Assembly (NCBI RefSeq): GCF_000503775.1
Contig: NZ_KI629782.1
Coordinates: 248,001 to 312,000, forward strand
Source: Brevibacillus panacihumi W25
GTDB taxonomy: Bacteria > Bacillota > Bacilli > Brevibacillales > Brevibacillaceae
DNA: 64,000 nt
Direction: 5' to 3'
Under the pieces are notes generated by a model. It saw only the letters and a list, made by a program, of their open reading frames with translations. It had not been told where the DNA came from and ran no database searches. Made by a program: the position numbers and the translations under genes. Positions 1-64,000 of the stretch are shown here, one piece after another. The number at the start of each line of letters is the position of its first letter. Positions within the stretch are counted from its first letter, which is position 1.

Positions 1-1
1 T

Positions 2-2704
2 TTTTTGGCAAGGAATGAAGAGGGGTTGCTGCTCAGTCCCCGCGAGGCACTCTCTTTTTTCATCGATCCTCCCTGGCTGCGCCACGTCCACTATGAGCCC
101 AGTGAGACATTTGCCGCCTATCAACATACAGCGATGATGATCCAGCAAAGTCTCGAGTCCGGGTCTTTTCTCCCCGATTTTGCCGCATGGAGGGCTGGCT
201 ATCCTGGGTGGAAGTTCGCGGACGAGCCACCTGAACTGCCGGATACCACGAGACGATGGCTTTCTGCTGTCGTTGACGAGATGATCGCATCGCGAGGCGA
301 AGTTGAACGTGCTTGGGAGAACTTGCAAATTCAATATCCCGCCCTCACCGTTACAGGAGAGGACTTGTCCCCGCATTTGCAAGAACAGGAATGGCTTCAA
401 TCCATCGGCTGGCTGCCCGATTTGACACCGTTTCGGACTTGTCTGCAACTCCTGGAAGCCACGGAGACGGAAGACGACTGGACCCTGCAATTTCATTTGC
501 AGGATCGCGAACACCCCGATCGCCTCTACCCGATCGAGCCATCCCTTCTTTTGGCGAGACAAGGCGGATACGAAGAAATACCTGCTGCCTGGCAAGCGTA
601 TGCGGACCGTATCTACAGGGACCTCACAACATGCTTGGAAGTGATGCCATGGCTGATGGCGGATGAAGCTAGCGGGCAGCTGCGGACACGGCTCGACAAT
701 GAACATGCATGGCTTTTCCTGACGACAAGCAGCTTGCAATTGGTGCAGGCAGGGATACACGTCTTTTTACCCGTCTGGTGGGAACAGGTGCGTCGCACAA
801 AACCGCGGCTAAAAGCAAAAATCAAGTCACATGCGGGTACGTCAGGCCCGTCGTTTCTCGGCATCTCGCAGCTTATGGATTTCGAATGGAAGCTGGCATT
901 GGGCGATGTGGAGATCAGCGAAGCAGAATTTGCCCAATTGCTCAAGCAAAAACAACGTCTGCTGAAGATCAGAGGCCATTGGGTGCAGCTGACACCGGAT
1001 CTTTTCTTGCAGATGCAGGATGCCTTGAAGATAAACCGCGGAAAAAACGCCCTGACCCTTCGCGATGTCATGAACATCCATCTGCGAGCGTTGCCGGAAG
1101 AAGAAATTGAACGCCCCACTGAAGACGACGTACCCCAGCAGTTCGCTATGGAGGTGGAACTGAACCGACCTTTGCAGCAATTGTTCACCCAATTGCAGCA
1201 GACACAAAAAATTCCGTTGCTCCCGCAGCCGCAAGCTTTCCATGGCACTCTGCGCAACTACCAGCTGGCAGGGAGCTCGTGGCTGTGGTTCTTGCGGCAA
1301 TATCGACTCGGCGCATGTCTGGCGGACGATATGGGACTCGGGAAAACGGTGCAGTTCATTACCTACCTGCTGTATGTCAAGGATAACGAGGAGCAAAGCA
1401 CCCCTTCCCTGCTGATCTGTCCCACGTCGGTCATCGGAAACTGGCAAAAGGAATTGGAACGGTTCGCTCCGTCTCTGAAGGTGGTCATTCACTACGGCAA
1501 CCATCGCAAAAGACAGGAGGCATTCTTATCCGAAATCGAAGGGGCGGACCTGGTCATCACGTCTTATGCTCTTTCGCATTTGGATGAACAAGAGCTGTCT
1601 CGTGTACACTGGAATACCATCTGCCTGGATGAAGCACAAAATATAAAAAATGCGTATACCAAGCAGGCTTCTGCTGTCCGTGACCTGCGTGCCAACCATC
1701 GGATCGCGCTGACCGGCACTCCGATCGAAAATCGTCTGAGTGAACTATGGTCGATCTTCGACTTTTTAAACCCGGGTTATCTCGGAGGGCTGGGTGAATT
1801 CACACAGCGTTTCGTCCTGCCGATCGAACGGGATCAGGACAAAACCTTGATCTCCCAAGTGCAGCGTCTGATCCAGCCGTTCCTCTTGCGTCGGGTCAAG
1901 ACCGATCCTTCCATTCAACTGGATCTGCCGGAAAAAAGCGAACGAAAGGAATTTGTCCCGCTCACGGCTGAGCAAGGCGCTCTCTATGAAACGGCCATCC
2001 AAGACATGTTCGCTCGCATGGAACGGGCTTCGACGATGGAGCGCCGCGGTCTCATCTTGACCACGCTGACACGCTTGAAGCAGCTTTGCGATCATCCCGC
2101 TCTCATTCTCGGAGAAATCCAAGCACGGGATGAGATCGGGCGCTCGCATAAGCTGGAGCGGCTGCTGGAGTTGATCGAGGATATTCGCCACAAAGGGGAA
2201 CGGTGCTTGGTGTTTACCCAGTATATCGAAATGGGAAACATGCTGAGGCGTGTCCTGATCCGGGAAGGCTATGGACCTGTATTCTTCCTCAATGGCTCAA
2301 CCAAGAAGGAAATGCGAGACGAAATGATCAGCCGCTTCCAGGACCCTTCCGAGGATGTGGAAAACCGGGCAACGGTGTTTATCCTCTCTTTGCGCGCAGG
2401 CGGGACAGGGTTGAATCTGACAGAGGCGAATCATGTCATCCACTTTGACCGCTGGTGGAATCCGGCGGTCGAAAATCAGGCCACAGACCGAGCTCACCGC
2501 ATCGGTCAAAAACGAAATGTGCAGGTTTACAAATTTATATCGCTGGGGACGATTGAAGAGCGGATCGACGAAATGATCGAGCGAAAACAGTCCTTGAGCC
2601 AGCAGATCGTAGGCGGAAGTGAAAGCTGGATTACCGAGTTGTCCAACGCTGAGCTCCGCGAGCTTTTTGCACTCCGCCACCATTGGATGGATACGAGAGG
2701 ATAG
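2..2704 (+). CDS. SNF2/DEAD-box family helicase, 5' end outside window
   Basis: Reading frame is open at the left edge, so the first residues belong upstream and the TTG at position 5 need not be the start. About 900 residues are present. The N-terminal half resembles the bacterial SNF2-associated domain. The motor follows: Walker A DDMGLGKT near residue 440, a DEAQ box (DExH position) near 542, motif III TGTPIEN near 569, and motifs V/VI GGTGLNLTEA and ATDRAHRIGQ near 800-830. These are standard for Swi2/Snf2 ATPases, which translocate on duplex DNA; bacterial relatives are tied to transcription or DNA repair, but the role of this one is unknown. It ends a few bases before a short ORF and shares its terminator. 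Confidence 0.93.
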   Translation, partial: FLARNEEGLLLSPREALSFFIDPPWLRHVHYEPSETFAAYQHTAMMIQQSLESGSFLPDFAAWRAGYPGWKFADEPPELPDTTRRWLSAVVDEMIASRGEVERAWENLQIQYPALTVTGEDLSPHLQEQEWLQSIGWLPDLTPFRTCLQLLEATETEDDWTLQFHLQDREHPDRLYPIEPSLLLARQGGYEEIPAAWQAYADRIYRDLTTCLEVMPWLMADEASGQLRTRLDNEHAWLFLTTSSLQLVQAGIHVFLPVWWEQVRRTKPRLKAKIKSHAGTSGPSFLGISQLMDFEWKLALGDVEISEAEFAQLLKQKQRLLKIRGHWVQLTPDLFLQMQDALKINRGKNALTLRDVMNIHLRALPEEEIERPTEDDVPQQFAMEVELNRPLQQLFTQLQQTQKIPLLPQPQAFHGTLRNYQLAGSSWLWFLRQYRLGACLADDMGLGKTVQFITYLLYVKDNEEQSTPSLLICPTSVIGNWQKELERFAPSLKVVIHYGNHRKRQEAFLSEIEGADLVITSYALSHLDEQELSRVHWNTICLDEAQNIKNAYTKQASAVRDLRANHRIALTGTPIENRLSELWSIFDFLNPGYLGGLGEFTQRFVLPIERDQDKTLISQVQRLIQPFLLRRVKTDPSIQLDLPEKSERKEFVPLTAEQGALYETAIQDMFARMERASTMERRGLILTTLTRLKQLCDHPALILGEIQARDEIGRSHKLERLLELIEDIRHKGERCLVFTQYIEMGNMLRRVLIREGYGPVFFLNGSTKKEMRDEMISRFQDPSEDVENRATVFILSLRAGGTGLNLTEANHVIHFDRWWNPAVENQATDRAHRIGQKRNVQVYKFISLGTIEERIDEMIERKQSLSQQIVGGSESWITELSNAELRELFALRHHWMDTRG

Positions 2705-2712
2705 GTGATGTC

Positions 2713-2847
2713 ATGAAGGAACCAACTGCCACTTCCCCAACAGATCCAAAGAACTCGGAGTCAAAACGCGATTTGCCGGAGGCCTGGCAGCGATTTCTCG
2801 CCGCCATTCAAAAAGAAGCAGCCTCCCTTCCCTCTTCCCAAAACTAA
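2713..2847 (+). CDS. Small hydrophilic protein, 44 aa
   Basis: A short ORF beginning ATG-AAG-GAA, 8 nt after the helicase stop, with an AGGTG ribosome binding site that overlaps the helicase end. The product is polar, rich in Pro, Ser and Glu, with one W-x-x-F-L segment (around residues 25-29) that could be a short amphipathic helix. No family is recognised. Tight spacing and a shared terminator suggest co-translation with the helicase, perhaps as a partner, but that is inference. Confidence 0.55.
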   Translation: MKEPTATSPTDPKNSESKRDLPEAWQRFLAAIQKEAASLPSSQN

Positions 2848-2885
2848 AAAAAGGTCCGATCAGGTTGCTGGTCGGACCTTTTGTA
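2846..2885 (+). terminator. Intrinsic terminator after helicase unit
   Basis: A 13-bp stem (AAGGTCCGATCAG paired with CTGGTCGGACCTT, one G-U pair) with a 4-nt loop, followed by TTTTG. It overlaps the stop codon of the 44-aa ORF. Confidence 0.85.
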
Positions 2886-2958
2886 TTTGTGCTGCACTAA
2901 TTTCATTTATGCAATAGTATGATCAGTTTTCTTTATTAGTCCCCTGCAAAAACGGTGT

Positions 2959-2964
2959 TATAAT
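2959..2964 (+). promoter_or_regulatory. -10 hexamer for MFS gene
   Basis: A perfect TATAAT about 60 nt upstream of the MFS start. The -35 position holds only a weak match, so a SigA-type promoter is likely but not certain. Confidence 0.5.
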
Positions 2965-3021
2965 GATAACAGATGATTTTCCATTTTCCTGCTTTTTCAC
3001 TGCAAAGGTTGTGACGGAAAG

Positions 3022-4251
3022 ATGAATTTTTCCTGGAAACGAAATTTAATCGTACTCTGGCTCGGAGTCTTTTTTTGTAGTACGGCCTACACCATCTCAA
3101 TCCCGTTCTTGCCGATCTTCCTCCATACTTCGATGGGAATTAACGAAAATCTGGAGATTTGGGCGGGTATCTCGTTCGGAATTACGTTTTTGGCAAGTGC
3201 CTTGATTTCTCCCTACTGGGGCTCTCTTGCAGACAAGTACGGGCGCAAGCCGATGCTGATCCGCTCTGGATACAGTCTTGCACTCCTCTATTTCTTGACA
3301 TACTTCATTACGGACCCTTATGTGTTCATCGTCTTGCGCATCTTCCAAGGACTGCTCGCCGGGTTTGTCCCCGCCTCCATCGCCTTGGTCGGTACCAACA
3401 CGCCAGAAAAAGATGTCGGGTACGCACTCGGCGTCATGGCCACAGCGGGAGCTACCGGAAACATCATCGGGCCCTTGGTTGGCGGGGTTGTCAGCCATCT
3501 GTGGGGAAACCGCGAAGCGTTTCTTTTTTCCGGGTGTGTCGTGCTGGTGGCTGCCTTGATTGCAACCTTTTTTGTCAAAGAAACGAAATTGAACAAATCC
3601 GGTGTGCGCTCACGTGTAAGTGAAGATCTGCGAGCAGCATGGGCGAATCGGCCGCTTATGGCCCTGCTGGGCGTCAGCATGATGGTGACTTGCTCGGTGA
3701 TGCTGCTGGAACCGCTGCTTACGGTCTACGTCCTGCAATTGGGTGTGAGCGAGCACGAGGCCTCTTTAAGCGCAGGAATTATCTTCGCCTCTGTCGGAAT
3801 CGCCACCGTAATCGCCTCTCCGCGATGGGGGCGTTTGGGAAGCAACATCGGTTTTACGAAGATATTGTTTATCGGTTTGATCGGCGGAGCGGTTGGGAAT
3901 TTGCTGCAATACTTCTTCACCAACTTGTATGGATTCGGCATCCTTCGCTTCGTGTACGGCCTGTTCTTTGCGGCGGTCTATCCATCTATCAACGCAATGA
4001 TTGTCAAAGTAACGGAACCTGAGTTTCGCGGTAGAGCATTCAGCCTCAACCAATCCTCGAACCAGCTCGCAACGATGCTGGGCCCCGTTATAGGCGGAGT
4101 AATGGGCGGACTCATTCCAATCCGGGTGGTTTTTATCCTTAACGGATTGGCTCTGCTAGTCACAGCCCTCGTGATCTACTACAAAAAACCAGGGCGCAAG
4201 TCGAGTCCTTCGCAGCAGCCTGCTGCGGATGCACAGGTATTGGCAAAATAG
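3022..4251 (+). CDS. MFS drug-efflux-type transporter
   Basis: A 409-residue major facilitator with about 12 hydrophobic segments. The loop after the second helix carries GSLADKYGRKP, the classical MFS motif A (GxLADrxGrkp), and the fifth helix region carries a GATGNIIGPLVGG stretch resembling motif C of drug/H+ antiporters. Length and motifs fit the DHA1 efflux group (Bmr/TetA relatives). It is a single-gene unit with its own -10 box and a strong terminator. The substrate cannot be inferred from sequence; the neighbouring DeoR gene faces it and looks linked to sugar genes instead. Confidence 0.85.
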   Translation: MNFSWKRNLIVLWLGVFFCSTAYTISIPFLPIFLHTSMGINENLEIWAGISFGITFLASALISPYWGSLADKYGRKPMLIRSGYSLALLYFLTYFITDPYVFIVLRIFQGLLAGFVPASIALVGTNTPEKDVGYALGVMATAGATGNIIGPLVGGVVSHLWGNREAFLFSGCVVLVAALIATFFVKETKLNKSGVRSRVSEDLRAAWANRPLMALLGVSMMVTCSVMLLEPLLTVYVLQLGVSEHEASLSAGIIFASVGIATVIASPRWGRLGSNIGFTKILFIGLIGGAVGNLLQYFFTNLYGFGILRFVYGLFFAAVYPSINAMIVKVTEPEFRGRAFSLNQSSNQLATMLGPVIGGVMGGLIPIRVVFILNGLALLVTALVIYYKKPGRKSSPSQQPAADAQVLAK

Positions 4252-4283
4252 GCGGCGGGTTTCCAAACCCGCCGTCTTTTTGC
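4252..4283 (+). terminator. Intrinsic terminator of MFS gene
   Basis: A perfect 9-bp GGCGGGTTT/AAACCCGCC stem with a tiny loop, followed by GTCTTTTT. Confidence 0.88.
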
Positions 4284-4298
4284 GTCGTCTACCCAGCC

Positions 4299-5060
4299 CT
4301 AGGGAGCGACCGTGACTTTGATTGCCTTTTCTTCAAGCTGCCGGATGGTCAAGGCATCCACCTCGTCATCCGTGATGATTTCATCGATCTGGGAGAGCGC
4401 AGCAAAATAGGTAAATGCCTGTACGCCAATTTTGCTGGTATCAGCCAAAAGAAAGACTTTGTCCGAGATGTTGATCATCTTCTTTTTGACGAGTGCCTGC
4501 ATTTCATTGGATTCACTGATGCCACGCTCCAGGTGGATCCCCTTGCAGGAGAGAAAAACTTTGTCTACATGATACTGATCCAGGCTGCGTTCTGCGCTGG
4601 GCCCAAGAAAAGACAGAGAACGCGGTGCCAGGGTGCCTCCTGTCGAAATCACCTCCACCTTTTCCTTGGTGCTCAGCTCCATAGCTACCTTAATGGAATT
4701 GGTCAATACGGTCAGCGGTATATCCGGGACGATCGCAGCCATGTACCAAGCCGTCGTGCTGGCATCGAGAATGATCCTGTCATGCGGCTCGATATACGCG
4801 ACTGCCTGTTTCGCGATGCGTTTCTTCTCTTCCATACGCGTCACTTCACGTTCCAGGTAAGGAATTTCCGGCTGGGGGTCCGAGACGCTGACCGCCCCGC
4901 CATGGCTTCTGATTAAGCGCCCTGCTTCCTCCAGACGATCTAAATCACGACGAATGGTCTCTTCGGTCACGTTGCAAATTTCACTTAATTCGGAGACGCG
5001 AATACTCCCTCTCTCATTTACCAGTCGGACTATCATTTCGTGTCTTTCGGCTACAAGCAT
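4299..5060 (-). CDS. DeoR-family transcriptional regulator
   Basis: About 253 residues. The N-terminal winged helix carries the DeoR signature RxxxIVRLVNERGSIRVSELSEI then VTEETIRRDLDRLEEAGRLIRSHGGA. The C-terminal DeoRC sensor domain normally binds phosphorylated sugars. I place the start at the second ATG (4 codons matter little) because GAGG lies 6 nt upstream of it. An extended -10 promoter drives it separately. It lies directly downstream of a sugar isomerase gene on the same strand, so control of that isomerase or its pathway is the natural inference. Ligand unknown. Confidence 0.88.
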   Translation of the reverse strand: MLVAERHEMIVRLVNERGSIRVSELSEICNVTEETIRRDLDRLEEAGRLIRSHGGAVSVSDPQPEIPYLEREVTRMEEKKRIAKQAVAYIEPHDRIILDASTTAWYMAAIVPDIPLTVLTNSIKVAMELSTKEKVEVISTGGTLAPRSLSFLGPSAERSLDQYHVDKVFLSCKGIHLERGISESNEMQALVKKKMINISDKVFLLADTSKIGVQAFTYFAALSQIDEIITDDEVDALTIRQLEEKAIKVTVAP

Positions 5061-5115
5061 CGTCATCCTCTTTTCCTGCTATTGTGATCTGCGTCAACTT
5101 TTTTGTATATGTTTG

Positions 5116-5121
5116 ATTATA
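5116..5121 (-). promoter_or_regulatory. Extended -10 promoter of deoR-type gene
   Basis: On the minus strand TGGTATAAT reads as a TG-N-TATAAT extended -10 element about 55 nt before the DeoR start. No good -35 box is present, which is tolerated by extended -10 promoters. Confidence 0.5.
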
Positions 5122-5192
5122 CCAGTTTTACTCGCAACAGCAGGAGAATTTTTGATGATTTTCTTTGGATTGTCTTTGCTCGCAATGATCGT

Positions 5193-6695
5193 TTACAAAG
5201 TCACTTGCCTGATCTCCATGACTTCCGCTACTTTTTGCAACTGCCGGGCATGATGACCCACTGCCAAGGCACAGTGGTGGGTCGGGGCTTCCCGGAACCA
5301 TTTATCCATATAGTCGTCCGGATGCTCGCGAAACTTGATCGGAGTTTGGGTATTTCCGATCTTCATCGTGGGACCGTCGGTAGAGACTCCTTCGCCAAGG
5401 ATCAATTTCAGTCTGCCGTCCCCTGTCTGTGTCAGGTTTACAGTGGTTACAGGCCCGGACTTTACTTTTGCCTCCACGGAAACGCCCGTCCCTTGCTTGC
5501 CATGATAGAGCCCCATACCGCGCAGGATTGGTTTACCTTCTGCAATGGCGATATGAAATGGCCCGTCATGCCCCAGGAGAATGGTCTCATCCTCATAATC
5601 GACGACGACGATCTCGGAATAGCTACCGCCGATTCCCAGGATATCGCATATTTTCATCGCTACGGCTGTCTTCAGGTCCCCCTCCCCTGCACAGGGAATC
5701 CCTTTTGCGGTCAGAAGGGAGTGACCGACGATAAAGCCTGCCTGCAGCTTTTCATACGGGTTCCCTGGCGCACCGTGATAATAATAGGTCAGAGCGTCGA
5801 GATCGTAATGAAGCACCAGCTTTTCCTGTGCGGCTGCCACGCGACACGCCCACTCCAACTGTTCGGCAGTAGGCTTTTTGGCGATCGGATCTGCTGGAGA
5901 ATCCCCACTGATTGCAAACATTTCCTCGATTTCAGCCATCTTTTCCCGGACCTGCGTCTCGGTTACCTCCCGAAGCATCCGGTCTACATCGCACATTTCC
6001 AACACTTCGACATGCAATCCAGTCTGTGCCTGAATCATGGTAAAATCGCTGTACATATCGAGCATGCCGCTGTAGGTATTGCCTAAAAAACCAAAACGGC
6101 TGTGGCGCAAGGTCCTGCGCACGGAAGCGGCTTGTATCCACTCTTCGATGCTTTTCCAGGCGCGTATGGCCTCTGGCCGATCCTTTGTCACCTCATTGGC
6201 CAGTGAAATAGCGGGGGTTTGATCGAGTCCCAGCAGCCCATTGATGACACGAAAGGAAATGTCAGCCCGTGAAAAAGCATTGGCGATCTCGGGAACGGGG
6301 CAGGCTCCGCAATGCGCCAGCCACTCGCCTGTCGTCGTCTGCTCGTAGTTGATCCGGGCGGCCGGCTGCAGATTGAGAACGACCACGGGCGCATGGCAAA
6401 TCTGGTGGACGGGCAGCACAGCAGAGCTCGTGCTGTAGGTGCCGGCATGACAGAAGATCAGGTCTACATTTTGGGCCTGAAACCACTCCCCTGCACGCCT
6501 GCCTTCCTCCTCAGAATCTACCAGCCCGTAATAGAACACTTCTCCGCGCAAAGCCATTTTTTCTTTTAAAAACTCCCCATAGCCAATGATGCGCTCACGC
6601 AGTCCCGGAAACTGCTCCCAGTATGTCGAAAGGCCAATCGTGTAAAGTCCAATTCTCCCCTTTTTCATCGGTTTTAGTTTTGTACCTTCTGCCAT
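5193..6695 (-). CDS. L-fucose/L-arabinose isomerase family protein
   Basis: A 500-residue protein of the fucose/arabinose isomerase superfamily (aldose-ketose isomerases that use Mn2+). The N-terminal part has the open alpha/beta fold typical of the family (IGLYTIGLSTYWEQFPGL, then DLIFCHAGTYSTSS), and the C-terminal part has the long metal/substrate domain (GEGDLKTAVAMKICDILG). The length matches AraA (about 500 aa) but the conserved AraA N-terminus is absent, so the exact sugar is unclear. It is flanked by a DeoR and a divergent AraC regulator and a cre-like site, fitting a catabolic sugar gene. No kinase or transporter is adjacent. Confidence 0.8.
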   Translation of the reverse strand: MAEGTKLKPMKKGRIGLYTIGLSTYWEQFPGLRERIIGYGEFLKEKMALRGEVFYYGLVDSEEEGRRAGEWFQAQNVDLIFCHAGTYSTSSAVLPVHQICHAPVVVLNLQPAARINYEQTTTGEWLAHCGACPVPEIANAFSRADISFRVINGLLGLDQTPAISLANEVTKDRPEAIRAWKSIEEWIQAASVRRTLRHSRFGFLGNTYSGMLDMYSDFTMIQAQTGLHVEVLEMCDVDRMLREVTETQVREKMAEIEEMFAISGDSPADPIAKKPTAEQLEWACRVAAAQEKLVLHYDLDALTYYYHGAPGNPYEKLQAGFIVGHSLLTAKGIPCAGEGDLKTAVAMKICDILGIGGSYSEIVVVDYEDETILLGHDGPFHIAIAEGKPILRGMGLYHGKQGTGVSVEAKVKSGPVTTVNLTQTGDGRLKLILGEGVSTDGPTMKIGNTQTPIKFREHPDDYMDKWFREAPTHHCALAVGHHARQLQKVAEVMEIRQVTL

Positions 6696-6738
6696 GAATG
6701 CTCCCTCCCTGCGAAAAATACTACCTTTATGCGTTCAT

Positions 6739-6752
6739 TGTATTCGCTTACA
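6739..6752. promoter_or_regulatory. cre-like CcpA site and inverted repeat
   Basis: TGTATTCGCTTACA matches the cre consensus TGWAANCGNTNWCA with one mismatch on either strand. It sits in the divergent isomerase/AraC promoter region and overlaps a TACAAT that could be the isomerase -10. It is the core of the repeat ATTGTA-N6-TACAAT. Carbon catabolite repression is the likely meaning; the repeat could also serve the DeoR or AraC protein. Confidence 0.6.
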
Positions 6753-6814
6753 ATAAAGGAAACATCCCATGATCTTGTTCATTCCTAACAGGATCTTGCC
6801 AGGAGGCGCGTGCT

Positions 6815-7693
6815 GTGGACCGCTATCGAGAACGGGCAGCCCATGATTGGTCGGAAGATTCGATACGCTTGATCTCTACGCCAAGCCAAACTGCTATGAA
6901 AACCTTCTATTTCGTGCAAGAAATCGGCCACTTTCGGACGAAGCCTGGCTATTTTACTGAACGGCAGCAGCTTCATTCCTACCTGATTGTCTATACCTTG
7001 GCGGGCAAAGGCTATCTTGATTATCGAGGCAAGCAATATGTATTGGGTCCAAATCAGGCTTTTTTTATTGATTGTCGGGAGTACCAATATTACAGGACCG
7101 ATTCTCATGACTTGTGGGAAATCCTCTGGGTTCATTTCAGCGGAAGCAACAGCCGCAGCTATTACGAGCAATTTGCCAAATTTGGTTCACCCGTCATCCG
7201 ATTTGGGGAGGAGGCAGACGCAGCCGAGCTGATCAGGAAAATGATTTTGCTTCATCGGCACAAGGATGTACGTACAGAGATGCTGGCCTCCCAGTATCTG
7301 GTCCAGCTTCTGACCCAGCTTCTGCTGGCGACCAGCCCGATGCCGCAAGTCGACGCTTATTTGCCGCCCGTCATCGAGAACGTAGTCCGCGACCTGGATC
7401 GCCGTTTTCAGGAGAAAATCTCGCTTGATTCACTGGCGCGCCGACATGCCATCAGCAAGTTCCATCTCGTGCGGGAGTTCAAGAAATACACCGGCTATAC
7501 CCCGAACGAATACGTCATTCACAGCCGTATCACCTATGCAAAGGAGTTGCTGACCTACACCGATCTTACAGTCGGACAGATTGCCGAACAGGTGGGAATG
7601 GATCATGTCAGCCACTTTATCGATCTGTTTAAGAAACGGGTGGAAATGACGCCACTTGCCTTTCGGAAAAAATGGCAGCGCCCGCAGTCGTAG
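6815..7693 (+). CDS. AraC-family transcriptional regulator
   Basis: A 292-residue protein with GTG start preceded by a good AGGAGG. Residues about 30-170 form an AraC-type cupin sugar sensor (HSYLIVYTLAGKGYL, then QAFFIDCREYQYY). The C-terminal 100 residues hold the double helix-turn-helix: SLDSLARRHAISKFHLVREFKK, then TVGQIAEQVGMDHVSHFIDLFKK and the P-x-x-FRKKW ending. Divergent from the isomerase gene, so activation of that gene in response to a sugar is the simplest model. Confidence 0.88.
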   Translation: MDRYRERAAHDWSEDSIRLISTPSQTAMKTFYFVQEIGHFRTKPGYFTERQQLHSYLIVYTLAGKGYLDYRGKQYVLGPNQAFFIDCREYQYYRTDSHDLWEILWVHFSGSNSRSYYEQFAKFGSPVIRFGEEADAAELIRKMILLHRHKDVRTEMLASQYLVQLLTQLLLATSPMPQVDAYLPPVIENVVRDLDRRFQEKISLDSLARRHAISKFHLVREFKKYTGYTPNEYVIHSRITYAKELLTYTDLTVGQIAEQVGMDHVSHFIDLFKKRVEMTPLAFRKKWQRPQS

Positions 7694-7715
7694 AGACCTC
7701 GAGCCTGACGACCCA

Positions 7716-7757
7716 ATAAAAAAACTGCCGAGAAGAGATCGCTCTCCTTCAGCAGCT
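7716..7757 (-). terminator. Intrinsic terminator of 70-aa gene
   Basis: On the minus strand a long imperfect hairpin (CTGCTGAAGGAGAG paired with CTCTTCTCGGCAG) is followed by TTTTTTT. It lies between convergent genes. Confidence 0.75.
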
Positions 7758-7783
7758 TCTTGTTACGGTTGCACTCATCGGTG

Positions 7784-7996
7784 TTAGACACCCGTGCGTC
7801 TTCGTTGATTATTCGGTTTTTTGGTGTGCTGGCTTTTCATCGTTTGATTCATTGCTTTTGGATTGTGACTCGATGCACGGCCGTTGGATTGCGCTTGCTT
7901 TTTCTCCGCCAGCTTCCGTTTAATGGCCTCTTGCAGGCTGATCTTGCCAGGCTTGTTTTCCAATGCTTCTTTTTCGTTTTGATTTGGCTCCGACAT
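7784..7996 (-). CDS. Small basic hypothetical protein, 70 aa
   Basis: Start at the ATG (MSEPNQ) with AAGGAG 9 nt upstream. The protein has an acidic N-terminus, a helical KISLQEAIKRKLAEKKQAQ core and a very basic Asn/Gln/Lys/Arg-rich tail. It has no signal peptide or membrane segment and I recognise no family. It ends at a good terminator and appears monocistronic. A nucleic-acid-binding or spore-core role would be guesswork. Confidence 0.6.
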   Translation of the reverse strand: MSEPNQNEKEALENKPGKISLQEAIKRKLAEKKQAQSNGRASSHNPKAMNQTMKSQHTKKPNNQRRRTGV

Positions 7997-8080
7997 GCGT
8001 AGCAACTCCTTGGGAAAAATGGTCCTTCTCCTTGTATTCTAGTGCATGACAGCAAAATCTGCCAAGAGAAATCTGTCTCT

Positions 8081-8908
8081 TTATTTTACCCGAAGTTGCG
8101 CGTACGCAACACCACTCGCCTGCACACGCAAAATATCGGCCAACAAATCAGCCAGATACGCCCCTGCTTCGATTGGCGGTGTGCCTCCGCGATGGATATT
8201 GGAGATAACCGTGCGGTCGGATTCAACAGTACTTTCATTGGGCTGATAAATCATGTAGGCGCTCAAGCTCTCCGCCGTAGCGAGTCCGGGACGTTCTCCG
8301 ATGAGGGAGATGACGACCTTGCACCGTACGATGGAGGCGACATGATCCTGTACCCAGACGCGTCCCCGATGAATAAAAAGCGGCTTCGCAACACTGACAT
8401 TTTTCAGAGCCAACCCCTGCAGCAAGGAAGGGAGCAAGTCGGGAATGCAGGCTTCACAGGCCGATGTGCTAAGCCCATCCGAGATGATGATCTGCACGTC
8501 CTTGTGTTTGTCTCCATTCTGTTCGAGCCAGCGCACGGATTCTTCGGACAAGAATCTGCCCGAGTCGAGATTCATCAAATACTCCTGCATGTCTTTGGCT
8601 CTCGTATACAGCTCAGGCAGTCCCAATTCCGCTAGCCATGCAGGCTCGATCTGTTTCATCACCGCGTCATGCGCCGCTGCCTGATCGATGCGGAACTGCA
8701 GGTAGCTGGTCGTCTTCATCCGCGTCCCCGCCCGGCCAATCCCGATTCGTGCCGGTGTCCGCCGCATCGCTTGTTCCAGTACTTCCCGGTTGTGCGGGTT
8801 CTTCACGCCCAACTCTTTCTCTTCAGGAAAAGGAATGGCTTCCTGACTCTTTTTGGATAATTCCTCCACCACTCTTTGGACCAGATGATCCAGATCGATC
8901 TGCTTCAT
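8081..8908 (-). CDS. eutC: Ethanolamine ammonia-lyase small subunit
   Basis: A 275-residue EutC. With EutB it forms the adenosylcobalamin-dependent ammonia-lyase that turns ethanolamine into acetaldehyde and ammonia. Recognisable family stretches include RIGIGRAGTRMKTTSYLQFRID, SDGLSTSACEACIPDLLP, and LIGERPGLATAESLSAYM, the last forming part of the cobalamin-binding region. It follows eutB after an 18-nt gap, so the two are co-transcribed. No microcompartment, reactivase (EutA) or aldehyde dehydrogenase gene is adjacent. Confidence 0.95.
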   Translation of the reverse strand: MKQIDLDHLVQRVVEELSKKSQEAIPFPEEKELGVKNPHNREVLEQAMRRTPARIGIGRAGTRMKTTSYLQFRIDQAAAHDAVMKQIEPAWLAELGLPELYTRAKDMQEYLMNLDSGRFLSEESVRWLEQNGDKHKDVQIIISDGLSTSACEACIPDLLPSLLQGLALKNVSVAKPLFIHRGRVWVQDHVASIVRCKVVISLIGERPGLATAESLSAYMIYQPNESTVESDRTVISNIHRGGTPPIEAGAYLADLLADILRVQASGVAYAQLRVK

Positions 8909-8926
8909 CCCGATTCCTTCCCCTTC

Positions 8927-10288
8927 CTAATCAAATATGGACAAGTCCCCGGCCCGTTCCGTCAACCGACCGTTTTCCATAATGCCCATCTTCTCCAGCC
9001 ACTTTTCAAACTCTCGCAGCGGCCGAAAGCCCAAAAGCTCCCGCAGGCTGGCATCGTCGTGGTAGCTCGTATCCTGATAGCTCAGCATAACATCGTCGCC
9101 GCCTGGTACACCCATATAAAAATTGGCACCCCCCAAGGCAGTCAGCATCCCAGCAATTTCCTGATCATTTTGATCGGCATGCATGTGATTCGTATAGGTA
9201 GGGGCAATCCCCATCGGCAACCCATGCAGTTTTCCCATAAACAAATCCTCCAGGTCCGCACGAATCATCTGCCTGCCGTCATACAAGGTTTCGGGACCGA
9301 TGAAGCCGGATACGTTATTCACCATGAACGGCTTCCAGTGCCGACAGTAGCCGTATGTTCTCGATTCCAGCGTCTGCATGTCGACCCCTTCATGCGAATC
9401 CAGCGATACCTCTGAGCCCTGCCCCGTTTCAAAATACATCACATTGGGGCCTGATGCCGTCCCGCAGCGAAGCATCAATGCCATCGCTTCGTCCAGAATC
9501 TCCTTGTTCACGCCAAATGCTTCATTCGCGCGCTGTGAACCCGCCAAGCTCTGAAACATCAGCGAGATCGGGGCTCCGTTGCGCAGAGCCTGCACCTGTG
9601 TCGTAATATGGGCCAACACGCAATTTTGCGTGGGGATTTCCCAGCGCTGCATGAATTCATGCGTCATCCGCAGCAGCCTGGTGACGCTTTCGACCGAATC
9701 ATTGTTGGGATTAATTCCGATCACGGCATCCCCGCATCCATAGGAAAGACCCTCCTTGATCGAAGCGAGTATCCCCTCCGGATCATCGATCGGATGGTTG
9801 GGCTGACAGCGAAACGCAAGCCGTCCCGGTTCTCCGATCACGGTATTGCAATAGGCTTGATGGCGCATCTTCTGGGAAGCGAGGACGAGGTCGATGCTGG
9901 ACATCAGCTTGGCCACAGCGGAGATCATTTCACTGGTCAAACCGCGGCTGATGCGGGAAAGCTCCGGCCTCCCCGTCGTATGGGAGAGAATATATTCGCG
10001 CAGCTCACCTACTGTCCAATTCTGGATGTCGCGGTAGACAGTCAAATTCAGATCGTCATAGATGATGCGGGTAACCTCGTCTTTCTCATACGGAATCACC
10101 GGATTTTCATAAATGTCTTCGAGCTTCATTTCACTCAGGACTACCTTGGCAGCCATGCGCTCCAAGGCAGAGCTAGCGGATAATTGACTCATCTGATCGC
10201 CTGATTTTTCTTCACTTGCTTTGCCCAGTACTTCTCGTACGGAGGAGAATTGGTATTGCTGCTTTCGGATCGTGCAAGACAATTTCAT
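8927..10288 (-). CDS. eutB: Ethanolamine ammonia-lyase large subunit
   Basis: Starting at the ATG of MKLSCTI (AGAAGGTG 5 nt upstream) gives 453 residues, the length of E. coli EutB. The TIM-barrel catalytic subunit shows family blocks such as ASSALERMAAKVVLSEM, RGLTSEMISAVAKLM, SYGCGDAVIGINP, VLAHITTQV, YFETGQGSEVSLD and the ending GRLTERAGD. It binds ethanolamine and the adenosyl radical. The operon has its own promoter and a long leader with a terminator-like hairpin, so expression is probably conditional. Confidence 0.96.
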   Translation of the reverse strand: MKLSCTIRKQQYQFSSVREVLGKASEEKSGDQMSQLSASSALERMAAKVVLSEMKLEDIYENPVIPYEKDEVTRIIYDDLNLTVYRDIQNWTVGELREYILSHTTGRPELSRISRGLTSEMISAVAKLMSSIDLVLASQKMRHQAYCNTVIGEPGRLAFRCQPNHPIDDPEGILASIKEGLSYGCGDAVIGINPNNDSVESVTRLLRMTHEFMQRWEIPTQNCVLAHITTQVQALRNGAPISLMFQSLAGSQRANEAFGVNKEILDEAMALMLRCGTASGPNVMYFETGQGSEVSLDSHEGVDMQTLESRTYGYCRHWKPFMVNNVSGFIGPETLYDGRQMIRADLEDLFMGKLHGLPMGIAPTYTNHMHADQNDQEIAGMLTALGGANFYMGVPGGDDVMLSYQDTSYHDDASLRELLGFRPLREFEKWLEKMGIMENGRLTERAGDLSIFD

Positions 10289-10309
10289 GAAAACACCTTC
10301 TTTCCTCAT

Positions 10310-10367
10310 CTAAAAAAGGTGCCTCACGTGGATACGGCGAATAACCGCAACCTCGAAAAGCACCTTT
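10310..10367 (-). terminator. Attenuator-like terminator in eutB leader
   Basis: Minus-strand AAAGGTGC pairs with GCACCTTT (8 bp) around an inner hairpin (GG-TGCGG/CCGTA-CC), followed by a U-run. It lies between the eutB promoter and its ribosome binding site, about 22 nt before the start codon, so it can only act on eutBC itself. Confidence 0.65.
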
Positions 10368-10415
10368 GCTTGAGCATGTTTACTTTTTAAAGCAACCAAA
10401 CCGGAAAACGTGACA

Positions 10416-10435
10416 TTCCGACGCCATTGTCGGAA
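10416..10435 (-). promoter_or_regulatory. Hexaloop hairpin in eutB leader
   Basis: A perfect 7-bp stem TTCCGAC/GTCGGAA closes a six-base loop, AATGGC on the minus strand, about 22 nt after the predicted transcription start. A hexaloop with A at position 1 and G at position 4 is the hallmark of ANTAR (EutV) antiterminator targets. Only one such hairpin is clear; a paired second one is not. Confidence 0.4.
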
Positions 10436-10463
10436 ATACAGTCTGAATTTTCCTTCAATTTGT

Positions 10464-10469
10464 ATTATA
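10464..10469 (-). promoter_or_regulatory. -10 box of eutBC
   Basis: A perfect TATAAT on the minus strand in the divergent region between eutB and the effector-binding gene. The -35 position is poor, so an activator or weak basal use is possible. Confidence 0.45.
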
Positions 10470-10604
10470 TCGGGAAAGTTTGTTCATTTCTACAATTCTT
10501 TCGTATATTTGCTCTTCCTTCCTTGAAATTTCCGTAATGTTCCAGTATGATAATAACAGGAACGTTTGTTCGATCTATATTGTAAGACGGTGGGAGGAGT
10601 TTTT

Positions 10605-11093
10605 GTGTCAGCGTTTCAGCCGGAAATCACAAGAAAGCATTTGGATTTCTTCGTTTTTATGGGGAAATCCGCACGTACGACGAATGAAGCGGAAATGAAA
10701 GGAGAAGGTGTCATCCCTGCAATGTGGGGACATTTTTATCGGGATCAGGTGCTGGCGAGCATACCTGTGAAGGAACATGCACCGGCTCTCGCCCTCTACA
10801 CCAACTACGAATCCGATGAAACGGGGGCTTATACGTTTGCCATCGGTGCAGAAGTTGGCCCAATAGAGGAAGCGCCAGCAGGTCTGGATACATATGCTGT
10901 GCCTGCCTCCGAATATGTCGTGTTTACGACGCGAAAAGGAATCATTACCGAGATCGTCCCGGAGACCTGGCAGTACATTTGGGAATGGTCAAAAACGAAC
11001 AAGCGCGCGTTTGTAGCCGATTTCGAGCTCTATGATTCCCGTTGCAGCGACCCTCAGAACAGTCAGGTCGATATTTACATCTCTGTTCTCTAA
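10605..11093 (+). CDS. GyrI-like effector-binding domain protein
   Basis: The GTG at this start has GGGAGGAG 5 nt upstream and gives 162 residues. The whole protein resembles a stand-alone AraC-E/GyrI-like small-molecule-binding domain (the sensor of BmrR and Rob): FALYTNYESDETGAYTFAIG-like strands, then VPASEYVVFTTRKG, then the WSKTNKRAFVADFELYD ending. No DNA-binding domain is present. Such proteins bind hydrophobic or cationic small molecules, or act as modulators. It diverges from eutB; a link to ethanolamine is only positional. Confidence 0.8.
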   Translation: MSAFQPEITRKHLDFFVFMGKSARTTNEAEMKGEGVIPAMWGHFYRDQVLASIPVKEHAPALALYTNYESDETGAYTFAIGAEVGPIEEAPAGLDTYAVPASEYVVFTTRKGIITEIVPETWQYIWEWSKTNKRAFVADFELYDSRCSDPQNSQVDIYISVL

Positions 11094-11106
11094 CAGGACT
11101 CCTTTT

Positions 11107-12468
11107 CTAGATGCGGTACTTTTTCAATTTCTCGTAAAACGCAGAGCGGCTGATTCCCAGGAGTCTGGCCGCTTTTGTCTTGTTCCCGTTCGTTTCGCGT
11201 AGTGTCCGCTCGAGCTCCCTTTTTTCGACTTCATGGACCAGATCCCGGCCGGTCCCCGCTGCCGCTGACTGCGCGATCTCCTCCGGCAGGTCAGCGAACG
11301 AGAGCTCTCCTTCCTCAGCCAGTATCATGCCCCTCTCCATCACATTGCGCAATTGACGGATATTTCCCGGCCACTCGTATTGGTACAGCGCTTCCTGCAC
11401 CGCTTCCTCAATCCCTGTCACCCTCGTATTCAGAACGGGATTCAACTGTTTGATAAAAGCGTGGGCGAGAAGGAGGATATCGCTTCTTCTCTCTCGCAAT
11501 GGCGGAATGGTCAGGGTCATGATATGCAAACGGTAATAGAGATCCGCGCGAAAGGCCTTCGCTGCCATCATGTCCTCAAGCGGAGCATGGGTCGCTGCGA
11601 TAATTCGTACATCTGTCTGGATTGGTCGGCTCCCCCCCACACGAAAGAAATCCTTCCCCTCCAACACGCGCAACAGCTTCGCCTGCAAAGCCAGCGGCAT
11701 GTCGCCGATTTCGTCCAGAAACAAGGTTCCCCCTCGCGCCAGCTCCAGCTTGCCGAGTCTCCCTGCTCGATGGGCTCCCGTGAAGGCTCCTGGCTCATAA
11801 CCCAAGAACTCGGCCTCGAGCAGATGCTCCGGAATCGAAGCGCAATTGACCGTAATAAAAGGACCGTTGGCGCGATCGCTTTCCTGATGCACGGCGTGGG
11901 CGAACAGCTCTTTGCCCGTACCGCTTTCGCCGCGCAGGAGGATCGGGGTATTGTGCCTCGCTGTTTTGGCCGCCAATGCGATGCAATGCTTCATCCGCTT
12001 GTCGCACGTGATGATATGATCCCAGGAATACATCGCCTGATAGGGATGCTTGAGAGCACTTTTTTCCGGTGCTCTGCTCCTGTCATCATGCTGACGTGCA
12101 AGGTTTCCTCTCGTCAAAATTCCTATCATTCTCCGGTGGTCATCGACTACGACTGTGTACGCTCCAGGACAGTTGGAGACCATCTGTTCGATCTGCTCCA
12201 ACGTCATCTCAGACAGCTTGTCCATGCGTGTCGTCACCGCATCCGTCTTGATAAAATCGCGAATCGGTACGGTAACAGGCATTTTATCCACGATCATCTG
12301 GTACAACGAGCTGGAAGAAAACTCCCCGATCATTCTGCCGGCAGCATCGCCAACCACAATGACATCCAAACCCGTTTCCAGCATAATGCGGGCCGCCTCT
12401 TCCATCGTGTCATCCGGTCGCAGAGAAGTGGAAATGGGTTGGATCCAATCGTGCAACGGCATGGTCAT
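11107..12468 (-). CDS. Sigma54-dependent activator with two CBS domains
   Basis: A 453-residue enhancer-binding protein. Residues about 8-130 form a tandem CBS pair (EEAARIMLETGLDVIVVGD, then GAYTVVVDDHRRMIGILTRG), which in other proteins bind adenine nucleotides. An AAA+ module follows: Walker A GESGTGKE near residue 180, the sigma54-contacting GAFTGA near 227-232, and Walker B GGTLFLDEIGD near 246-256. The last 45 residues are a Fis-type helix-turn-helix (TKAARLLGISRSAFYEKLKK). It lies downstream of a sulfotransferase and APS kinase on the same strand, behind a sigma54-like promoter. Confidence 0.93.
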   Translation of the reverse strand: MTMPLHDWIQPISTSLRPDDTMEEAARIMLETGLDVIVVGDAAGRMIGEFSSSSLYQMIVDKMPVTVPIRDFIKTDAVTTRMDKLSEMTLEQIEQMVSNCPGAYTVVVDDHRRMIGILTRGNLARQHDDRSRAPEKSALKHPYQAMYSWDHIITCDKRMKHCIALAAKTARHNTPILLRGESGTGKELFAHAVHQESDRANGPFITVNCASIPEHLLEAEFLGYEPGAFTGAHRAGRLGKLELARGGTLFLDEIGDMPLALQAKLLRVLEGKDFFRVGGSRPIQTDVRIIAATHAPLEDMMAAKAFRADLYYRLHIMTLTIPPLRERRSDILLLAHAFIKQLNPVLNTRVTGIEEAVQEALYQYEWPGNIRQLRNVMERGMILAEEGELSFADLPEEIAQSAAAGTGRDLVHEVEKRELERTLRETNGNKTKAARLLGISRSAFYEKLKKYRI

Positions 12469-12564
12469 TCGTCATCTTCCCCCGTTCCAGAAGAGTTCTC
12501 TCACCCTATCCATACGACATGCGTACTTGATTCCCTCCCCGGTCTGGCTGGAGTACGGATGCAT

Positions 12565-13125
12565 TTAGGAAAGGAGGCGGCGTTGCTTCAAATAGGCGAC
12601 GATATGATCGACACTCGCCGGAATCGACATGTGATCAGCTGTTACTACCACCTCGGGATGTTCGGGAGCTTCGTATTCTGAGCTAATGCCCGTAAAATCC
12701 GATATCGTACCGGCCCGGGCAAGTTTGTACAATCCCTTGGGGTCCCTTGCTTCACAAATTTGCAAGGGGCATTGGACGTAGACTTCGATAAAAGTCCCCG
12801 CGGCAAACATCTGTCGTATCATTTCTCGGTCTCTTTTGTAAGGAGAGATAAAAGCCGCCATGACAATGACGCCTGCTTCTGTGAGAATTTTCGCCACCTC
12901 GCCAGCACGCCGGATGTTCTCCGCTCGATCGTTTGGGGTGTATCCCAGATCTCGATTCAGGGAACTCCGCAAGCGATCACCGTCCAAAACATAGCTGTTC
13001 AAGCCGCGTGCTTGATACATCGCATGCATTTCATTTGCCAAGGTCGATTTGCCCGCACCAGACAATCCGGTAAACCAGAGAACATAGCTTCTTGCAGTCA
13101 CCTTCTCTCCCCCTTTGCCTTTCAT
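12565..13125 (-). CDS. cysC: Adenylyl-sulfate kinase
   Basis: Starting at the ATG of MKGKGG (AGAGAGG 8 nt upstream) gives 186 residues. APS kinase phosphorylates adenylyl sulfate with ATP to give PAPS. It shows Walker A GLSGAGKS (residues 20-27), DGDRLRSSLNRDLGYTPNDRAENIRR, and FISPYKRDRE, all diagnostic of CysC. The start overlaps the region of the upstream sulfotransferase stop, so the two are translationally linked. With no sulfurylase or reductase nearby, the PAPS is more likely for sulfation than for assimilation. Confidence 0.95.
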   Translation of the reverse strand: MKGKGGEKVTARSYVLWFTGLSGAGKSTLANEMHAMYQARGLNSYVLDGDRLRSSLNRDLGYTPNDRAENIRRAGEVAKILTEAGVIVMAAFISPYKRDREMIRQMFAAGTFIEVYVQCPLQICEARDPKGLYKLARAGTISDFTGISSEYEAPEHPEVVVTADHMSIPASVDHIVAYLKQRRLLS

Positions 13126-13146
13126 ATGCAATTCCTCTCTCAACCA

Positions 13147-13890
13147 TTACCCCGAAAAGCGTTGCAAAAACAGTTCTTGCGCATAGCTGTACAATTGTAG
13201 ATCCAGCTGATTTTTCTGGTATAGAAGCTGCATTGTGACAGGATCGACCTCCTCGATTGCCATTCTGTTGGGCGTGACGTTCTCAAGGTAGACCTTTTCT
13301 GAAGATGACCACCCCAATTGCTTGCGCATAGCCGGAAAGCAGCGATTGGACCATTCGGTAATCCCGACAAAGGAAAAGGAGGCGAGATGTGCTTTGGCAC
13401 GATGCAAATCGGGCTCGTAATCACCGGGCTTCCAGGTGTAGTAAGCCATCACCGACTGATGAGTGAATCCTTGAGGATTGCCGGATAAATAACGTGTCTG
13501 TAGATTGGAGGTTAAAAAGTCCAGCTCATCCGCTTGGACGAACTGTGCAAAGCTCATTCCGGAGATTCGTTCATAAGTGGGGATCGATGGATTTCGCAGC
13601 AGGAAAAAGAAAACCGAGAGAACAAGCTCGAATGGATTGCGTACAAAGGTACAATAGCGGACAGGCCTCGTGATCAACTCATGGATTCCGTAGGGGAAGT
13701 GACCTGAGACGATTCGTAGGGAAGGGTTCGGATGATTGCACAGCGCAACCAGCTTTTCTGTAGACCATCCTCCCTCTCCGTGCAGAAAGGCGATTTCTTC
13801 CCGTTTGTATTCATCCATCAGCATTTGATTAATCGATGTACCAGCTGTTTTGGGAATGTGGAGAAAAAGAAGCAATGGCTCATTTTGCAA
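13147..13890 (-). CDS. PAPS-dependent sulfotransferase family protein
   Basis: A 247-residue protein with a TTG start behind GGGGGG. The N-terminus HIPKTAGTSINQML is the 5'-phosphosulfate-binding loop of sulfotransferases, and YCTFVRNPFELVLSVF is the 3'-phosphate-binding (RNP) motif. It belongs to the Sulfotransfer_2-like group that includes carbohydrate sulfotransferases; it has no signal peptide or membrane anchor, so it should act in the cytosol. The directly following cysC provides its donor PAPS. The acceptor is unknown. Confidence 0.87.
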   Translation of the reverse strand: MQNEPLLLFLHIPKTAGTSINQMLMDEYKREEIAFLHGEGGWSTEKLVALCNHPNPSLRIVSGHFPYGIHELITRPVRYCTFVRNPFELVLSVFFFLLRNPSIPTYERISGMSFAQFVQADELDFLTSNLQTRYLSGNPQGFTHQSVMAYYTWKPGDYEPDLHRAKAHLASFSFVGITEWSNRCFPAMRKQLGWSSSEKVYLENVTPNRMAIEEVDPVTMQLLYQKNQLDLQLYSYAQELFLQRFSG

Positions 13891-13926
13891 ATTGCTTCCC
13901 CCCTTTCATCGTTTTTGTAGTGTATG

Positions 13927-13944
13927 TTGCAAACTTCCCGCCGG
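13927..13944 (-). promoter_or_regulatory. Candidate sigma54 (-24/-12) promoter
   Basis: The minus strand reads CCGGCGGGAAGTTTGCAA. GG and GC dinucleotides are separated by exactly 10 nt, and the -12 part TTGCA is perfect; three of the twelve consensus positions (TGGCACG-N4-TTGCW) differ. It ends about 35 nt upstream of the sulfotransferase start and lies ahead of the sigma54 activator's own operon. Confidence 0.5.
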
Positions 13945-13950
13945 TAAGTC

Positions 13951-13992
13951 AAAAAAGGCTCAGCATCAACACAATCGTTGACACCGAGCCTT
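13951..13992 (-). terminator. Intrinsic terminator of fdhF-DUF1641
   Basis: Minus-strand AAGGCTCGGTGTCAA pairs with TTGATGCTGAGCCTT and is followed by TTTT. It separates the formate dehydrogenase unit from the sulfotransferase promoter. Confidence 0.85.
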
Positions 13993-13999
13993 CTCTTCT

Positions 14000-14479
14000 T
14001 TATTTTTTCAAGCTTTCACCCATTCCCTTCAACAGGTTGAGACCGAAACCGATCGCTCTGTTGATATCAGGGTCATTCATGGCTTTGTACAAATCCAACA
14101 AGCCCACTTTTTGATCCTTTTGCAAACCTTCCTCCGCTTTTTGCAAGCCATGCGTCAGGCTGCTGACCAATTTCTTGGTCGTAGCAGGATCAATGTCGCT
14201 GACGGCTTCCGCCACCGCCATCGCATTGTTCAGCGTATTCGTTACTGGCGGGCGAGTCAGCTGTCCAAGTGCGATCTTGGCCACCTGTTCCTTCGCCTCG
14301 ACCAGTGCTTGGACCGTTTCCAGGATCCCGCTGGCATGAAGCTCCTGCAGCAGCTTGATCGTGTCAAGGATTCCCTCGGCGTTCTGTGCCGCTTCCGCCT
14401 TGATCTGGTCGAGCTTTTGCGCTTCTTGCTCCTCTGGCGTCAGGACAGGCTTGGCAATTTTTACAATCGGTCTCGCCAT
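14000..14479 (-). CDS. DUF1641 protein paired with formate dehydrogenase
   Basis: A 159-residue helical protein of the DUF1641 family. The B. subtilis relatives YjgD and YrhD likewise sit directly behind fdhF-like genes, so the pairing is conserved. Features seen are an N-terminal polar helix, the central GILDTIKLLQELHASGILE block, and a Gly-rich C-terminus GLNLLKGMGESLKK. It has no cofactor motif. It follows fdhF with a 3-nt gap and its ribosome binding site lies within the end of fdhF. A subunit or maturation role is likely by context. Confidence 0.88.
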   Translation of the reverse strand: MARPIVKIAKPVLTPEEQEAQKLDQIKAEAAQNAEGILDTIKLLQELHASGILETVQALVEAKEQVAKIALGQLTRPPVTNTLNNAMAVAEAVSDIDPATTKKLVSSLTHGLQKAEEGLQKDQKVGLLDLYKAMNDPDINRAIGFGLNLLKGMGESLKK

Positions 14480-14482
14480 GGT

Positions 14483-17443
14483 TTACTTCACACCTCCTGC
14501 CTGATTTACTTTGGCAATAGGCTGGTAATCTTCGCGCGCCCACTTGCGTTCCACCTGAACTCCCAATTGCGGATTGCGCTTGGCGTAACGCGGGTTGTAC
14601 ATCGGCAGCGGATTGATTCCGTCTTTTTCCAGAACCTCCATATATACCTTCGTCTGCTTGTAAGCAGGTGTTTGCGTACGTACGTCCACTGCATTTCCCG
14701 TCAAAATATTGATCGCATTTTCATGGCTGACGGAGTTCATTGGCACGTAGAGTTCCTTACCTTGAACACGGTCCGTGACCACTGCACGCAGCTTGATTGC
14801 TCCATACGGCGATACTAGGCGCACCAGGGAACCGTCTTTTACGCCGCGTTCTTTCGCGAGCTCTGGCGGTACCTCCACGAATACATCCGGCACCTTGTAC
14901 TGGATGCCTTTCGACTTATTGGTCATATTTCCTTCGTGGAAATGCTCCAGCAAACGACCATTGTTTACGATCAGATCAAATTCCGGAGCGAATTCAACGG
15001 GCGGCACATACTCGACCAACGATAAGCGGGCACGTCCATCCGGGAATGTGAAACGCTCGGTGTACAGGAGCGGTTCGTCGGTGCCATCTGCTTTTACAGG
15101 CCATACCAGACTGTCCCAGCCTTCCAGACGATCGTAGGAGACCCCTGCAAAAATCGGGCTCAAGCTGGCGATCTCGTCCATGATATCTCCTGGATGGGTA
15201 AAGTTCCAATCTGCCCCCATCCGTCTGGCAATCTCCTGTACGATCCACCAGTCCGGCTTGGAGTCGCCAAGCGGCTCCCATACCTTGTTCAGGCGTTGAA
15301 TGCGCCGCTCTGTATTGGTGAATGTTCCATCCTTTTCCAAAGACGGAGCAGCAGGCAAGATGACATCCGCGAATTGCGCCGTTTTTGTGAAAAAGACGTC
15401 CTGCACGACGAAGAAGTCGAGCCCGCCCAAGGTCTCTTGCACATGGTTGGAGTTGGAATCGACCCAAGCCATGTCCTCTCCGACCAGATACATTCCCTTC
15501 AGCTCGCCGCGTTCGGCTGCCTGAAGCATTTGGATATTGGTCCAGCCTGGAGTGCTTGGAATTTCTGTCCCGTAGGCTTTTTCAAACTTTTTGCGAGCGA
15601 CATCATCACTGACATGCTGGTAGCCTGGCAGCCAGTTTGGCAGAGTTCCCATGTCGCAAGCGCCTTGTACGTTATTGTGTCCGCGCAGCGGGTATGCCCC
15701 CGTACCAGTGCGGCCGAAGTTGCCCGTCACGAGCAAGAGGTTGGCGATCGCCGCAGAAGTATGCGATCCTCCCGTATTCTGGGTTACGCCCATGCCCCAG
15801 AGCACGCAGGTGCCGCTTGCTTCATGAATCATTTTGGCGACCTCAATCAATTGCTCTTTGGAGATTCCGGTAACTTCCTCTGCGTAGTCCAGTGTGTATT
15901 TTTGCAGCATCTCACGGTATTCCGTGAAGAAATTGACGCGATCCTGGATAAATTTCTCGTCATGCCAGCCCTGATCGATCATGTACTTGGCGACAGCTGT
16001 CAGCCATACGTAGTCGGTCCCTTGTTTGGGATGGATATACAGGTCCGAGCGGTCTGCCATCTCATGCCTGCGCAGGTCGGAGACAATCAGTTTTTGCCCG
16101 TGCAGCTTTTTGGCGCGTTTTACACGAGTCGCCAGTACCGGATGGCCTTCCGTCGGGTTGGCTCCGATAATGATGACTAATCCTGCAGCTGCAATATCCT
16201 TGATCGTACCAGAGTCGCCGCCATAGCCCACTGTCGACATCAAACCGTCAGAAGCCGGAGACTGGCAATAACGGGAGCAGTTGTCCACATTATTGGTGCC
16301 GAAGACCTGACGAGCCAGCTTTTGCATGACGTATGCTTCTTCGTTGGTCGTCTTGGAGGAGCTGACAAAGCCAAGGGCATTGCCACCGTAAGTCTGCTTG
16401 ATTTCCCCAAGTCTTTTGGCTACGAGATCGAGCGCCTCGTCCCAGGATGCAGGTACGAATTCGTCGCCTTTGCGAATCAAAGGTGTCGTCAAACGCTGAT
16501 CACTGTTCACAAAATCCCAACCGAACTTGCCCTTTACACAGGTAGAGACCGCATTCACAGGTGCTTGTTCGCTTGGCTCAATTTTCAGGATATGGCGCCC
16601 CTTGGTCCATACTTCAAACGTACAGCCCACTCCGCAGAAGGTGCAGACGGTTTTGGTCTTCTCCGTTCGCGTCTCGCGCATCGCCGACTCGATTTCGGAG
16701 ACTGCCATGATTCCGCTGTAGCCGGGCTCTACTTCTTTGACAAGATCAATCATCGGCGTCATCAGGTCTTTGCCGATTCCAGTCATGAAGCCAGCCTCGC
16801 CCAGCATGGATTTTTCCATCAAGGCATTGCACGGGCAAACGGTGACACATTGACCACAGGAGACGCAGGATGATTCGTTGATCGATTTGTTGTCATCCCA
16901 CAGGACGCGAGGCTTTTCCCGCTCCCAGTCGATGGTAAGCGTCTCGTTCACCTGCAGATCCTGGCATACCTCTACGCACCGACCGCACAGAATGCATTGA
17001 TCCGGGTCATAGCGGTAGAACGGATGTGACATGTCGACCTCATAGCCCTTTTCCTGGAAAGGACGAGATTGGTGCTCGATGTGAAGCATTTCCGTCGTGT
17101 TGTGTACACGGCAATTCCCGTTATTGTTGTCGCAAACGGTGCAATAGAGCATGTGGTTTTCCAGCACGCGATCCATCGCTTCCGTCTGTGCGGCGCGGGC
17201 TTTTTCGGAGGCCGTTTTGATCTCCATGCCCGCCTGAACGACCGTCGAGCAAGCGCGCATAATCTCGCCGTTGATCTCGCACATACAGGTGTCACAGGTC
17301 TGAATCGGTCCAAGGACCGGGGAATAACAAATATGCGGATGTTCGATTTCTTTTTGCAGCAAATAATCGAGCAGACGTGTGCCTTCTTCGATCTGATGCG
17401 CTTCTCCGTTCAATTGAACGCTAATCATGTTTTTCGTCGTCAT
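14483..17443 (-). CDS. fdhF: Formate dehydrogenase alpha subunit, molybdopterin oxidoreductase
   Basis: A 986-residue protein, similar in size to B. subtilis YrhE/YjgC. It oxidises formate to CO2 using a bis-MGD molybdenum (or tungsten) centre. Order of parts: [2Fe-2S] domain with C39, C50, C53, C65; a His/Cys cluster motif (HMLYCTVCDNNNGNC); two [4Fe-4S] motifs (CILCGRCVEVCQ and CVSCGQCVTVCP); the molybdopterin domain with CTFCGVGC; and the active-site Cys in NCSRYCQSP, the position that is selenocysteine in E. coli FdhF. A dinucleotide-binding fold for molybdopterin fills the C-terminal half. GGAGGAGCC precedes the ATG. A structured leader precedes the gene. Confidence 0.95.
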   Translation of the reverse strand: MTTKNMISVQLNGEAHQIEEGTRLLDYLLQKEIEHPHICYSPVLGPIQTCDTCMCEINGEIMRACSTVVQAGMEIKTASEKARAAQTEAMDRVLENHMLYCTVCDNNNGNCRVHNTTEMLHIEHQSRPFQEKGYEVDMSHPFYRYDPDQCILCGRCVEVCQDLQVNETLTIDWEREKPRVLWDDNKSINESSCVSCGQCVTVCPCNALMEKSMLGEAGFMTGIGKDLMTPMIDLVKEVEPGYSGIMAVSEIESAMRETRTEKTKTVCTFCGVGCTFEVWTKGRHILKIEPSEQAPVNAVSTCVKGKFGWDFVNSDQRLTTPLIRKGDEFVPASWDEALDLVAKRLGEIKQTYGGNALGFVSSSKTTNEEAYVMQKLARQVFGTNNVDNCSRYCQSPASDGLMSTVGYGGDSGTIKDIAAAGLVIIIGANPTEGHPVLATRVKRAKKLHGQKLIVSDLRRHEMADRSDLYIHPKQGTDYVWLTAVAKYMIDQGWHDEKFIQDRVNFFTEYREMLQKYTLDYAEEVTGISKEQLIEVAKMIHEASGTCVLWGMGVTQNTGGSHTSAAIANLLLVTGNFGRTGTGAYPLRGHNNVQGACDMGTLPNWLPGYQHVSDDVARKKFEKAYGTEIPSTPGWTNIQMLQAAERGELKGMYLVGEDMAWVDSNSNHVQETLGGLDFFVVQDVFFTKTAQFADVILPAAPSLEKDGTFTNTERRIQRLNKVWEPLGDSKPDWWIVQEIARRMGADWNFTHPGDIMDEIASLSPIFAGVSYDRLEGWDSLVWPVKADGTDEPLLYTERFTFPDGRARLSLVEYVPPVEFAPEFDLIVNNGRLLEHFHEGNMTNKSKGIQYKVPDVFVEVPPELAKERGVKDGSLVRLVSPYGAIKLRAVVTDRVQGKELYVPMNSVSHENAINILTGNAVDVRTQTPAYKQTKVYMEVLEKDGINPLPMYNPRYAKRNPQLGVQVERKWAREDYQPIAKVNQAGGVK

Positions 17444-17465
17444 GGCTCCTCCTTACAAACAAAAC

Positions 17466-17535
17466 AATAAAAACCCACCACAAAACAACTGATGCAACAA
17501 GAAATCTTGTCGCTCAAGCCGTTTCATGGTGGGTT
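17466..17535 (-). terminator. Attenuator-like terminator in fdhF leader
   Basis: Minus-strand AACCCACCA pairs with TGGTGGGTT (9 bp perfect), enclosing an 8-bp hairpin GCGACAAG/CTTGTTGC with loop ATTT, followed by a U-run. It lies 23 nt before the fdhF start, within its own leader. Confidence 0.7.
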
Positions 17536-17585
17536 AACACTTAGCATTTACGTACCAGTTATCAATCCCGCCATTTGAAGCGAGT

Positions 17586-17639
17586 GGAAGCCAGGACGAT
17601 GAAGGACGCAAGCGTCACTCAATCCATCTTTGAACTTCC
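17586..17639 (-). promoter_or_regulatory. Structured RNA hairpin upstream of fdhF
   Basis: A segmented hairpin: GGAAG/CTTCC, then GATG/CATC, then GACG/CGTC closing a CTTG tetraloop, separated by internal loops of 6-7 and 3-8 nt. It begins at about the predicted transcription start and is 50 nt upstream of the attenuator. The class is not recognised. Confidence 0.5.
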
Positions 17640-17646
17640 ATTCATA

Positions 17647-17674
17647 ATTATATGATACCAGGAAAAAAAAGCAA
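17647..17674 (-). promoter_or_regulatory. fdhF promoter
   Basis: Minus strand TTGCTT - 16 nt - TATAAT. The -10 is perfect and the -35 half-matched. It predicts a start near 17640 and a leader of about 195 nt. Confidence 0.5.
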
Positions 17675-17767
17675 TAGTTCGACATGAAATCGTTTTCTTT
17701 CTTTTGACAGGGAAAGCCTGTTCCGATGGCGAAGTAGGGAACAGACTACTCTTAGAAAAGGTTGTGA

Positions 17768-18112
17768 ATGACGATGGATTGTCTTTTTTGCAAAATCGTA
17801 GCGGGCGAAATTCCTTCGACCAAGGTGTATGAGGACGAGCATGTCCTCGCCTTCCATGACATCAACCCGATCGCACCCGTCCATGTGCTGATGATTCCCA
17901 AAAAGCATATCGCTTCTCTTTTGGAGATTCAGCCGGAGGACAAGGAATTAATCGGTCACCTCCACCTCTCCCTGCAGAAGGTAGCCGAAACCATGGAAGT
18001 GAAGGATCCCGGATTCCGCATTGTTACCAATATCGGAAAACACGGTCAGCAGACAGTCTTCCATCTGCATTACCATCTGATCGGCGGCAGACAGCTAAAC
18101 TGGACGATGTAG
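17768..18112 (+). CDS. HIT-family nucleotide hydrolase
   Basis: A 114-residue HINT-type protein. Catalytic triad HLHYH lies at H99, H101 and H103 in VFHLHYHLIGG; the N-terminal pair C5/C8 fits a zinc site as in bacterial HINT enzymes. These hydrolyse adenosine phosphoramidates (AMP-lysine, AMP-NH2). It has a good ribosome binding site and is divergent from fdhF; its end abuts the convergent bacillithiol-reductase gene, 6 nt away. Confidence 0.93.
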   Translation: MTMDCLFCKIVAGEIPSTKVYEDEHVLAFHDINPIAPVHVLMIPKKHIASLLEIQPEDKELIGHLHLSLQKVAETMEVKDPGFRIVTNIGKHGQQTVFHLHYHLIGGRQLNWTM

Positions 18113-18118
18113 CTTCGA

Positions 18119-19096
18119 TTATCGTCCGTCCTTCTCCAGGATGTGCTTGGCTATCGCTTCCCCGTGAAAACGGCCGTTTTCGATAAAAATGGCGTTGGCA
18201 CGATTTCCTGCGGCGACGACTCCCGCGATGTACAGGTTGGGGACATTGGTCTCCATCGTCTCGGGGTCATGCACAGGAATCCCCGTTTCCGGATCGGTCT
18301 GGACCCCCAGTGCATGGAGGAAGGTTCGATCCGGACGGAAGCCGATCAGGGCAAATACCATATCATTCTCCAGCGTCATGATCTCGTCGCCGCTCTTGAC
18401 GCGAATCGTCTTCTCCTGGATCGAATCCACTGTAGATTGGTACATCACCTGAATGCGCCCCTTCTCTGCAAGGCTCTCAAAGACAGGACGAGTCCAAGCT
18501 TTGACCTTCTCGGACAGAGTTGCCCCACGGCAGATCACTGTCACGTCTGCACCTGCCCGCTCCAGCTCCATCGCTGCGTCGACCGCCGAGTTGTTTCCGC
18601 CTATCACAGCTACCTTCATGCCGCTGTATGGATGAGCTTCTTGATAGAAGGAAGAAACCTTGGGCAGTTCTTCGCCCGGCACCCCCAGCTTGTTGGGATG
18701 ATCGAAGTAGCCAGTCGCAATCACCAGATTTCTGCAAACGTAAGAGTGCTCTTGCCCAAACCGATCTTTCGTCTGGACCTCATAGCCTTCTGCAATCGGC
18801 TTGGCTGAGATCACTGTTTCATAGACGTGGACCCGCAGTTGTTCGCGCGAGGCCACCAGTCGATAGTAATTCAACGCCTCTTGTCTTGTCGGCTTTTCAT
18901 TGGCAGTAGCAAACGGCACATCCCCGATCTCCAGTCGTTCCGGCGTGCTGTGAAAAATCATGTAGGTAGGGTATCGGTAAATGGAGTGAACCAATGAGCC
19001 CTTCTCAATCACCAAAGGATTCAATCCGGCACGTTTGCATGAAATCGCCGCAGCCAGCCCGCATGGACCTGCCCCTACAATCAGTACATCATTCAT
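18119..19096 (-). CDS. ypdA: YpdA family bacillithiol-disulfide reductase
   Basis: A 325-residue FAD/NADPH flavoprotein. VGAGPCGLAAA (residues 7-15) is the FAD-binding loop with Cys12, the cysteine found in Bdr/YpdA proteins (not a CxxC thioredoxin-reductase site). VIGGNNSAVDAA near residue 165 is the NADPH-binding loop. Close relatives reduce bacillithiol disulfide and maintain cytosolic redox in Firmicutes. Its start is divergent from the SLH-glycosidase gene and overlaps its upstream region. Confidence 0.93.
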   Translation of the reverse strand: MNDVLIVGAGPCGLAAAISCKRAGLNPLVIEKGSLVHSIYRYPTYMIFHSTPERLEIGDVPFATANEKPTRQEALNYYRLVASREQLRVHVYETVISAKPIAEGYEVQTKDRFGQEHSYVCRNLVIATGYFDHPNKLGVPGEELPKVSSFYQEAHPYSGMKVAVIGGNNSAVDAAMELERAGADVTVICRGATLSEKVKAWTRPVFESLAEKGRIQVMYQSTVDSIQEKTIRVKSGDEIMTLENDMVFALIGFRPDRTFLHALGVQTDPETGIPVHDPETMETNVPNLYIAGVVAAGNRANAIFIENGRFHGEAIAKHILEKDGR

Positions 19097-19232
19097 TTCT
19101 CTTACTCCTCGTTTCTATCCATATCTTTTTCTTCTTTTATTCTACCATAAGCCTATGCTTCCCAAAGAGTTCCAGAAAAATGGCAATAAATCACCAATGA
19201 AAGGTCTTTTCACTCTCCTTATACTTGGTAGT

Positions 19233-20837
19233 ATGATGAAAAAACAAAATCTACATATGTGGTCTCTCTCCCTCTTGATGCTGGCCTATAGCCTATCCCT
19301 TGCCATCGGGGTACCGGCTTCGACGGCATCAACGCTTAACCTGCGCGATATTGCCAACAGCTATGCAGTGAGTCAGATCCGCTCGCTGAACGAAGCTGGC
19401 ATCATTTCCGGCGACGAGAATGGGTATTTTCACCCCACGCGACCTGTCACACGCGCTGAGTTCGTCGCCATGCTGAACCGGACGATTGGAATCAAGCCGG
19501 TCGCAAGCAATACAGCGTCTTACACCGATGTGCCGAAAAGCTCATGGGCCTATGGGGACATCCAAGCGGCCGCAGCCCTGGAACTGGTAAATGGAACGAG
19601 CAGCCGCACATTCTCCCCTGTCCGCACGATTACACGCGAGGAAGCTGCAGCGATGCTGGTACGTGCGCTCAAGGAGAAATCCGTCACGAATGCCTCCCTG
19701 TCCTTGAAAGACGTCCAAGCCATCTCCACATGGGCGCTCCCCTCCGTGCGCGATGCTGTGCACAGCGGCTGGCTAACCGGTTACAATGGATATTTTCGTC
19801 CAAAAGACGCGCTCTCCCGCGAGGAAACGGCTGTCATTTTGTATCGGATTCACAATCTTCTCAAGTCTCATCCTGTTTCTGCAAAGCCTTTGGTGTCCTT
19901 GGGCTGGCAGTATCAATCCACAACCGCAGAGTTCATCAACCAGGTAAAGAATTCCTCGGTCAATACCTTGTCGCCGCGCTGGTTCTTCCTGCAAAAAGAT
20001 GGCTCGATTAGCGATACGACAGATGCCTCCTTGGTCACCTGGGCGAAAAAGAATGGAAAACAGGTTTGGCCGCTCTTTGGCAACCGATTTGATTCCGCTA
20101 CCACGCATGCCGTTCTCACCGATCCGGCGAAGCGAAAAGCCCTTGTGCAGACCTTGACCGGATATGTGCAAAAATATCAGCTAGACGGAGTGAATGTTGA
20201 TTTCGAATCGTTCTCCCCGTCAGACCGCGATTTTTTCACGTTGTTCATCAAGGAGCTGACAGCAGCACTGCATCAAAAGGGGGCTGTCGTCTCCGTCGAT
20301 GTTCCACCTGACACAGGCTCGGACTGGAGCGATCCTTTTGATTATGGAAAACTCGCGGAATACGCCGACTACATCGTCCTGATGGCCTATGAGGAGCACT
20401 GGGTCGGCAGTCAAATGGCAGGTTCGGTTGCATCTCTGCCCTGGTTCAAGAATACGATTGCCAATTTACTCGATGAAGTCCCGTCCGAACGCCTGATCGT
20501 CGGAATGCCGCTCTATACCCGTGATTGGTACAAGGCTCAAGGAGGTATGCAATCTACCGATCTCAGTATTCCAGACTCCTACGGCTTGCTATCCCGCTAT
20601 GGAGGGAGCACTAAATGGGACGCAAATCTTGGCCAATACGTCTCTTATTACAATAAAGGAGGAGTGACTCATACCATCTGGTTGGAGGAGAGCCGTTCAT
20701 TGGGATTAAAAGCAAAAGCAAGCCTCGATTATCATGTAGGGGGTTTTGCTTACTGGTACATCGGTTCAGAATCGCCAGATGTTTGGTCCGCCATCAACAA
20801 TTCCATTTTGTTAAAGCAAACACGAAAACGCTTATAA
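19233..20837 (+). CDS. SLH-domain GH18 glycosidase
   Basis: About 534 residues from the ATG of MMKKQN, chosen because it gives a clean signal peptide (KK, then a hydrophobic stretch, ending in ASTAS). Upstream in-frame ATG at 19197 is possible. Three S-layer homology domains follow (roughly residues 35-210), each with the R-x-E-F/A motif (TRAEF, TREEA, SREET), anchoring to secondary cell-wall polymer. The C-terminal GH18 barrel carries LDGVNVDFESFS, the DGxxxDxE motif with catalytic Glu, as in spore-germination enzymes YaaH/SleL. Likely wall-bound peptidoglycan or chitin-type hydrolase. No clear ribosome binding site is visible. Confidence 0.88.
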   Translation: MMKKQNLHMWSLSLLMLAYSLSLAIGVPASTASTLNLRDIANSYAVSQIRSLNEAGIISGDENGYFHPTRPVTRAEFVAMLNRTIGIKPVASNTASYTDVPKSSWAYGDIQAAAALELVNGTSSRTFSPVRTITREEAAAMLVRALKEKSVTNASLSLKDVQAISTWALPSVRDAVHSGWLTGYNGYFRPKDALSREETAVILYRIHNLLKSHPVSAKPLVSLGWQYQSTTAEFINQVKNSSVNTLSPRWFFLQKDGSISDTTDASLVTWAKKNGKQVWPLFGNRFDSATTHAVLTDPAKRKALVQTLTGYVQKYQLDGVNVDFESFSPSDRDFFTLFIKELTAALHQKGAVVSVDVPPDTGSDWSDPFDYGKLAEYADYIVLMAYEEHWVGSQMAGSVASLPWFKNTIANLLDEVPSERLIVGMPLYTRDWYKAQGGMQSTDLSIPDSYGLLSRYGGSTKWDANLGQYVSYYNKGGVTHTIWLEESRSLGLKAKASLDYHVGGFAYWYIGSESPDVWSAINNSILLKQTRKRL

Positions 20838-20839
20838 AG

Positions 20840-20880
20840 AAAAGCCACGCTGCAAATGAACTTGCAGACGTGGCTTTTTT
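20840..20880. terminator. Bidirectional terminator
   Basis: AAAAGCCACG-CTGCAA paired with TTGCAG-ACGTGGCTTTTTT. It lies between convergent genes and has U-runs in both directions. Confidence 0.85.
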
Positions 20881-20886
20881 CACCTT

Positions 20887-21849
20887 TTAGCACACCTTTT
20901 GAAGCAGCTTCCCCCTCAATTTGGTCAGCATATCTTCTGTCATCTTGTCCAAATCGTATTTCGTGGCAAAGCCCCATTCTTCTCTGGCCGCCGACGCATC
21001 GATCGAATCCGGCCAACTATCTGCGATCGCTTGACGCACGGGATCCACCTGATAGGACAAGGTAAAGTCCGGCAGATGCTTGCGGATTGCAGCTGCCACC
21101 TGCTCCGGTTCGATGCTCATCGCTGTCACGTTAAAGGCGTTGCGATGCTTCAGCCTTGCCCCGTCCGCTTCCATCAAGTCGATGATGGCGTTCAGCGCAT
21201 CCGGCATGTACATCATGTCCATGTAGGTGCCTTTCGCAATATAGGAGGTGTAGCTGCCTTCCAGAATCGCCTGGTAGTAGATGTCCACGGCATAGTCGGT
21301 CGTACCGCCCCCGGGAGGTGTTACATAGGAAATCAATCCGGGGAATCGGACACCTCGAGTATCTACGCCGAATTTATGGTAATAGTAGTCGCACAAAAGC
21401 TCTCCCGCCACCTTGTTGACGCCATACATCGTAGTCGGTCTTTGAATCGTTTCTTGCGGCGTCTGGACTTTAGGTGTTGACGGTCCAAAAGCACCGATCG
21501 AGCTTGGCGTGAAAAACTGGCAAGAAAGCTCGCGTGCCGCCTCCAGCGCGTTGACTAGTCCGCCCATGTTGAGATTCCAGGCCAAGAGCGGTTTGGCCTC
21601 AGCGGTCGCCGACAGCAGCGCTGCCAGGTGCATAATCGTATCAACCTGATGAGACTTTGCCAGCTCGAGCATACGCTTCGCATCGGTCACGTCTAGTATT
21701 TCAAAGGGGCCTGATTCCACTACCGGGCTGTTGTCTGCTTTGCGGATGTCTGTCGCGACGACAGCTTCGGCACCGTAAAGCTCGCGGAGCCTCATAACCA
21801 GCTCAGAGCCGATTTGTCCCAATGCACCGGTTACCAGGATTTTTTTCAT
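20887..21849 (-). CDS. L-threonine 3-dehydrogenase (SDR type)
   Basis: A 320-residue short-chain dehydrogenase related to UDP-galactose epimerase. The NAD loop is TGALGQIG near the start, and the catalytic Tyr/Lys are in YGVNK. It oxidises L-threonine to 2-amino-3-ketobutyrate. The following-in-pathway enzyme, Kbl, is encoded directly upstream with a 4-nt ATGA overlap, so the function is well supported by context. It is the SDR kind of Tdh, distinct from the zinc MDR Tdh of E. coli. Confidence 0.93.
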
Positions 21850-23039
21850 TTCAGAATCCCCATTTCCGTCCCTACTTTTTCATAGATCGACAGGGCACGA
21901 TCCAGCATCTCGCGGGTATGAGCCGCCGTAGGCATATTCCGCACACGCCCTGTTCCCCTGGGCACCGTCGGGAAGACGATTGCTTTCGCGTAGACGCCTT
22001 CCTCATACAGGCGCTTGCTGAATTCTTGTGTCTTTTGCTCGTCGCCAATAATGCAAGGCGTGATCGGTGTTTCACTGTTGCCGATCTCGAAGCCCAGTTC
22101 CTTGAGTCCTTTTTTCAGATAATCGCCGTTCGCCCACAGTTTGTCATGCAGCTCCGTACTGTTCTGCAAGATGTCGATGGCAGTGATGCAAGCCGCGACA
22201 TCAGCAGGAGTCAGGGCCGTAGAGAACAGGAAGGGACGGCTGCGAACCTTGAGCCAATCGATCAGCTGCTGACGGCCGGCCACATAGCCTCCGACTACCC
22301 CGATCGCTTTGGACAAGGTGCCGATCTGAAAATCGACTTTGTCAGAGAGACCAAAATGCTTGACAGTTCCTGCACCTTTTCCCAATACCCCGGAGCCGTG
22401 CGCGTCATCGACGTATGTCATCAGGTCGAATTCTTCTGCGACCTCGACGATTTCCGGCAGCTTGGCGATGTCGCCGTCCATCGAAAAAACACCATCGGTG
22501 ATGACCATCAGTTTTTTATATTTTCCGGACGCCTTTGCTTCCTTGGCCTTCTGGCGCAAGTCATCAATGTCCGAGTGATTGTATCGAATGATCTGCGCCC
22601 GCGAAAGCCGGCAGCCGTCAATGATCGAAGCATGGTTCCATTCATCGGAGAGAATCGCGTCTTCTTTGTCCATCACGGCAGAGATCGCTGCCATGTTGCA
22701 GTTGAAACCGGACTGATACGCGATGGCGGCTTCGGTCTGCTTGAAGCTTGCAATCTTCTCCTCCAGCTTTACGTGAAGCTCCAAGGTACCGTTGATGGTA
22801 CGGACAGCGCCTGCCCCTACCCCGTATTTTTGTGCTGCCGCGATCGCCGCATCGATCAGCCGCTGATCCGTAGCCAAACCGAGATAGTTGTTGGAGGACA
22901 GGTTGATCAGTTCTTTTCCACCGATCGTGATCATCGGACCATTTGCACTTTGCAATGGATCAATCACATTGTAAAGTCCCTTGCTTTTGAGATCCGATAG
23001 ATTTTCACTCAAGAAATGCTCCAAGGTTTTGCTCGCCAT
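21846..23039 (-). CDS. kbl: Glycine C-acetyltransferase
   Basis: 397 residues from the ATG of MASKTL, which has GGAGGG 8 nt upstream. A PLP-dependent alpha-oxoamine synthase that uses CoA to cleave 2-amino-3-ketobutyrate to glycine and acetyl-CoA. The PLP lysine is in [13 protein letters not shown], with [10 protein letters not shown] and SNNYLGL typical of the family. Together with Tdh it forms the threonine-to-glycine pathway; no regulator is adjacent. The only gene upstream, divergently, is an XerS-like recombinase. Confidence 0.95.
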
Positions 23040-23314
23040 TTGTAGATCCCTCCGACCATTTATCACTTGTCACGCACATGTGTCCTTGTGGAATAGACAT
23101 TATAAAAATCAATAAACTCTCTTATACCAAGGATTTTATGATTATAAAGTATCACCTTTTCTTGGCAATGTCCATATGAGAAAGACATAAAATCAAAAAA
23201 TTTTCTTGTCATTTCCGAGTCGACGAATCTCCTCAGGCACTTACCAATCACTTCTTTTTTTGATAGAATATATGTTCGTATCGTGAAAATTTGAGTGATA
23301 GGTGGTGTAAAGAT

Positions 23315-24427
23315 GTGTCCGTACCGAAACAGCGTGATGCGCGCAAGCTCTTGCAAACGATAAACGAATATCCCTGGTACGTGGAGAAGTTCATTGAACA
23401 TAAAAAAACCAAGAAAAACTCCCCTTCTACCCTGCTCGGTTACTTGCGAGATATCGCCTTCTTCTTTCGCTGGATGATGGCAGAAGGGCTGACTTCCGCC
23501 ACCGAGATGAAGCAATTGCCGTTATCCGACTTGAACGAGCTGAAAAAAGAGACCGTGGAAAGCTACATTCTCTATTTACAGGAGTCACATCTCTATGAGC
23601 GATCGGTGCTGCTGACCAACCCCACTCGCAGCTCCCGCAAGGAGTACAGCGACCGGACGATCAACCGAAAAGTCTCCAGTCTCAAATCGTTGTTTCATTA
23701 TTTATCAGCACTGGCTGAGGACGAGCATGGTGAATCCTACCTAACTCGCAATGTGCTGGCAAAAATCGAGCTGGAAATGACAGAGATGACCCCGCTGGCA
23801 CGCGCCCATGCGATCCGGGCAAAAATCTTGATCGATGAAGAAATTTATCAGTTCGTTGACTTCGTCCATACGGGCTTCCTCGCCCACTGTGACACCTTGA
23901 AAAAGCAGCAGTACCACTTGAAAAATCGAGACCGGGATACTGCGTTGGTCGCGATGATCCTATCAGGCGGTTTTCGCGTGTCTGAGGTCGTCAGTCTCAA
24001 TCTGTCGGATCTGGTCATGGAGAAAAACCAAATCAAACTGGTGCGGAAGGGAAAGAAAGAAGACGCCCCCTTTTTCAGTGATTGGGGGAAGGATTATCTG
24101 GCAAAATACCTGCAAGCCCGTGATTCCTACAACCCTCCAGCATACGAAGACGCAGTCTTTCTGGCAGTCTCGCCAGGAAAGCCGGAGGGACACCGCATCG
24201 ATGTACGCTCCGTGCAAAAACTGGTAAAAAAATATGCCAAAGCATTTGGCATCCCCGATTTGTCCGTGCATAAGCTGCGACACAGTTTTGCTACGCAGTT
24301 TCTTCGGCTCAATCCAGATCCTCATCAACTGCAAGCACAGCTCGGACACTCTAAAATCGAGACGACCATGCAGTACGCCCATGTCCTGGAGGATGCCTTG
24401 AGCAAAGCTGTCAATCGTACGACATAG
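23315..24427 (+). CDS. XerS-like tyrosine recombinase
   Basis: From the GTG at this position (AGGTGG 7 nt upstream) it has 370 residues, like the single-recombinase XerS family. N-terminal SAM-like DNA-binding domain (residues 15-160). Catalytic positions: Arg in SGGFRVSEV, Lys in KLVRKGKKED, His/Arg in HKLRHSFAT, His in LGHSKIET, Tyr in TTMQYAHV. XerS resolves chromosome dimers in streptococci; here a chromosome-dimer or integration role is possible. No mobile-element genes are beside it, which supports a housekeeping role. Confidence 0.85.
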   Translation: MSVPKQRDARKLLQTINEYPWYVEKFIEHKKTKKNSPSTLLGYLRDIAFFFRWMMAEGLTSATEMKQLPLSDLNELKKETVESYILYLQESHLYERSVLLTNPTRSSRKEYSDRTINRKVSSLKSLFHYLSALAEDEHGESYLTRNVLAKIELEMTEMTPLARAHAIRAKILIDEEIYQFVDFVHTGFLAHCDTLKKQQYHLKNRDRDTALVAMILSGGFRVSEVVSLNLSDLVMEKNQIKLVRKGKKEDAPFFSDWGKDYLAKYLQARDSYNPPAYEDAVFLAVSPGKPEGHRIDVRSVQKLVKKYAKAFGIPDLSVHKLRHSFATQFLRLNPDPHQLQAQLGHSKIETTMQYAHVLEDALSKAVNRTT

Positions 24428-24455
24428 CTGTTTTTTTATCTTTCCACATACCCGA

Positions 24456-24490
24456 CAAAAATACCCGGCTGACGACCAGCCGGGTTCTTT
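24456..24490. terminator. Bidirectional terminator
   Basis: Nine-base-pair stem ACCCGGCTG/CAGCCGGGT with a 5-nt loop, flanked by A-rich and TTCTTT runs, between convergent genes. Confidence 0.85.
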
Positions 24491-24492
24491 GT

Positions 24493-26076
24493 TCAAGCAC
24501 GATTCATTTGTTCTTTTTCCTGTAGCCGCAATTCCACTCTCCTGATTTTCCCAGAAGTGGTTTTCGGCAAGTCTTCCACGAACTCGATTTTTCGCGGGTA
24601 TTTGTAAGGAGCAGTCAAATGCTTGACATGCTCTTTCAATTCTTCTGCCAGTGAATCCGAAGGGGTGTTCCCTTTTTTCAAGACTACGAATGCTTTTACG
24701 ACATGCCCGCGCTCCGGATCAGGGCTGGCTACAGCTGCACACTCGGCGACAGCCGGGTGTTTGACCAAGGCATCCTCTACCTCGAAGGGACCAATTGTGT
24801 AGCCTCCTGAGATAATGATGTCGTCCGAACGTCCTTCAAACCAAATGTAGCCATCATCGTCCATTCTCCCTTGGTCCCCGGTAACGTACCACTCCCCTCG
24901 GAACGCTTTGGCTGTCCGATCGGGATCATTCAGATACCCTTTAAACAACGCGACCATTTCTTTATGGATCGCAATATCCCCTACCTTGCCTACAGGAAGC
25001 TCGCTTCCCTCTTCGTCTACGATGGCTACCCGAACTACCGGGGAAGGTCGTCCCATCGAGCCCGGCTTCGGCTCCACTCCGACGAAGGTCCCGACCAGTA
25101 AGGTGTTTTCTGTCTGCCCATAACCATCCCGAACCGTCAAGTTAAAGACCCGTCTAAACGTGTCGATGACTTCCCGATTCAATGGCTCACCAGCCGAGCA
25201 GGTGGAGCGCAAGGCTTGCAACGTATAGCTTTCCAGGTCTGGAGCTTTTGCCATCATTCTGTACTCTGTCGGTGTGGCGCACAAGACGGAGATCGGATAT
25301 TTCGCCAGAATGGACAGATAGGTATCAGCACTGAACCTGCCCTTGTATACAAATGCTGTGGCGCCCAAGCCAAGAGTGGAGACGAATGGGCTCCAGATCC
25401 ATTTGGCCCAGCCCGGACCCGCTGTGGCCCAGACTACGTCTTTTTCCTGAACATCCAGCCATTGCTTTGCCGCTACTGACAAATGGGCCAATGGCCACCC
25501 GGCAACGTGCATGACGCCTTTTGGCCCGCCAGTCGTTCCGGAGGTGTAAGACAAAAATGCCAAATCATCAGAGCTTGTTTGTACACAGGCAAACTCGTCA
25601 GCCTGGTCTTGAATCAGCAGATCAAGGGAGATCCAGCCATCTGCCCGATCTCCAAGCGTGATAAAATGCCGGAGGGTCTTGCAACGATTCCGCAACGGCT
25701 CTACTTCTCCCGTCATGCCGTCAAAACAAATGACAGCAGAGGCAAGTGCGTGATCGATGCGATATTCAATATCCTTTTGACGAAGCATTTCCGATCCCGG
25801 CAAGATGACGGCACCCAACTTCAATAATGCAAGGTACAAGCCATACGCTTCAATCCCGCGCTTAACGAGAACCATCACCTTATCTCCCTGTCCGATGCCA
25901 ATAGATTGCAGCCCATTGGCGATCCGATTGGAAAAACGACGCAATTGGTCATAGCTGAGGATTTGCTCCGCTCCACTCTCGTCCAGTTCCCATACGGCAC
26001 GTTTGTCAGGATGATTCAGCGCATACTGATCTACTTGTGCAGCAAAATTATAGAACTTTGGCATGTTCAGCTCCAA
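24493..26076 (-). CDS. MACS-type acyl-CoA synthetase
   Basis: About 527 residues with a TTG start, chosen for GGAGGTG 6 nt upstream. ATP-dependent ligase that adenylates a carboxylic acid and transfers it to CoA. AMP-binding motif SYTSGTTGGPKG, YGQTEN, the ATPase motif YVTGDQGRMDDDGYIWFEGR, and the C-terminal lysine loop LPKTTSGKIRR are all present. It is closest to the medium-chain/MbcS group (B. subtilis MbcS about 529 aa, acting on branched or short acids). Monocistronic. Confidence 0.88.
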   Translation of the reverse strand: MELNMPKFYNFAAQVDQYALNHPDKRAVWELDESGAEQILSYDQLRRFSNRIANGLQSIGIGQGDKVMVLVKRGIEAYGLYLALLKLGAVILPGSEMLRQKDIEYRIDHALASAVICFDGMTGEVEPLRNRCKTLRHFITLGDRADGWISLDLLIQDQADEFACVQTSSDDLAFLSYTSGTTGGPKGVMHVAGWPLAHLSVAAKQWLDVQEKDVVWATAGPGWAKWIWSPFVSTLGLGATAFVYKGRFSADTYLSILAKYPISVLCATPTEYRMMAKAPDLESYTLQALRSTCSAGEPLNREVIDTFRRVFNLTVRDGYGQTENTLLVGTFVGVEPKPGSMGRPSPVVRVAIVDEEGSELPVGKVGDIAIHKEMVALFKGYLNDPDRTAKAFRGEWYVTGDQGRMDDDGYIWFEGRSDDIIISGGYTIGPFEVEDALVKHPAVAECAAVASPDPERGHVVKAFVVLKKGNTPSDSLAEELKEHVKHLTAPYKYPRKIEFVEDLPKTTSGKIRRVELRLQEKEQMNRA

Positions 26077-26245
26077 ACGATACACCTCCAACTTTTAACT
26101 ATACAGAAATTAATATTCGACATTTTCGGAAAATATCCTTTTCGAAAACAAGCTTTTTTCCGCATAGCAACAAATGGCAAGGCGTTTTTGTGAAACTAAA
26201 TGAGAGGAAGAGCGTCATAATGATATAGAAAAAGTTCAATAAGGA

Positions 26246-26281
26246 TGAAAAGCCCCCATGCAGCAGCATGAGAGCTTTCCT
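26246..26281 (-). terminator. Intrinsic terminator of NlpC/P60 gene
   Basis: Minus-strand AAAGCTCTCATGC pairs with GCATGGGGGCTTTT around a 4-nt loop. Confidence 0.8.
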
Positions 26282-26287
26282 GGGTGC

Positions 26288-27202
26288 TTAGATGACGCGC
26301 TTGATTTTTACCACGCGTTTTTCCCAATTCGTTCCGAAGAATTTGGAATATGTCACTCCTGGACTTCCGTATGTATGCAGGATTTTTCCATCGCCTGCAT
26401 AGATGGCAACATGGGTGATCCGGTCAGAAGCATTTTTGGCAGAAGACTTCATGAAGATCAGGTCGCCCTTTTGCAAATCCTTTTTGGAGACCGTTTTTCC
26501 GACGGTAGATTGTTGACGGGAGTCGCGCGGCAACGTGATTCCCGCCTCCTTAAAGACGCGCTGCGTAAACGATGAGCAATCGAAGGTTTTGGTCGTATTT
26601 TTGCTGGAGCCAAACTTATACTTCGTTCCCATGTACTTTTCGCCATTGGCAATCACTTTGTTGGCAATTGCGGAAGAAGAAGATTCGGATTTATTCGACG
26701 AATCGCTCGTCTTGTCGCTGCTTGCATCCTCAATCACCCGACGGGCACCCACAAATTTCTTTTCATACTCAGAGAATTTTTTCAGTACCACTCCACCTTC
26801 GCCCTGCGAAGAGTAGACAAACTGATTATTCCCGATATAAATCCCCATAAAATTCAGACTGCCTTTTCCACTAGAAGCAAAGAAGACCAGGTCGCCGGCT
26901 TGCAGATCTTTTTGTGCAACCTTCTGGCCCGTCTTATACAAAGCCGAGATGGTGCTGCCAATCTTAATTCCTGCCTGTTTGTATACATAAGTCGCCAAAT
27001 TCGCAGAACCAAAAGCATTAGGGCCATCTGCCTGGAATTTATACGCTTTGCCTACCAGTTGTTTTGCATCTTTTGCGATCTCGGTCACATCGACTGATTT
27101 TGGTGTACTAGCGGCCGCGTATCCTACTTGACCACCCATTAACAGGGACGTACTCAGCATGACTGCTACTGTTGACTTCATTACCCAATCTCGTTTCGTC
27201 AC
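26288..27202 (-). CDS. Secreted NlpC/P60 endopeptidase, first domain degenerate
   Basis: A 304-residue protein with GTG start (AAGGAGG), signal peptide (ends GYAAA-S) and two NlpC/P60 folds joined by a Ser/Asn-rich linker (residues 160-178). The second domain has an intact catalytic set: C209 (TFDCSSF), H264 (THVAIYAG) and H276. In the first domain the aligned positions are Ser66 (FGSANL), Phe118 and Tyr130, so it cannot be catalytic. It presumably cleaves cell-wall peptide links as in LytF/CwlS relatives. The 280-nt region upstream holds no recognised riboswitch. Confidence 0.9.
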   Translation of the reverse strand: MTKRDWVMKSTVAVMLSTSLLMGGQVGYAAASTPKSVDVTEIAKDAKQLVGKAYKFQADGPNAFGSANLATYVYKQAGIKIGSTISALYKTGQKVAQKDLQAGDLVFFASSGKGSLNFMGIYIGNNQFVYSSQGEGGVVLKKFSEYEKKFVGARRVIEDASSDKTSDSSNKSESSSSAIANKVIANGEKYMGTKYKFGSSKNTTKTFDCSSFTQRVFKEAGITLPRDSRQQSTVGKTVSKKDLQKGDLIFMKSSAKNASDRITHVAIYAGDGKILHTYGSPGVTYSKFFGTNWEKRVVKIKRVI

Positions 27203-27417
27203 TTTCTTTTCCTCCTTGTCATGTCGTGGAACCCTCTGTGGGGTACATGGACAGGTTACCGCATAAGGAAACAGGAGGATAAGACCGTAAAATTTACCAA
27301 TATTGGATTTAGGATCATGGAACTACTAACAAAACCCAGCCCAAAGTATGCCATATCTGTTTTTTAGACCAAAAGTACCAATTCACCAAAAATGGTTTTT
27401 TTCACTTTATTTGAACA

Positions 27418-27463
27418 TGAAAAAACCAGTATCTGCATAGAACTAACAGATGCTGGTTTTCGC
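27418..27463 (-). terminator. Intrinsic terminator of FAH-family gene
   Basis: Minus-strand ACCAGCATCTG pairs with CAGATACTGGT with a 9-nt loop, followed by TTTTTT. Confidence 0.85.
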
Positions 27464-27485
27464 AAAGCCAGATGCCAAGCGGGAT

Positions 27486-28112
27486 TTAACGCAGGCGAGC
27501 TGTAAATTCTCCCCACTTTTCCTCGCCCCAGTAGAGACTGAAATGATCCCCATCGTGTACAGGTCCCACCCCGGCCGGTGTTCCGGTGTAGATGATATCT
27601 CCTTGATCCAACCCAAAATGCTCAGTCGTATATTGAATGATCGTCATCAGGTCGAAGATGACATCGCGGATATTGCCACGTTGCACCTGTTCCCCGTTTT
27701 TCAACATGGAAAAGTCGGTTTGCGCCAGTGCTCTTTCTCCTGGAAACGGATGAAAAGGCGTCAGAATCGCGGCGTTTTTAAAGCCCTTCGCCAACAGCCA
27801 CGGATGACCGTTCTTTTTCAGGACAGTTTGCACATCCCGCAAAGTCAAGTCGACTCCCAATGCCATCTCGTCCACGATCTCGTCCAGGGTCATCCCTGGC
27901 TTGTAGGCACGCCCGATATGTACTACTAATTCCGCTTCGTAATGGATCTCTCCACGATTTCCGGGAAAATCGATTTCCTGTCCGGCTGCTTCAACCAACG
28001 AACGTGTCGGCTTGTCAAACAGCATAGGGGATGTTGGGACATCGTTGCCAAGCTCTTCTGCATGCAAGCGGTAGTTGCGTCCTACGCAAAAAATATTCTG
28101 GATCTGCTTCAT
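27486..28112 (-). CDS. Fumarylacetoacetate hydrolase-family protein
   Basis: A 208-residue FAH-fold protein with a clear ribosome binding site (AGGAGAGG). The metal-binding Glu/Asp pattern is visible: GEIHYEAELVVHIG gives the paired Glu, and MALGVDLTLRDVQ the Asp. IIYTGTPAGVGPV is the usual end. Family members hydrolyse C-C bonds of 2-oxo acids or isomerise/decarboxylate hydroxymuconate intermediates. The length (about 210 aa) is that of the small bacterial FAHD1-like group (acylpyruvase/oxaloacetate decarboxylase). Substrate unassigned. Confidence 0.88.
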   Translation of the reverse strand: MKQIQNIFCVGRNYRLHAEELGNDVPTSPMLFDKPTRSLVEAAGQEIDFPGNRGEIHYEAELVVHIGRAYKPGMTLDEIVDEMALGVDLTLRDVQTVLKKNGHPWLLAKGFKNAAILTPFHPFPGERALAQTDFSMLKNGEQVQRGNIRDVIFDLMTIIQYTTEHFGLDQGDIIYTGTPAGVGPVHDGDHFSLYWGEEKWGEFTARLR

Positions 28113-28208
28113 TCTGTCCTCTCCTAACTATACAGCTATGACGGCTGTTGTCTTTTTCCATCTGTTTTTACTATATCATGGGTAATCAGATCATGACAGG
28201 GGATTGGA

Positions 28209-28745
28209 TTAGCCTTCAGGTGCAGGACCCGAATATCGATGCCACAGCTGGAGATTCCCCCTCGCTTCCACCTCAAATACTGTGTCACAAATCCCTTCCA
28301 TCACTTGCTCCAGGTCGGCTTCTTCCGGTGTCGGATACGAAAAGGCATAGCAGATCTTCGCTTGCTCATCCGTAGATTCGTACCTGATTGAATAAAAATT
28401 CGGCCACAATTCCAACGCTTGCTTGCGCGACAAGAGGGTCGCCTCCAAAGGAAACAAACCGTCCCATTCCGACTTTTGATACGTAGAGGTAACTTCCACG
28501 CAAAATGCTTCGGCTTCCTCGTCGATGCGCTTGAAAACAACCTGATCCTCCCGGTAGAAACCGTATCCGGATGGCAGTGTATCCGCTAAAGAAAAACCGA
28601 TACCGATTGGCAAATCGTTCGGTTTTAAGGCGTGGATGAGTCTTCCTGGCAAAAGGTAATGTCCCTCCTGTTGGAATGAGAGGAATTCGCCCAGCACTGC
28701 TACTGTCTGTTGGTTACTTTCGCTCGTCGTGACTTGTACGTACAT
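28209..28745 (-). CDS. Hypothetical protein, 178 aa
   Basis: A soluble protein with a strong start signal (GGAGGTG 7 nt upstream) and codon use like its neighbours, so it is a real gene. Sequence is rich in aromatic and acidic residues with a beta-rich N-terminal half (MYVQVTTSESNQQTVAVLG) and no signal peptide, metal motif or helix repeat. I recognise no family. A TTGAGT-16-TACTGT candidate promoter lies just upstream, so the adjacent palindrome is probably outside its transcript. Confidence 0.75.
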   Translation of the reverse strand: MYVQVTTSESNQQTVAVLGEFLSFQQEGHYLLPGRLIHALKPNDLPIGIGFSLADTLPSGYGFYREDQVVFKRIDEEAEAFCVEVTSTYQKSEWDGLFPLEATLLSRKQALELWPNFYSIRYESTDEQAKICYAFSYPTPEEADLEQVMEGICDTVFEVEARGNLQLWHRYSGPAPEG

Positions 28746-28825
28746 GATCGGTGCACCTCCATCCTCAACAGTATGGTCACATTGACTTGACTCAAAACAC
28801 TCTGATCAGACTGTTGTGGAGGGGA

Positions 28826-29028
28826 GGAAAAAGAGAAAAACGCTCAGGCGGGTTGGGATCTTTGCTGGTGGTCATCCCTGGCCGCCTCCCGCTCCAAAGG
28901 CGGAACCGCGGCCAAAAGCAGCCGACTTCGAAGAAGTCATTCAAGGTTGGCCGCTGAATACGTGTTCCGCCTTTTCCGTTCCGGCTTGGTCAAGATCCCA
29001 AATGCCTTCGCTTTTTTTCTCTTTTTCC
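28826..29028. repeat. 203-bp nested palindromic element
   Basis: A non-coding block made of nested inverted repeats. Outermost arms GGAAAAAGAGAAAAACGC (28826-28843) and its near-perfect complement (29010-29028); next TTGGGATCTTTG with CAAGATCCCAA (28853-28864/28991-29001); next a perfect 11-bp pair at 28896-28906/28964-28974; next a perfect 8-bp GCGGCCAA/TTGGCCGC (28908-28915/28947-28954); apex GACTTC-GAA-GAAGTC (28924-28938). Both ends carry poly-A/T runs. It could be a MITE-like repeat, a bidirectional terminator-like cassette or a structured RNA. The rest of 28746-29148 contains only promoters and a terminator. Confidence 0.8.
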
Positions 29029-29094
29029 TTCAGCCAACACTTCTTATTAAATTGCTGCCCTATCTGAGGGTTTCTCATGGTGTTTTGATAATAA

Positions 29095-29128
29095 AAAACT
29101 GCCCCTTATTTTCAGGGGCAGTCCTTCA
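29095..29128 (-). terminator. Terminator of FrnE gene
   Basis: Minus-strand ACTGCCCCT pairs with AGGGGCAGT around a short A/T loop, followed by a TTTTTATTAT tail. Confidence 0.75.
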
Positions 29129-29148
29129 TCTCTCACTGGCTATTCTTG

Positions 29149-29778
29149 TTATTCGTTTTCCTTATTGAGTACATGGTGAAAAGCCTTCAAGAAATTCTCT
29201 GGCGGATGCGCCCCGGACAGGGCAAGCTTCCCGTCAAAGACAAAGAACGGCACGCCGGTAATCTGGTTATCTCTGGCGAATGCGATGTCCGCATTGATTT
29301 CATCTGTATGTCGTTCGTTTTCGATCGCATCGCGGATTTGCTCTCGGTCAAGGCCCAGTTCTTCTGCCAGCCCGAGCAGAACCTGCAGATCGCCGATGTC
29401 TTTCCCATCTTCAAAGTAAGCTTTGTATATGGCATCCACGACCCTTTCCGCGTCACCACTTGGCACACTTTTGATGAACTGATGGGACGCCAAGGTATTC
29501 GGCATTTTTTCAACCTTATCAAAACGAAACGGCAGATTAGCCGCTTCTCCAGCGCGCGTGACCTGGCTCAACATTTGCTGCACCATTTCCGGACTTCCTT
29601 TGGAGGCCATTACCTCTAGGAATGGCTTGCCTTCCCTGGGAAGGTCCGGGAACAGCTGGTAGGCACGGTATTGGATATGGATCGGCTCTCCTGTCCATTG
29701 GGCAATGGCATCAGACAAGTTCTTTTTCCCAATCCGGCACCACGGACAAACCATGTCCTGAAAAATCTCGATTTGCAT
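29149..29778 (-). CDS. DsbA/FrnE-family oxidoreductase
   Basis: A 209-residue thioredoxin-fold protein of the FrnE/2-hydroxychromene-2-carboxylate isomerase-like group. C11-P-W-C14 is the active site and GVPFFVFDGK carries the conserved cis-Pro. Helical insertion between them is typical of DsbA. No signal peptide, so cytosolic thiol redox chemistry is expected. FrnE-like proteins act in dithiol exchange and oxidative-stress tolerance; this one's partner is unknown. Confidence 0.9.
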   Translation of the reverse strand: MQIEIFQDMVCPWCRIGKKNLSDAIAQWTGEPIHIQYRAYQLFPDLPREGKPFLEVMASKGSPEMVQQMLSQVTRAGEAANLPFRFDKVEKMPNTLASHQFIKSVPSGDAERVVDAIYKAYFEDGKDIGDLQVLLGLAEELGLDREQIRDAIENERHTDEINADIAFARDNQITGVPFFVFDGKLALSGAHPPENFLKAFHHVLNKENE

Positions 29779-29906
29779 GGGTAGACCCCCTTCGTTGTCG
29801 CTATTCTTTTGCTATTGTACCCGATGCATGCTGCTTGTGCATCGCCCTTTTGCTGTTGTGGACACTTTGAGGCGGACGAATGTGTTTTGAGGTACACAAT
29901 AGAAAA

Positions 29907-29934
29907 AACCCAGCCAAAAAGCTGGGTTACCGAA
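29907..29934 (-). terminator. Terminator of tRNA cluster
   Basis: Minus-strand AACCCAGC-TTTTTG-GCTGGGTT followed by TTTT; it lies just after tRNA-Leu. Confidence 0.85.
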
Positions 29935-29940
29935 TTCATA

Positions 29941-30027
29941 TGGTGCGGTCGAGAGGACTTGAACCTCCACGGTGTTGCCACCACTAGAACCTGAATCTAG
30001 CGCGTCTGCCAATTCCGCCACGACCGC
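29941..30027 (-). tRNA. tRNA-Leu(CAG)
   Basis: Class II cloverleaf with long variable arm. Acceptor GCGGTCG/CGACCGC with discriminator A and encoded CCA. Anticodon arm CTAGA-TTCAGGT-TCTAG gives anticodon CAG. GGTTCAAGTCC is the T-loop region. Last gene of a three-tRNA unit. Confidence 0.95.
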
Positions 30028-30032
30028 ATTCG

Positions 30033-30108
30033 TGGTGCCGGCGATAGGACTTGAACCCACAACCCCCTGATTACAAGTCAGGTGCTCTACCAATTGAGCT
30101 ACACCGGC
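30033..30108 (-). tRNA. tRNA-Thr(TGT)
   Basis: Acceptor GCCGGTG/CGCCGGC (one G-U pair), discriminator A, encoded CCA. D-arm AGCTCAATTGGTAGAGC. Anticodon arm CCTGA-CTTGTAA-TCAGG gives anticodon TGT. Middle gene of the tRNA unit. Confidence 0.95.
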
Positions 30109-30125
30109 TTATTGAGAGAAAAGAA

Positions 30126-30202
30126 TGGCGGAGCTGACGGGACTCGAACCCGCGACCTCCGGTGTGACAGACCGGCGTGAACTCCAACTTCACCACAGCT
30201 CC
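30126..30202 (-). tRNA. tRNA-Asp(GTC)
   Basis: Acceptor GGAGCTG/CAGCTCC, discriminator G (Asp identity), encoded CCA. Anticodon stem CCGGT/ACCGG closes loop CTGTCAC with anticodon GTC. First gene of the tRNA unit. Confidence 0.95.
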
Positions 30203-30249
30203 ATGCTTTTTCACTCTCCCAGCAAAACTCTCGTGCTGGGGACTTCTGT

Positions 30250-30279
30250 AATATAGCATGATTTGATATAAAATTGCAA
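30250..30279 (-). promoter_or_regulatory. Promoter of tRNA cluster
   Basis: Minus strand TTGCAA - 18 nt - TATATT, predicting a start about 40 nt before tRNA-Asp. Confidence 0.6.
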
Positions 30280-30387
30280 TGCTTTTTTTACTTCGATATC
30301 GTTCTTTTTTCTCATAGATTTATGTGGAAAAATCAGCTAGAATTTTAGATAGATTTGCAGAATTTAGTAGAATGGTGGAGTCGAACG

Positions 30388-31296
30388 ATGAGACAAACTT
30401 CGCGAGTAATCACCTTCCTTGCTCTCTTTGCTTTACTTCCTTCTGCTGCACAAGCGGCTTCCTATACATATGTGGTTTCTGCAGGAGATACGCTAAGCAA
30501 AATTGCAAGGGAACACCAGATAACCGTCGATGATATCATGCAGCAAAACCAGCTTTCCTCTGATCGGCTTGCGATTGGGCAAACGTTAACCATCTCTGGT
30601 GAACGAGCAACCTACGTGTCCACGGCAGCTGTGCCGTCTGAGGAGAGCAACAGAGAAGCAGATTCGATCCCCTCGGAAAACGCAGATCGCTCCATCGGGC
30701 AAAAAGCTCGTGTCGTCGCTGATGTATTGCGTGTCAGACAAGCCCCTTCCATGGAAGGCGATCTTCTCGGCAAATTGTATTACGGCAACCAGGTCGAACT
30801 GCTCGAGCACGGCACTGAGTGGTCCAAAATTCGTTATGATCAGGACGTGGCCTATGTAGCAAGTGAATATTTGAGCCTGAAGAATCAGGACTCTGATGAT
30901 GTGACTGATCCCGACGACATCAAGCGGCTCGAGGATCTTGAAAAACTCGTAGCTCCGTTGCTTGGAACAACCTATGTGCTCGGCGGCACTACGCCAGACG
31001 GGTTTGACTGCAGCGGCTTTACGTCTTATGTATTCGATAAGCTGGGCGTTACGCTTCCCCGTACCTCTGAAGAGCAATTTCTTGGTGGAGTTTCCGTTTC
31101 TTTGGACGAAGCGAAGCCAGGCGATCTGTTGTTCTACGATGCTTTGAACAAAGGACGTGTCTCTCACGTAGCCATTTACCTTGGCAACGACCGAATTGTC
31201 CATGCCAATGGGGATGATGTTCGTTACGGCAAAATGGAGTACATGCATAAGCTCTATCCGTTTTATGGCGTCAAACGCTATCTAACTTTTGAGTAA
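30388..31296 (+). CDS. Secreted LysM-SH3-NlpC/P60 endopeptidase
   Basis: 302 residues from the ATG of MRQTSR (GGTGGAG 7 nt upstream). Signal peptide ends near AAQAA. LysM (about 26-70, YVVSAGDTLSKIAREH) binds peptidoglycan; a bacterial SH3 domain spans about 107-165; NlpC/P60 follows with intact C208 (FDCSGF), H260 (SHVAIYLG) and H272. It resembles gamma-D-glutamyl-(L)-meso-diaminopimelate peptidases of the CwlS/YkfC type. Its downstream terminator is split by the adjacent insertion sequence. Confidence 0.92.
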   Translation: MRQTSRVITFLALFALLPSAAQAASYTYVVSAGDTLSKIAREHQITVDDIMQQNQLSSDRLAIGQTLTISGERATYVSTAAVPSEESNREADSIPSENADRSIGQKARVVADVLRVRQAPSMEGDLLGKLYYGNQVELLEHGTEWSKIRYDQDVAYVASEYLSLKNQDSDDVTDPDDIKRLEDLEKLVAPLLGTTYVLGGTTPDGFDCSGFTSYVFDKLGVTLPRTSEEQFLGGVSVSLDEAKPGDLLFYDALNKGRVSHVAIYLGNDRIVHANGDDVRYGKMEYMHKLYPFYGVKRYLTFE

Positions 31297-31310
31297 TTCA
31301 CACGAAAAAT

Positions 31311-31326
31311 AAAGCCCACGTACTGA
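31311..31326. terminator. Left half of terminator split by IS
   Basis: AAAGCCCACGTACTGA pairs with TCAGCATGTGGGCTTT at 33006-33021 (one G-U pair and one mismatch). The two halves now lie 1.7 kb apart, separated by the insertion sequence. Confidence 0.7.
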
Positions 31327-31377
31327 CAATGATTGAACTGCACCCCGTCAAGTAGACAGTACAAATAAGTAAAAGTT

Positions 31378-32259
31378 TTAAGCGGCCTTAGTTCTGAATT
31401 CCGTGGGACTGAGGCCGTTTAACTTTGCCTGTAATCGCTCGTTATTGTAAAAGTGGATATAGGTATCGATGTCCTTCTTCAACTCTTCAAACGAGTTGTA
31501 TGTAGTCAGGTAATACATCTCGCATTTCAAGGTTCCCCAGAAAGATTCCATTGGTCCGTTGTCAATGCAACGGCCAACACGTGACATGCTTTGGGTAATG
31601 TTTGCTTTGTCCAGTTTCCTCTTAAAAGCCGTCGAGGTGTATTGAAACCCCCGGTCACTGTGAAGCATAGGAGTAGCGCCCGGCGTAGCCTCAAGCGCCT
31701 GGTCCAGCGTTTTAAATACGAGTTTGTTGTTGTTCGAATGCCCGAGCACATAGGAAATAATGTTGTTGCTATGGAGGTCCAGGATGGCGCTGAGGTAAGC
31801 TTTCTGACTATGTCCATATTTGAACTCCGTTACATCGGTCAGCCACTTCTCATTGGGCGCTTCAGCATGGAACTTGCGGCCTAGCAAGTTCTCGGCAATA
31901 TGCTGTGGAGCGGAACGCGGGTATTGCTTTTTCTTCCTACGGATTACCGACTGGATCCCTGCGAGGGTCATGAGCCGCCGAATTCGTTTGTGATTAATGG
32001 GTTTGCCTGTTTGACGACGGAGCTGGACAGTGTGCCGCCGGTAGCCGTAGATGCCGCGCACCTGCTCATGAAGGGTCAGCATGTCCTTCGTCAGTTGCTC
32101 GTTTTCTTGTTCCTGCGGGCTGGGTTTGTGGTTTACCCACTTGTAATAACTGGAGCGCTGAATCTGTGCAACCTCACACAACAACTGCACGCTAAACCCT
32201 TGTTCTTCATGTACCGCTTGTATGGCCACATACACATGCCTCCGTCGATGTCTGCTCAA
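31378..32259 (-). CDS. IS3-family transposase OrfB (integrase core)
   Basis: 293 residues. N-terminal HTH-like part (YYKWVNHKPSPQEQENEQ) then the rve integrase fold: first catalytic Asp in WLTDVTEFKYG, second in MLHSDRGFQYTS, and Glu in NGPMESFWGTLKCE. The C-terminal NNERLQAKLNGLSPTEF is the usual ending of IS150-type transposases. Expressed mainly as an OrfAB fusion by frameshifting. Confidence 0.93.
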   Translation of the reverse strand: MSRHRRRHVYVAIQAVHEEQGFSVQLLCEVAQIQRSSYYKWVNHKPSPQEQENEQLTKDMLTLHEQVRGIYGYRRHTVQLRRQTGKPINHKRIRRLMTLAGIQSVIRRKKKQYPRSAPQHIAENLLGRKFHAEAPNEKWLTDVTEFKYGHSQKAYLSAILDLHSNNIISYVLGHSNNNKLVFKTLDQALEATPGATPMLHSDRGFQYTSTAFKRKLDKANITQSMSRVGRCIDNGPMESFWGTLKCEMYYLTTYNSFEELKKDIDTYIHFYNNERLQAKLNGLSPTEFRTKAA

Positions 32260-32936
32260 ACTCGCCTCCTTTGAATTTCCTTCAACTTTTTTAGAAACGC
32301 ATTCTCCGCTCTAAGCCGTTCATTTTCATATTCGAGCTTCTTCATCTCCAGCTTGTGACGCTCGGCCTCGGTTAACTCCTCAGACGCTTTCTTCCGTCCT
32401 CGCCCGTCCTGAAGCGCATCTTGTCCGCCGTTCTCGTACTTCTTGACCCACTGGTACACTTGGTTGTAGGAAACATTAAACTGCGCTGCTGTTTTCCCAT
32501 AGTTGCGCTTATGTGCCATACAGTAAAGCACGATATCAATTCGTTCCTGCCACGTAGTAGAACGTCCTTTGGTCATAGCCGATGCTCCCTCGTTAACCGA
32601 TTTAAAGCTGCTATGACTATTATACTTGGCAATCCAGCTTCTGAGCTGAGTTCGGCTTGCAATTTTGTATGTATCGATGAGTTCATATTGTGAATACTTC
32701 CCCGACAAATAATCTTGAACCGCTTGAAGCTTTAATTCAGGGGAATACCGGTTATTCTTGATTCGGATTTCTAACCCTTCCATTCCGTACAATTCATACT
32801 GATGCCGCCAAGCTCGCAAGGTCTTCTTATGGAGATTGTACTTGTGGGCGACTTCCACCAGAGTGCCCCCACCTGTTTTCAACTCCTCCAAAATCGCCAA
32901 TTTCTCCGCGCCACTATACTCATTCTTCTTAGCCAA
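32256..32936 (-). CDS. IS3-family transposase OrfA
   Basis: 226 residues. Two or more helix-turn-helix units (EVAHKYNLHKKTLRAWRHQY and KTAAQFNVSYNQVYQWVKKYENGG) recognise the element ends; the C-terminal leucine-zipper-like helix (ERHKLEMKKLEYENERLRAENAFLKKL) allows oligomers. Near the end of the frame lies A-AAA-AAG, a classical -1 slippery heptamer that leads into orfB without a stop. Overlaps orfB by 4 nt. Confidence 0.92.
   Translation of the reverse strand: MAKKNEYSGAEKLAILEELKTGGGTLVEVAHKYNLHKKTLRAWRHQYELYGMEGLEIRIKNNRYSPELKLQAVQDYLSGKYSQYELIDTYKIASRTQLRSWIAKYNSHSSFKSVNEGASAMTKGRSTTWQERIDIVLYCMAHKRNYGKTAAQFNVSYNQVYQWVKKYENGGQDALQDGRGRKKASEELTEAERHKLEMKKLEYENERLRAENAFLKKLKEIQRRRV
32286..32292 (-). 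promoter_or_regulatory. Programmed -1 frameshift heptamer
   Basis: A AAA AAG in the orfA frame. Slipping back one base continues into the orfB frame with no intervening stop, giving an OrfAB fusion. AGGAG about 15 nt downstream could stimulate the slip in the usual IS3 fashion. Confidence 0.8.
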
Positions 32937-33005
32937 AAGAAATACTCCCCTCCAAGTAGTAGGTTTGTTTTTTAAACCTGTCTACTTAAAGGGGAGCATA
33001 TCAGA

Positions 33006-33021
33006 TCAGCATGTGGGCTTT
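33006..33021. terminator. Right half of terminator split by IS
   Basis: Counterpart of 31311-31326. Intact, the hairpin would have served both the NlpC/P60 gene (TTTTCCTTT tail) and the convergent coiled-coil gene. Confidence 0.7.
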
Positions 33022-33029
33022 TCCTTTGT

Positions 33030-33266
33030 CTAATTGCGTTGCTGCTGTGATTCAGAATGGGAGTTTTGGTTGAACGAAATCTCCATATTGCCGAGCGCTT
33101 CTTTCATTTTGTCCAGTTGCTGCTGATAGTCACGCACGACCACGGTGAGAACACTCACCGATTCCTTGAAGTCTGGTTCACCACTAACCTTGTCTATGGC
33201 TCTATGTAAATGCATCATTTTGTTTTCGGTTTCTCTGAGCCGATCTAATAATTGTAAACCATTCAT
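33030..33266 (-). CDS. Small coiled-coil hypothetical protein, 78 aa
   Basis: From the ATG of MNGLQLLDRL, with AGGTGA 5 nt upstream. The protein is mostly one or two amphipathic helices (LLDRLRETENKMMHLHRAIDKV, then VVVRDYQQQLDKMKEAL) ending in a Gln/Asn/Ser-rich tail. It has no signal peptide and I recognise no family. A helical bundle or hairpin structural protein is plausible; no functional clue from neighbours. Confidence 0.65.
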   Translation of the reverse strand: MNGLQLLDRLRETENKMMHLHRAIDKVSGEPDFKESVSVLTVVVRDYQQQLDKMKEALGNMEISFNQNSHSESQQQRN

Positions 33267-33326
33267 TTCGATCACCTCACTTTTTCTTTTACTTTCCCCG
33301 CCAAACAAGGTCCCTATGCGTACAAA

Positions 33327-33354
33327 AAACGTCCGAATGCATTCGGACGTCGTT
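33327..33354 (-). terminator. Palindromic terminator of pepF gene
   Basis: A perfect 22-nt palindrome ACGTCCGAATG/CATTCGGACGT followed on the minus strand by TTTTTTG. It sits between PepF and the small coiled-coil gene. Confidence 0.85.
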
Positions 33355-33370
33355 TGGTCGTGCTGATCTG

Positions 33371-35149
33371 TCAGCGAGCATCAGCTAGAGACAAGAAAGT
33401 CTCGATATCTTTTTTAATCAATGCCAGCGAGCTACGCCAGAAGTCCACCGAACGCACATCGACATCCATGATGGCCGCTACATCCGCCACGCTTTTCTTG
33501 CCTGTCACGGACAACAGCTCATCATACTGCTTGACGAATGCCTCTGGCCGCTTCTGGTATTCCGCGTACAATCCCTTGGCGAACAGCAATCCAAAAGCGT
33601 ACGGGAAGTTGTAATAGTTGTAGTCCGCACTGTAGTAATGCGGCTTGCACAGCCACATGTACGGATGCAGGTACTGATGATCGAGCCCTTCTCCATACGC
33701 GTCTTTTTGTGCTTGCAGCATCAGGGCATTCAGCTCTTTCACTGAGAGTGAACCCTCCTGCCTGCGGGCAAACAAGGCCGATTCAAACAAGAAGCGGCTG
33801 TAGATGTCGACGATGACTTGACCGGCACCCGAGATGTCGTTTTCCAAAATCGCAAACGCCTCTTCCGGTGTCGCTTCTTTCAATGCGGCATCGGCAATAA
33901 TCGTCTCGCACAGGATCGAAGCTGTCTCCGCAATGGGCATCGGATAATCGCTGTTTAAAAACGCTTCATCCACCAGGCACTCTCCGTGATAGCCATGTCC
34001 CAGTTCATGCGCCAATGTGCTCACGTCGTTGAAGCTTCCTGTAAAGTTCGCCATAATCCGGCTTTCCTTGACTACGTGCAGATTGTCGCAGAACGCCCCG
34101 CCCCGCTTCCCTTCCCGGATCTCCGCGTCGATCCAGCGATTGTCAAACGCTCGGGCAGCATATTGAGACAGCTTGTCGCTGAAGCTGGCAAAATGCTTGA
34201 CGATAAAATCGCGGGCTTCCTGGTACGTAAAGCGCATGTCCGCTTCACCGACAGGGGCGAAGAGATCGTAGAAGGGCAATCCATTCGCATGACCCAACAG
34301 CTCCGCCTTTTTCCGATAGTAACGCTGGAAAGCGGGCAAGCTTTCACGCATGGCAGTCAACATAGCATCCAGCGTCTCTTTATCCATCCGGGAGTCCTTC
34401 AGCGTTTTCTCCAGAGCGGATTCATAGCCGCGGAGCTTGGATACGGTAATGACTTCACCCTTGATTCCGTTAAGGGCAGCAGCTACGGCGTCATCTACTT
34501 TCTTGTACGCTTCCAGTTCCGCTTCATAAGCGTCTTTGCGCACCTGCGCGTCCTTTTCAAACGCCATGTTGCGGACTACAGGGAGCGGCAGTTGCTTTTT
34601 CTCGCCATCCACCACAATATCCACCAGCAGATTGGCGGTCAAGCTTTCCTGCAGTTTGGTCCAGGCATTGGAGCCCGTGTTTTTCATCTTGGCGACAATG
34701 ATTTCTTCCTTCTCGCTCAGCATATACTTGCTTTCCTCTGCCGTCTCCTCGAGGAAAAAGCGATGCTCTTCCAACAGGTCGGACTTGCTGATCAACTCGC
34801 CCAACTGCTCCAGTGTGCCGATCCATTTTTGAAACTGAACGCTTGGCTCTACCTTTTCGACGGCGAGCTCCTGGATGCGCTCCGAGAGCTGCAAAGCCTG
34901 TTCATTTCTGGCATCTACACTGGCAGTCAATTCAGCAAAGCTGTACAGCCGATACTGTTTCTGCAGGATCGACGTCAACTGTGTAATGTAGGACTCCATT
35001 TTGGAAACCGCATTTTCAGTTGAATGCAAATGTTCATTGGCCCATTTTTTCAAGTCCTGGATCTGCTGCACGAGCTCTTCCCAATCCCGTTTGCATTCCG
35101 GTGAATCGAAGGATGTATACAAAACATCCAAGTCCCAACGCATATTCAT
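33371..35149 (-). CDS. M3-family oligoendopeptidase F
   Basis: A 592-residue zinc metallopeptidase. HELGHGYHGE near residue 380 holds the HExxH zinc site, and ETASILCETI a few dozen residues later supplies the third ligand Glu. The length and N-terminal helical domain fit PepF-type oligopeptidases, which cut short cytosolic peptides. Single gene with its own terminator. Confidence 0.92.
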   Translation of the reverse strand: MNMRWDLDVLYTSFDSPECKRDWEELVQQIQDLKKWANEHLHSTENAVSKMESYITQLTSILQKQYRLYSFAELTASVDARNEQALQLSERIQELAVEKVEPSVQFQKWIGTLEQLGELISKSDLLEEHRFFLEETAEESKYMLSEKEEIIVAKMKNTGSNAWTKLQESLTANLLVDIVVDGEKKQLPLPVVRNMAFEKDAQVRKDAYEAELEAYKKVDDAVAAALNGIKGEVITVSKLRGYESALEKTLKDSRMDKETLDAMLTAMRESLPAFQRYYRKKAELLGHANGLPFYDLFAPVGEADMRFTYQEARDFIVKHFASFSDKLSQYAARAFDNRWIDAEIREGKRGGAFCDNLHVVKESRIMANFTGSFNDVSTLAHELGHGYHGECLVDEAFLNSDYPMPIAETASILCETIIADAALKEATPEEAFAILENDISGAGQVIVDIYSRFLFESALFARRQEGSLSVKELNALMLQAQKDAYGEGLDHQYLHPYMWLCKPHYYSADYNYYNFPYAFGLLFAKGLYAEYQKRPEAFVKQYDELLSVTGKKSVADVAAIMDVDVRSVDFWRSSLALIKKDIETFLSLADAR

Positions 35150-35225
35150 GCATTTTGCCCCCTTCTCAAATTACCCACTCTCCTATTGTAAAAAAAATTG
35201 GATAGATTGAGCAAGATTTACCAAC

Positions 35226-35263
35226 GAAAAGATCCCTGCTATTTTGCTGCAGGGATCTTTCTC
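35226..35263 (-). terminator. Terminator of ECF/peptidase operon
   Basis: Minus-strand AAAGATCCCTGC pairs with GCAGGGATCTTTT around an 8-nt loop. Confidence 0.85.
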
Positions 35264-35282
35264 TACGTAATCGAGTATCAAA

Positions 35283-36500
35283 TCACACTTTGACGGGCTG
35301 CGTCAGGAACGTAAGGGCTGAGAGGGCAAACAGCTGGGTAGACTCGACTAGCTGTGCGATATCCACATACTCATCCGCGTGATGCGGGATGTGTCGATCT
35401 CCTGCTCCCGTCGTCAGGATGGGGATGCCAGCCTTGTGCAAAAAGGTTCCGTCCGTAGCCCCTGGCACACCGTTGTACACGGGCTCTTTTCCCGTCAATT
35501 CACGGTAGGAGCTGGCAACTGCCTTCACCACTTCCTCTTCCATAGCAGTCAGCGTCCACGGCCGTTCCTCGATGACTTCCAGCGTTGCCCGGAACTTGTC
35601 GTCCTCTTGCCCGAGTCTTTGCAAGATGGCCTGCATTTCAGCTTGCAGCACATCGTGATGTTGTCCAGGGACCGTACGGATATCGAGAGTGGTCATGCAC
35701 TGATCAGGCACGACATTAATCTGGGGATCGCCCTTGACCGGAGCCTGCAAAATCGTCGGCGTGATACTTGGCCATCCCAGCATCGGATGTTCTCCCAGAC
35801 GAGCCATCTCCTTGCGCTCCAGCTCTTCCAGCTCGAGGATTGCTCGTGCCATGCGCGTATTGGGATTGATGCCGGTAAGCGGCATGGCACCATGAGCCAT
35901 TTTTCCAAAGGTTCGCAATATCGCACGCATCGCACCCTTCTGTGTAATGCAGAGCTGATTTTCCTCCGGTTCGCAGATAATGGCCGCATCCACCTGATCT
36001 GCCCAGCCTCTGCGGATGAAGTCCTTGATCCCGATCATCATCCCCTCTTCGTCGCAGGGAATACAGAGCAAAATTTTGCCCGTAAATGGCTGCTTGGAGC
36101 GTTGGATCGCTTTGACCGCGCATATCGCAGCCGCCAGATTCCCTTTGGTATCGCAGGAGCCGCGGCCGTAAATGCGCCCGTTGGCAATCGTTGCGCCAAA
36201 TGGATCGTAGCTCCAAACCTCACGATCTCCTTCTGTCACTACATCAGTGTGGGCCTCAAAGAGGAGTGTCTTACCAGGTCTTCCGGAGTCATAGATCGCA
36301 ATCACGTTGGGACGGCCGGGAACGACCTCCTCATAATAGACCTCCATGCCCATGTTTCGCAGGTGATCGGCGACGAACAAGGCCACTCGCTCCTCGTTGC
36401 CCCCCGGCTGATCCGGACGGTAGACGCTGGGAATCCGGACCAACTCCTGGGTCAAACGTACCACCTCTTGCTCATCCACAAAAGAAATGACCTGGTTCAT
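35283..36500 (-). CDS. M20-family metallohydrolase (ArgE/DapE type)
   Basis: 405 residues from the ATG of MNQVIS (AGGAG 8 nt upstream). Binuclear zinc amidohydrolase: FEAHTDVVTEGD and CDTKGNLAAA supply the first metal ligands, CDEEGMM the catalytic Glu, and HHADEY the C-terminal His, with the lid domain in between. The family includes deacylases and deformylases (ArgE, DapE, YlmB, carboxypeptidase G2). It is the last gene of an operon with a P1-family peptidase and an ECF transporter, which suggests hydrolysis of an imported amide. Confidence 0.9.
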   Translation of the reverse strand: MNQVISFVDEQEVVRLTQELVRIPSVYRPDQPGGNEERVALFVADHLRNMGMEVYYEEVVPGRPNVIAIYDSGRPGKTLLFEAHTDVVTEGDREVWSYDPFGATIANGRIYGRGSCDTKGNLAAAICAVKAIQRSKQPFTGKILLCIPCDEEGMMIGIKDFIRRGWADQVDAAIICEPEENQLCITQKGAMRAILRTFGKMAHGAMPLTGINPNTRMARAILELEELERKEMARLGEHPMLGWPSITPTILQAPVKGDPQINVVPDQCMTTLDIRTVPGQHHDVLQAEMQAILQRLGQEDDKFRATLEVIEERPWTLTAMEEEVVKAVASSYRELTGKEPVYNGVPGATDGTFLHKAGIPILTTGAGDRHIPHHADEYVDIAQLVESTQLFALSALTFLTQPVKV

Positions 36501-36514
36501 CTGCACATCTCCTC

Positions 36515-37474
36515 TCATCTGTTTCGATCTCGATAAGCCGGAATGCCCCCCGCTCGCTCTGCGTGCTTGACTGCCGAGAGGACGGCTTCTGCAAGAACTT
36601 CCGCCGATAAGGCTCCGATCAAATCGACAGAAGTCTGAATCCCTCCTGTCGCCACCGCAAAAATGGTGTCCCCGTCGTGCATGGTATGGATGGGGCGTAT
36701 CGTCCGGGCCAAACCATCATGCGCCATCTGAGCCACTTTGTTTGCCTCTGCCTTGGTGAGGTTTGCGTTGCTTGCGACAATGGCAATCGTTGTATTGGTC
36801 CCGGGCGGTATCGGTGAAAAGGAGTGTGTCGTCATCAGCTCTACACTGTCCATAATGTCACCGTGCTCATCTCGCGGTCCTGCCAGTATCTCGGATGTTT
36901 TCGGATCAAAAACGTGGCCGACTGCATTCACCGCCACCATCGCACCGACGACGAGACCATTTGCCAAGCAGCGCGAGGAAGAGCCAAGGCCGCCTTTCAT
37001 GGACTGTGCAAAGCCGTTCAGTTTGCCTACGGTCGCACCTGTCCCTGCCCCAACATTGCCCTGCTGCACAGCATCCCGACTCGCACGATTGCATGCCTCA
37101 TATCCCATGCTTCGATCAGGTCGAACCCGCGGATTGCCAATAGACAGATCAAACAGCACTGCCGCTGGGACGATGGGAACGATGCCGAAGGCGACATCGA
37201 GTCCCCGTCCTTGTTCTTCCAGCCATTGCATGACCCCTGTGGCCGCATCCAGACCGTAGGCGCTGCCGCCTGACAAGCAGATTCCATGCACGACACTGAC
37301 GAGATTGACGGGATTCAACAGGTCCGTCTCGCGTGTACCAGGGGCGGAACCCCTGACATCCACGCCGCATACGGAAGGCTGCTCCAGCAAAAGGACACTG
37401 CATCCCGTCAGCGCTTCCTGATCTTGTGCATGCCCTACCAGGACGCCAGGCACATCTACGATCGTTCCAGTCAT
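36515..37474 (-). CDS. P1-family (DmpA/NylC-like) peptidase
   Basis: A 319-residue self-cleaving hydrolase of the DmpA/NylC (MEROPS P1/S58) family. GTNTTIAIVASN near residue 225-236 holds the self-cleavage Asn227/Thr228, the new N-terminal Thr being the nucleophile, as in NylC and beta-peptidyl aminopeptidases. Preceding GG-rich stretch SVVHGICLSGGSAYGLDAATG is typical. Such enzymes attack amides with beta- or omega-amino acyl groups. It follows the S component by 11 nt, ahead of the M20 gene. Confidence 0.9.
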   Translation of the reverse strand: MTGTIVDVPGVLVGHAQDQEALTGCSVLLLEQPSVCGVDVRGSAPGTRETDLLNPVNLVSVVHGICLSGGSAYGLDAATGVMQWLEEQGRGLDVAFGIVPIVPAAVLFDLSIGNPRVRPDRSMGYEACNRASRDAVQQGNVGAGTGATVGKLNGFAQSMKGGLGSSSRCLANGLVVGAMVAVNAVGHVFDPKTSEILAGPRDEHGDIMDSVELMTTHSFSPIPPGTNTTIAIVASNANLTKAEANKVAQMAHDGLARTIRPIHTMHDGDTIFAVATGGIQTSVDLIGALSAEVLAEAVLSAVKHAERAGGIPAYRDRNR

Positions 37475-37484
37475 TTCGTAACAC

Positions 37485-38036
37485 TCACCCCGAAATCTTT
37501 GATTTTTGTTTTCCTGCTTTCACCAGATTTTTCCATGCAGCCACAACCGCCAGCGTCACGATCACCGAGACGATGGCCTCAGGCAACCCGCTCGTCAGTG
37601 CTACCGTAGCCGCTACCCCAAACGTCATGTAACCGCGAATGACAGCCATCCCCAGAACTAGGATGGTATTGGTCATCGCTCCGATAAAGCCTGCGGCTCC
37701 GATCGCGAAGTATTCGTTGATGTTTTTGAGGCCGACATACGTGAAGTACGCGGTCACGCCGATAAACAGACGCGGAAGGATGGCTACCAACGGATCTTTG
37801 AACAAGGGAACTGTAGCATTCAAGAAGGAAGATACACCAAAAATAAGACCAATGATCATGCCTACGCCCCAGCCTTCCATAATGCCGCCAATAACCACAG
37901 GAATGTGCATGATCGTCGCATTTCCCGCAGCAGTCGGAACCGGAATGTAGCCGAGACGCGTGACACCCAGCAGGATCGCGATTGCTCCCAAGACACCTGC
38001 TATAACGATTCTACGTACCGTCAAGCCTTTTTCCAT
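37485..38036 (-). CDS. ECF transporter S component
   Basis: 183 residues from the ATG of MEKGLTVRR (GAGGAGGAG 6 nt upstream), removing 46 residues from the longer reading frame. Five to six membrane segments, with the S-component feature IMHIPVVIGGIMEGWGVGMIIGLIFG. The S component binds the substrate, usually a vitamin or its precursor; the ATP-driven unit is encoded in the three genes upstream. No riboswitch is visible, and I cannot assign substrate from sequence. Confidence 0.85.
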   Translation of the reverse strand: MEKGLTVRRIVIAGVLGAIAILLGVTRLGYIPVPTAAGNATIMHIPVVIGGIMEGWGVGMIIGLIFGVSSFLNATVPLFKDPLVAILPRLFIGVTAYFTYVGLKNINEYFAIGAAGFIGAMTNTILVLGMAVIRGYMTFGVAATVALTSGLPEAIVSVIVTLAVVAAWKNLVKAGKQKSKISG

Positions 38037-38103
38037 GCCATACTCCTCCTCTACGATCTTTCTATTTGGAATGCCCGTCAAAGGGCGGATTCCCAGTACG
38101 GAA

Positions 38104-38943
38104 TTACCAAGGAATGTAGAGCATGATGACGGAAATGAAGATGCTGATGATGAGTGCGGCATAGTCCTTTCCATTGGCTTTGTAATGGGTATACTGCGTC
38201 CGCGAAGCTCCCGGCATATAGCATCGGGCTTCCATCGCCAAGATCAGATCCTCTGCGCGTGCCAACGCGACATTAAACAACGGAATGATGATCGGAAGCA
38301 TGTCTTTGGTCCGCCGAATAATCCGCCACCATTCCCCCGTCCCAAAATCTGCACCGCGGGAAGCCTGGGCTTTCATCATTTTTTCCATCTCCATGGCGAA
38401 GGTTGGCACGAAGCGAATCGCTATTGTGATGATGAGCGCGAAGGCGTGAACAGGGAATTTCACCTTTTGCAGCGGTCCCAGCAGTCTTTCCATGCCATGG
38501 GTCAATTCCGTCGTCGAAGTGCTGAGCGTCAGAACGCTGGAGAGGAAAATGACCTCCACAAAACGCATCGCGGAGACCAGGACCAGCCGGACGCTTTCGC
38601 TTGATATCGTAACAAAGCCATATTGGAAATAAACGGTCCCTCCACGCGCAATCTCTCCATAAAACAGCAATTGCAGCGTCGCCAGGATGATAATGAACGG
38701 AATCGCCGGTTTCACTCCCGATAGACCGTAATGAAGCGGGATCTTGGAGACCCAAAACATCGCGATGCAGATCGCCAGAGCAAACAAATTCCCGACATAC
38801 GTACCGCAAATGGCGATCGCCAGGATCATGATCACAAAAGCGGCAAGCTTGAAGCGCGGATCGAGCCGATGCACCACGGAGTCCGTGGGCAGATATTGAC
38901 CAATCGTAATATTGCGCGACAACTCGAATTCTGCTGACATCAT
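38104..38943 (-). CDS. ecfT: ECF transporter T component (EcfT)
   Basis: A 279-residue membrane coupling protein. Starts MMSAEFELSRNITIGQYLPTDS; the cytosolic helices carry the two Ala-Arg-Gly-type coupling motifs, with ASRGADFG and MEARCYMP being visible, that insert into the ATPases. Its gene lies between ecfA and the S component gene; the strong GGGAGGGAG precedes the start. Confidence 0.92.
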   Translation of the reverse strand: MMSAEFELSRNITIGQYLPTDSVVHRLDPRFKLAAFVIMILAIAICGTYVGNLFALAICIAMFWVSKIPLHYGLSGVKPAIPFIIILATLQLLFYGEIARGGTVYFQYGFVTISSESVRLVLVSAMRFVEVIFLSSVLTLSTSTTELTHGMERLLGPLQKVKFPVHAFALIITIAIRFVPTFAMEMEKMMKAQASRGADFGTGEWWRIIRRTKDMLPIIIPLFNVALARAEDLILAMEARCYMPGASRTQYTHYKANGKDYAALIISIFISVIMLYIPW

Positions 38944-38952
38944 GCTCCCTCC

Positions 38953-39813
38953 CTAGCGTTTGATCAGGTTCAAGATCTCGGCGGCAGCCTCTTCAGGCAA
39001 AAAAGACCCGGTATCTACGGCGTATCCTTGTTCAAGCAATTGGTACAGGATGTCCACAGCTTCCGGTGTCCCGATATGATGTTCCTGCAGCAGTGACGAG
39101 TTGCCAAATATGTGCCGCGGCGTACCTTCGCAAGCAATTTGTCCGTTTGCCATGACATAAACTCGCTGGGCCAGCCGGGCGACCTCCTCCATGTTGTGCG
39201 AGACGAAAATGACCGTCAGTCCCTCCTCCTGATTCAGCCGACGGATGCGCTGCAGCAGTTCATTGCGGGAGCGAGGGTCAAGACCAGCCGTAGGTTCGTC
39301 GAGCACGAGCACATGCGGACGCAGCGCGAGCACGCCCGCCAAGGCTACCTTGCGCTTCTGGCCACCGCTCAAGGCAAATGTCGGCCGATCTTTCATCTCG
39401 TCAAACGACAGTCCGACCAGCTCCATCGCCCACTCTACTCGTTCCTTCACTTCCGCAATCGGAAGTCCCATCTTAAAAGGACCATAGGCAATATCATCTC
39501 CAACCAGCTTTTCAAACAACTGGTCCTCCGGATTTTGAAACACAAGCCCTACCTGGCGCCGCAGCAGTCGAACATCCACCTTCGGATCGGAGACGTCCAG
39601 ACCGTTGACGATCACTTTTCCTGACTGCGGTCTCATTAGCCCGTTCAAATGCTGGATCAGGGTCGATTTGCCAGAACCGGTGTGTCCAATGATGGCGATG
39701 CACTCTCCCCGTTCAACCTGGATGCTCACCCGATCCAGTGCCTGGTGTGCGAGAGGGGTTCCCTGCATATAGACATGCGACAAATCCGTTACATCTACGA
39801 TGGGACTGGTCAT
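38953..39813 (-). CDS. ecfA2: ECF transporter ATPase, second copy
   Basis: 286 residues from the ATG of MTSPIVD, which overlaps the upstream stop as ATGA. Walker A GHTGSGKST, Q-loop VFQNPEDQLF, ABC signature LSGGQKRKVALAG, Walker B VLVLDEPTAGLD and switch His VSHNMEE. Q-loop NPEDQ and signature are of EcfA type, binding EcfT. It pairs with the upstream ecfA to form the heterodimer. Confidence 0.95.
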   Translation of the reverse strand: MTSPIVDVTDLSHVYMQGTPLAHQALDRVSIQVERGECIAIIGHTGSGKSTLIQHLNGLMRPQSGKVIVNGLDVSDPKVDVRLLRRQVGLVFQNPEDQLFEKLVGDDIAYGPFKMGLPIAEVKERVEWAMELVGLSFDEMKDRPTFALSGGQKRKVALAGVLALRPHVLVLDEPTAGLDPRSRNELLQRIRRLNQEEGLTVIFVSHNMEEVARLAQRVYVMANGQIACEGTPRHIFGNSSLLQEHHIGTPEAVDILYQLLEQGYAVDTGSFLPEEAAAEILNLIKR

Positions 39814-40682
39814 GTACCGCTCGCCTCCGCTTGTTTGATCACATGACGATTTACTTCCTCGACCACTTCCTCGTTGACGATCAGGTTGGGAGAAAAAGGT
39901 TCCCACTCTTGATGAACCAAGGCAGCTATGCGGCTTGCGTCCGGAACATCCAAGTGCAGCTCTCGCAATCTCTGCTGATGGGCAAATACTTCTCTGGGCG
40001 TTCCCTGCAACACGATTTGGCCTGCTTCCATAACGACGACCCGATCCGCTTCCGCTACTTCAGACATGTGATGCGTCACTGTCACGATCGTCATGCCCTC
40101 TCGATGGAGTTTGCGAATGACCGCGAGAATATCCTGCCTTCCGTAGCTGTCCAGCATGCTGGTCGCCTCGTCCAAAACAATGCATTGCGGCCTCATCGCC
40201 AGGATTCCCGCGATGGCGATTCGCTGCTTTTGCCCCCCGGACAAGTGATGGGGAGGCCGATGGCGAAACGCACTCATGCCTACCGCCTCCAAAGAGGCAT
40301 CGATCCGCTCTCTCATCTCGTGAGCGGCGATCCCGATATTCTCCAGCCCGAAAGCCACATCATCCTCAACTATCGTTGCAACGATCTGATTGTCCGGGTG
40401 TTGAAAGACCATTCCTACCTGGCTTCTGACCTCATAGATGCGCTCACGGTCACGCGTGTTGATTTGGTTTACGTAGACATCACCCGTTTTTGGAGTCAGG
40501 ATGCCGTTCAAATGTTTGGACAGCGTCGATTTGCCCGAACCATTATGACCGATGATCGCCAGGTACTCGCCGGGATAGACATCTAGCGATACATTTTGCA
40601 AGACGGGAATCTGTTGATCCTGGTTTACCTTGTAGGAAAAAGAGACGTTCTCAACTCGAATGATGGGGTGATCGGCAGTCAT
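39810..40682 (-). CDS. ecfA1: ECF transporter ATPase, first copy
   Basis: 290 residues from the ATG of MTADHP (GGAGGGGGAG upstream). Walker A GHNGSGKST, Q-loop VFQHPDNQIV, signature LSGGQKQRIAIAG, Walker B CIVLDEATSMLD, and switch His VTHHM. Energises substrate uptake by the ECF transporter. First gene of the six-gene unit. Its upstream region (about 220 nt) holds A/T-rich promoter-like sequence but no recognised riboswitch. Confidence 0.95.
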   Translation of the reverse strand: MTADHPIIRVENVSFSYKVNQDQQIPVLQNVSLDVYPGEYLAIIGHNGSGKSTLSKHLNGILTPKTGDVYVNQINTRDRERIYEVRSQVGMVFQHPDNQIVATIVEDDVAFGLENIGIAAHEMRERIDASLEAVGMSAFRHRPPHHLSGGQKQRIAIAGILAMRPQCIVLDEATSMLDSYGRQDILAVIRKLHREGMTIVTVTHHMSEVAEADRVVVMEAGQIVLQGTPREVFAHQQRLRELHLDVPDASRIAALVHQEWEPFSPNLIVNEEVVEEVNRHVIKQAEASGT

Positions 40683-40904
40683 TGGCTCCCCCTCCTTCAC
40701 AGATTTCACGTTGCGCATAGTATATGTTTTCAATTTTCAGTAAATTATATTCATGGAGACTGTCTGGATATCACTCCCTCTCCTAGTTCGTCCGAACCTT
40801 TTCGGGAAATGGGGCAAGTGGACAGCTTTCAATCCTGCTATTCCTTTCACTTCTTGCCGCTCCCGAAAAGTCCTTCTGTCTTCGGAAAAAATTTATTCTC
40901 CCTC

Positions 40905-41153
40905 CTACATGCTTCCTTCTTTGCTTTCCTCTGATCGCTCAAGCAATTGCCCTACTTCAGCAGGAGGCTTGCGCGGACGCCGCTTTGTTTTCCGCTTCTT
41001 TTTTCGCAGAACAAACAATGCTACCAGCATCAGGCCGAGAGATGCGAGCTGGAGTGGTTGAAGCATCTCGGGATGGAACCATCCGCTCATGACAATCAGA
41101 TGAAAGAGAACCGCCATGTAAATCAGTATCGAGGCAAGATTTTGCGCTTTCAT
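40905..41153 (-). CDS. Small membrane protein with basic tail, 82 aa
   Basis: From the ATG of MKAQNL (GGAAGGGG 7 nt upstream). Two membrane helices (ASILIYMAVLFHLIVMSGWF and LASLGLMLVALFVL) followed by a highly basic stretch RKKKRKTKRRPRKPP and an acidic end. I recognise no family. The Lys/Arg block would lie cytosolic by the positive-inside rule. It is upstream of the ECF operon on the same strand but 220 nt away, so linkage is uncertain. Confidence 0.65.
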   Translation of the reverse strand: MKAQNLASILIYMAVLFHLIVMSGWFHPEMLQPLQLASLGLMLVALFVLRKKKRKTKRRPRKPPAEVGQLLERSEESKEGSM

Positions 41154-41186
41154 GTAAGAACCCCTTCCCTTCGCCATCCGTGAAGA

Positions 41187-41222
41187 AGACTCCCGCTGCT
41201 CCGATTTCGCTTGGCGGGAGTC
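41187..41222 (-). terminator. Weak hairpin after GNAT pair
   Basis: GACTCCCGC/GCGGGAGTC pair with a long loop, followed by a TTCTTC tail rather than a strong U-run. Possible terminator after the GNAT operon. Confidence 0.45.
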
Positions 41223-41259
41223 CTCCTTCGAATCATGATGGTTGTCTTGGCGCTCAGCG

Positions 41260-41940
41260 TTACAGAGGCAATAGCTCTACTGTCTCTTTTGCAGACAGTC
41301 CATCTACCATCTTCAGCCACGCTTCAGGCTTCTCGGGCAGCACCGCATAGTAGCGTTTGAGGAAGGTCACGATCAGATCGGCTGACAGCTCTGTCTGGTT
41401 CTCATCAGTCGGCATGAAGCCGAGATCCAGCCCGGAGACGGCCTCCCCGTCATTTTGCCAGGATGGGTGAACATAGGAAAAGTTCGTGCGCTTGTAGCCC
41501 AGATGAGACAGAACCTCGCGGCGAACGAATGGGTCCATGGGCTTAATTCCACCAAAAGCATGCTCTTCCACGCGATACGGATCGTAGATTTCAGCAAACA
41601 TTCCATAAAGCTCCTTGCCGTTTTCGGCAGCGAGCGCGTGCAGATCCTTCTCCCGCTGTTTGGCAAGGAAGCGACCAACGCCCAATCCTTCCCGTCCAAT
41701 GATGGTGAAATCCGTCATCGCGACATTCAGATCCGTGTAGTAGCGATACTCCGTCGCCCCAACTACCTCTTCGTCGTGAACGGCTACGAATACACGGATC
41801 CCTGGGTCTTCCAGCGGTTCCTTCCAAAGGCTGTATTCCAGTACCTCTTCCGGTGGAAAGACCTCCTGCATCAGTCGGTGCATTTTGGCGAACAAGGGAT
41901 CATCGATATGTTGAATGCGAATGTATTGCATGGTTTTCAT
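41260..41940 (-). CDS. GNAT-family N-acetyltransferase-like protein
   Basis: A 226-residue protein with a GNAT-like fold: RIQHIDDPLFAKMHRLM at the start, then an acetyl-CoA-binding type stretch DFTIIGREGLGVGRFLAKQREKDL. The usual Q/RxxGxG/A motif is replaced by a longer loop (GREGLGVGRF), so the donor and reaction are not fixed. It is the last gene of a nitrilase-GNAT-GNAT unit. Confidence 0.75.
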   Translation of the reverse strand: MKTMQYIRIQHIDDPLFAKMHRLMQEVFPPEEVLEYSLWKEPLEDPGIRVFVAVHDEEVVGATEYRYYTDLNVAMTDFTIIGREGLGVGRFLAKQREKDLHALAAENGKELYGMFAEIYDPYRVEEHAFGGIKPMDPFVRREVLSHLGYKRTNFSYVHPSWQNDGEAVSGLDLGFMPTDENQTELSADLIVTFLKRYYAVLPEKPEAWLKMVDGLSAKETVELLPL

Positions 41941-41946
41941 GCCTCC

Positions 41947-42627
41947 TTATGCTTGTGTTTCGTTTGAGTGAAACGGATTCTTCCACTCCATGAGAGTTGC
42001 GTAGTTCAGGGATTCCTCGTCCTCCAGATAATCCGCTACGACTTTGACAGGTGTACGACCGCAACGCATCAGAAACGTCAGGACCGGGTCTTTTACTTCC
42101 CCCTCGATTACGCGTGCCAGGTACTCTTCAGGCGTCCACTGCTGCGCATAGCGGCTGTAACCAGGCATGCGACCACCGCCAAGCAGCCGCTTCAAGCCTT
42201 TTTGGACTACAAGCTCGTACATCGCCTGCATCATGCAATGGCCAAGCCTCAGCTTGCGATAACCGGGACGGATGCAAATATCAACGATATACAAGGTGTC
42301 TCCAGCCGGATCATGATTGCGGATATAGCCGTTGTCGGTAATTTCTTCCCACTTGTGGTCAGGATGCTGCGGGTCGAAGGCTACCAAAAGGCCCGTCATG
42401 GAGCCAGCCAGCTCTCCTTCCACTTCGACGCAAATCGCTCCTTCTGGAAACAATGTGATGTGATTGGTCAACTGCTCTTCGTTCCACCACAACTCGGAGG
42501 GGAATGGAGGCGGGAAGCTCTCTGCCTGAATCTGAATCAGCTCCGCAAAATCGGCTTGCGTGTAATTGCGAATCACTGCAGAACGCGGTTTGTCGCCGTC
42601 AAATACATACAGTTCTTTGCGGTACAT
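41947..42627 (-). CDS. GNAT-family protein (YhcX N-terminal-like)
   Basis: 226 residues from the ATG of MYRKEL (AGGAGG 6 nt upstream). GNAT fold with acetyl-CoA motif RPGYRKLRLGHCMMQAMYEL. It carries NGYIRNHDPAGDTLYIVD, a block I recognise from the N-terminal half of B. subtilis YhcX. In YhcX this half is fused to a nitrilase; here the nitrilase is the separate gene directly upstream, so the two likely act together. Confidence 0.82.
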   Translation of the reverse strand: MYRKELYVFDGDKPRSAVIRNYTQADFAELIQIQAESFPPPFPSELWWNEEQLTNHITLFPEGAICVEVEGELAGSMTGLLVAFDPQHPDHKWEEITDNGYIRNHDPAGDTLYIVDICIRPGYRKLRLGHCMMQAMYELVVQKGLKRLLGGGRMPGYSRYAQQWTPEEYLARVIEGEVKDPVLTFLMRCGRTPVKVVADYLEDEESLNYATLMEWKNPFHSNETQA

Positions 42628-42652
42628 CTCCATCCTCCTTTGCGCTTGAAGG

Positions 42653-43510
42653 TTATTTCCAATCCGGATACAGATCCGTGCGCCGATCACGCCAGGTTGT
42701 TACGGAGCCTTTCTCACGCACATCGTAGAGAAGCTGCAGGTCCAGGTCGGCGGTGACTAGCATGTCGCCATTGATTTCTCCTTCTGCCAGCACACCCCTT
42801 GGCGGGAATGGAATATCATTAGGGGTCAAAATGGCAGCCTGTCCAAAATTGGCACGCATAAAATCTACCGTTGGCAAAGAGCCTACGGTTCCTGTGAGAA
42901 CCACGTAGACCTGGTTTTCAATCGTGCGTGCATGGGAAGTATAGCGAACCCGGTGGAAGGCATGGCGATCATCCGTGCAGGAAGGACAGAAAATCACGTC
43001 TGCGCCGCGCGCTTTGGCGATTCGCACCCATTCCGGGAATTCGATATCGTAGCATATAATCATAGCGACTTTTCCCTTGTCGGTCTCAAAAATTTGCAGT
43101 GAGTCGCCTGCGCCCATATTCCACCCCTTCACTTCCCAAGGCGTAATATGGATCTTTTTCTGCTGACCGACACGTCCGTCTGGATAGAAGAGAAAAGCGG
43201 TGTTGTACAGCTTGCCGTTTTCCTCGATAATGTGCGTGCCGCCGATCAAATGCATTTGGTATTTGCCCGCCAGCGAGCGGAACAGCTCGATGTATCTCTC
43301 GGTAAACGAAGGCAACGCTGTGATCGGCAAAGCATTACCCTGCCCATCCCCGATCGACATTAGCTGAGTGGTAAACAACTCCGGAAAAAGCAAAAACTCC
43401 GTGTCGTACTCTTCTGCATTTTTAACGTAGTGCTCGACTTGCTGCGCAAATTCTTCAAACGAATGTATCGTATGCAAATGATACTGCACGGCAGATACGC
43501 GCATTTTCAC
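42653..43510 (-). CDS. Carbon-nitrogen hydrolase (YhcX C-terminal-like)
   Basis: A 285-residue nitrilase-superfamily enzyme with the catalytic triad visible: Glu44 (LFPELF), Lys119 (QQKKIHIT) and Cys153 (ICYDIEFPE). It hydrolyses amides or nitriles; the nearest recognised relative is the C-terminal half of YhcX. First gene of a three-gene unit with two GNAT proteins. Substrate unknown. Confidence 0.9.
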   Translation of the reverse strand: MKMRVSAVQYHLHTIHSFEEFAQQVEHYVKNAEEYDTEFLLFPELFTTQLMSIGDGQGNALPITALPSFTERYIELFRSLAGKYQMHLIGGTHIIEENGKLYNTAFLFYPDGRVGQQKKIHITPWEVKGWNMGAGDSLQIFETDKGKVAMIICYDIEFPEWVRIAKARGADVIFCPSCTDDRHAFHRVRYTSHARTIENQVYVVLTGTVGSLPTVDFMRANFGQAAILTPNDIPFPPRGVLAEGEINGDMLVTADLDLQLLYDVREKGSVTTWRDRRTDLYPDWK

Positions 43511-43625
43511 CCTTCATTCCTCCTTGCACTTGCTGTAGGTATAGATAATCTCCAATATAACAAAAACATGGTATTCTGTCTCGTCCAGGAACAGTTCTGC
43601 GCAAATCTTGCTCCCAAGAAATAAA

Positions 43626-43672
43626 GCAGCGGCGACCTAAGACCTAAAAGAAAGTCTAGACTCGCCGCAATG
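43626..43672 (-). terminator. Intrinsic terminator of YitT gene
   Basis: Minus-strand GCGGCGA pairs with TCGCCGC with extra pairing inside, followed by a TTTATTTC tail. Confidence 0.65.
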
Positions 43673-43690
43673 GTGCTTGAAACGTTCTAT

Positions 43691-44563
43691 TTAATGAATA
43701 TCTCGTTTTTTGAAATTGCCACCCTTCACTTCAGCTACGTCATAAACCGTAACAAAGGCATTCTTGTCAGTTTCGCGAATGATATCTTTTATTTTGTTCT
43801 CTTCCATACGATTAATCACACAGGTGATTTCCTTGAATTGCTCATTCGAATATCCACCATAAACTTCATTATATGTGGCACTTCGACCTAATCGATCACG
43901 GATTGTCTCAATCATTGTTTCGGGTTGAGTCGTGATAATTTTAAAGGTTTTTGAACCACTCAAACCTTCTTCAACGACGTGAATGACTTTGGCAGCAATG
44001 TAATAAGCAAGCGCTGAAAGAATCGCTCCTTGTAAGCCGAACACCGTCGAGACAATAATAAAGACAAACATGTTCAAGAATAAAATAAGATCACTTGTCC
44101 CAAAAGGCAGTTTTCGGGAAAGCAGTACGGCTAACATGTCGATTCCATCTAATGCGCCTCCATTGCGCAAGGCTAATCCCATACCAAAACCAAGGATAAT
44201 ACCACCTACAACCGTAATCAACAGTGTATCACCATGAATGATCGTTGGGACATGGTGTAGAACGACCGTTCCGACTGCGAGAGAGGCGATCCCGATAACC
44301 GAATAAATCGCAAAACTTTTTCCGATTTGCTTATATCCGAGCCAGAGAAAAGGAATGTTCAAGACGGCAATGAGAAGTCCTAGCGGCAACCCAAATAATT
44401 TGGAGCCAACGATGCTTAACCCTGTCACACCGCCATCCGATACCCTGTTTGGGATTAATACTGCTTCGAGTCCATATGCTGCAATAAATGCCCCAATGAT
44501 AACCATCAACACTCGTAGAGCCTTTTGTAGTTTTTGGGGCTTGCGCTTCATGATTGTATTCAT
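43691..44563 (-). CDS. YitT-family membrane protein
   Basis: 290 residues from the ATG of MNTIMK (GGGGA 7 nt upstream). About five to six membrane segments with two repeats typical of the YitT (DUF161) family, and a C-terminal soluble domain (DUF2179), here FKIITTQPETMIETIRDRLGR. Function unknown. The sequence is visibly richer in A/T than its neighbours, a hint of different origin. Confidence 0.88.
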   Translation of the reverse strand: MNTIMKRKPQKLQKALRVLMVIIGAFIAAYGLEAVLIPNRVSDGGVTGLSIVGSKLFGLPLGLLIAVLNIPFLWLGYKQIGKSFAIYSVIGIASLAVGTVVLHHVPTIIHGDTLLITVVGGIILGFGMGLALRNGGALDGIDMLAVLLSRKLPFGTSDLILFLNMFVFIIVSTVFGLQGAILSALAYYIAAKVIHVVEEGLSGSKTFKIITTQPETMIETIRDRLGRSATYNEVYGGYSNEQFKEITCVINRMEENKIKDIIRETDKNAFVTVYDVAEVKGGNFKKRDIH

Positions 44564-44750
44564 CTGATGTCCCCGTTTCATTCTTTCGTTTTCGGTAATC
44601 CATTTTTTAACCATTTTATTCTAACACATCATAGTTTCTGATTTATCATAACTCCTGAAAAAACTTCCTAGTTTTTTTTGGATAGTATGTAACATATCGT
44701 CTCGCTTTACAGCCTACTCCTATTTTGCTCCATCGCCAGTCTCTTTTCAC

Positions 44751-44784
44751 AAAAAAAGGAAGCGCCCCCTAATGGACGCTTCCA
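44751..44784 (-). terminator. Terminator of riboflavin operon
   Basis: Minus-strand GGAAGCGTCC pairs with GGCGCTTCC and is followed by TTTTTTT. Confidence 0.88.
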
Positions 44785-44795
44785 TACGTTTATGA

Positions 44796-45260
44796 TCAGG
44801 CAAACTGCTTCGACAAATTCGCCATCTCGATTGCAGAGACCGCTGCATCCCAGCCTTTATTGCCTGCTTTGGTGCCTGCACGTTCGATAGCTTGTTCGAT
44901 CGTATTGGTGGTCAATACGCCGAAAATGACGGGAAGTCCCGTGCGCAATGAAGCGGCGGCAACTCCTTTGGCGCACTCTGAGCATACATAATCGAAATGC
45001 GGAGTTGAGCCGCGAATGACAGCCCCTAAAGTCACAACCGCATCGTAGCGGCCGGATTCTGCCATTTTCTGAGCGATCAGAGCAATTTCGAATGCTCCTG
45101 GCACCCACGCCACATCAATCTGTTCTTCTTCTACGCCGTGCCGCTTGAGCGCATCCAAAGCTCCTCCCACCAGCTTGTTTACAATCAACTCATTAAATCT
45201 TCCTGCCACAATACCAATTCGCAAGCCCGTACCTACTAAATGTCCTTCCATTGTTTTCAA
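44796..45260 (-). CDS. ribH: 6,7-Dimethyl-8-ribityllumazine synthase
   Basis: A TTG start aligned to B. subtilis RibH gives 154 residues, its usual length. It condenses the ribityl-pyrimidine with dihydroxybutanone phosphate. [19 protein letters not shown] at the N-terminus, [28 protein letters not shown] (His in the active site) and [23 protein letters not shown] are diagnostic. Last gene of the riboflavin operon. GAGGAG lies 10 nt before the TTG. Confidence 0.96.
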
Positions 45261-45281
45261 TGCTTCCACTCTCCTCGTATT

Positions 45282-46475
45282 TTACATGTGTAGGAAATGA
45301 CCCAGTTTTTCTTGCTTTGTCGTCAAGTATCGTTTGTTGTGCGGCTGCTCCGCCATTTCAATGGGGACGCGTTCGATCACCTTCAGACCATACCCTTCCA
45401 GTCCGCGAATTTTGCGTGGATTATTGGTCATGAGTCTCATTCCTCGAACCCCTAGATCCCGCAACATTTGCGCACCGATACCATACTCGCGCAAATCCGC
45501 GGCAAAACCGAGCTTTTCGTTGGCTTCTACAGTGTCAAAGCCTTGCTCCTGCAAATTGTAGGCACGCAGCTTGTTGATCAGTCCGATTCCACGTCCTTCT
45601 TGCCGCAGGTACAGCAACACGCCGCTCCCTGCTTGTTCGATCTGTTCCAGTGCGGCATGCAATTGCGGGCCGCAATCGCAGCGCAGGGAACCAAATACAT
45701 CACCGGTCAAGCATTCAGAGTGAACGCGGACCAGAATCGGCTCATCTGAAGAAATTTCCCCTTTGATCAGCGCTACATGCTCCTTGCCATCCAAGAGATT
45801 GGTATAGGCAGCGATCCGAAAATCACCGAATTCGCTCGGCAGCTGCGCGACGACTTCTCTTTTGACCAGTGACTCAGTCTTCATGCGGTAGCGGATCAAA
45901 TCCGCGATGCTGATCAGCTTCAGATCAAAGCGGCCCGCAATCTCTTGCAGCTCAGGCAGGCGCGCCATCGTACCATCCTCATTCATGATTTCGCAAATGA
46001 CGCCTGCAGGAAAGCGACCGGCTATTTGCGCAAGATCGACAGCCGCTTCCGTATGCCCTGCTCTTCGCAAGACACCGCCTGGTTTGGCGACCAAGGGGAA
46101 GATATGACCGGGCTTGCGAAAATCGCTCGCCTGCTTGTTCGGGTCCAGCATGGAAAGAACCGTGTGGGAACGTTCCTGCGCAGATATTCCCGTGTGCGTG
46201 CTTCGCTCATCCACCGAGACGGTGAACGCGGTGCCCTGTTTATCTGTATTGGTCTCAACCATCGGCTTTAGCTGGAGTCTGGCGGCATGCTCTTCTGTTA
46301 CGGGCACGCACACCAAGCCCCTTCCATGGGTAACCATGAAATTGATCATTTCCGGTGTCGCTGCGTCTGCCAGGCAAACAAAATCTCCTTCGTTTTCCCG
46401 ATCTTCATCATCGACGACGATCACAGCTTTTCCTTGACGCAAATCTTCCAGTGCTGCTTCTATTTGATGAAACAT
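45282..46475 (-). CDS. ribBA: GTP cyclohydrolase II / DHBP synthase
   Basis: A 397-residue bifunctional enzyme. Residues 1-200 are the 3,4-dihydroxy-2-butanone 4-phosphate synthase ([20 protein letters not shown] and HTEAAVDLA); the rest is GTP cyclohydrolase II with the zinc cysteines in [21 protein letters not shown] and GRGIGL. These two activities start the two arms of flavin synthesis. Length equals B. subtilis RibA (about 398). Confidence 0.97.
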
Positions 46476-46493
46476 GTTGTGCCTCTCCCTCCT

Positions 46494-47159
46494 TTAGGCA
46501 AAGCCGTTTTCCTGCAAGAATGCCAGGCTAAGGCTTGAACCGTTTGGCTTGTCCGCTTGCTCCTTCGGCGATCCGTGGTACAACAGTCTTTCCACGTATT
46601 TTCCGATCATATCTGCTTCGAGATTGACCTGCTGTCCCGGCTGTCGATCCTGCAGGCTCGTCATGGCCAATGTGTGCGGAATAATCGATACACGAAAAGA
46701 CGAATCCTCCACATCAACGACGGTCAAGCTGATGCCATCCAGGCAAATGGAGCCGCGCGGCATGATGTATTTCAACAATTCAGGTCCTGTCTGAATGCGA
46801 AACAAGACCGCATTGGCATGCTCTTGACGCGATAAAACGGTTCCGGTGCCGTCCACATGTCCCGATACGAGATGTCCACCCAGACGATCTCCCAAGCGCA
46901 GCGCCCGCTCCAGATTGACGCGTTGTCCCGGCACCAGATGACGAAGATTCGTATGCTGGAGCGTCTGTGGCATAACATCCACCTGAAAATGGTGAGCGGT
47001 ATGCGTTGTGACAGTGAGGCAGACGCCATTGACCGCTATACTGTCGCCGATTTTGACACCTTCCAGAACCGTCTGGGCTCGTATCACCAGCTGGCTGGCC
47101 TGATGATCTCCTGAGATGGATTCCAAAACGCCAACTTCCTCTACCAAGCCAGTAAACAT
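46494..47159 (-). CDS. ribE: Riboflavin synthase alpha subunit
   Basis: A 221-residue two-barrel riboflavin synthase. The tandem repeats start MFTGLVEEVG and GHVDGTGTV, and each carries the lumazine-binding motif (SIAVNGVCLTV; SICLDGISLTV). It dismutates 6,7-dimethyl-8-ribityllumazine. Second gene of the operon, 29 nt after ribD. Confidence 0.97.
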   Translation of the reverse strand: MFTGLVEEVGVLESISGDHQASQLVIRAQTVLEGVKIGDSIAVNGVCLTVTTHTAHHFQVDVMPQTLQHTNLRHLVPGQRVNLERALRLGDRLGGHLVSGHVDGTGTVLSRQEHANAVLFRIQTGPELLKYIMPRGSICLDGISLTVVDVEDSSFRVSIIPHTLAMTSLQDRQPGQQVNLEADMIGKYVERLLYHGSPKEQADKPNGSSLSLAFLQENGFA

Positions 47160-47188
47160 GCCCTCACTCCTCTCTTGTTACGGTTGCA

Positions 47189-48286
47189 TCACTTCCATTG
47201 CGGATACCCGGTGATGCGAATGTCTTCGGTACCGATGTGCTCAATCTGGGTTTGGATCAAATGGAGCGCCTCCTCCATGCTTGCAATGCCTTCGCCCCCA
47301 AAAATGGTTGGCGCGTTCCTTCCGCCGATCAGCTTCAAGGAAACATAACTGATCATTTTTTGGATGGCCTTGGCTTGCAAGAATGCCCCGTTTATTTCTG
47401 CTCCTCCCTCCACGAGAAGGGAGGTGATTCCCCGATCTCCCAATACCTCCAATACTTTCTCTACAGTCAACTCACCATCTACGGCGATGACCGAAACCCC
47501 TTTCTGAACCAAGGCCTGGCGCTGTTGTTCGCTGGATGCCGTGGAAGTCACAATCCATGTTTCCGCGCAACGATCGTTCACAACCTGGGCTGTCAGCGGC
47601 GTGCGCAGACGCCGATCCAATATCACCCGAACAGGCTGCTTTCCCCAGGCCTTTCCGTCTACGCGAGCTGTCAAAGCCGGGTCGTCCGCCAGAACGGTAC
47701 CACTACCGATCAGGATTGCATCATGTATACGACGCAGCTCGTGAACCTCTCTTCGGGCAGCTTCGCCCGTGATCCACTTGCTGTGACCCGTGTGCGTGGC
47801 GATTTTCCCATCCAGCGTGCTGGCTGTCTTCAATGTAACAAAGGGGCGTTTGGTCTGGATGTAATGAAAAAAGACTTCATTCAGCTGTTTCGCTTTCTCT
47901 TCCTCGACACCGATAATAACCTCCAGACCTGCCGAACGAAGCTTTTCTACACCGCCTCCCGCTACCTGCGGATTTGGGTCTAACGCTGCCACCACGACCC
48001 GGCTGATGCCAGCCTGTATGACCGCCTCTGAGCAAGGGGGCGTTTTTCCAACATGGCAGCATGGCTCCAACGTGACATAGAGAGTCGCATCCTTTGCCAG
48101 ATTGCCTGCCATTCGCAGGGCATGGACTTCTGCATGCGGCTCCCCTGCCCTCAAATGCGCTCCCATCCCTGCTACGGTGCCATTCTTGACGATGACGGCC
48201 CCTACGAGCGGATTGGGACTCGTCTGTCCAGATCCCGCTCTCGCCAACTCGATCGCCATATTCATATATCTGGCGTCCTGTTGCAT
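47189..48286 (-). CDS. ribD: Riboflavin biosynthesis bifunctional deaminase-reductase
   Basis: 365 residues from the ATG of MQQDAR (GGGAGGAG upstream). Deaminase half has the zinc motif HAEVHAL and PCCHVGKTPPC; reductase half has TLDGKIATHTGHSKWITG and GGAEINGAFLQA, typical of the 5-amino-6-ribosylamino-uracil reductase. First gene of the operon, behind the second FMN riboswitch. Confidence 0.96.
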   Translation of the reverse strand: MQQDARYMNMAIELARAGSGQTSPNPLVGAVIVKNGTVAGMGAHLRAGEPHAEVHALRMAGNLAKDATLYVTLEPCCHVGKTPPCSEAVIQAGISRVVVAALDPNPQVAGGGVEKLRSAGLEVIIGVEEEKAKQLNEVFFHYIQTKRPFVTLKTASTLDGKIATHTGHSKWITGEAARREVHELRRIHDAILIGSGTVLADDPALTARVDGKAWGKQPVRVILDRRLRTPLTAQVVNDRCAETWIVTSTASSEQQRQALVQKGVSVIAVDGELTVEKVLEVLGDRGITSLLVEGGAEINGAFLQAKAIQKMISYVSLKLIGGRNAPTIFGGEGIASMEEALHLIQTQIEHIGTEDIRITGYPQWK

Positions 48287-48319
48287 CTTGCTCCTCCCTT
48301 CTCCCACTTGTTTTTTCGC

Positions 48320-48355
48320 AAAAGAAAACCCTGAACACCTCGCGAGGTGTCAGGG
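48320..48355 (-). terminator. Expression-platform terminator of riboswitch 2
   Basis: Minus-strand CCCTGACACCTCGCGAGGTGTTCAGGG followed by TTTTCTTTT, next to ribD. It ends FMN riboswitch 2. Confidence 0.85.
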
Positions 48356-48420
48356 CATAGGGAAAGAAGCCTTGCTTTCCTCGTTTTTTGCAAAACGAGA
48401 GGAAAGAAAGCGAGTCTCAT

Positions 48421-48555
48421 CTTCTCCCATCCGGACTTTACCGTCGGCTCTGGAATTGCACCAGATCAGTCGCAAATGCTACATGATTTGCGAGTCGCGG
48501 GCTTGGACGCAAATGCGCCATCACCGCCGGTCAGGAATTTCACCTTGCCCTGAAG
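48421..48555 (-). promoter_or_regulatory. FMN riboswitch, downstream copy
   Basis: Complete RFN aptamer: begins CTTCAGGGCAAGGTGAAATTC, then CCGGCGGT, the AGCCCGCGACTCGC segment, GACTGATCTGGTGCAATTCCAG, and ends CCGACGGTAAAGTCCGGATGGGAGAAG. All conserved helix P1-P6 sequence blocks are present. FMN binding should favour the terminator between it and ribD. Confidence 0.96.
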
Positions 48556-48603
48556 ATGTTTCGTATGCAGTTCCTGCCTGTTCCTTGCCACTTCCTCCTT
48601 CCT

Positions 48604-48643
48604 GAAAAAAATAAATGCCCGTGAGTTCGACTCAGGGCATTGG
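48604..48643 (-). terminator. Expression-platform terminator of riboswitch 1
   Basis: Minus-strand AATGCCCTGAGT pairs with ACTCACGGGCATT, followed by TATTTTTTT. It lies between the two aptamers. Confidence 0.88.
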
Positions 48644-48701
48644 GAAACAAGCCTCTGTACCACCGTTTTTTGCAAAACGGTCCACGAAGCCAGCCAAATA
48701 C

Positions 48702-48839
48702 CTTCTCCCATCCGGACTTTACCGTCGGCCTTGGAATTCCACCAAGTCAGTCGCCATCCAACATCTACGGACAGCGAGTCGCGGGCTCAGACGTGCGTTC
48801 GTCATTACCGCCGGTCGGGAATTTCACCCTACCCTGAAG
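48702..48839 (-). promoter_or_regulatory. FMN riboswitch, upstream copy
   Basis: A second complete RFN aptamer with all signature blocks: CTTCAGGGTAGGGTGAAATTC, CCGGCGGTAATGACG, AGCCCGCGACTCGC, GACTGACTTGGTGGAATTCC, and the CCGACGGTAAAGTCCGGATGGGAGAAG end. It has its own terminator, so transcription must pass two FMN checkpoints before ribD. Confidence 0.96.
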
Positions 48840-48875
48840 GTTGGTATTCAGTTGTGAACATTATACCACAGTTTT

Positions 48876-50153
48876 TCAATGAATCAGAAGTTTTCCTTTC
48901 TGAGAAATGTTACGAACGGTCTGATAGAGCAGCTCCGTCCCCAGGGCAATATCCGAATAACTGGCGTATTCCTGGGGATTATGGCTGATGCCGTCCCGAC
49001 AGCGCACAAAAATCATCGCGTAGTCACATACATCAGACAGGGCCAGTGCGTCGTGGAACGGTCCACTCATCAATTCGGGTGGTGCTAGATTCATTTTGGC
49101 ACTCTCTTCTCGGATCACGTCTTTGATCCACTCCGCACAATAGCGCGGCTCGCTGTTGGTATCTTCGCTGATCGTATATTGCAGGCCATGCTGCATCGCG
49201 ATCTGTTCGATCTCCTCCCGCAGCTCCCGCTCACGCAAATTCCGTCTCTCCAGGTCGATATCCCGCAGATCGACAGTAAAACGAACCTTTTCCGGAATGA
49301 TATTGCGGGAATCCGGGAACACCTCCAGATGACCGACTGTTCCTACTGTCGGGGCGGATGGGTCCAATCTCGCCAGCTCATTCAGGGCGACAATGACTTT
49401 CGCCGCACCCAACAAAGCATCCTGACGCATGCTCATCGGGACAGAACCCGCGTGTCCAGCAAATCCTGTCATCTCCACCGTCCACCAAAGCGGCCCGGAT
49501 ATTCCGGTGACAATGCCGACTGGCTCATCGCTTTTATCGAGAATCGGTCCCTGCTCGATATGAAGCTCCAAAAAAGCGGCGATACTGCCAGGAGTGTAGA
49601 GCGATTCCTCGAACCGATCCGGATCGCAGCCGAAATCCAACAGCGCCTTTCTGCGCGTAATTCCTTGCTTGTCAGTCCGCTCCAGCTCCCCTGGCTCCAA
49701 TCTGCCTAGAATTCCCCGAGAGCCAAACAGCCCTTTCTGAAACCTGCATCCTTCCTCATCACAAAAGGCTACCACTTCGATTGGTTGTTCCGGCACGATG
49801 CCTTGCTCCATCATCGTCTGGACGACCTCCAACCCGCCAAGAACGCCAATGGTTCCATCATAGCGACCGCCGTACGGCTGTGAGTCGATGTGCGAGCCAA
49901 TCATCAGTACTGGCGCATCGGGATTGCGCCCTTCCAAACGGCCGATCAGATTGCCGAAGTGGTCGATGCGCGTTTGCAAACCTGCCTCCTCCATCCACCC
50001 GCGCACCAACTGGACACCAGCCAAATCCTCCGGCGACAGGGCCAGTCGACAAACGCCCGTCTCCCCTATTTTCCCGATTTCCGCCAGTTGCTCCAGTCGT
50101 TCCTGCAAGCGTGCCTGCCGGATCGTCAAAGTCCTTTCGCTTCGCTCCATCAT
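48876..50153 (-). CDS. AllC-like M20 amidohydrolase
   Basis: A 425-residue zinc hydrolase of the hydantoinase/carbamoylase family (allantoate amidohydrolase, N-carbamoyl-L-amino acid hydrolase, beta-ureidopropionase). GSHIDSQPYGGRYDGTIGVLGG, FCDEEGCRFQKGLFGS and ELHIEQGP hold the metal and catalytic residues; the ending GMSHxP-type motif is CRDGISHNPQEY. Substrate is not fixed. It lies just upstream of riboswitch 1 but no terminator separates it clearly. Confidence 0.9.
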   Translation of the reverse strand: MMERSERTLTIRQARLQERLEQLAEIGKIGETGVCRLALSPEDLAGVQLVRGWMEEAGLQTRIDHFGNLIGRLEGRNPDAPVLMIGSHIDSQPYGGRYDGTIGVLGGLEVVQTMMEQGIVPEQPIEVVAFCDEEGCRFQKGLFGSRGILGRLEPGELERTDKQGITRRKALLDFGCDPDRFEESLYTPGSIAAFLELHIEQGPILDKSDEPVGIVTGISGPLWWTVEMTGFAGHAGSVPMSMRQDALLGAAKVIVALNELARLDPSAPTVGTVGHLEVFPDSRNIIPEKVRFTVDLRDIDLERRNLRERELREEIEQIAMQHGLQYTISEDTNSEPRYCAEWIKDVIREESAKMNLAPPELMSGPFHDALALSDVCDYAMIFVRCRDGISHNPQEYASYSDIALGTELLYQTVRNISQKGKLLIH

Positions 50154-50310
50154 CTTTGCTCCCTCCTCGTCTCTACCTTAATGACATCGTATTCCGCTCG
50201 TCCGGTTCCTAGTCGCCTTTTCCGGCTTTACTCCAGCAAGGGTGGAAAAGATGCTGATCCAGTCCCCTTTTTGTTATAATGAACGGGAGATATACAGGGG
50301 GATGAATGAC

Positions 50311-50490
50311 ATGGAAGAATGGTTGAATAAACGTGTGAAAATGAAAGAAGGTCCCAAAAAACGAGGCATTGTGGAGTATATAGATGATCAATACATTGTG
50401 GTCTATTTCACCTTTCCCCGCAAGGAACGGGTGATCTTCCCGAGCAAGGAAGCCTTTTTGCATAAAATTGCGTTCATCGATGAAGCCTGA
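50311..50490 (+). CDS. DUF2187-like small protein, 59 aa
   Basis: From the ATG of MEEWLN, with AGGGGG 9 nt upstream. KRVKMKEGPKKRGIVEYIDDQYIVVYF is a KOW-like strand pattern seen in DUF2187 proteins, small SH3-fold proteins of bacilli with unknown role. Short and basic. Single-gene unit ending in a bidirectional terminator. Confidence 0.72.
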   Translation: MEEWLNKRVKMKEGPKKRGIVEYIDDQYIVVYFTFPRKERVIFPSKEAFLHKIAFIDEA

Positions 50491-50496
50491 CATACG

Positions 50497-50539
50497 AAAA
50501 GCCCTTGGCACCGCTTATTTGCGATGATCAAGGGCTTTT
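50497..50539. terminator. Bidirectional terminator
   Basis: AAAAGCCCTTG pairs with CAAGGGCTTTT around a long loop, between convergent genes. Confidence 0.85.
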
Positions 50540-50556
50540 GCATAGCTATATGGGGT

Positions 50557-52170
50557 TTACGCGTAGTGTTCTTCACGCAGTCGTTTGATTTCGTCGCTTT
50601 CGAGATACTCGTCATAGGTCATCATTTTGTCAATGACACCCTTCGGCGTAAATTCGATGATCCGATTCGCGATGGTTTGCACGAACTGGTGGTCATGGGA
50701 CACGAACAGCAGCGTGCCATCGAAGTCGATCAAACCGTTGTTGAGCGCTGTGATCGATTCCAAGTCCAGATGGTTCGTCGGTTCATCCATGATCAGGACA
50801 TTGGCGCCAGCCAGCATCATCTTCGAAAGCATGCAGCGCACCTTTTCTCCCCCAGACAGAACATTGGCCTTCTTCAATGCTTCGTCTCCAGAGAAGAGCA
50901 TGCGGCCCAGGAAGCCGCGGATAAAGGTCTCATCCTGGTCTTTGGAATACTGGCGCAGCCAATCCACGAGGCTGAGATCCGAATCGAAGTACGCCGAGTT
51001 GTCTTTCGGGAAGTACGCCTGAGAGGTGGTCACTCCCCACTCGTACGTACCGCTGTCCGCTTCTACTTCTCCCATCAGAATGCGGAAGAAAGTCGTTTTT
51101 GCCAATTCGTTTGGACCGACAAAAGCAATTTTATCCCCTTTGTTGATCGCCAGGTGGAGATTTTCAAACAGCTTTTCTCCCTCGACGGTCTTGCTCAAGC
51201 CCTCGACAGCCAGCAGGTTTTTGCCCGCCTCGCGCTCTGGCTTGAAGTTGATGAAAGGATATTTGCGGCTGGACGGACGAATGTCTTCCAGGGTGATTTT
51301 CTCCAAGAGCTTTTTACGAGAAGTCGCTTGCTTGGATTTGGAGGCATTCGCCGAGAAGCGGGCGATGAACTCCTGCAGTTCCTTCATCTTTTCTTCTTTT
51401 TTCTTGTTCTGTTCACGAACCAGCTTCAGCGCCAATTGGCTGGATTCGTACCAGAAATCGTAGTTCCCCACGTACATCTGGATTTTGCCGAAATCGATGT
51501 CTGCGATGTGGGTACATACTTTGTTCAGGAAGTGACGGTCATGGGATACCACGATGACGGTATTCTCATAATCCATCAGGAAGTTCTCCAGCCAGCGGAT
51601 CGACTCGATATCCAGGTGGTTGGTCGGCTCATCCAGCAGCAAGATGTGCGGATTGCCAAACAAAGCCTGTGCCAACAGGACACGGACTTTTTCCGTACCG
51701 GCCAAATCCACCATCTTCTTGTCGTGCATCTCGGTCGGAATCCCAAGACCGATCAACAATTCGGCAGCATCCGCCTCAGCCATCCAGCCGTTCAGCTCTT
51801 CGAATTCACCTTCGAGCTGCGAGGCGAGAATGCCGTCCGCTTCCGAGAAATCTTCCTTCATGTATAGCGCATTCTTTTGTTCCATGATCTCGTACAGCCG
51901 TTTGTGACCCATGATGACCGTTTTCAATACTTCAAATTCATCGAACTCGTAATGGTTCTGTTTAAGTACAGCAATCCGTTCCCCAGGGGTTACAGATACG
52001 TGCCCGCTGGTAGGTTCGATCTCTCCGGAGAGGATCTTGACGAATGTAGATTTTCCGGCGCCATTGGCCCCGATCAGACCGTAGCAGTTGCCGGGAGTAA
52101 ACTTGATGGATACATCTTCAAACAAGGCGCGTTTGCCGTAGCGGAGCGTCACGTTCTGAGTGCTTATCAT
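50557..52170 (-). CDS. ABC-F family ATPase (YkpA/YbiT-like)
   Basis: 537 residues from the ATG of MISTQN. Two ABC domains: the first with Walker A GANGAGKS, Walker B LLLDEPTNHLD; the second with a Walker-A variant GPNELAKTT, signature LSGGEKVRC, and LIMDEPTNHLD. A 60-80 residue charged linker (VREQNKKKEEKMKELQEF) joins them, the ribosome-binding part of ABC-F proteins. No membrane domain. ABC-F members relieve stalled translation or protect ribosomes; the role here is probably housekeeping. Confidence 0.9.
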   Translation of the reverse strand: MISTQNVTLRYGKRALFEDVSIKFTPGNCYGLIGANGAGKSTFVKILSGEIEPTSGHVSVTPGERIAVLKQNHYEFDEFEVLKTVIMGHKRLYEIMEQKNALYMKEDFSEADGILASQLEGEFEELNGWMAEADAAELLIGLGIPTEMHDKKMVDLAGTEKVRVLLAQALFGNPHILLLDEPTNHLDIESIRWLENFLMDYENTVIVVSHDRHFLNKVCTHIADIDFGKIQMYVGNYDFWYESSQLALKLVREQNKKKEEKMKELQEFIARFSANASKSKQATSRKKLLEKITLEDIRPSSRKYPFINFKPEREAGKNLLAVEGLSKTVEGEKLFENLHLAINKGDKIAFVGPNELAKTTFFRILMGEVEADSGTYEWGVTTSQAYFPKDNSAYFDSDLSLVDWLRQYSKDQDETFIRGFLGRMLFSGDEALKKANVLSGGEKVRCMLSKMMLAGANVLIMDEPTNHLDLESITALNNGLIDFDGTLLFVSHDHQFVQTIANRIIEFTPKGVIDKMMTYDEYLESDEIKRLREEHYA

Positions 52171-52318
52171 CTCTATACCTGCCTTTTCGAATCGTTCAAA
52201 CACTAATCTTATCAGAAAACGGCGATTTTGGCAAAAATGATGACCGGGTAGCGATAAAAACGAAGAGATCGGGGAATCCTACCTGGGAAAATCGCCAGGC
52301 AAGAGAGGAGGGATTCGG

Positions 52319-52435
52319 ATGTCCAAGCAAAACGGAGTAAAGAACGAGATGGGCAATAAGGAAAATCCATCACAAACCAGGTCCTCCACCACAGTCGGAA
52401 AAGAGGAAACCCGCTCCAAGCAGCGAGGTGAATAG
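52319..52435 (+). CDS. Small hydrophilic peptide, 38 aa
   Basis: Too short for usual gene calling. ATG preceded by GAGGAGGG with ideal spacing. Product MSKQNGVKNEMGNKENPSQT plus SRSSTTVG... is almost entirely Lys/Asn/Gln/Ser/Thr/Glu, with no hydrophobic residue run, much like minor small acid-soluble spore proteins. A terminator follows. It is likely a spore-specific protein, but this is inference. Confidence 0.6.
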   Translation: MSKQNGVKNEMGNKENPSQTRSSTTVGKEETRSKQRGE

Positions 52436-52441
52436 TCAGAT

Positions 52442-52478
52442 AAAAAACCGGCCACCCTTCGTCAGGATGGTCGGTCTT
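52442..52478. terminator. Bidirectional terminator
   Basis: ACCGGCCACCCT pairs with AGGATGGTCGGT (two mismatches) with poly-A upstream and TCTTCTT downstream; serves the 38-aa gene and cysA. Confidence 0.8.
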
Positions 52479-52486
52479 CTTATTCT

Positions 52487-53602
52487 TCAAAAGCTGGCCT
52501 GGATCGGGATAAAGGTAGGCAGGGGCACTTTTTCTTCCGCATCCTCCACGTAAAAGGCTAGATTGTTCAGTTTTACGAAAACGGTGCTCTTCTCTTGCAA
52601 ATCCAACTCGCAAAAACGTTGCCGGGTCAGTTCTGCTTCAAACAATTCGCCAGTATCCAGCCGCTTCAAGTCCAGGCGGATGATCGGACCAAGCAGGGAA
52701 ATGTGCTGAATCTGTGCCTGTACGAACTTACTGTCCTGTGCTGCCAATGCGATCTCCACATCATGCGGACGCATGTAGCCGACTGCTGGCCATTCTCCGC
52801 CGCGAAGATTTTCCCACTCTGTATCAAACTCTGCCTCGCCCAGTCTGACTTTGCCATCTCGTACACGGCCTCGAAACAGATTGACTCTGCCAAGGAAACT
52901 GTAGACGAAGGGATTGGCGGGATGATTATAGATTTCCTCAGGTGAACCTACCTGCTCCACCCTTCCTTCATTCATGACTACGACCTGATCAGCCAACTCC
53001 ATCGCTTCTTCCTGATCGTGTGTAACGAAGAGAATGGTCAAGCCAAGCTTCTCATGCAAATGACGGAGCCAGCGTCTCAGCTCCTGCCTCACTTTGGTAT
53101 CCAAAGCGCCAAACGGTTCATCCAGCAAGAGAAATTTGGGTTCCACCGCGAGAGCGCGCGCCAAGGCAACACGCTGTCTTTGCCCACCAGAAAGCTGTGA
53201 AGGATAGCGGTGCGCCAATCCATCCAATTGCACCAGACGCAACAGCGAGTGGACCCTTTCCTTGATCTCCTGCTTCGTTGGTCTGGTCTTGCGGTTGCGA
53301 ACCGCCAGTCCGAAGGCAATATTGTCAAAGATGGTCATATGGCGAAAGAGGGCGTAATGTTGGAAAACAACCCCACCCTGCCGCTCACGCACATCCCGGT
53401 TTGTGTTGTCCTCGCCATGAAACAGGATCGCCCCTTCCTCCGGCTGCTCCAGCCCTGCGATCAAGCGCAGTAAAGTCGTCTTCCCAGACCCCGATGGTCC
53501 CAGGAGCGCTACCAGTTCGCCTTCTGGAATCTGCAGGCTGACGTTATGCAAAGCCGTAAAATTTTTGTATGATTTGGTGATATTCACGACCTCTATACTC
53601 AT
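52487..53602 (-). CDS. cysA: Sulfate/thiosulfate ABC transporter ATPase
   Basis: 371 residues from the ATG of MSIEVV (AGAGGAG upstream). Walker [10 protein letters not shown], signature [12 protein letters not shown], Walker [12 protein letters not shown], and His switch VTHDQEEA. C-terminal regulatory (TOBE-like) domain after residue 240. Last gene of the sulfate transporter operon. The reading frame extends far upstream in the same frame, but the start and ribosome binding site here are clear. Confidence 0.95.
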
Positions 53603-53628
53603 CCGTGCTCTCTCCTCTAGCGTAGAAG

Positions 53629-54456
53629 TTAAGGTAGCTCTTCTTTGCGTTGCGTTTTCCATTCGATGATGCTTTTGAGAATCAACGTTACCAGTGCCAG
53701 CGCCGCGAGTAAGGTAGCTACCGAAAAGGCTGCCGCAAACTGATATTCGTTGTACAAAATCTCCACGTGAAGCGGCAAAGTATTGGTCATTCCGCGAATA
53801 TGGCCGGAGACGACGGAGACGGCGCCAAACTCCCCCATCGCCCTCGCATTGCACAGGATGCCCCCGTACAACAACCCCCATTTTACATTTGGTAGGGTCA
53901 CGCGGAAGAAAGTCTTCCAGCCGCTTGCTCCAAGGGATACGGCCGCCTCCTCCTCATCCTTGCCTTGTGCCTCCATGATGGGAATCAATTCGCGTGCCAC
54001 GAACGGAAAGGTAACGAAGGTAGTCGCCAAAATGATTCCGGGTACGGCAAAAATGATTTTGATATCATGGGCTTCCAGCCAAGGGTACGCAACACCTTGA
54101 CTGCCAAACAGCAAAACAAAGATCAAACCAGCGATCACGGGTGAGACTGCGAAGGGCAGGTCAATCAACGTGAGCAAAATATTTTTTCCGCGAAACGTAA
54201 ACTTGGCGATCGCCCAAGCAGCAGCTACCCCAAAAGTGACATTGAGCGGTACGCTTACGAGAGCGACAAGCAATGTGAGTTTGACTGCCGCGAAGGTCTC
54301 TTCGTCCAAGATGGCAGCTACAAACATCTCTGAACCCTGCTTGAACGCCTCCATAAACACAGCGACCAAAGGCAGGATCAAAAACAATCCGAGGAAAAAC
54401 AAAGCCAGACAGATCAAAAGCCAACGGATCCAGGCTGATTCGGTCATATGCTTCAT
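53629..54456 (-). CDS. cysW: Sulfate ABC transporter permease CysW
   Basis: A 275-residue permease with six membrane spans. [32 protein letters not shown] is the EAA-loop that contacts CysA, and [22 protein letters not shown] is specific to CysW. Third gene of the sulfate operon, 11 nt after cysT. Confidence 0.95.
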
Positions 54457-54467
54457 GGCAGCACCTC

Positions 54468-55307
54468 CTACCGCGCCGCGTCAAACTTGTTGATTCGCCA
54501 TTGAAGATAGTTGATGATCAGCAGCATGACAAAGGAAGCAACCAGCATCACGGTCGCAATCGCCGTAGCCCCCGTATAGTCAAACTGCTCGAGCTTGGTC
54601 ATGATCAACAAGGGGACGATTTCCGTCTTGTGCGGCATATTTCCTGAGATGAAAACGACAGATCCGTACTCGCCTAGGGCACGCGCAAAAGCGAGGGCAA
54701 ATCCCGTAAGTACCGCTGGCATCAGATGCGGCAGGATCACCCGAAAAAACGTGTTCCAACGAGTGGCACCCAGGGTTGCGGCTGCTTCCTCCATCTGCAA
54801 ATCCCAATCCTGCAGCACAGGCTGTACGGTGCGCACGACGAAGGGCAGTCCGATGAAGGTCAACGCAACCCAGATTCCCAGCGGCGTGTAAGCGATCTTG
54901 ATCCCCCACTCCGCTGCAAACTGTCCGATCCACCCGTTTTCAGCGTAAATGGAGGTCAACGCAATACCCCCGACCGCCGTCGGCAAGGCAAATGGAAGAT
55001 CTACTATGCCATCGATGAACCTCTTTCCTACAAATTGATACCTCGCCAGCACCCAGGCCACCAATACGCCGAAAACGGCATTCATGCAAGCAGCAAAGAA
55101 CGAAGTAACGACGCTAACCCGAATCGAGGAAAGGACTCTTTCATCCAGAATCGTTCCGATGAACGCCTCCCAGCTCATCGTAGACGCTTTTAAAAATAAA
55201 ACGGACAGAGGGATGAGCACGAGCAGACTGAGATAAATGATCGTATAGCCCATGGTCAGTCCAAAGCCTGGCAAAAACCCGCTGATCCGCGACGTTTTTC
55301 TTTTCAT
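54468..55307 (-). CDS. cysT: Sulfate ABC transporter permease CysT
   Basis: A 279-residue permease, six spans. EAA-loop EEAAATLGATRWNTFFRVILPHL and the end motif RALGEYGSVVFISGNMPHKTEIVPLLI are typical of CysT. Follows the binding-protein gene by 30 nt; the ribosome binding site GAGGAG is present. Confidence 0.95.
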   Translation of the reverse strand: MKRKTSRISGFLPGFGLTMGYTIIYLSLLVLIPLSVLFLKASTMSWEAFIGTILDERVLSSIRVSVVTSFFAACMNAVFGVLVAWVLARYQFVGKRFIDGIVDLPFALPTAVGGIALTSIYAENGWIGQFAAEWGIKIAYTPLGIWVALTFIGLPFVVRTVQPVLQDWDLQMEEAAATLGATRWNTFFRVILPHLMPAVLTGFALAFARALGEYGSVVFISGNMPHKTEIVPLLIMTKLEQFDYTGATAIATVMLVASFVMLLIINYLQWRINKFDAAR

Positions 55308-55337
55308 GATGTTACTCCTCTGGCATGGATATGTGTT

Positions 55338-56393
55338 TTAGGGCTTATAGATTTGGTCGAAAATGCCTTGGTCGGCGAAATGCTCTTTTTGCGCCTTGCT
55401 CCATCCGCCAAAGATCTCATCAATGGTAAACAGCTCGATCTCGGGGAAAGCTGACGCATGTGCCCTCAACACTTCCTCCGAGCGGGGACGATAGTAATGC
55501 TTGGCGGCGAGCTCCTGTCCCTGCTTGCTGTAAAGAAACTGCAAATAGGCTTCCGCTACTTCTCTGGTACCGTGTTTGTCAGCGTAGCGATCAACGACCG
55601 TGACAGGCGGCTCCGCCAAAATGCTGGTCGAAGGATTGACTATTTCAAACTTGTCTTTGCCCAGCTCATGGACGGCAAGATAGGCTTCATTCTCCCAGGC
55701 AATTAACACATCGCCGATGCCGCGTTCTACGAATGTTGTCGTTGCACCGCGTGCTCCCGAATCGAGGACCGGAACATTTTTGAACAATTGCGTGACGAAT
55801 TCCCTGGCCTTCGCCTCATCACCGTTGTTGTGCTTCAACGCATACCCCCAGGCGGCCAAATAATTCCATCTAGCGCCGCCAGACGTCTTGGGATTAGGTG
55901 TGATAACCCCGATCCCGGGCTTGATCAGATCATCCCAATCCTTAATTTGTTTGGGATTTCCTTTTCTGGTGAGAAACACGATCGTAGACGTGTAGGGGGA
56001 GCTATTGTCTGGCAGCTTCTTCTGCCAGTCAGTTGCGATCAATCCCCGTTCGGCAATCGCGTCGATGTCATAGGCGAGAGCCAATGTCACGACGTCAGCC
56101 TCCAAACCGTCGATGACGGAACGAGATTGTTTTCCTGAGCCGCCATGCGATTGTTTTATCGTCAGCGTCTGACCTGTCTTCTCTTTCCAATCGGAGATAA
56201 ACGCTTTGTTAATATCCTGATAAAACTCTCGGGTCGGATCGTAGGACACGTTTAATAAATCAAGAGTTGCTGTCTCACCCGCCGCAGTCCCCTCTCCCCC
56301 TGTTGTTTGAGCGCATCCACCGATACTCAAGGCCAGCACCACGATCCCTAGTCTCCGAAAGATGCGCGCAAAGAACTTTTCAAATGTCTTCAT
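55338..56393 (-). CDS. Sulfate-binding lipoprotein
   Basis: 351 residues from the ATG of MKTFEK. Signal peptide with lipobox LSIGGC; the Cys becomes lipidated. Periplasmic-type fold of sulfate-binding proteins (Sbp/CysP): [52 protein letters not shown], and the [21 protein letters not shown]. First gene of the sulfate uptake operon. Confidence 0.93.
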
Positions 56394-56439
56394 CTTGCTT
56401 CTCTTCACTCCTCATAAACTCATCTGCCCCATATATCCT

Positions 56440-56461
56440 CATCTACCCTATGCCCAATAGG
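56440..56461. promoter_or_regulatory. Candidate operator for sulfate transporter operon
   Basis: Inverted repeat CTACC-C-TAT / ATA-GGTAG with a short centre, about 50 nt upstream of the sulfate-binding protein start. No match to the CymR box is obvious. Possible regulator site. Confidence 0.35.
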
Positions 56462-56529
56462 TAGGCAAAGTTCGGGGGCAGTTCGCCCTGGAGAAAAAAT
56501 AGGCGCTTCTAACTTTGCTTATGACAATC

Positions 56530-56568
56530 AAAAAGAAGCCCTCTTCGTAACGAAGAAAGCTTCTTTTC
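56530..56568 (-). terminator. Terminator of membrane-protein gene
   Basis: Minus-strand AAGAAGCTTTCTTCG pairs with CGAAGAGGGCTTCTT with 2-3 mismatches; a TTTTTG tail follows. Confidence 0.7.
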
Positions 56569-56582
56569 ATGCTTGGGACGTC

Positions 56583-56951
56583 TTATGGCTTCACCTGCTG
56601 CCAGAGATTGATGGCGAACAACAAGATCCCCACACCCAAAATCAGGGAACCGATGATGGTACCGACTACAAAGCCCTCGACTTGGGTCAACAGCATCAAA
56701 AACAAAGATCCCTGCATGACGGGCAGGCCGATATTGTGCAACCAGAAGTGCCACGTCGCCAGTTTGGTCTGGGCCGCTGCTGGAAAAGCGATGTAAATGA
56801 GACCGATGATCGCGAGCGATACCCAGCCGACCAGATTCAAGTGCGCATGCACAGAGGAATAGGAAAAAGCCTTGGTAATTCCCATCACAATACCCAAGAT
56901 AATGGCAATGACAAAATAAAATGCGGCAATTTTCAACAAGCGCGCTGCCAA
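56583..56951 (-). CDS. Small oxidase-subunit-I-like membrane protein, 122 aa
   Basis: TTG start chosen for AAAGGAGGTG 5-6 nt upstream. Four membrane helices. The VHAHLNLVGWVSLAIIGLIY segment with a His-x-His pattern resembles haem-copper oxidase subunit I/NnrS-type helices, and HFWLHNIGLPVMQGSLF similarly. Small Bacillus proteins of this type are often annotated as cytochrome-c oxidase-like. Haem or metal binding is plausible; function unknown. Monocistronic. Confidence 0.72.
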   Translation of the reverse strand: MAARLLKIAAFYFVIAIILGIVMGITKAFSYSSVHAHLNLVGWVSLAIIGLIYIAFPAAAQTKLATWHFWLHNIGLPVMQGSLFLMLLTQVEGFVVGTIIGSLILGVGILLFAINLWQQVKP

Positions 56952-57151
56952 GTTTCCACCTCCTTTTCGTATCGTGTTACATGTATATTCCACAACGAAA
57001 GGCTCACGACCATTTTCCTTCAGGCAGGTTGTCCTGATTTGGATCTACACAAAATAAAAACAGCCGTATCCGACTGAGGAAATGGCTGTTTTAAAATGTT
57101 TCTGTGTATTCAATTCATCATTCCAGGTGGTTATGGATTTACATTAAGCTG

Positions 57152-57691
57152 CTATGATCCTTGAATCCCGCTGCTGCCAAATCCACCGCTACCACGCTCG
57201 GTCTCATCCAGCTCGTCCACGACCTCAAATACTGCCAGGGGAACCTGAGCGACAACCCCCTGCGCGATCCGGTCTCCTTTTCGTATCAGATAGCTATGCT
57301 TGTCGACCTCGACCGCCACTTCCACAGATTTTTCCCCTGCATCCAGACACGTATATCCTCGTTCTCCGGATGCTGTGCGGATGTTGTCGATCAACACGCA
57401 TACCTCACCGCGATAACCGGCATCCACGGTGCCAGGCGCATTAGAGAGGCGCAGCTTCGTCTTGGCTCCGATGCCCGAGCGGGGACGCACTTGCAATTCA
57501 TATCCTTCTGGCAAAGCAAATGCCAAGCCTGTCGGGATTTTGGCCGATGCTCCCGGCGCGATCAGCGTATCTTCCACGGCTACCAGATCAAATCCGGCAT
57601 CCATCTCTCTTGCGTATTGAGGAATCACGGCATCCCCATGCAATTTCTTAATCTTGACAAGCGCACGCACGCGCTGACTGTTTGCATTCAT
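57152..57691 (-). CDS. dut: dUTP diphosphatase
   Basis: 179 residues from the ATG of MNANSQ. All five dUTPase motifs are visible: DAGFDL, RPRSGIG, GTVDAGYRGE, RIAQGVV and the C-terminal RGSGGFGSSG. Hydrolyses dUTP to dUMP and keeps uracil out of DNA. The N-terminal 10-15 residues are an extra, Ser/Arg/Lys-rich lead. GAGGAG lies 10 nt upstream. Confidence 0.95.
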   Translation of the reverse strand: MNANSQRVRALVKIKKLHGDAVIPQYAREMDAGFDLVAVEDTLIAPGASAKIPTGLAFALPEGYELQVRPRSGIGAKTKLRLSNAPGTVDAGYRGEVCVLIDNIRTASGERGYTCLDAGEKSVEVAVEVDKHSYLIRKGDRIAQGVVAQVPLAVFEVVDELDETERGSGGFGSSGIQGS

Positions 57692-57914
57692 TTCAGGTCT
57701 CTCCTCTGCTATGCCTTTCATCCTTCCTAGTGTACAAGAAGAGGTCCCCCCCTTCAAGACACACACCTGTCTTTCAATCGTGGCTTCCATTCTCATTTTT
57801 TCATAGAAAGCTCACATTTCCCTTTCATTTTCTGCGCATTTCCTGCTCTCCTGTGATATAATCACCGTTGCATCAAAAAATTTCATACGATAAAAGAAAG
57901 GGTGGGATTGTACA

Positions 57915-58859
57915 TTGCAAGTACAAAAACCATTTCGAATTCTGCTTTTCTACAAGTATACTCCGTTGGATAACTATGAGGAGTATGCAGCAGAGCATCT
58001 TCAGTTCTGCAAAGAGAACGGCCTTTTGGGACGCGTAATAGTCGCTCCTGAAGGAATCAACGGTACAGTTTCCGGTACCATCGAACAGACGGAAGCTTAC
58101 ATGAACTACGTGCGAAGCGATTCCCGTTTTGCCGACATGTGGTTCAAAATCGACGAGTCGGACTCACATGCCTTTAAAAAGATGTTTGTCCGTGCAAAAA
58201 AAGAGTTGGTTACCTGGCGTTTGGAAGAGGATGTCGACCCCAACGTGAAGACAGGCAAATACCTGAGCCCCAAAGAATTTTATGAGATGCTCCAGCAAGA
58301 CGATGTCGTGGTTCTCGACGGTCGCAACTACTATGAGTACGATCTGGGGCATTTCCGTGGAGCCATCCGGCCTGAAGTCGATTCTTCCCGCGAGTTTCCA
58401 GAGTGGATTCGCGAAAATATGAGCCAGTTTAAAGATAAAAAGATTCTCACCTACTGCACAGGCGGAATCCGATGTGAAAAACTGACTGGCGTTCTGTTGA
58501 ACCAAGGCTTTGAAAACGTCTATCAGCTTCACGGCGGTATCGTCACGTACGGAAAAGATCCGGAAGTAAAAGGTCGTCTCTGGGACGGTAAATGCTACGT
58601 GTTCGATGAACGCATCTCGGTGCCGATCAACCAGACCGAAGAGGACGTCGTCATCGGCCGGTGCTACTACTGCGGAAAAGCAGAAGACCGTTACGTCAAC
58701 TGTGCCAACCCGTTCTGCAACAAGCAGCACTTCTGCTGTCCAGAATGTGAACAAACCTATAAACGCTCCTGCTCCGACGAATGCCGTGAACACCCGCGCA
58801 ACCGTTTCGTCGAAGAAGAGGAAAAGGCCAAGCTGCAAGCTGCAGGCCAAAAAGCGTAG
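57915..58859 (+). CDS. trhO: tRNA U34 hydroxylase TrhO
   Basis: A 314-residue rhodanese-like protein (older names YbfQ/YceA) with a TTG start. Oxygen-dependent 5-hydroxylation of tRNA uridine 34. N-terminal acylphosphatase-like domain; rhodanese domain with the active Cys181 in [13 protein letters not shown]-terminal Cys-rich block ([23 protein letters not shown]). Fits the TrhO family closely. Confidence 0.93.
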
Positions 58860-58867
58860 CCTATAAC

Positions 58868-58909
58868 AAAAAAAAAGCTGATTCCATCTCGGGATCAGCT
58901 TTTTTTCAT
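58868..58909. terminator. Bidirectional terminator
   Basis: AAAAAAAGCTGAT pairs with ATCAGCTTTTTTT around a short loop between convergent genes. Confidence 0.88.
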
Positions 58910-60376
58910 CGTTATTCTGACAGGCACGGTACTTGCCCTGATCAAGGAGAACAGGCCGTTTATCGTAAGCAGAATAACCGCAAGCATTGTCAGCTCTTTC
59001 AGATCAGGGGCGAACAAAGAAAACGTATGCCAGCTTACCTTCACAGCGTAAAGCAACCCCGGGATCAGCAGCCCCGCCAACAGAAAAAACAAGCATCCGG
59101 TCATGCCCCAGGTCCACTTCCCGCACTTCGTCATCTGTCCGCGCCATAGTGCAGCGATAATCCACGAGGTGTACCCCATCAAGACCAGAATGAACCCGAT
59201 AGCCAGCCACCGTTCCCATATAACGGGAAAGGTGATGGGTATTGTGTCACCCGTTAGCAATAATTCCTCCAAGCCTCTCACGACTATCGACAAGCGATCC
59301 TCTTCCAATCGGTTATTTTGATTGGTCAACATGACGATACCCCATCCGGATTCAGGAAGAAGTACAAGTTCCGCACGAAAATCCGGCGTTGAACCTGCGT
59401 GCCAGACCCGCGTTTCACCTGCATTTGTTTGCGTGATTCGCCACCCAAACCCATAGAAGCTTCCTGGACGCACCTGGATCTCAGGCTGCATCATTTCCTT
59501 TGTCCGTTGAGCGGATACGACCGTTCCCGGTTGCTGCAGCGCGATCAAAAACCTCGCCATGTCGGACGAACTGGCAGCAAGATAACCATAAGGCGCACCG
59601 CCGTTGTCATACGGATTTTCGCTTGGAATCGAGAGGCCGAGCCAGGAGCGATAACCTGGTTGCCATCCCAGCGCTTCCGCTTTTTGCACCGTGGCTGCCG
59701 TATGCTCCATCCCTAAAGGTGTAAAAATATGGGACTCCATATAATTCGCATAGGTCATGCCGCTCACTTCCTCGATCACGGCACCGAGCAAGGCGTAATT
59801 GGCATTGCTGTAGATATGTTTCGCACCAGGATCAGCCTCGCTTTTTTCACCGGCTAGCTCTCTTGCGTTGCGCTGGATCGCCAATTGATCTCTGGCGCCA
59901 CGATCCGCAATATTCATACCAGCCTGATTGCCAAATCCGCTCGTCTGTGACAATAGCTGGCGTATCGTGATCCGTGATGCTTCTTCCGGATCCTCTAAGG
60001 TAAACCAGGGCAAGTATTTTTGGACAGGCTCGTCTGCCTGTAGAATGCCCTCGTCAATCAAGCGCATGATCCCGTAAGCAGTCACCGACTTGCTTATAGA
60101 CCCGATTAAAAACGGAGTCTCTGACGTGACGGTTTCCTTCTCCCCGCCCGTTACTCCCCACGAGCGTGCATAGACCTGTTCCCCTTGGTAGACCAAAGCA
60201 ACAGAGCCCCCGGGTGCACCCAGTGCCGCGATTGCTTCGTCCAGATAACGATCTACGGATTGCAGCCGCTCTTTCGTCAACGCAGGTCCTTTTTGTTTTT
60301 CGACAGCAATTGTCTTAGCAGGCAGGCATGGGATGAGTAAGACAAGCATAATGACCAGTATCAGAAACTTTCGCAT
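58895..60376 (-). CDS. Beta-lactamase-family serine hydrolase with membrane tail
   Basis: A 493-residue protein with signal peptide, a serine-hydrolase domain of the AmpC/penicillin-binding family (S93-x-x-K96 in GSISKS, YSNANY, HAGSTPDF), then a C-terminal region with four hydrophobic helices. It resembles esterase/D-aminopeptidase members such as B. subtilis YlbL/PbpE-like proteins rather than true resistance enzymes. Substrate unknown. The gene end overlaps the TrhO terminator. Confidence 0.88.
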   Translation of the reverse strand: MRKFLILVIMLVLLIPCLPAKTIAVEKQKGPALTKERLQSVDRYLDEAIAALGAPGGSVALVYQGEQVYARSWGVTGGEKETVTSETPFLIGSISKSVTAYGIMRLIDEGILQADEPVQKYLPWFTLEDPEEASRITIRQLLSQTSGFGNQAGMNIADRGARDQLAIQRNARELAGEKSEADPGAKHIYSNANYALLGAVIEEVSGMTYANYMESHIFTPLGMEHTAATVQKAEALGWQPGYRSWLGLSIPSENPYDNGGAPYGYLAASSSDMARFLIALQQPGTVVSAQRTKEMMQPEIQVRPGSFYGFGWRITQTNAGETRVWHAGSTPDFRAELVLLPESGWGIVMLTNQNNRLEEDRLSIVVRGLEELLLTGDTIPITFPVIWERWLAIGFILVLMGYTSWIIAALWRGQMTKCGKWTWGMTGCLFFLLAGLLIPGLLYAVKVSWHTFSLFAPDLKELTMLAVILLTINGLFSLIRASTVPVRITMKKS

Positions 60377-60553
60377 GATAACCTCCCCATCACCACTCTA
60401 CCAGAATCGACCATACGGATAACCCGGCAGGAGATGGATCGAGAACCCGGTCTCGAGTCGGAGTTTTCCTCCTCACGATCGGGTATCCCCTTCCCTTTCC
60501 CATGAGATCAGGTAAGATAGAAAGAAGTCCAAATTGAATGAAAAAGGTGATCG

Positions 60554-62020
60554 ATGATGTGTATGCATGAATCATCCATTATGACCTTGCAAAGAGCGAT
60601 GGAGGAGGGTAAAACAACCTCACGGGAGTTGACGCTCTCATTCTTGAAAAGAATTGCGGCGCACGACAAACAAGGTGTAGCCATCAACGCGATCAGTGAA
60701 GTCAATCCGGATGCGTTACATATTGCTGAATCAATGGACCGGGAGCGTGAGGTGGCTGGAAGCCGCGGCCCCCTGCATGGGATTCCGATTCTGATCAAGG
60801 ATAATATCGCGACAGCAGACAGCATGCACACCACAGCCGGTTCCCTGGCACTGGCAGATTCCTATGCCTCTGCTGATGCTTTCCTCGTCTCTCGTCTCCG
60901 GGCAGCCGGCGCTGTTTTGCTTGGCAAGACCAACTTAACCGAATGGGCCAATTTCATCTCGGACCACATGCCCAACGGATACAGCTCGAGAGGCGGACAG
61001 GTGCGCAATCCCTACGGCCCTGATGTGTTTGACGTTGGCGGCTCCAGTGCCGGATCGGGAGCGGCGATCGCTGCCGGTTTTGCTGTCGCTGCGGTCGGGA
61101 CAGAAACCTCCGGCTCCATCCTCTACCCTTCCGCCTGCAATTCCTTGGTCGGGATCAAGCCCACTGTAGGTCTAATCAGCCGCTCCGGCATCATCCCCAT
61201 CGCGACAAGTCAGGATACAGCAGGTCCGATGGCCCGCACGGTAGAAGATGCTGCGATCCTGCTTTCCGCCATGGCTGGATACGATGAACATGACCCTGCG
61301 ACTGGCAGAAGTATCGGGCTCGCTCCTTGCGACTACCAGTCCTGTCTCGACAAGAACGGCTTGCAGGGGGCTCGTGTAGGTATTGTCCGCTCTGGTTATC
61401 TGGCCGCATTCAGTCGGGAAGAGCAGGCTTTGTATGACGAGTCGATCGCTGTCCTGCAGAAAGCTGGTGCAACGGTGATCGAATCCGTCACGATTCCAAC
61501 AGAGGAAGCCAACTGGCAGAATGCCGTTCTGATCCATGAGTTCAAATCAGGCATCAACGCCTATCTGAAAACACTTCCAGCTGACTTCCCACTCCGCACG
61601 TTGAAGGATCTCATCGCCTGGAACAAAAAGCATGAAGCGGAAGCTCTGCGCTATGGGCAGTCGCTGTTCGAAAAGGCGGAGCAGACGAGCGGCTCATTGG
61701 CGGATGCGGCCTATATCGAAGCTCGTCTCTACGATTTGGAGATGTCGCAAACCCGCGGCATCGATGCTGCTATGAAGGAACACCAGCTAGATTGTTTGGT
61801 CTTTCCGATGAGTGAAGGGGACAGCATCGCGGCGCGTGCCGGCTATCCATCCGTTTGTGTTCCTGCTGGCTATACAACGGCTGGAAAGCCCTTTGGCATC
61901 ATGTTCACTGGTTTGGCTTTCCAGGAACCAGCCCTGATCCGCTTGGCTTACGCTTACGAACAGAATAGTCTGAGACGAGTGGCGCCTCCTTTGCTGGATG
62001 AGCAACATACAGGGCGGTGA
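60554..62020 (+). CDS. Amidase-signature-family enzyme
   Basis: A 488-residue hydrolase. Catalytic Lys81 (LIKDNI), cis-Ser near 163 (GGSSAGSG) and nucleophile Ser near 187 (TETSGSI) form the Ser-cisSer-Lys triad. Similar to small amidases and GatA; no gatB/gatC is nearby, so a catabolic amidase is more likely. Starts MCMHES with AAAGGTGA ahead. Confidence 0.9.
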
Positions 62021-62026
62021 AGACGG

Positions 62027-62078
62027 CAAAAAGCAGTGCATGCTCACTTTTACGAGCATATGCACTGCTTTTCTCATT
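62027..62078. terminator. Bidirectional terminator
   Basis: AAAGCAGTGCATGCTC pairs with GAGCATATGCACTGCTTTT with one mismatch and an A/T loop, between convergent genes. Confidence 0.85.
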
Positions 62079-62079
62079 C

Positions 62080-62526
62080 CTACATCGTCTTTTCGTTCTC
62101 AGCCTTGCCTAGACGCTCCTGGAACACAGCCCCTAGTTGTCCAATATCCACTTCCCACTTTTCGTCCTTGTAGTAGACGGTTGCTTTGGACTCCCCTTTG
62201 ATTCCTACGATGCGAATGCTTGCCGTCTTCACTTCATAACTGCCGTCCGGCTGGAAGGTAATATCCGCATCCTTCAATTCAGCATCCAGGATCGGAGTGA
62301 TCGTTTTTTCGACCACTTCCTGCGTAGCCTGAGCGGCTGTCCGCCCCATCTGGATCACTTCCTCGGGCGTAAATTGGAAAAACAAGACCAAAACAACCCC
62401 GATCAGAGCAACGATGGAAAGAATGCGGATCAAGCCCTTCACCAACCATTGAACAGCGACGATGACGACGATGATGCACAGCGCGATCGGCCAGTAATCT
62501 TTGACAAATTGAAGCAATTGCTCCAC
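62080..62526 (-). CDS. Membrane-anchored hypothetical protein, 148 aa
   Basis: Two hydrophobic helices near the N-terminus (WPIALCIIVVIVAVQWLVKG and ILSIVALIGVVLVLFFQF) then a soluble part rich in Thr, Glu and Lys (FTPEEVIQMGRTAAQAT, then a short beta-like domain). No family recognised. Good ribosome binding site (GGAGTGGTG). The topology suggests anchoring with the C-terminus on one side. Confidence 0.72.
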   Translation of the reverse strand: MEQLLQFVKDYWPIALCIIVVIVAVQWLVKGLIRILSIVALIGVVLVLFFQFTPEEVIQMGRTAAQATQEVVEKTITPILDAELKDADITFQPDGSYEVKTASIRIVGIKGESKATVYYKDEKWEVDIGQLGAVFQERLGKAENEKTM

Positions 62527-62657
62527 TGTTCACCACTCCTTTGTACTATTCTCGCCAAAAAATGGCAAGAACATATTCTTTCAGCCTGAAATCCGAAGTG
62601 GTCTCATGCTTTCGCAGGGTTGACAGGATTTGGTCAAACCCAACTCTTTGATCGTAC

Positions 62658-62688
62658 AAAAAAAAACGCCGCACTTCAAGGCGGCGAT
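62658..62688 (-). terminator. Terminator of yheC/D-like gene
   Basis: Minus-strand CGCCGC-CTTGAAGT-GCGGCG followed by nine T. Confidence 0.88.
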
Positions 62689-62703
62689 AAAAGTAGAGCA
62701 AGA

Positions 62704-63816
62704 TTAATTTCCTTGGGCCATTTTTGTGTGAACTCGGACTTCATGACCCAATGTATTCGCAAGAAACACCGCATACTCCAACGGTCTGCGAATCGCCTTT
62801 TGATACTGCTGACGAAGGCCCATCTCCCGAAAAATTTCACGCGCTGGCTTGGGGTTAACTTCGATCAGCCAGGCACGCCCATCTACATCAATGCCAATAT
62901 CGAGACCGAACTCTACCATTCTGCCGAAATGGTTTTCCAGTGTTTGGACGGTTTCAAAAGCCAACCTTTCACAATCCGCCACAATCTGTTTCGTCTGTCC
63001 CTCCCCAAAACGGGGACGCAGCAATTGCTCGGCTGGGACTGCCTTTCCTCCCCCATGAAGGTTGGAGGTAGCGCTTTTTTCCTGGCCGATTCGAATGCCG
63101 TGGCCAGTGATGCTCCATTCGCCAGTACCGTCCTTCTGGATCAGCAGGCGCATATCGACCGCTCTTTTGGGGACCAGATCGAGACGCAGGCCTTGCTGCA
63201 CGATATATTTTTGGCCTTTGGTCCAGCGATCAACCCATTTTTGGACAGACGATACTCGGGCTAGCACCGCAGATACTTTTGCCCGATTCCGGTCGCGGCC
63301 CAGCAAGCGGTAGCCCCCTGCTGCCCGTTCGATGCGAAGAATATTGCGCCCGCCCGTTCCGTTAAGCGGTTTTACGTACAGAAGCGGATGTCTCCCAAGC
63401 ATTTGCGCCAGCTTTCCTCGATTGTAAAGCCATGTCTCGGGCAGCCATTGATGCATGCGCGGATCTTTGTACAGCACTTCGTGAACGCGCCATTTATTGG
63501 CAAGCCGGTTGTTGACATATAGAAACGTGCTCGTACGACGAAAAGAAACATAGTCTTTGAATGCTTGCGTCGGCGTGTAACGATAACGGTCAAAGACGGC
63601 ATCCGGGCGCCCAAACATTTGGCCTTGCCATTTGCCCTGTTCATTTAAAATATAGCCTCTTACCCGCTTTCCGGAAGCCAATACATCCTTGGGTGAAAAC
63701 AAAAAGACATGGCAGCCCAGTTCCCGGCCTGCCCGAAGCAATTTGCGAAAATAGGCGGGTTCCGCGAATCTTTTTCCCTCCCGCCAGGTGAGAACGCCGA
63801 TTGTGGGTCGTTTCAT
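62704..63816 (-). CDS. YheC/YheD-family ATP-grasp protein
   Basis: A 370-residue protein of the spore-coat-associated YheC/YheD family. ATP-grasp features: KPLNGTGGRNILRIER (ATP-binding loop), AVDMRLLIQKD, and DIGIDVDGRAWLIEVNPKP, which gives the Mg2+-binding Asp/Glu-x-Asn. B. subtilis members act late in sporulation; ligation substrate is unknown. Single gene behind GGAGGGTGG. Confidence 0.85.
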   Translation of the reverse strand: MKRPTIGVLTWREGKRFAEPAYFRKLLRAGRELGCHVFLFSPKDVLASGKRVRGYILNEQGKWQGQMFGRPDAVFDRYRYTPTQAFKDYVSFRRTSTFLYVNNRLANKWRVHEVLYKDPRMHQWLPETWLYNRGKLAQMLGRHPLLYVKPLNGTGGRNILRIERAAGGYRLLGRDRNRAKVSAVLARVSSVQKWVDRWTKGQKYIVQQGLRLDLVPKRAVDMRLLIQKDGTGEWSITGHGIRIGQEKSATSNLHGGGKAVPAEQLLRPRFGEGQTKQIVADCERLAFETVQTLENHFGRMVEFGLDIGIDVDGRAWLIEVNPKPAREIFREMGLRQQYQKAIRRPLEYAVFLANTLGHEVRVHTKMAQGN

Positions 63817-63866
63817 CCGACCACCCTCCCTCGTGACCTTCCTGGCAGCAGTTTATTCACCAAAGA

Positions 63867-64000
63867 CTAGTTTGGCACTTCCTCCAGCTTATTTTGCAAA
63901 GCTTGCAAGTCTGTTGGCAGCGGTACATCTACGGTGACGAGCTGCCCGCCAAAAGGATGCGTGAATTGCAGACGTGCAGCATGCAGTGCTTGTCGAGCAA
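63867..64000 (-). CDS. RluD-type pseudouridine synthase, C-terminal end only
   Basis: The last 43 codons of a gene that continues past the right edge. ARQALHAARLQFTHPFGGQ and the VPLPTDLQALQ ending match the end of RluA/RluD family synthases, which make pseudouridine in 23S rRNA. The catalytic part is outside the window. Confidence 0.8.
   Translation of the reverse strand, partial: ARQALHAARLQFTHPFGGQLVTVDVPLPTDLQALQNKLEEVPN

Follow-up and report, generated by a model that had tools for sequence, protein, structure and literature searches.

The palindrome at positions 28825-29029 of the window, i.e. the whole 64,000-nucleotide stretch of DNA analysed here, is one copy of a dispersed non-coding foldback DNA repeat, P1, of which many genomes of the Brevibacillus family contain tens of copies. 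With a conserved, apparently DNA-level fold of 200 bases, an orientation that follows replication almost without exception in the tested genomes, and two independent site-specific parasites, P1 offers a natural system for asking what it is at the fork that recognises folded single-stranded DNA.

A nested palindrome between two genes

Direct reading and an inverted-repeat search of the window delimit a core of ~205 bp, which is the only P1 copy in the window and lies in the orientation of the covariance model R1 described below (206 bits on the + strand, 28 bits on the − strand); all parts of the element are given here in this + orientation. The core ends in a perfect 16-nt inverted repeat found by the same search, with a purine-rich left arm at 28825-28840 and the right arm at 29014-29029. 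Within these arms are nested a middle 10-bp stem, in which TTGGGATCTT (28853-28862) pairs with AAGATCCCAA (28992-29001), an inner 11-bp stem of AAAGGCGGAAC (28896-28906) and GTTCCGCCTTT (28964-28974), and an 8-bp stem of GCGGCCAA (28908-28915) and TTGGCCGC (28947-28954). The 10-bp and 11-bp stems are backed by sequence, predicted fold and conserved pairs, the 8-bp stem by sequence and conserved pairs, and direct reading adds an inner GACTTC/GAAGTC pairing.

Folded as RNA, P1 reaches −96 kcal/mol on the + strand (z −6.85) and −91.2 kcal/mol on the − strand (z −5.62), and none of 200 shuffled sequences did as well on either strand; with DNA parameters, the z-scores are −5.78 (+) and −6.23 (−). 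The nested palindrome with 11-bp and 8-bp stems that the original prediction had proposed is thus borne out, its extent being 28825-29029. The same prediction had envisaged a switch between folds via CCGCCT and AGGCGG. The two halves of this stem lie at 28882-28887 and 28898-28903; the left one differs from copy to copy, which leaves a conserved switch unsupported.

The conserved element extends beyond the core, to ~28800-29082, with weaker outer arms and, in a subset of copies, a right-hand motif. The left outer extension (28800-28824) is degenerate at the window site and has the family consensus GGTGGTCctCCAGCTgTAGTGGaGggG, while the right one (29030-29082), present in part of the copies, carries the motif GAGGGTTTCTCATGG, replaced by GGGCTTCTCATGGAG in other copies. 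At the left foot, inspected by eye for the GT[AG]G criterion of REPs, GTGG or GTAG is common in the window genome and GTGC in others.

As had been expected, P1 has no real coding capacity, the only overlapping ORF being a mechanical one of 83 aa. Both flanking genes lie on the − strand, in line with the original description, which had them both reading away from the palindrome; only the left gene (28209-28745, without a Pfam match) does so, and the right gene (29149-29778), which encodes a DsbA-like protein (PF01323), reads towards P1. Between the latter gene and P1, a hairpin with a T-run on the − strand (29091-29129), visible on inspection and listed as inverted repeat I3, resembles an intrinsic terminator of the DsbA-like gene; it is absent from the list of a terminator scan, which gave one site at the P1 locus against 1.0 expected from shuffles. 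The T-runs of P1 itself sit within the arms and not outside the stem, which argues against the double terminator once considered for this site. Two promoter-like sites, one per strand, are located at 29085-29115 (0.3 expected from shuffles over 28600-29300). The one on the − strand points into P1, and both overlap the A/T-rich terminator.

Occurrence in the Brevibacillus family

A DNA search yielded at least 41 matches of 84-100% identity in the window genome (G000; 40 of 98 candidates scored), and a scan with a conserved 29-mer at up to three mismatches yielded 59, with none for a reversed-pattern control. The 58 loci of this genome that were covered contain 59 P1 copies. Elsewhere, BLAST matched P1 in 22 of 60 genomes, window genome included. 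The covariance model R1, built from 22 copies and comprising 46 pairs, also recovered members from other genera at full length, with matches in 12 of the 20 chosen genomes, and, across the order, gave matches in 32 of 39 genomes (window genome included) and five of seven genera; there was no match in three of three genomes of other families (G036, G038 and G056). Within one genus, match counts start at zero (G011, G022) and go beyond 60.

Among the matches listed for a pattern scan of named genomes, all were Brevibacillus records except for one Proteobacteria MAG (L182), which was rejected as a family member as it gave no covariance-model match. Also noted were shortened copies (~100-120 nt) with matches to the two ends of the model, at L149:5777-5895, G000:C1:1690158-1690258 and G017:C1:741370-741468; the L149 copy visibly lacks its interior. 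A second large palindrome family, P2, is located to the right of P1 in the same orientation (L172:7000-8000, L164, L034 and L084). Neither P1 nor P1+P2 had a match in plasmid or phage collections, and a plasmid or phage origin was rejected.

Conservation of the pairing

Compensatory double changes occur in 24 of the 46 pairs (22 copies, 14 genomes). In an alignment of 60 distinct copies (43 window-genome rows plus 19 B. panacihumi rows, with two duplicates), which was fitted to model R1 and is hence biased towards the model structure, 97.3% of cells are paired vs 93.7% in shuffles, and double-change cells number 107 vs 27.5, a count that none of 500 shuffles reached. Sliding the partner by 1-3 columns abolishes the signal in this alignment.

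A structured RNA accepts G-U on its own strand, not A-C. Where pairs with at least 60% Watson-Crick cells are counted, the G-T:A-C mispairs of P1 number 29:27 in alignment A3 (one pair supplying 17 of the 29), 18:19 in A2 and 44:47 in A4, which takes in partial and intron-bearing rows. An FMN riboswitch from the same genus, used as a control under the same filter, gave 25:1 (30 sequences, alifold structure). Since G-T and A-C are about equally frequent in P1, unlike in this control, the fold looks to have been selected as DNA and not as RNA, and the pairing accordingly looks to be that of a DNA hairpin or cruciform. The mispair result depends on the choice of counted pairs: A3 gives 79:27 when the Watson-Crick filter is dropped, a single pair of G-U consensus supplying 50 of the 79. 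Structures chosen by energy, in which G-U is admitted and A-C is not, give 120:81 (A3) and 23:33 (A2). An Rfam scan of P1, suggested along with the original prediction, returned no family above threshold, and the sole hit of a permissive search was to a microRNA family (16.9 of 100 bits, mostly outside P1). The idea of a structured small RNA thus found no backing in either the mispairs, which show no RNA-type G-U excess, or Rfam.

Changes after insertion can be followed in 14 orthologue pairs between the window genome and B. panacihumi, picked as complete on both sides. Here, 34 of 1285 paired and 123 of 1560 unpaired positions have changed, next to 54 of 780 (6.9%) and 73 of 774 (9.4%) in the short flanks. 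With stems changing at about one-third of the unpaired rate, they are constrained after insertion, which could equally mean a host function. Both sides have changed with pairing retained in four of 642 pairs; eight single changes led to wobble and 18 broke or mended a pair. Hairpin-templated correction as the sole source of the pairing predicts many double changes, and was rejected given that only these four of 642 were seen.

Polarity relative to replication

Relative to replication, 191 of the 200 copies among the matches listed for nine genomes with a located dnaA lie on the expected strand, taking dnaA as the origin and assuming a terminus half a genome away (with a rounded length for G021). 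These counts drop reverse-strand duplicates, two short G017 partials (one fitting, one not) and one weak, fitting G001 match. In G002, G006, G014, G018 and G019, every listed copy (130 of 130) is on the expected strand, and six of the nine wrong-way copies belong to G001. If same-strand neighbours within 3 kb are merged, 147 of 154 are on the expected strand (p = 2e-11 against 0.75).

This polarity exceeds the strand bias of genes: simple longest-ORF calls in the window genome put 46,296 of 61,232 flanking ORF residues (~76%) on the matching strand. GC skew in 4-kb windows, read in element orientation, is negative at 55 of the 58 loci of this genome, including eight of nine loci between convergent ORFs, and the right neighbour reads towards P1 at 42 of 49 loci. 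On the lagging-strand template, P1 is present as the reverse complement of its + orientation given above.

Spread and age of the copies

A tree of 114 copies (190-215 nt), rooted at its midpoint, puts all 65 from the panacihumi group, i.e. the window genome plus B. panacihumi, in one clade (support 0.78) and all 29 of the brevis group in another (support 0.96); the reuszeri copies form no single clade. B. panacihumi JCM 15085 (G025) matches the window genome at 91-92% around the window site, and 25 of 27 B. panacihumi copies have flanks of more than 300 bp that match a copy locus of G000, which implies that most copies are old and stable within this pair. G016 lacks P1 at the window site. Two loci are common to deep lineages, one to borstelensis, porteri and G007, the other to the window genome and formosus, and their copies cluster with their own lineage, an arrangement that also fits gene conversion. 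Overall, the data fit lineage-wise bursts of spread, with some gene conversion possible.

Empty-site candidates among the loci amounted to 27 rows, mostly tandem or shared loci, with one usable case (L192 vs L146). In this comparison and in that of the window with G016, the ends of the element are fuzzy and no target duplication could be established. At L169, B. panacihumi has two P1 copies ~2 kb apart where G000 (L030) has one; the second copy was rejected as a clean empty-site case on account of its rearranged, gene-interrupting context, and the ends are fuzzy here too.

Tandem arrangements were seen as well. In G001, an array at L071:753-2590 consists of five head-to-tail units of ~351 bp that contain P1, with alternate units most alike, and in the brevis group (porteri, fortis) P1 and P2 form tandem units of ~518 bp, a spacing that comes up again among the listed copies. 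By eye, the outer ends of the P1+P2 pair resemble inverted repeats around CTGTAGTGG.

A landing pad for two unrelated mobile elements

Two mutually unrelated elements, an IS110-family element and a group II intron, use P1 copies as a landing pad in a site-specific manner. The IS110-family element (PF01548 plus PF02371) occupies seven of the 59 copies, always inserted at one particular AA in the left arm, which corresponds to 28828-28829 in the uninterrupted window copy. It measures 1593 bp in the six copies with both ends seen; the left end in L092 was not found. L014:408-2000 is an example, with six other copies besides. The leader 5′ of its transposase gene holds both TCCCCTTTTT, the complement of the right half of the target (10 of 2000 shuffled targets do as well), and GGAGGAAA, identical to the left half (143 of 2000). 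Leader matches to both target halves are the arrangement expected of a bridge RNA (PMC11208160). For this IS110 element with its guide-like leader, P1 provides many target copies in nature, which makes bridge-RNA targeting readable from genomes.

The group II intron, recognised by Rfam matches, is found in 10 of the 59 copies at one point of the inner stem, between the equivalents of 28947 and 28948 in the right half of the 8-bp stem; two of these introns adjoin the IS. It is exemplified by L077 (~2146-4090, reverse strand) and contains a 447-aa ORF that we take to be RT-like. Insertions differ between the window genome and B. panacihumi in both directions. Among the 24 B. panacihumi copies that were aligned, the intron is present in four and an IS junction in two at places where the G000 counterparts are uninterrupted; one of these four is L180, which corresponds to the window copy. 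Conversely, L094 (intron) and L045 (IS) are filled in G000 and uninterrupted in B. panacihumi, where L187 is the counterpart of L045.

Relation to known elements

REPs are palindromes used as IS targets, above all by the IS110 family, according to an extract of PMC1525189; they have been proposed to be mobilised by enzymes acting on single-stranded DNA (PMC6006769, in excerpt), and an excerpt of PMC3733652 gives their size as 20-40 bp. P1 shares with REPs and REPINs its nature as a dispersed intergenic palindrome and IS target, and differs from them in its core of ~205 bp and in its relation to RAYTs. No intact Y1/RAYT gene was found in three copy-rich genomes (PF01797, E ≤ 0.001): G025 and G001 gave no match, despite 46 and 34 P1 matches, respectively, and G000 only broken pieces. 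Y1 matches occur in nine of 14 genomes searched and are most numerous in G021 (13, with 21 P1 matches) and G008 (11, with eight P1 matches). Y1 gene presence does not track P1 match numbers, and a RAYT/IS200 partner, the obvious candidate, was rejected for the genomes searched, as Y1 genes were either not found or broken in the copy-rich ones.

Bacterial MITEs such as Bcr1, NEMIS, ERIC and RUP are described in part of PMC3733652 as elements of 70-300 bp with TIRs and no coding capacity. P1 is similar in size range, TIR-like arms and absence of coding capacity, and is unlike them in its nested pairing over the full length, its mispairs without RNA bias and its replication polarity of more than 95%. 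The original call of a MITE-like or REP-type repeat was therefore right in kind, as the copies, TIR-like arms and pairing indicate; a REP in the strict sense is contradicted by size and by the lack of an intact Y1 in the three copy-rich genomes.

Integron attC sites are imperfect DNA palindromes that are strand-selective and recognised as single-strand hairpins (PMC2727003, in part), and group II introns have been associated with integrons, as covered in an excerpt of PMC7923331. P1 resembles attC as an imperfect palindrome associated with introns, and the P1 loci looked at are without gene cassettes. Both IIC introns and IS1111-type elements use attC as an insertion site. A further likeness is to the end hairpins of IS200/IS605 elements, which are acted on in the lagging-strand template (excerpt of PMC6006769); no tnpA was seen in P1 copies. 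In a search of literature largely outside the subscription journals, no publication was recognised as describing the P1 repeat, and, by a term search, neither PMC4666352 (on intrastrand triplex repeats) nor PMC3733652 mentions Brevibacillus. The kind of element is thus known, and the combination of features looks new.

Possible mechanism and alternatives

We give about an even chance to an explanation in which P1 is a dispersed foldback repeat that forms a hairpin on the lagging-strand template and spread in lineage bursts via a putative hairpin-recognising enzyme. Its working form would be this hairpin, formed while the lagging-strand template is transiently single-stranded. Spread would proceed through a candidate enzyme that recognises the single-stranded hairpin together with its conserved unpaired bases, possibly in a manner analogous to the recognition of IS200/IS605 ends, REPs or attC sites. 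As to current mobility, the majority of copies are old and also present in B. panacihumi, which counts against this explanation, as do the fuzzy ends at the empty sites compared and the lack of an intact Y1 gene in the three copy-rich genomes.

The main rival is a host function at the fork, with P1 as a host-adopted, replication-polar DNA site for lagging-strand priming, fork restart, strand-specific repair or a translocase direction signal, and with spread being secondary. A polarity of 191 of 200 listed copies, and of 130 of 130 in five genomes, above the gene-strand bias of ~76% is what such a site would show, and the constraint on stems after insertion and the two loci kept across deep lineages point the same way. 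Match counts from none to more than 60 within one genus, lineage-specific clades and copies interrupted by the IS and the intron all speak against it, and we hold it to be a serious but somewhat unlikely reading. The wider proposal that P1 and its companion palindrome P2 are a chromosomal single-strand DNA element of a new class strikes us as unlikely. Such an element would operate as a hairpin on the lagging-strand template only, have its DNA fold selected, be served by a putative dedicated protein and be tied to replication like single-strand initiation or direction signals, with two unrelated mobile elements exploiting it as a safe target, one of them by a bridge RNA directed at its arm. 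An ordinary MITE moved by a DDE cut-and-paste transposase, whose polarity would have arisen later by selection, would account for the TIR-like 16-nt arms, the absence of real coding capacity, the many copies and the by-eye likeness of the P1+P2 outer ends to inverted repeats around CTGTAGTGG. Double-strand insertion, though, is not expected to give near-absolute replication polarity, pairing is kept through the whole nested depth and not at the ends alone, and no target duplication was seen in two empty-site comparisons and one rearranged site, all with fuzzy ends; this origin is quite improbable.

A role at the RNA level, be it as a riboswitch-like leader, a 3′-UTR element or a double terminator, would draw on the strong fold on both strands, the covariation, the right neighbours that read towards P1 at 42 of 49 loci and the − strand promoter-like site that points into P1, though it overlaps the A/T-rich terminator. 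It is opposed by the missing wobble asymmetry under the Watson-Crick filter, the lack of an Rfam family above threshold, the terminator-like hairpins that several upstream genes have of their own before P1 and the orientation that holds at eight of nine convergent loci, and we rate it as very improbable. The search for further copies in the same genome, which the original prediction had named as a check, turned up at least 59; with these copies, the conserved pairing and the family-wide range, the probability of a chance palindrome is practically negligible.

Elsewhere in the window, two FMN riboswitch aptamers lie in tandem on the − strand (48415-48561 and 48696-48845), ~135 bp apart, and neighbouring pairs of FMN riboswitches recur in other genomes of the genus.
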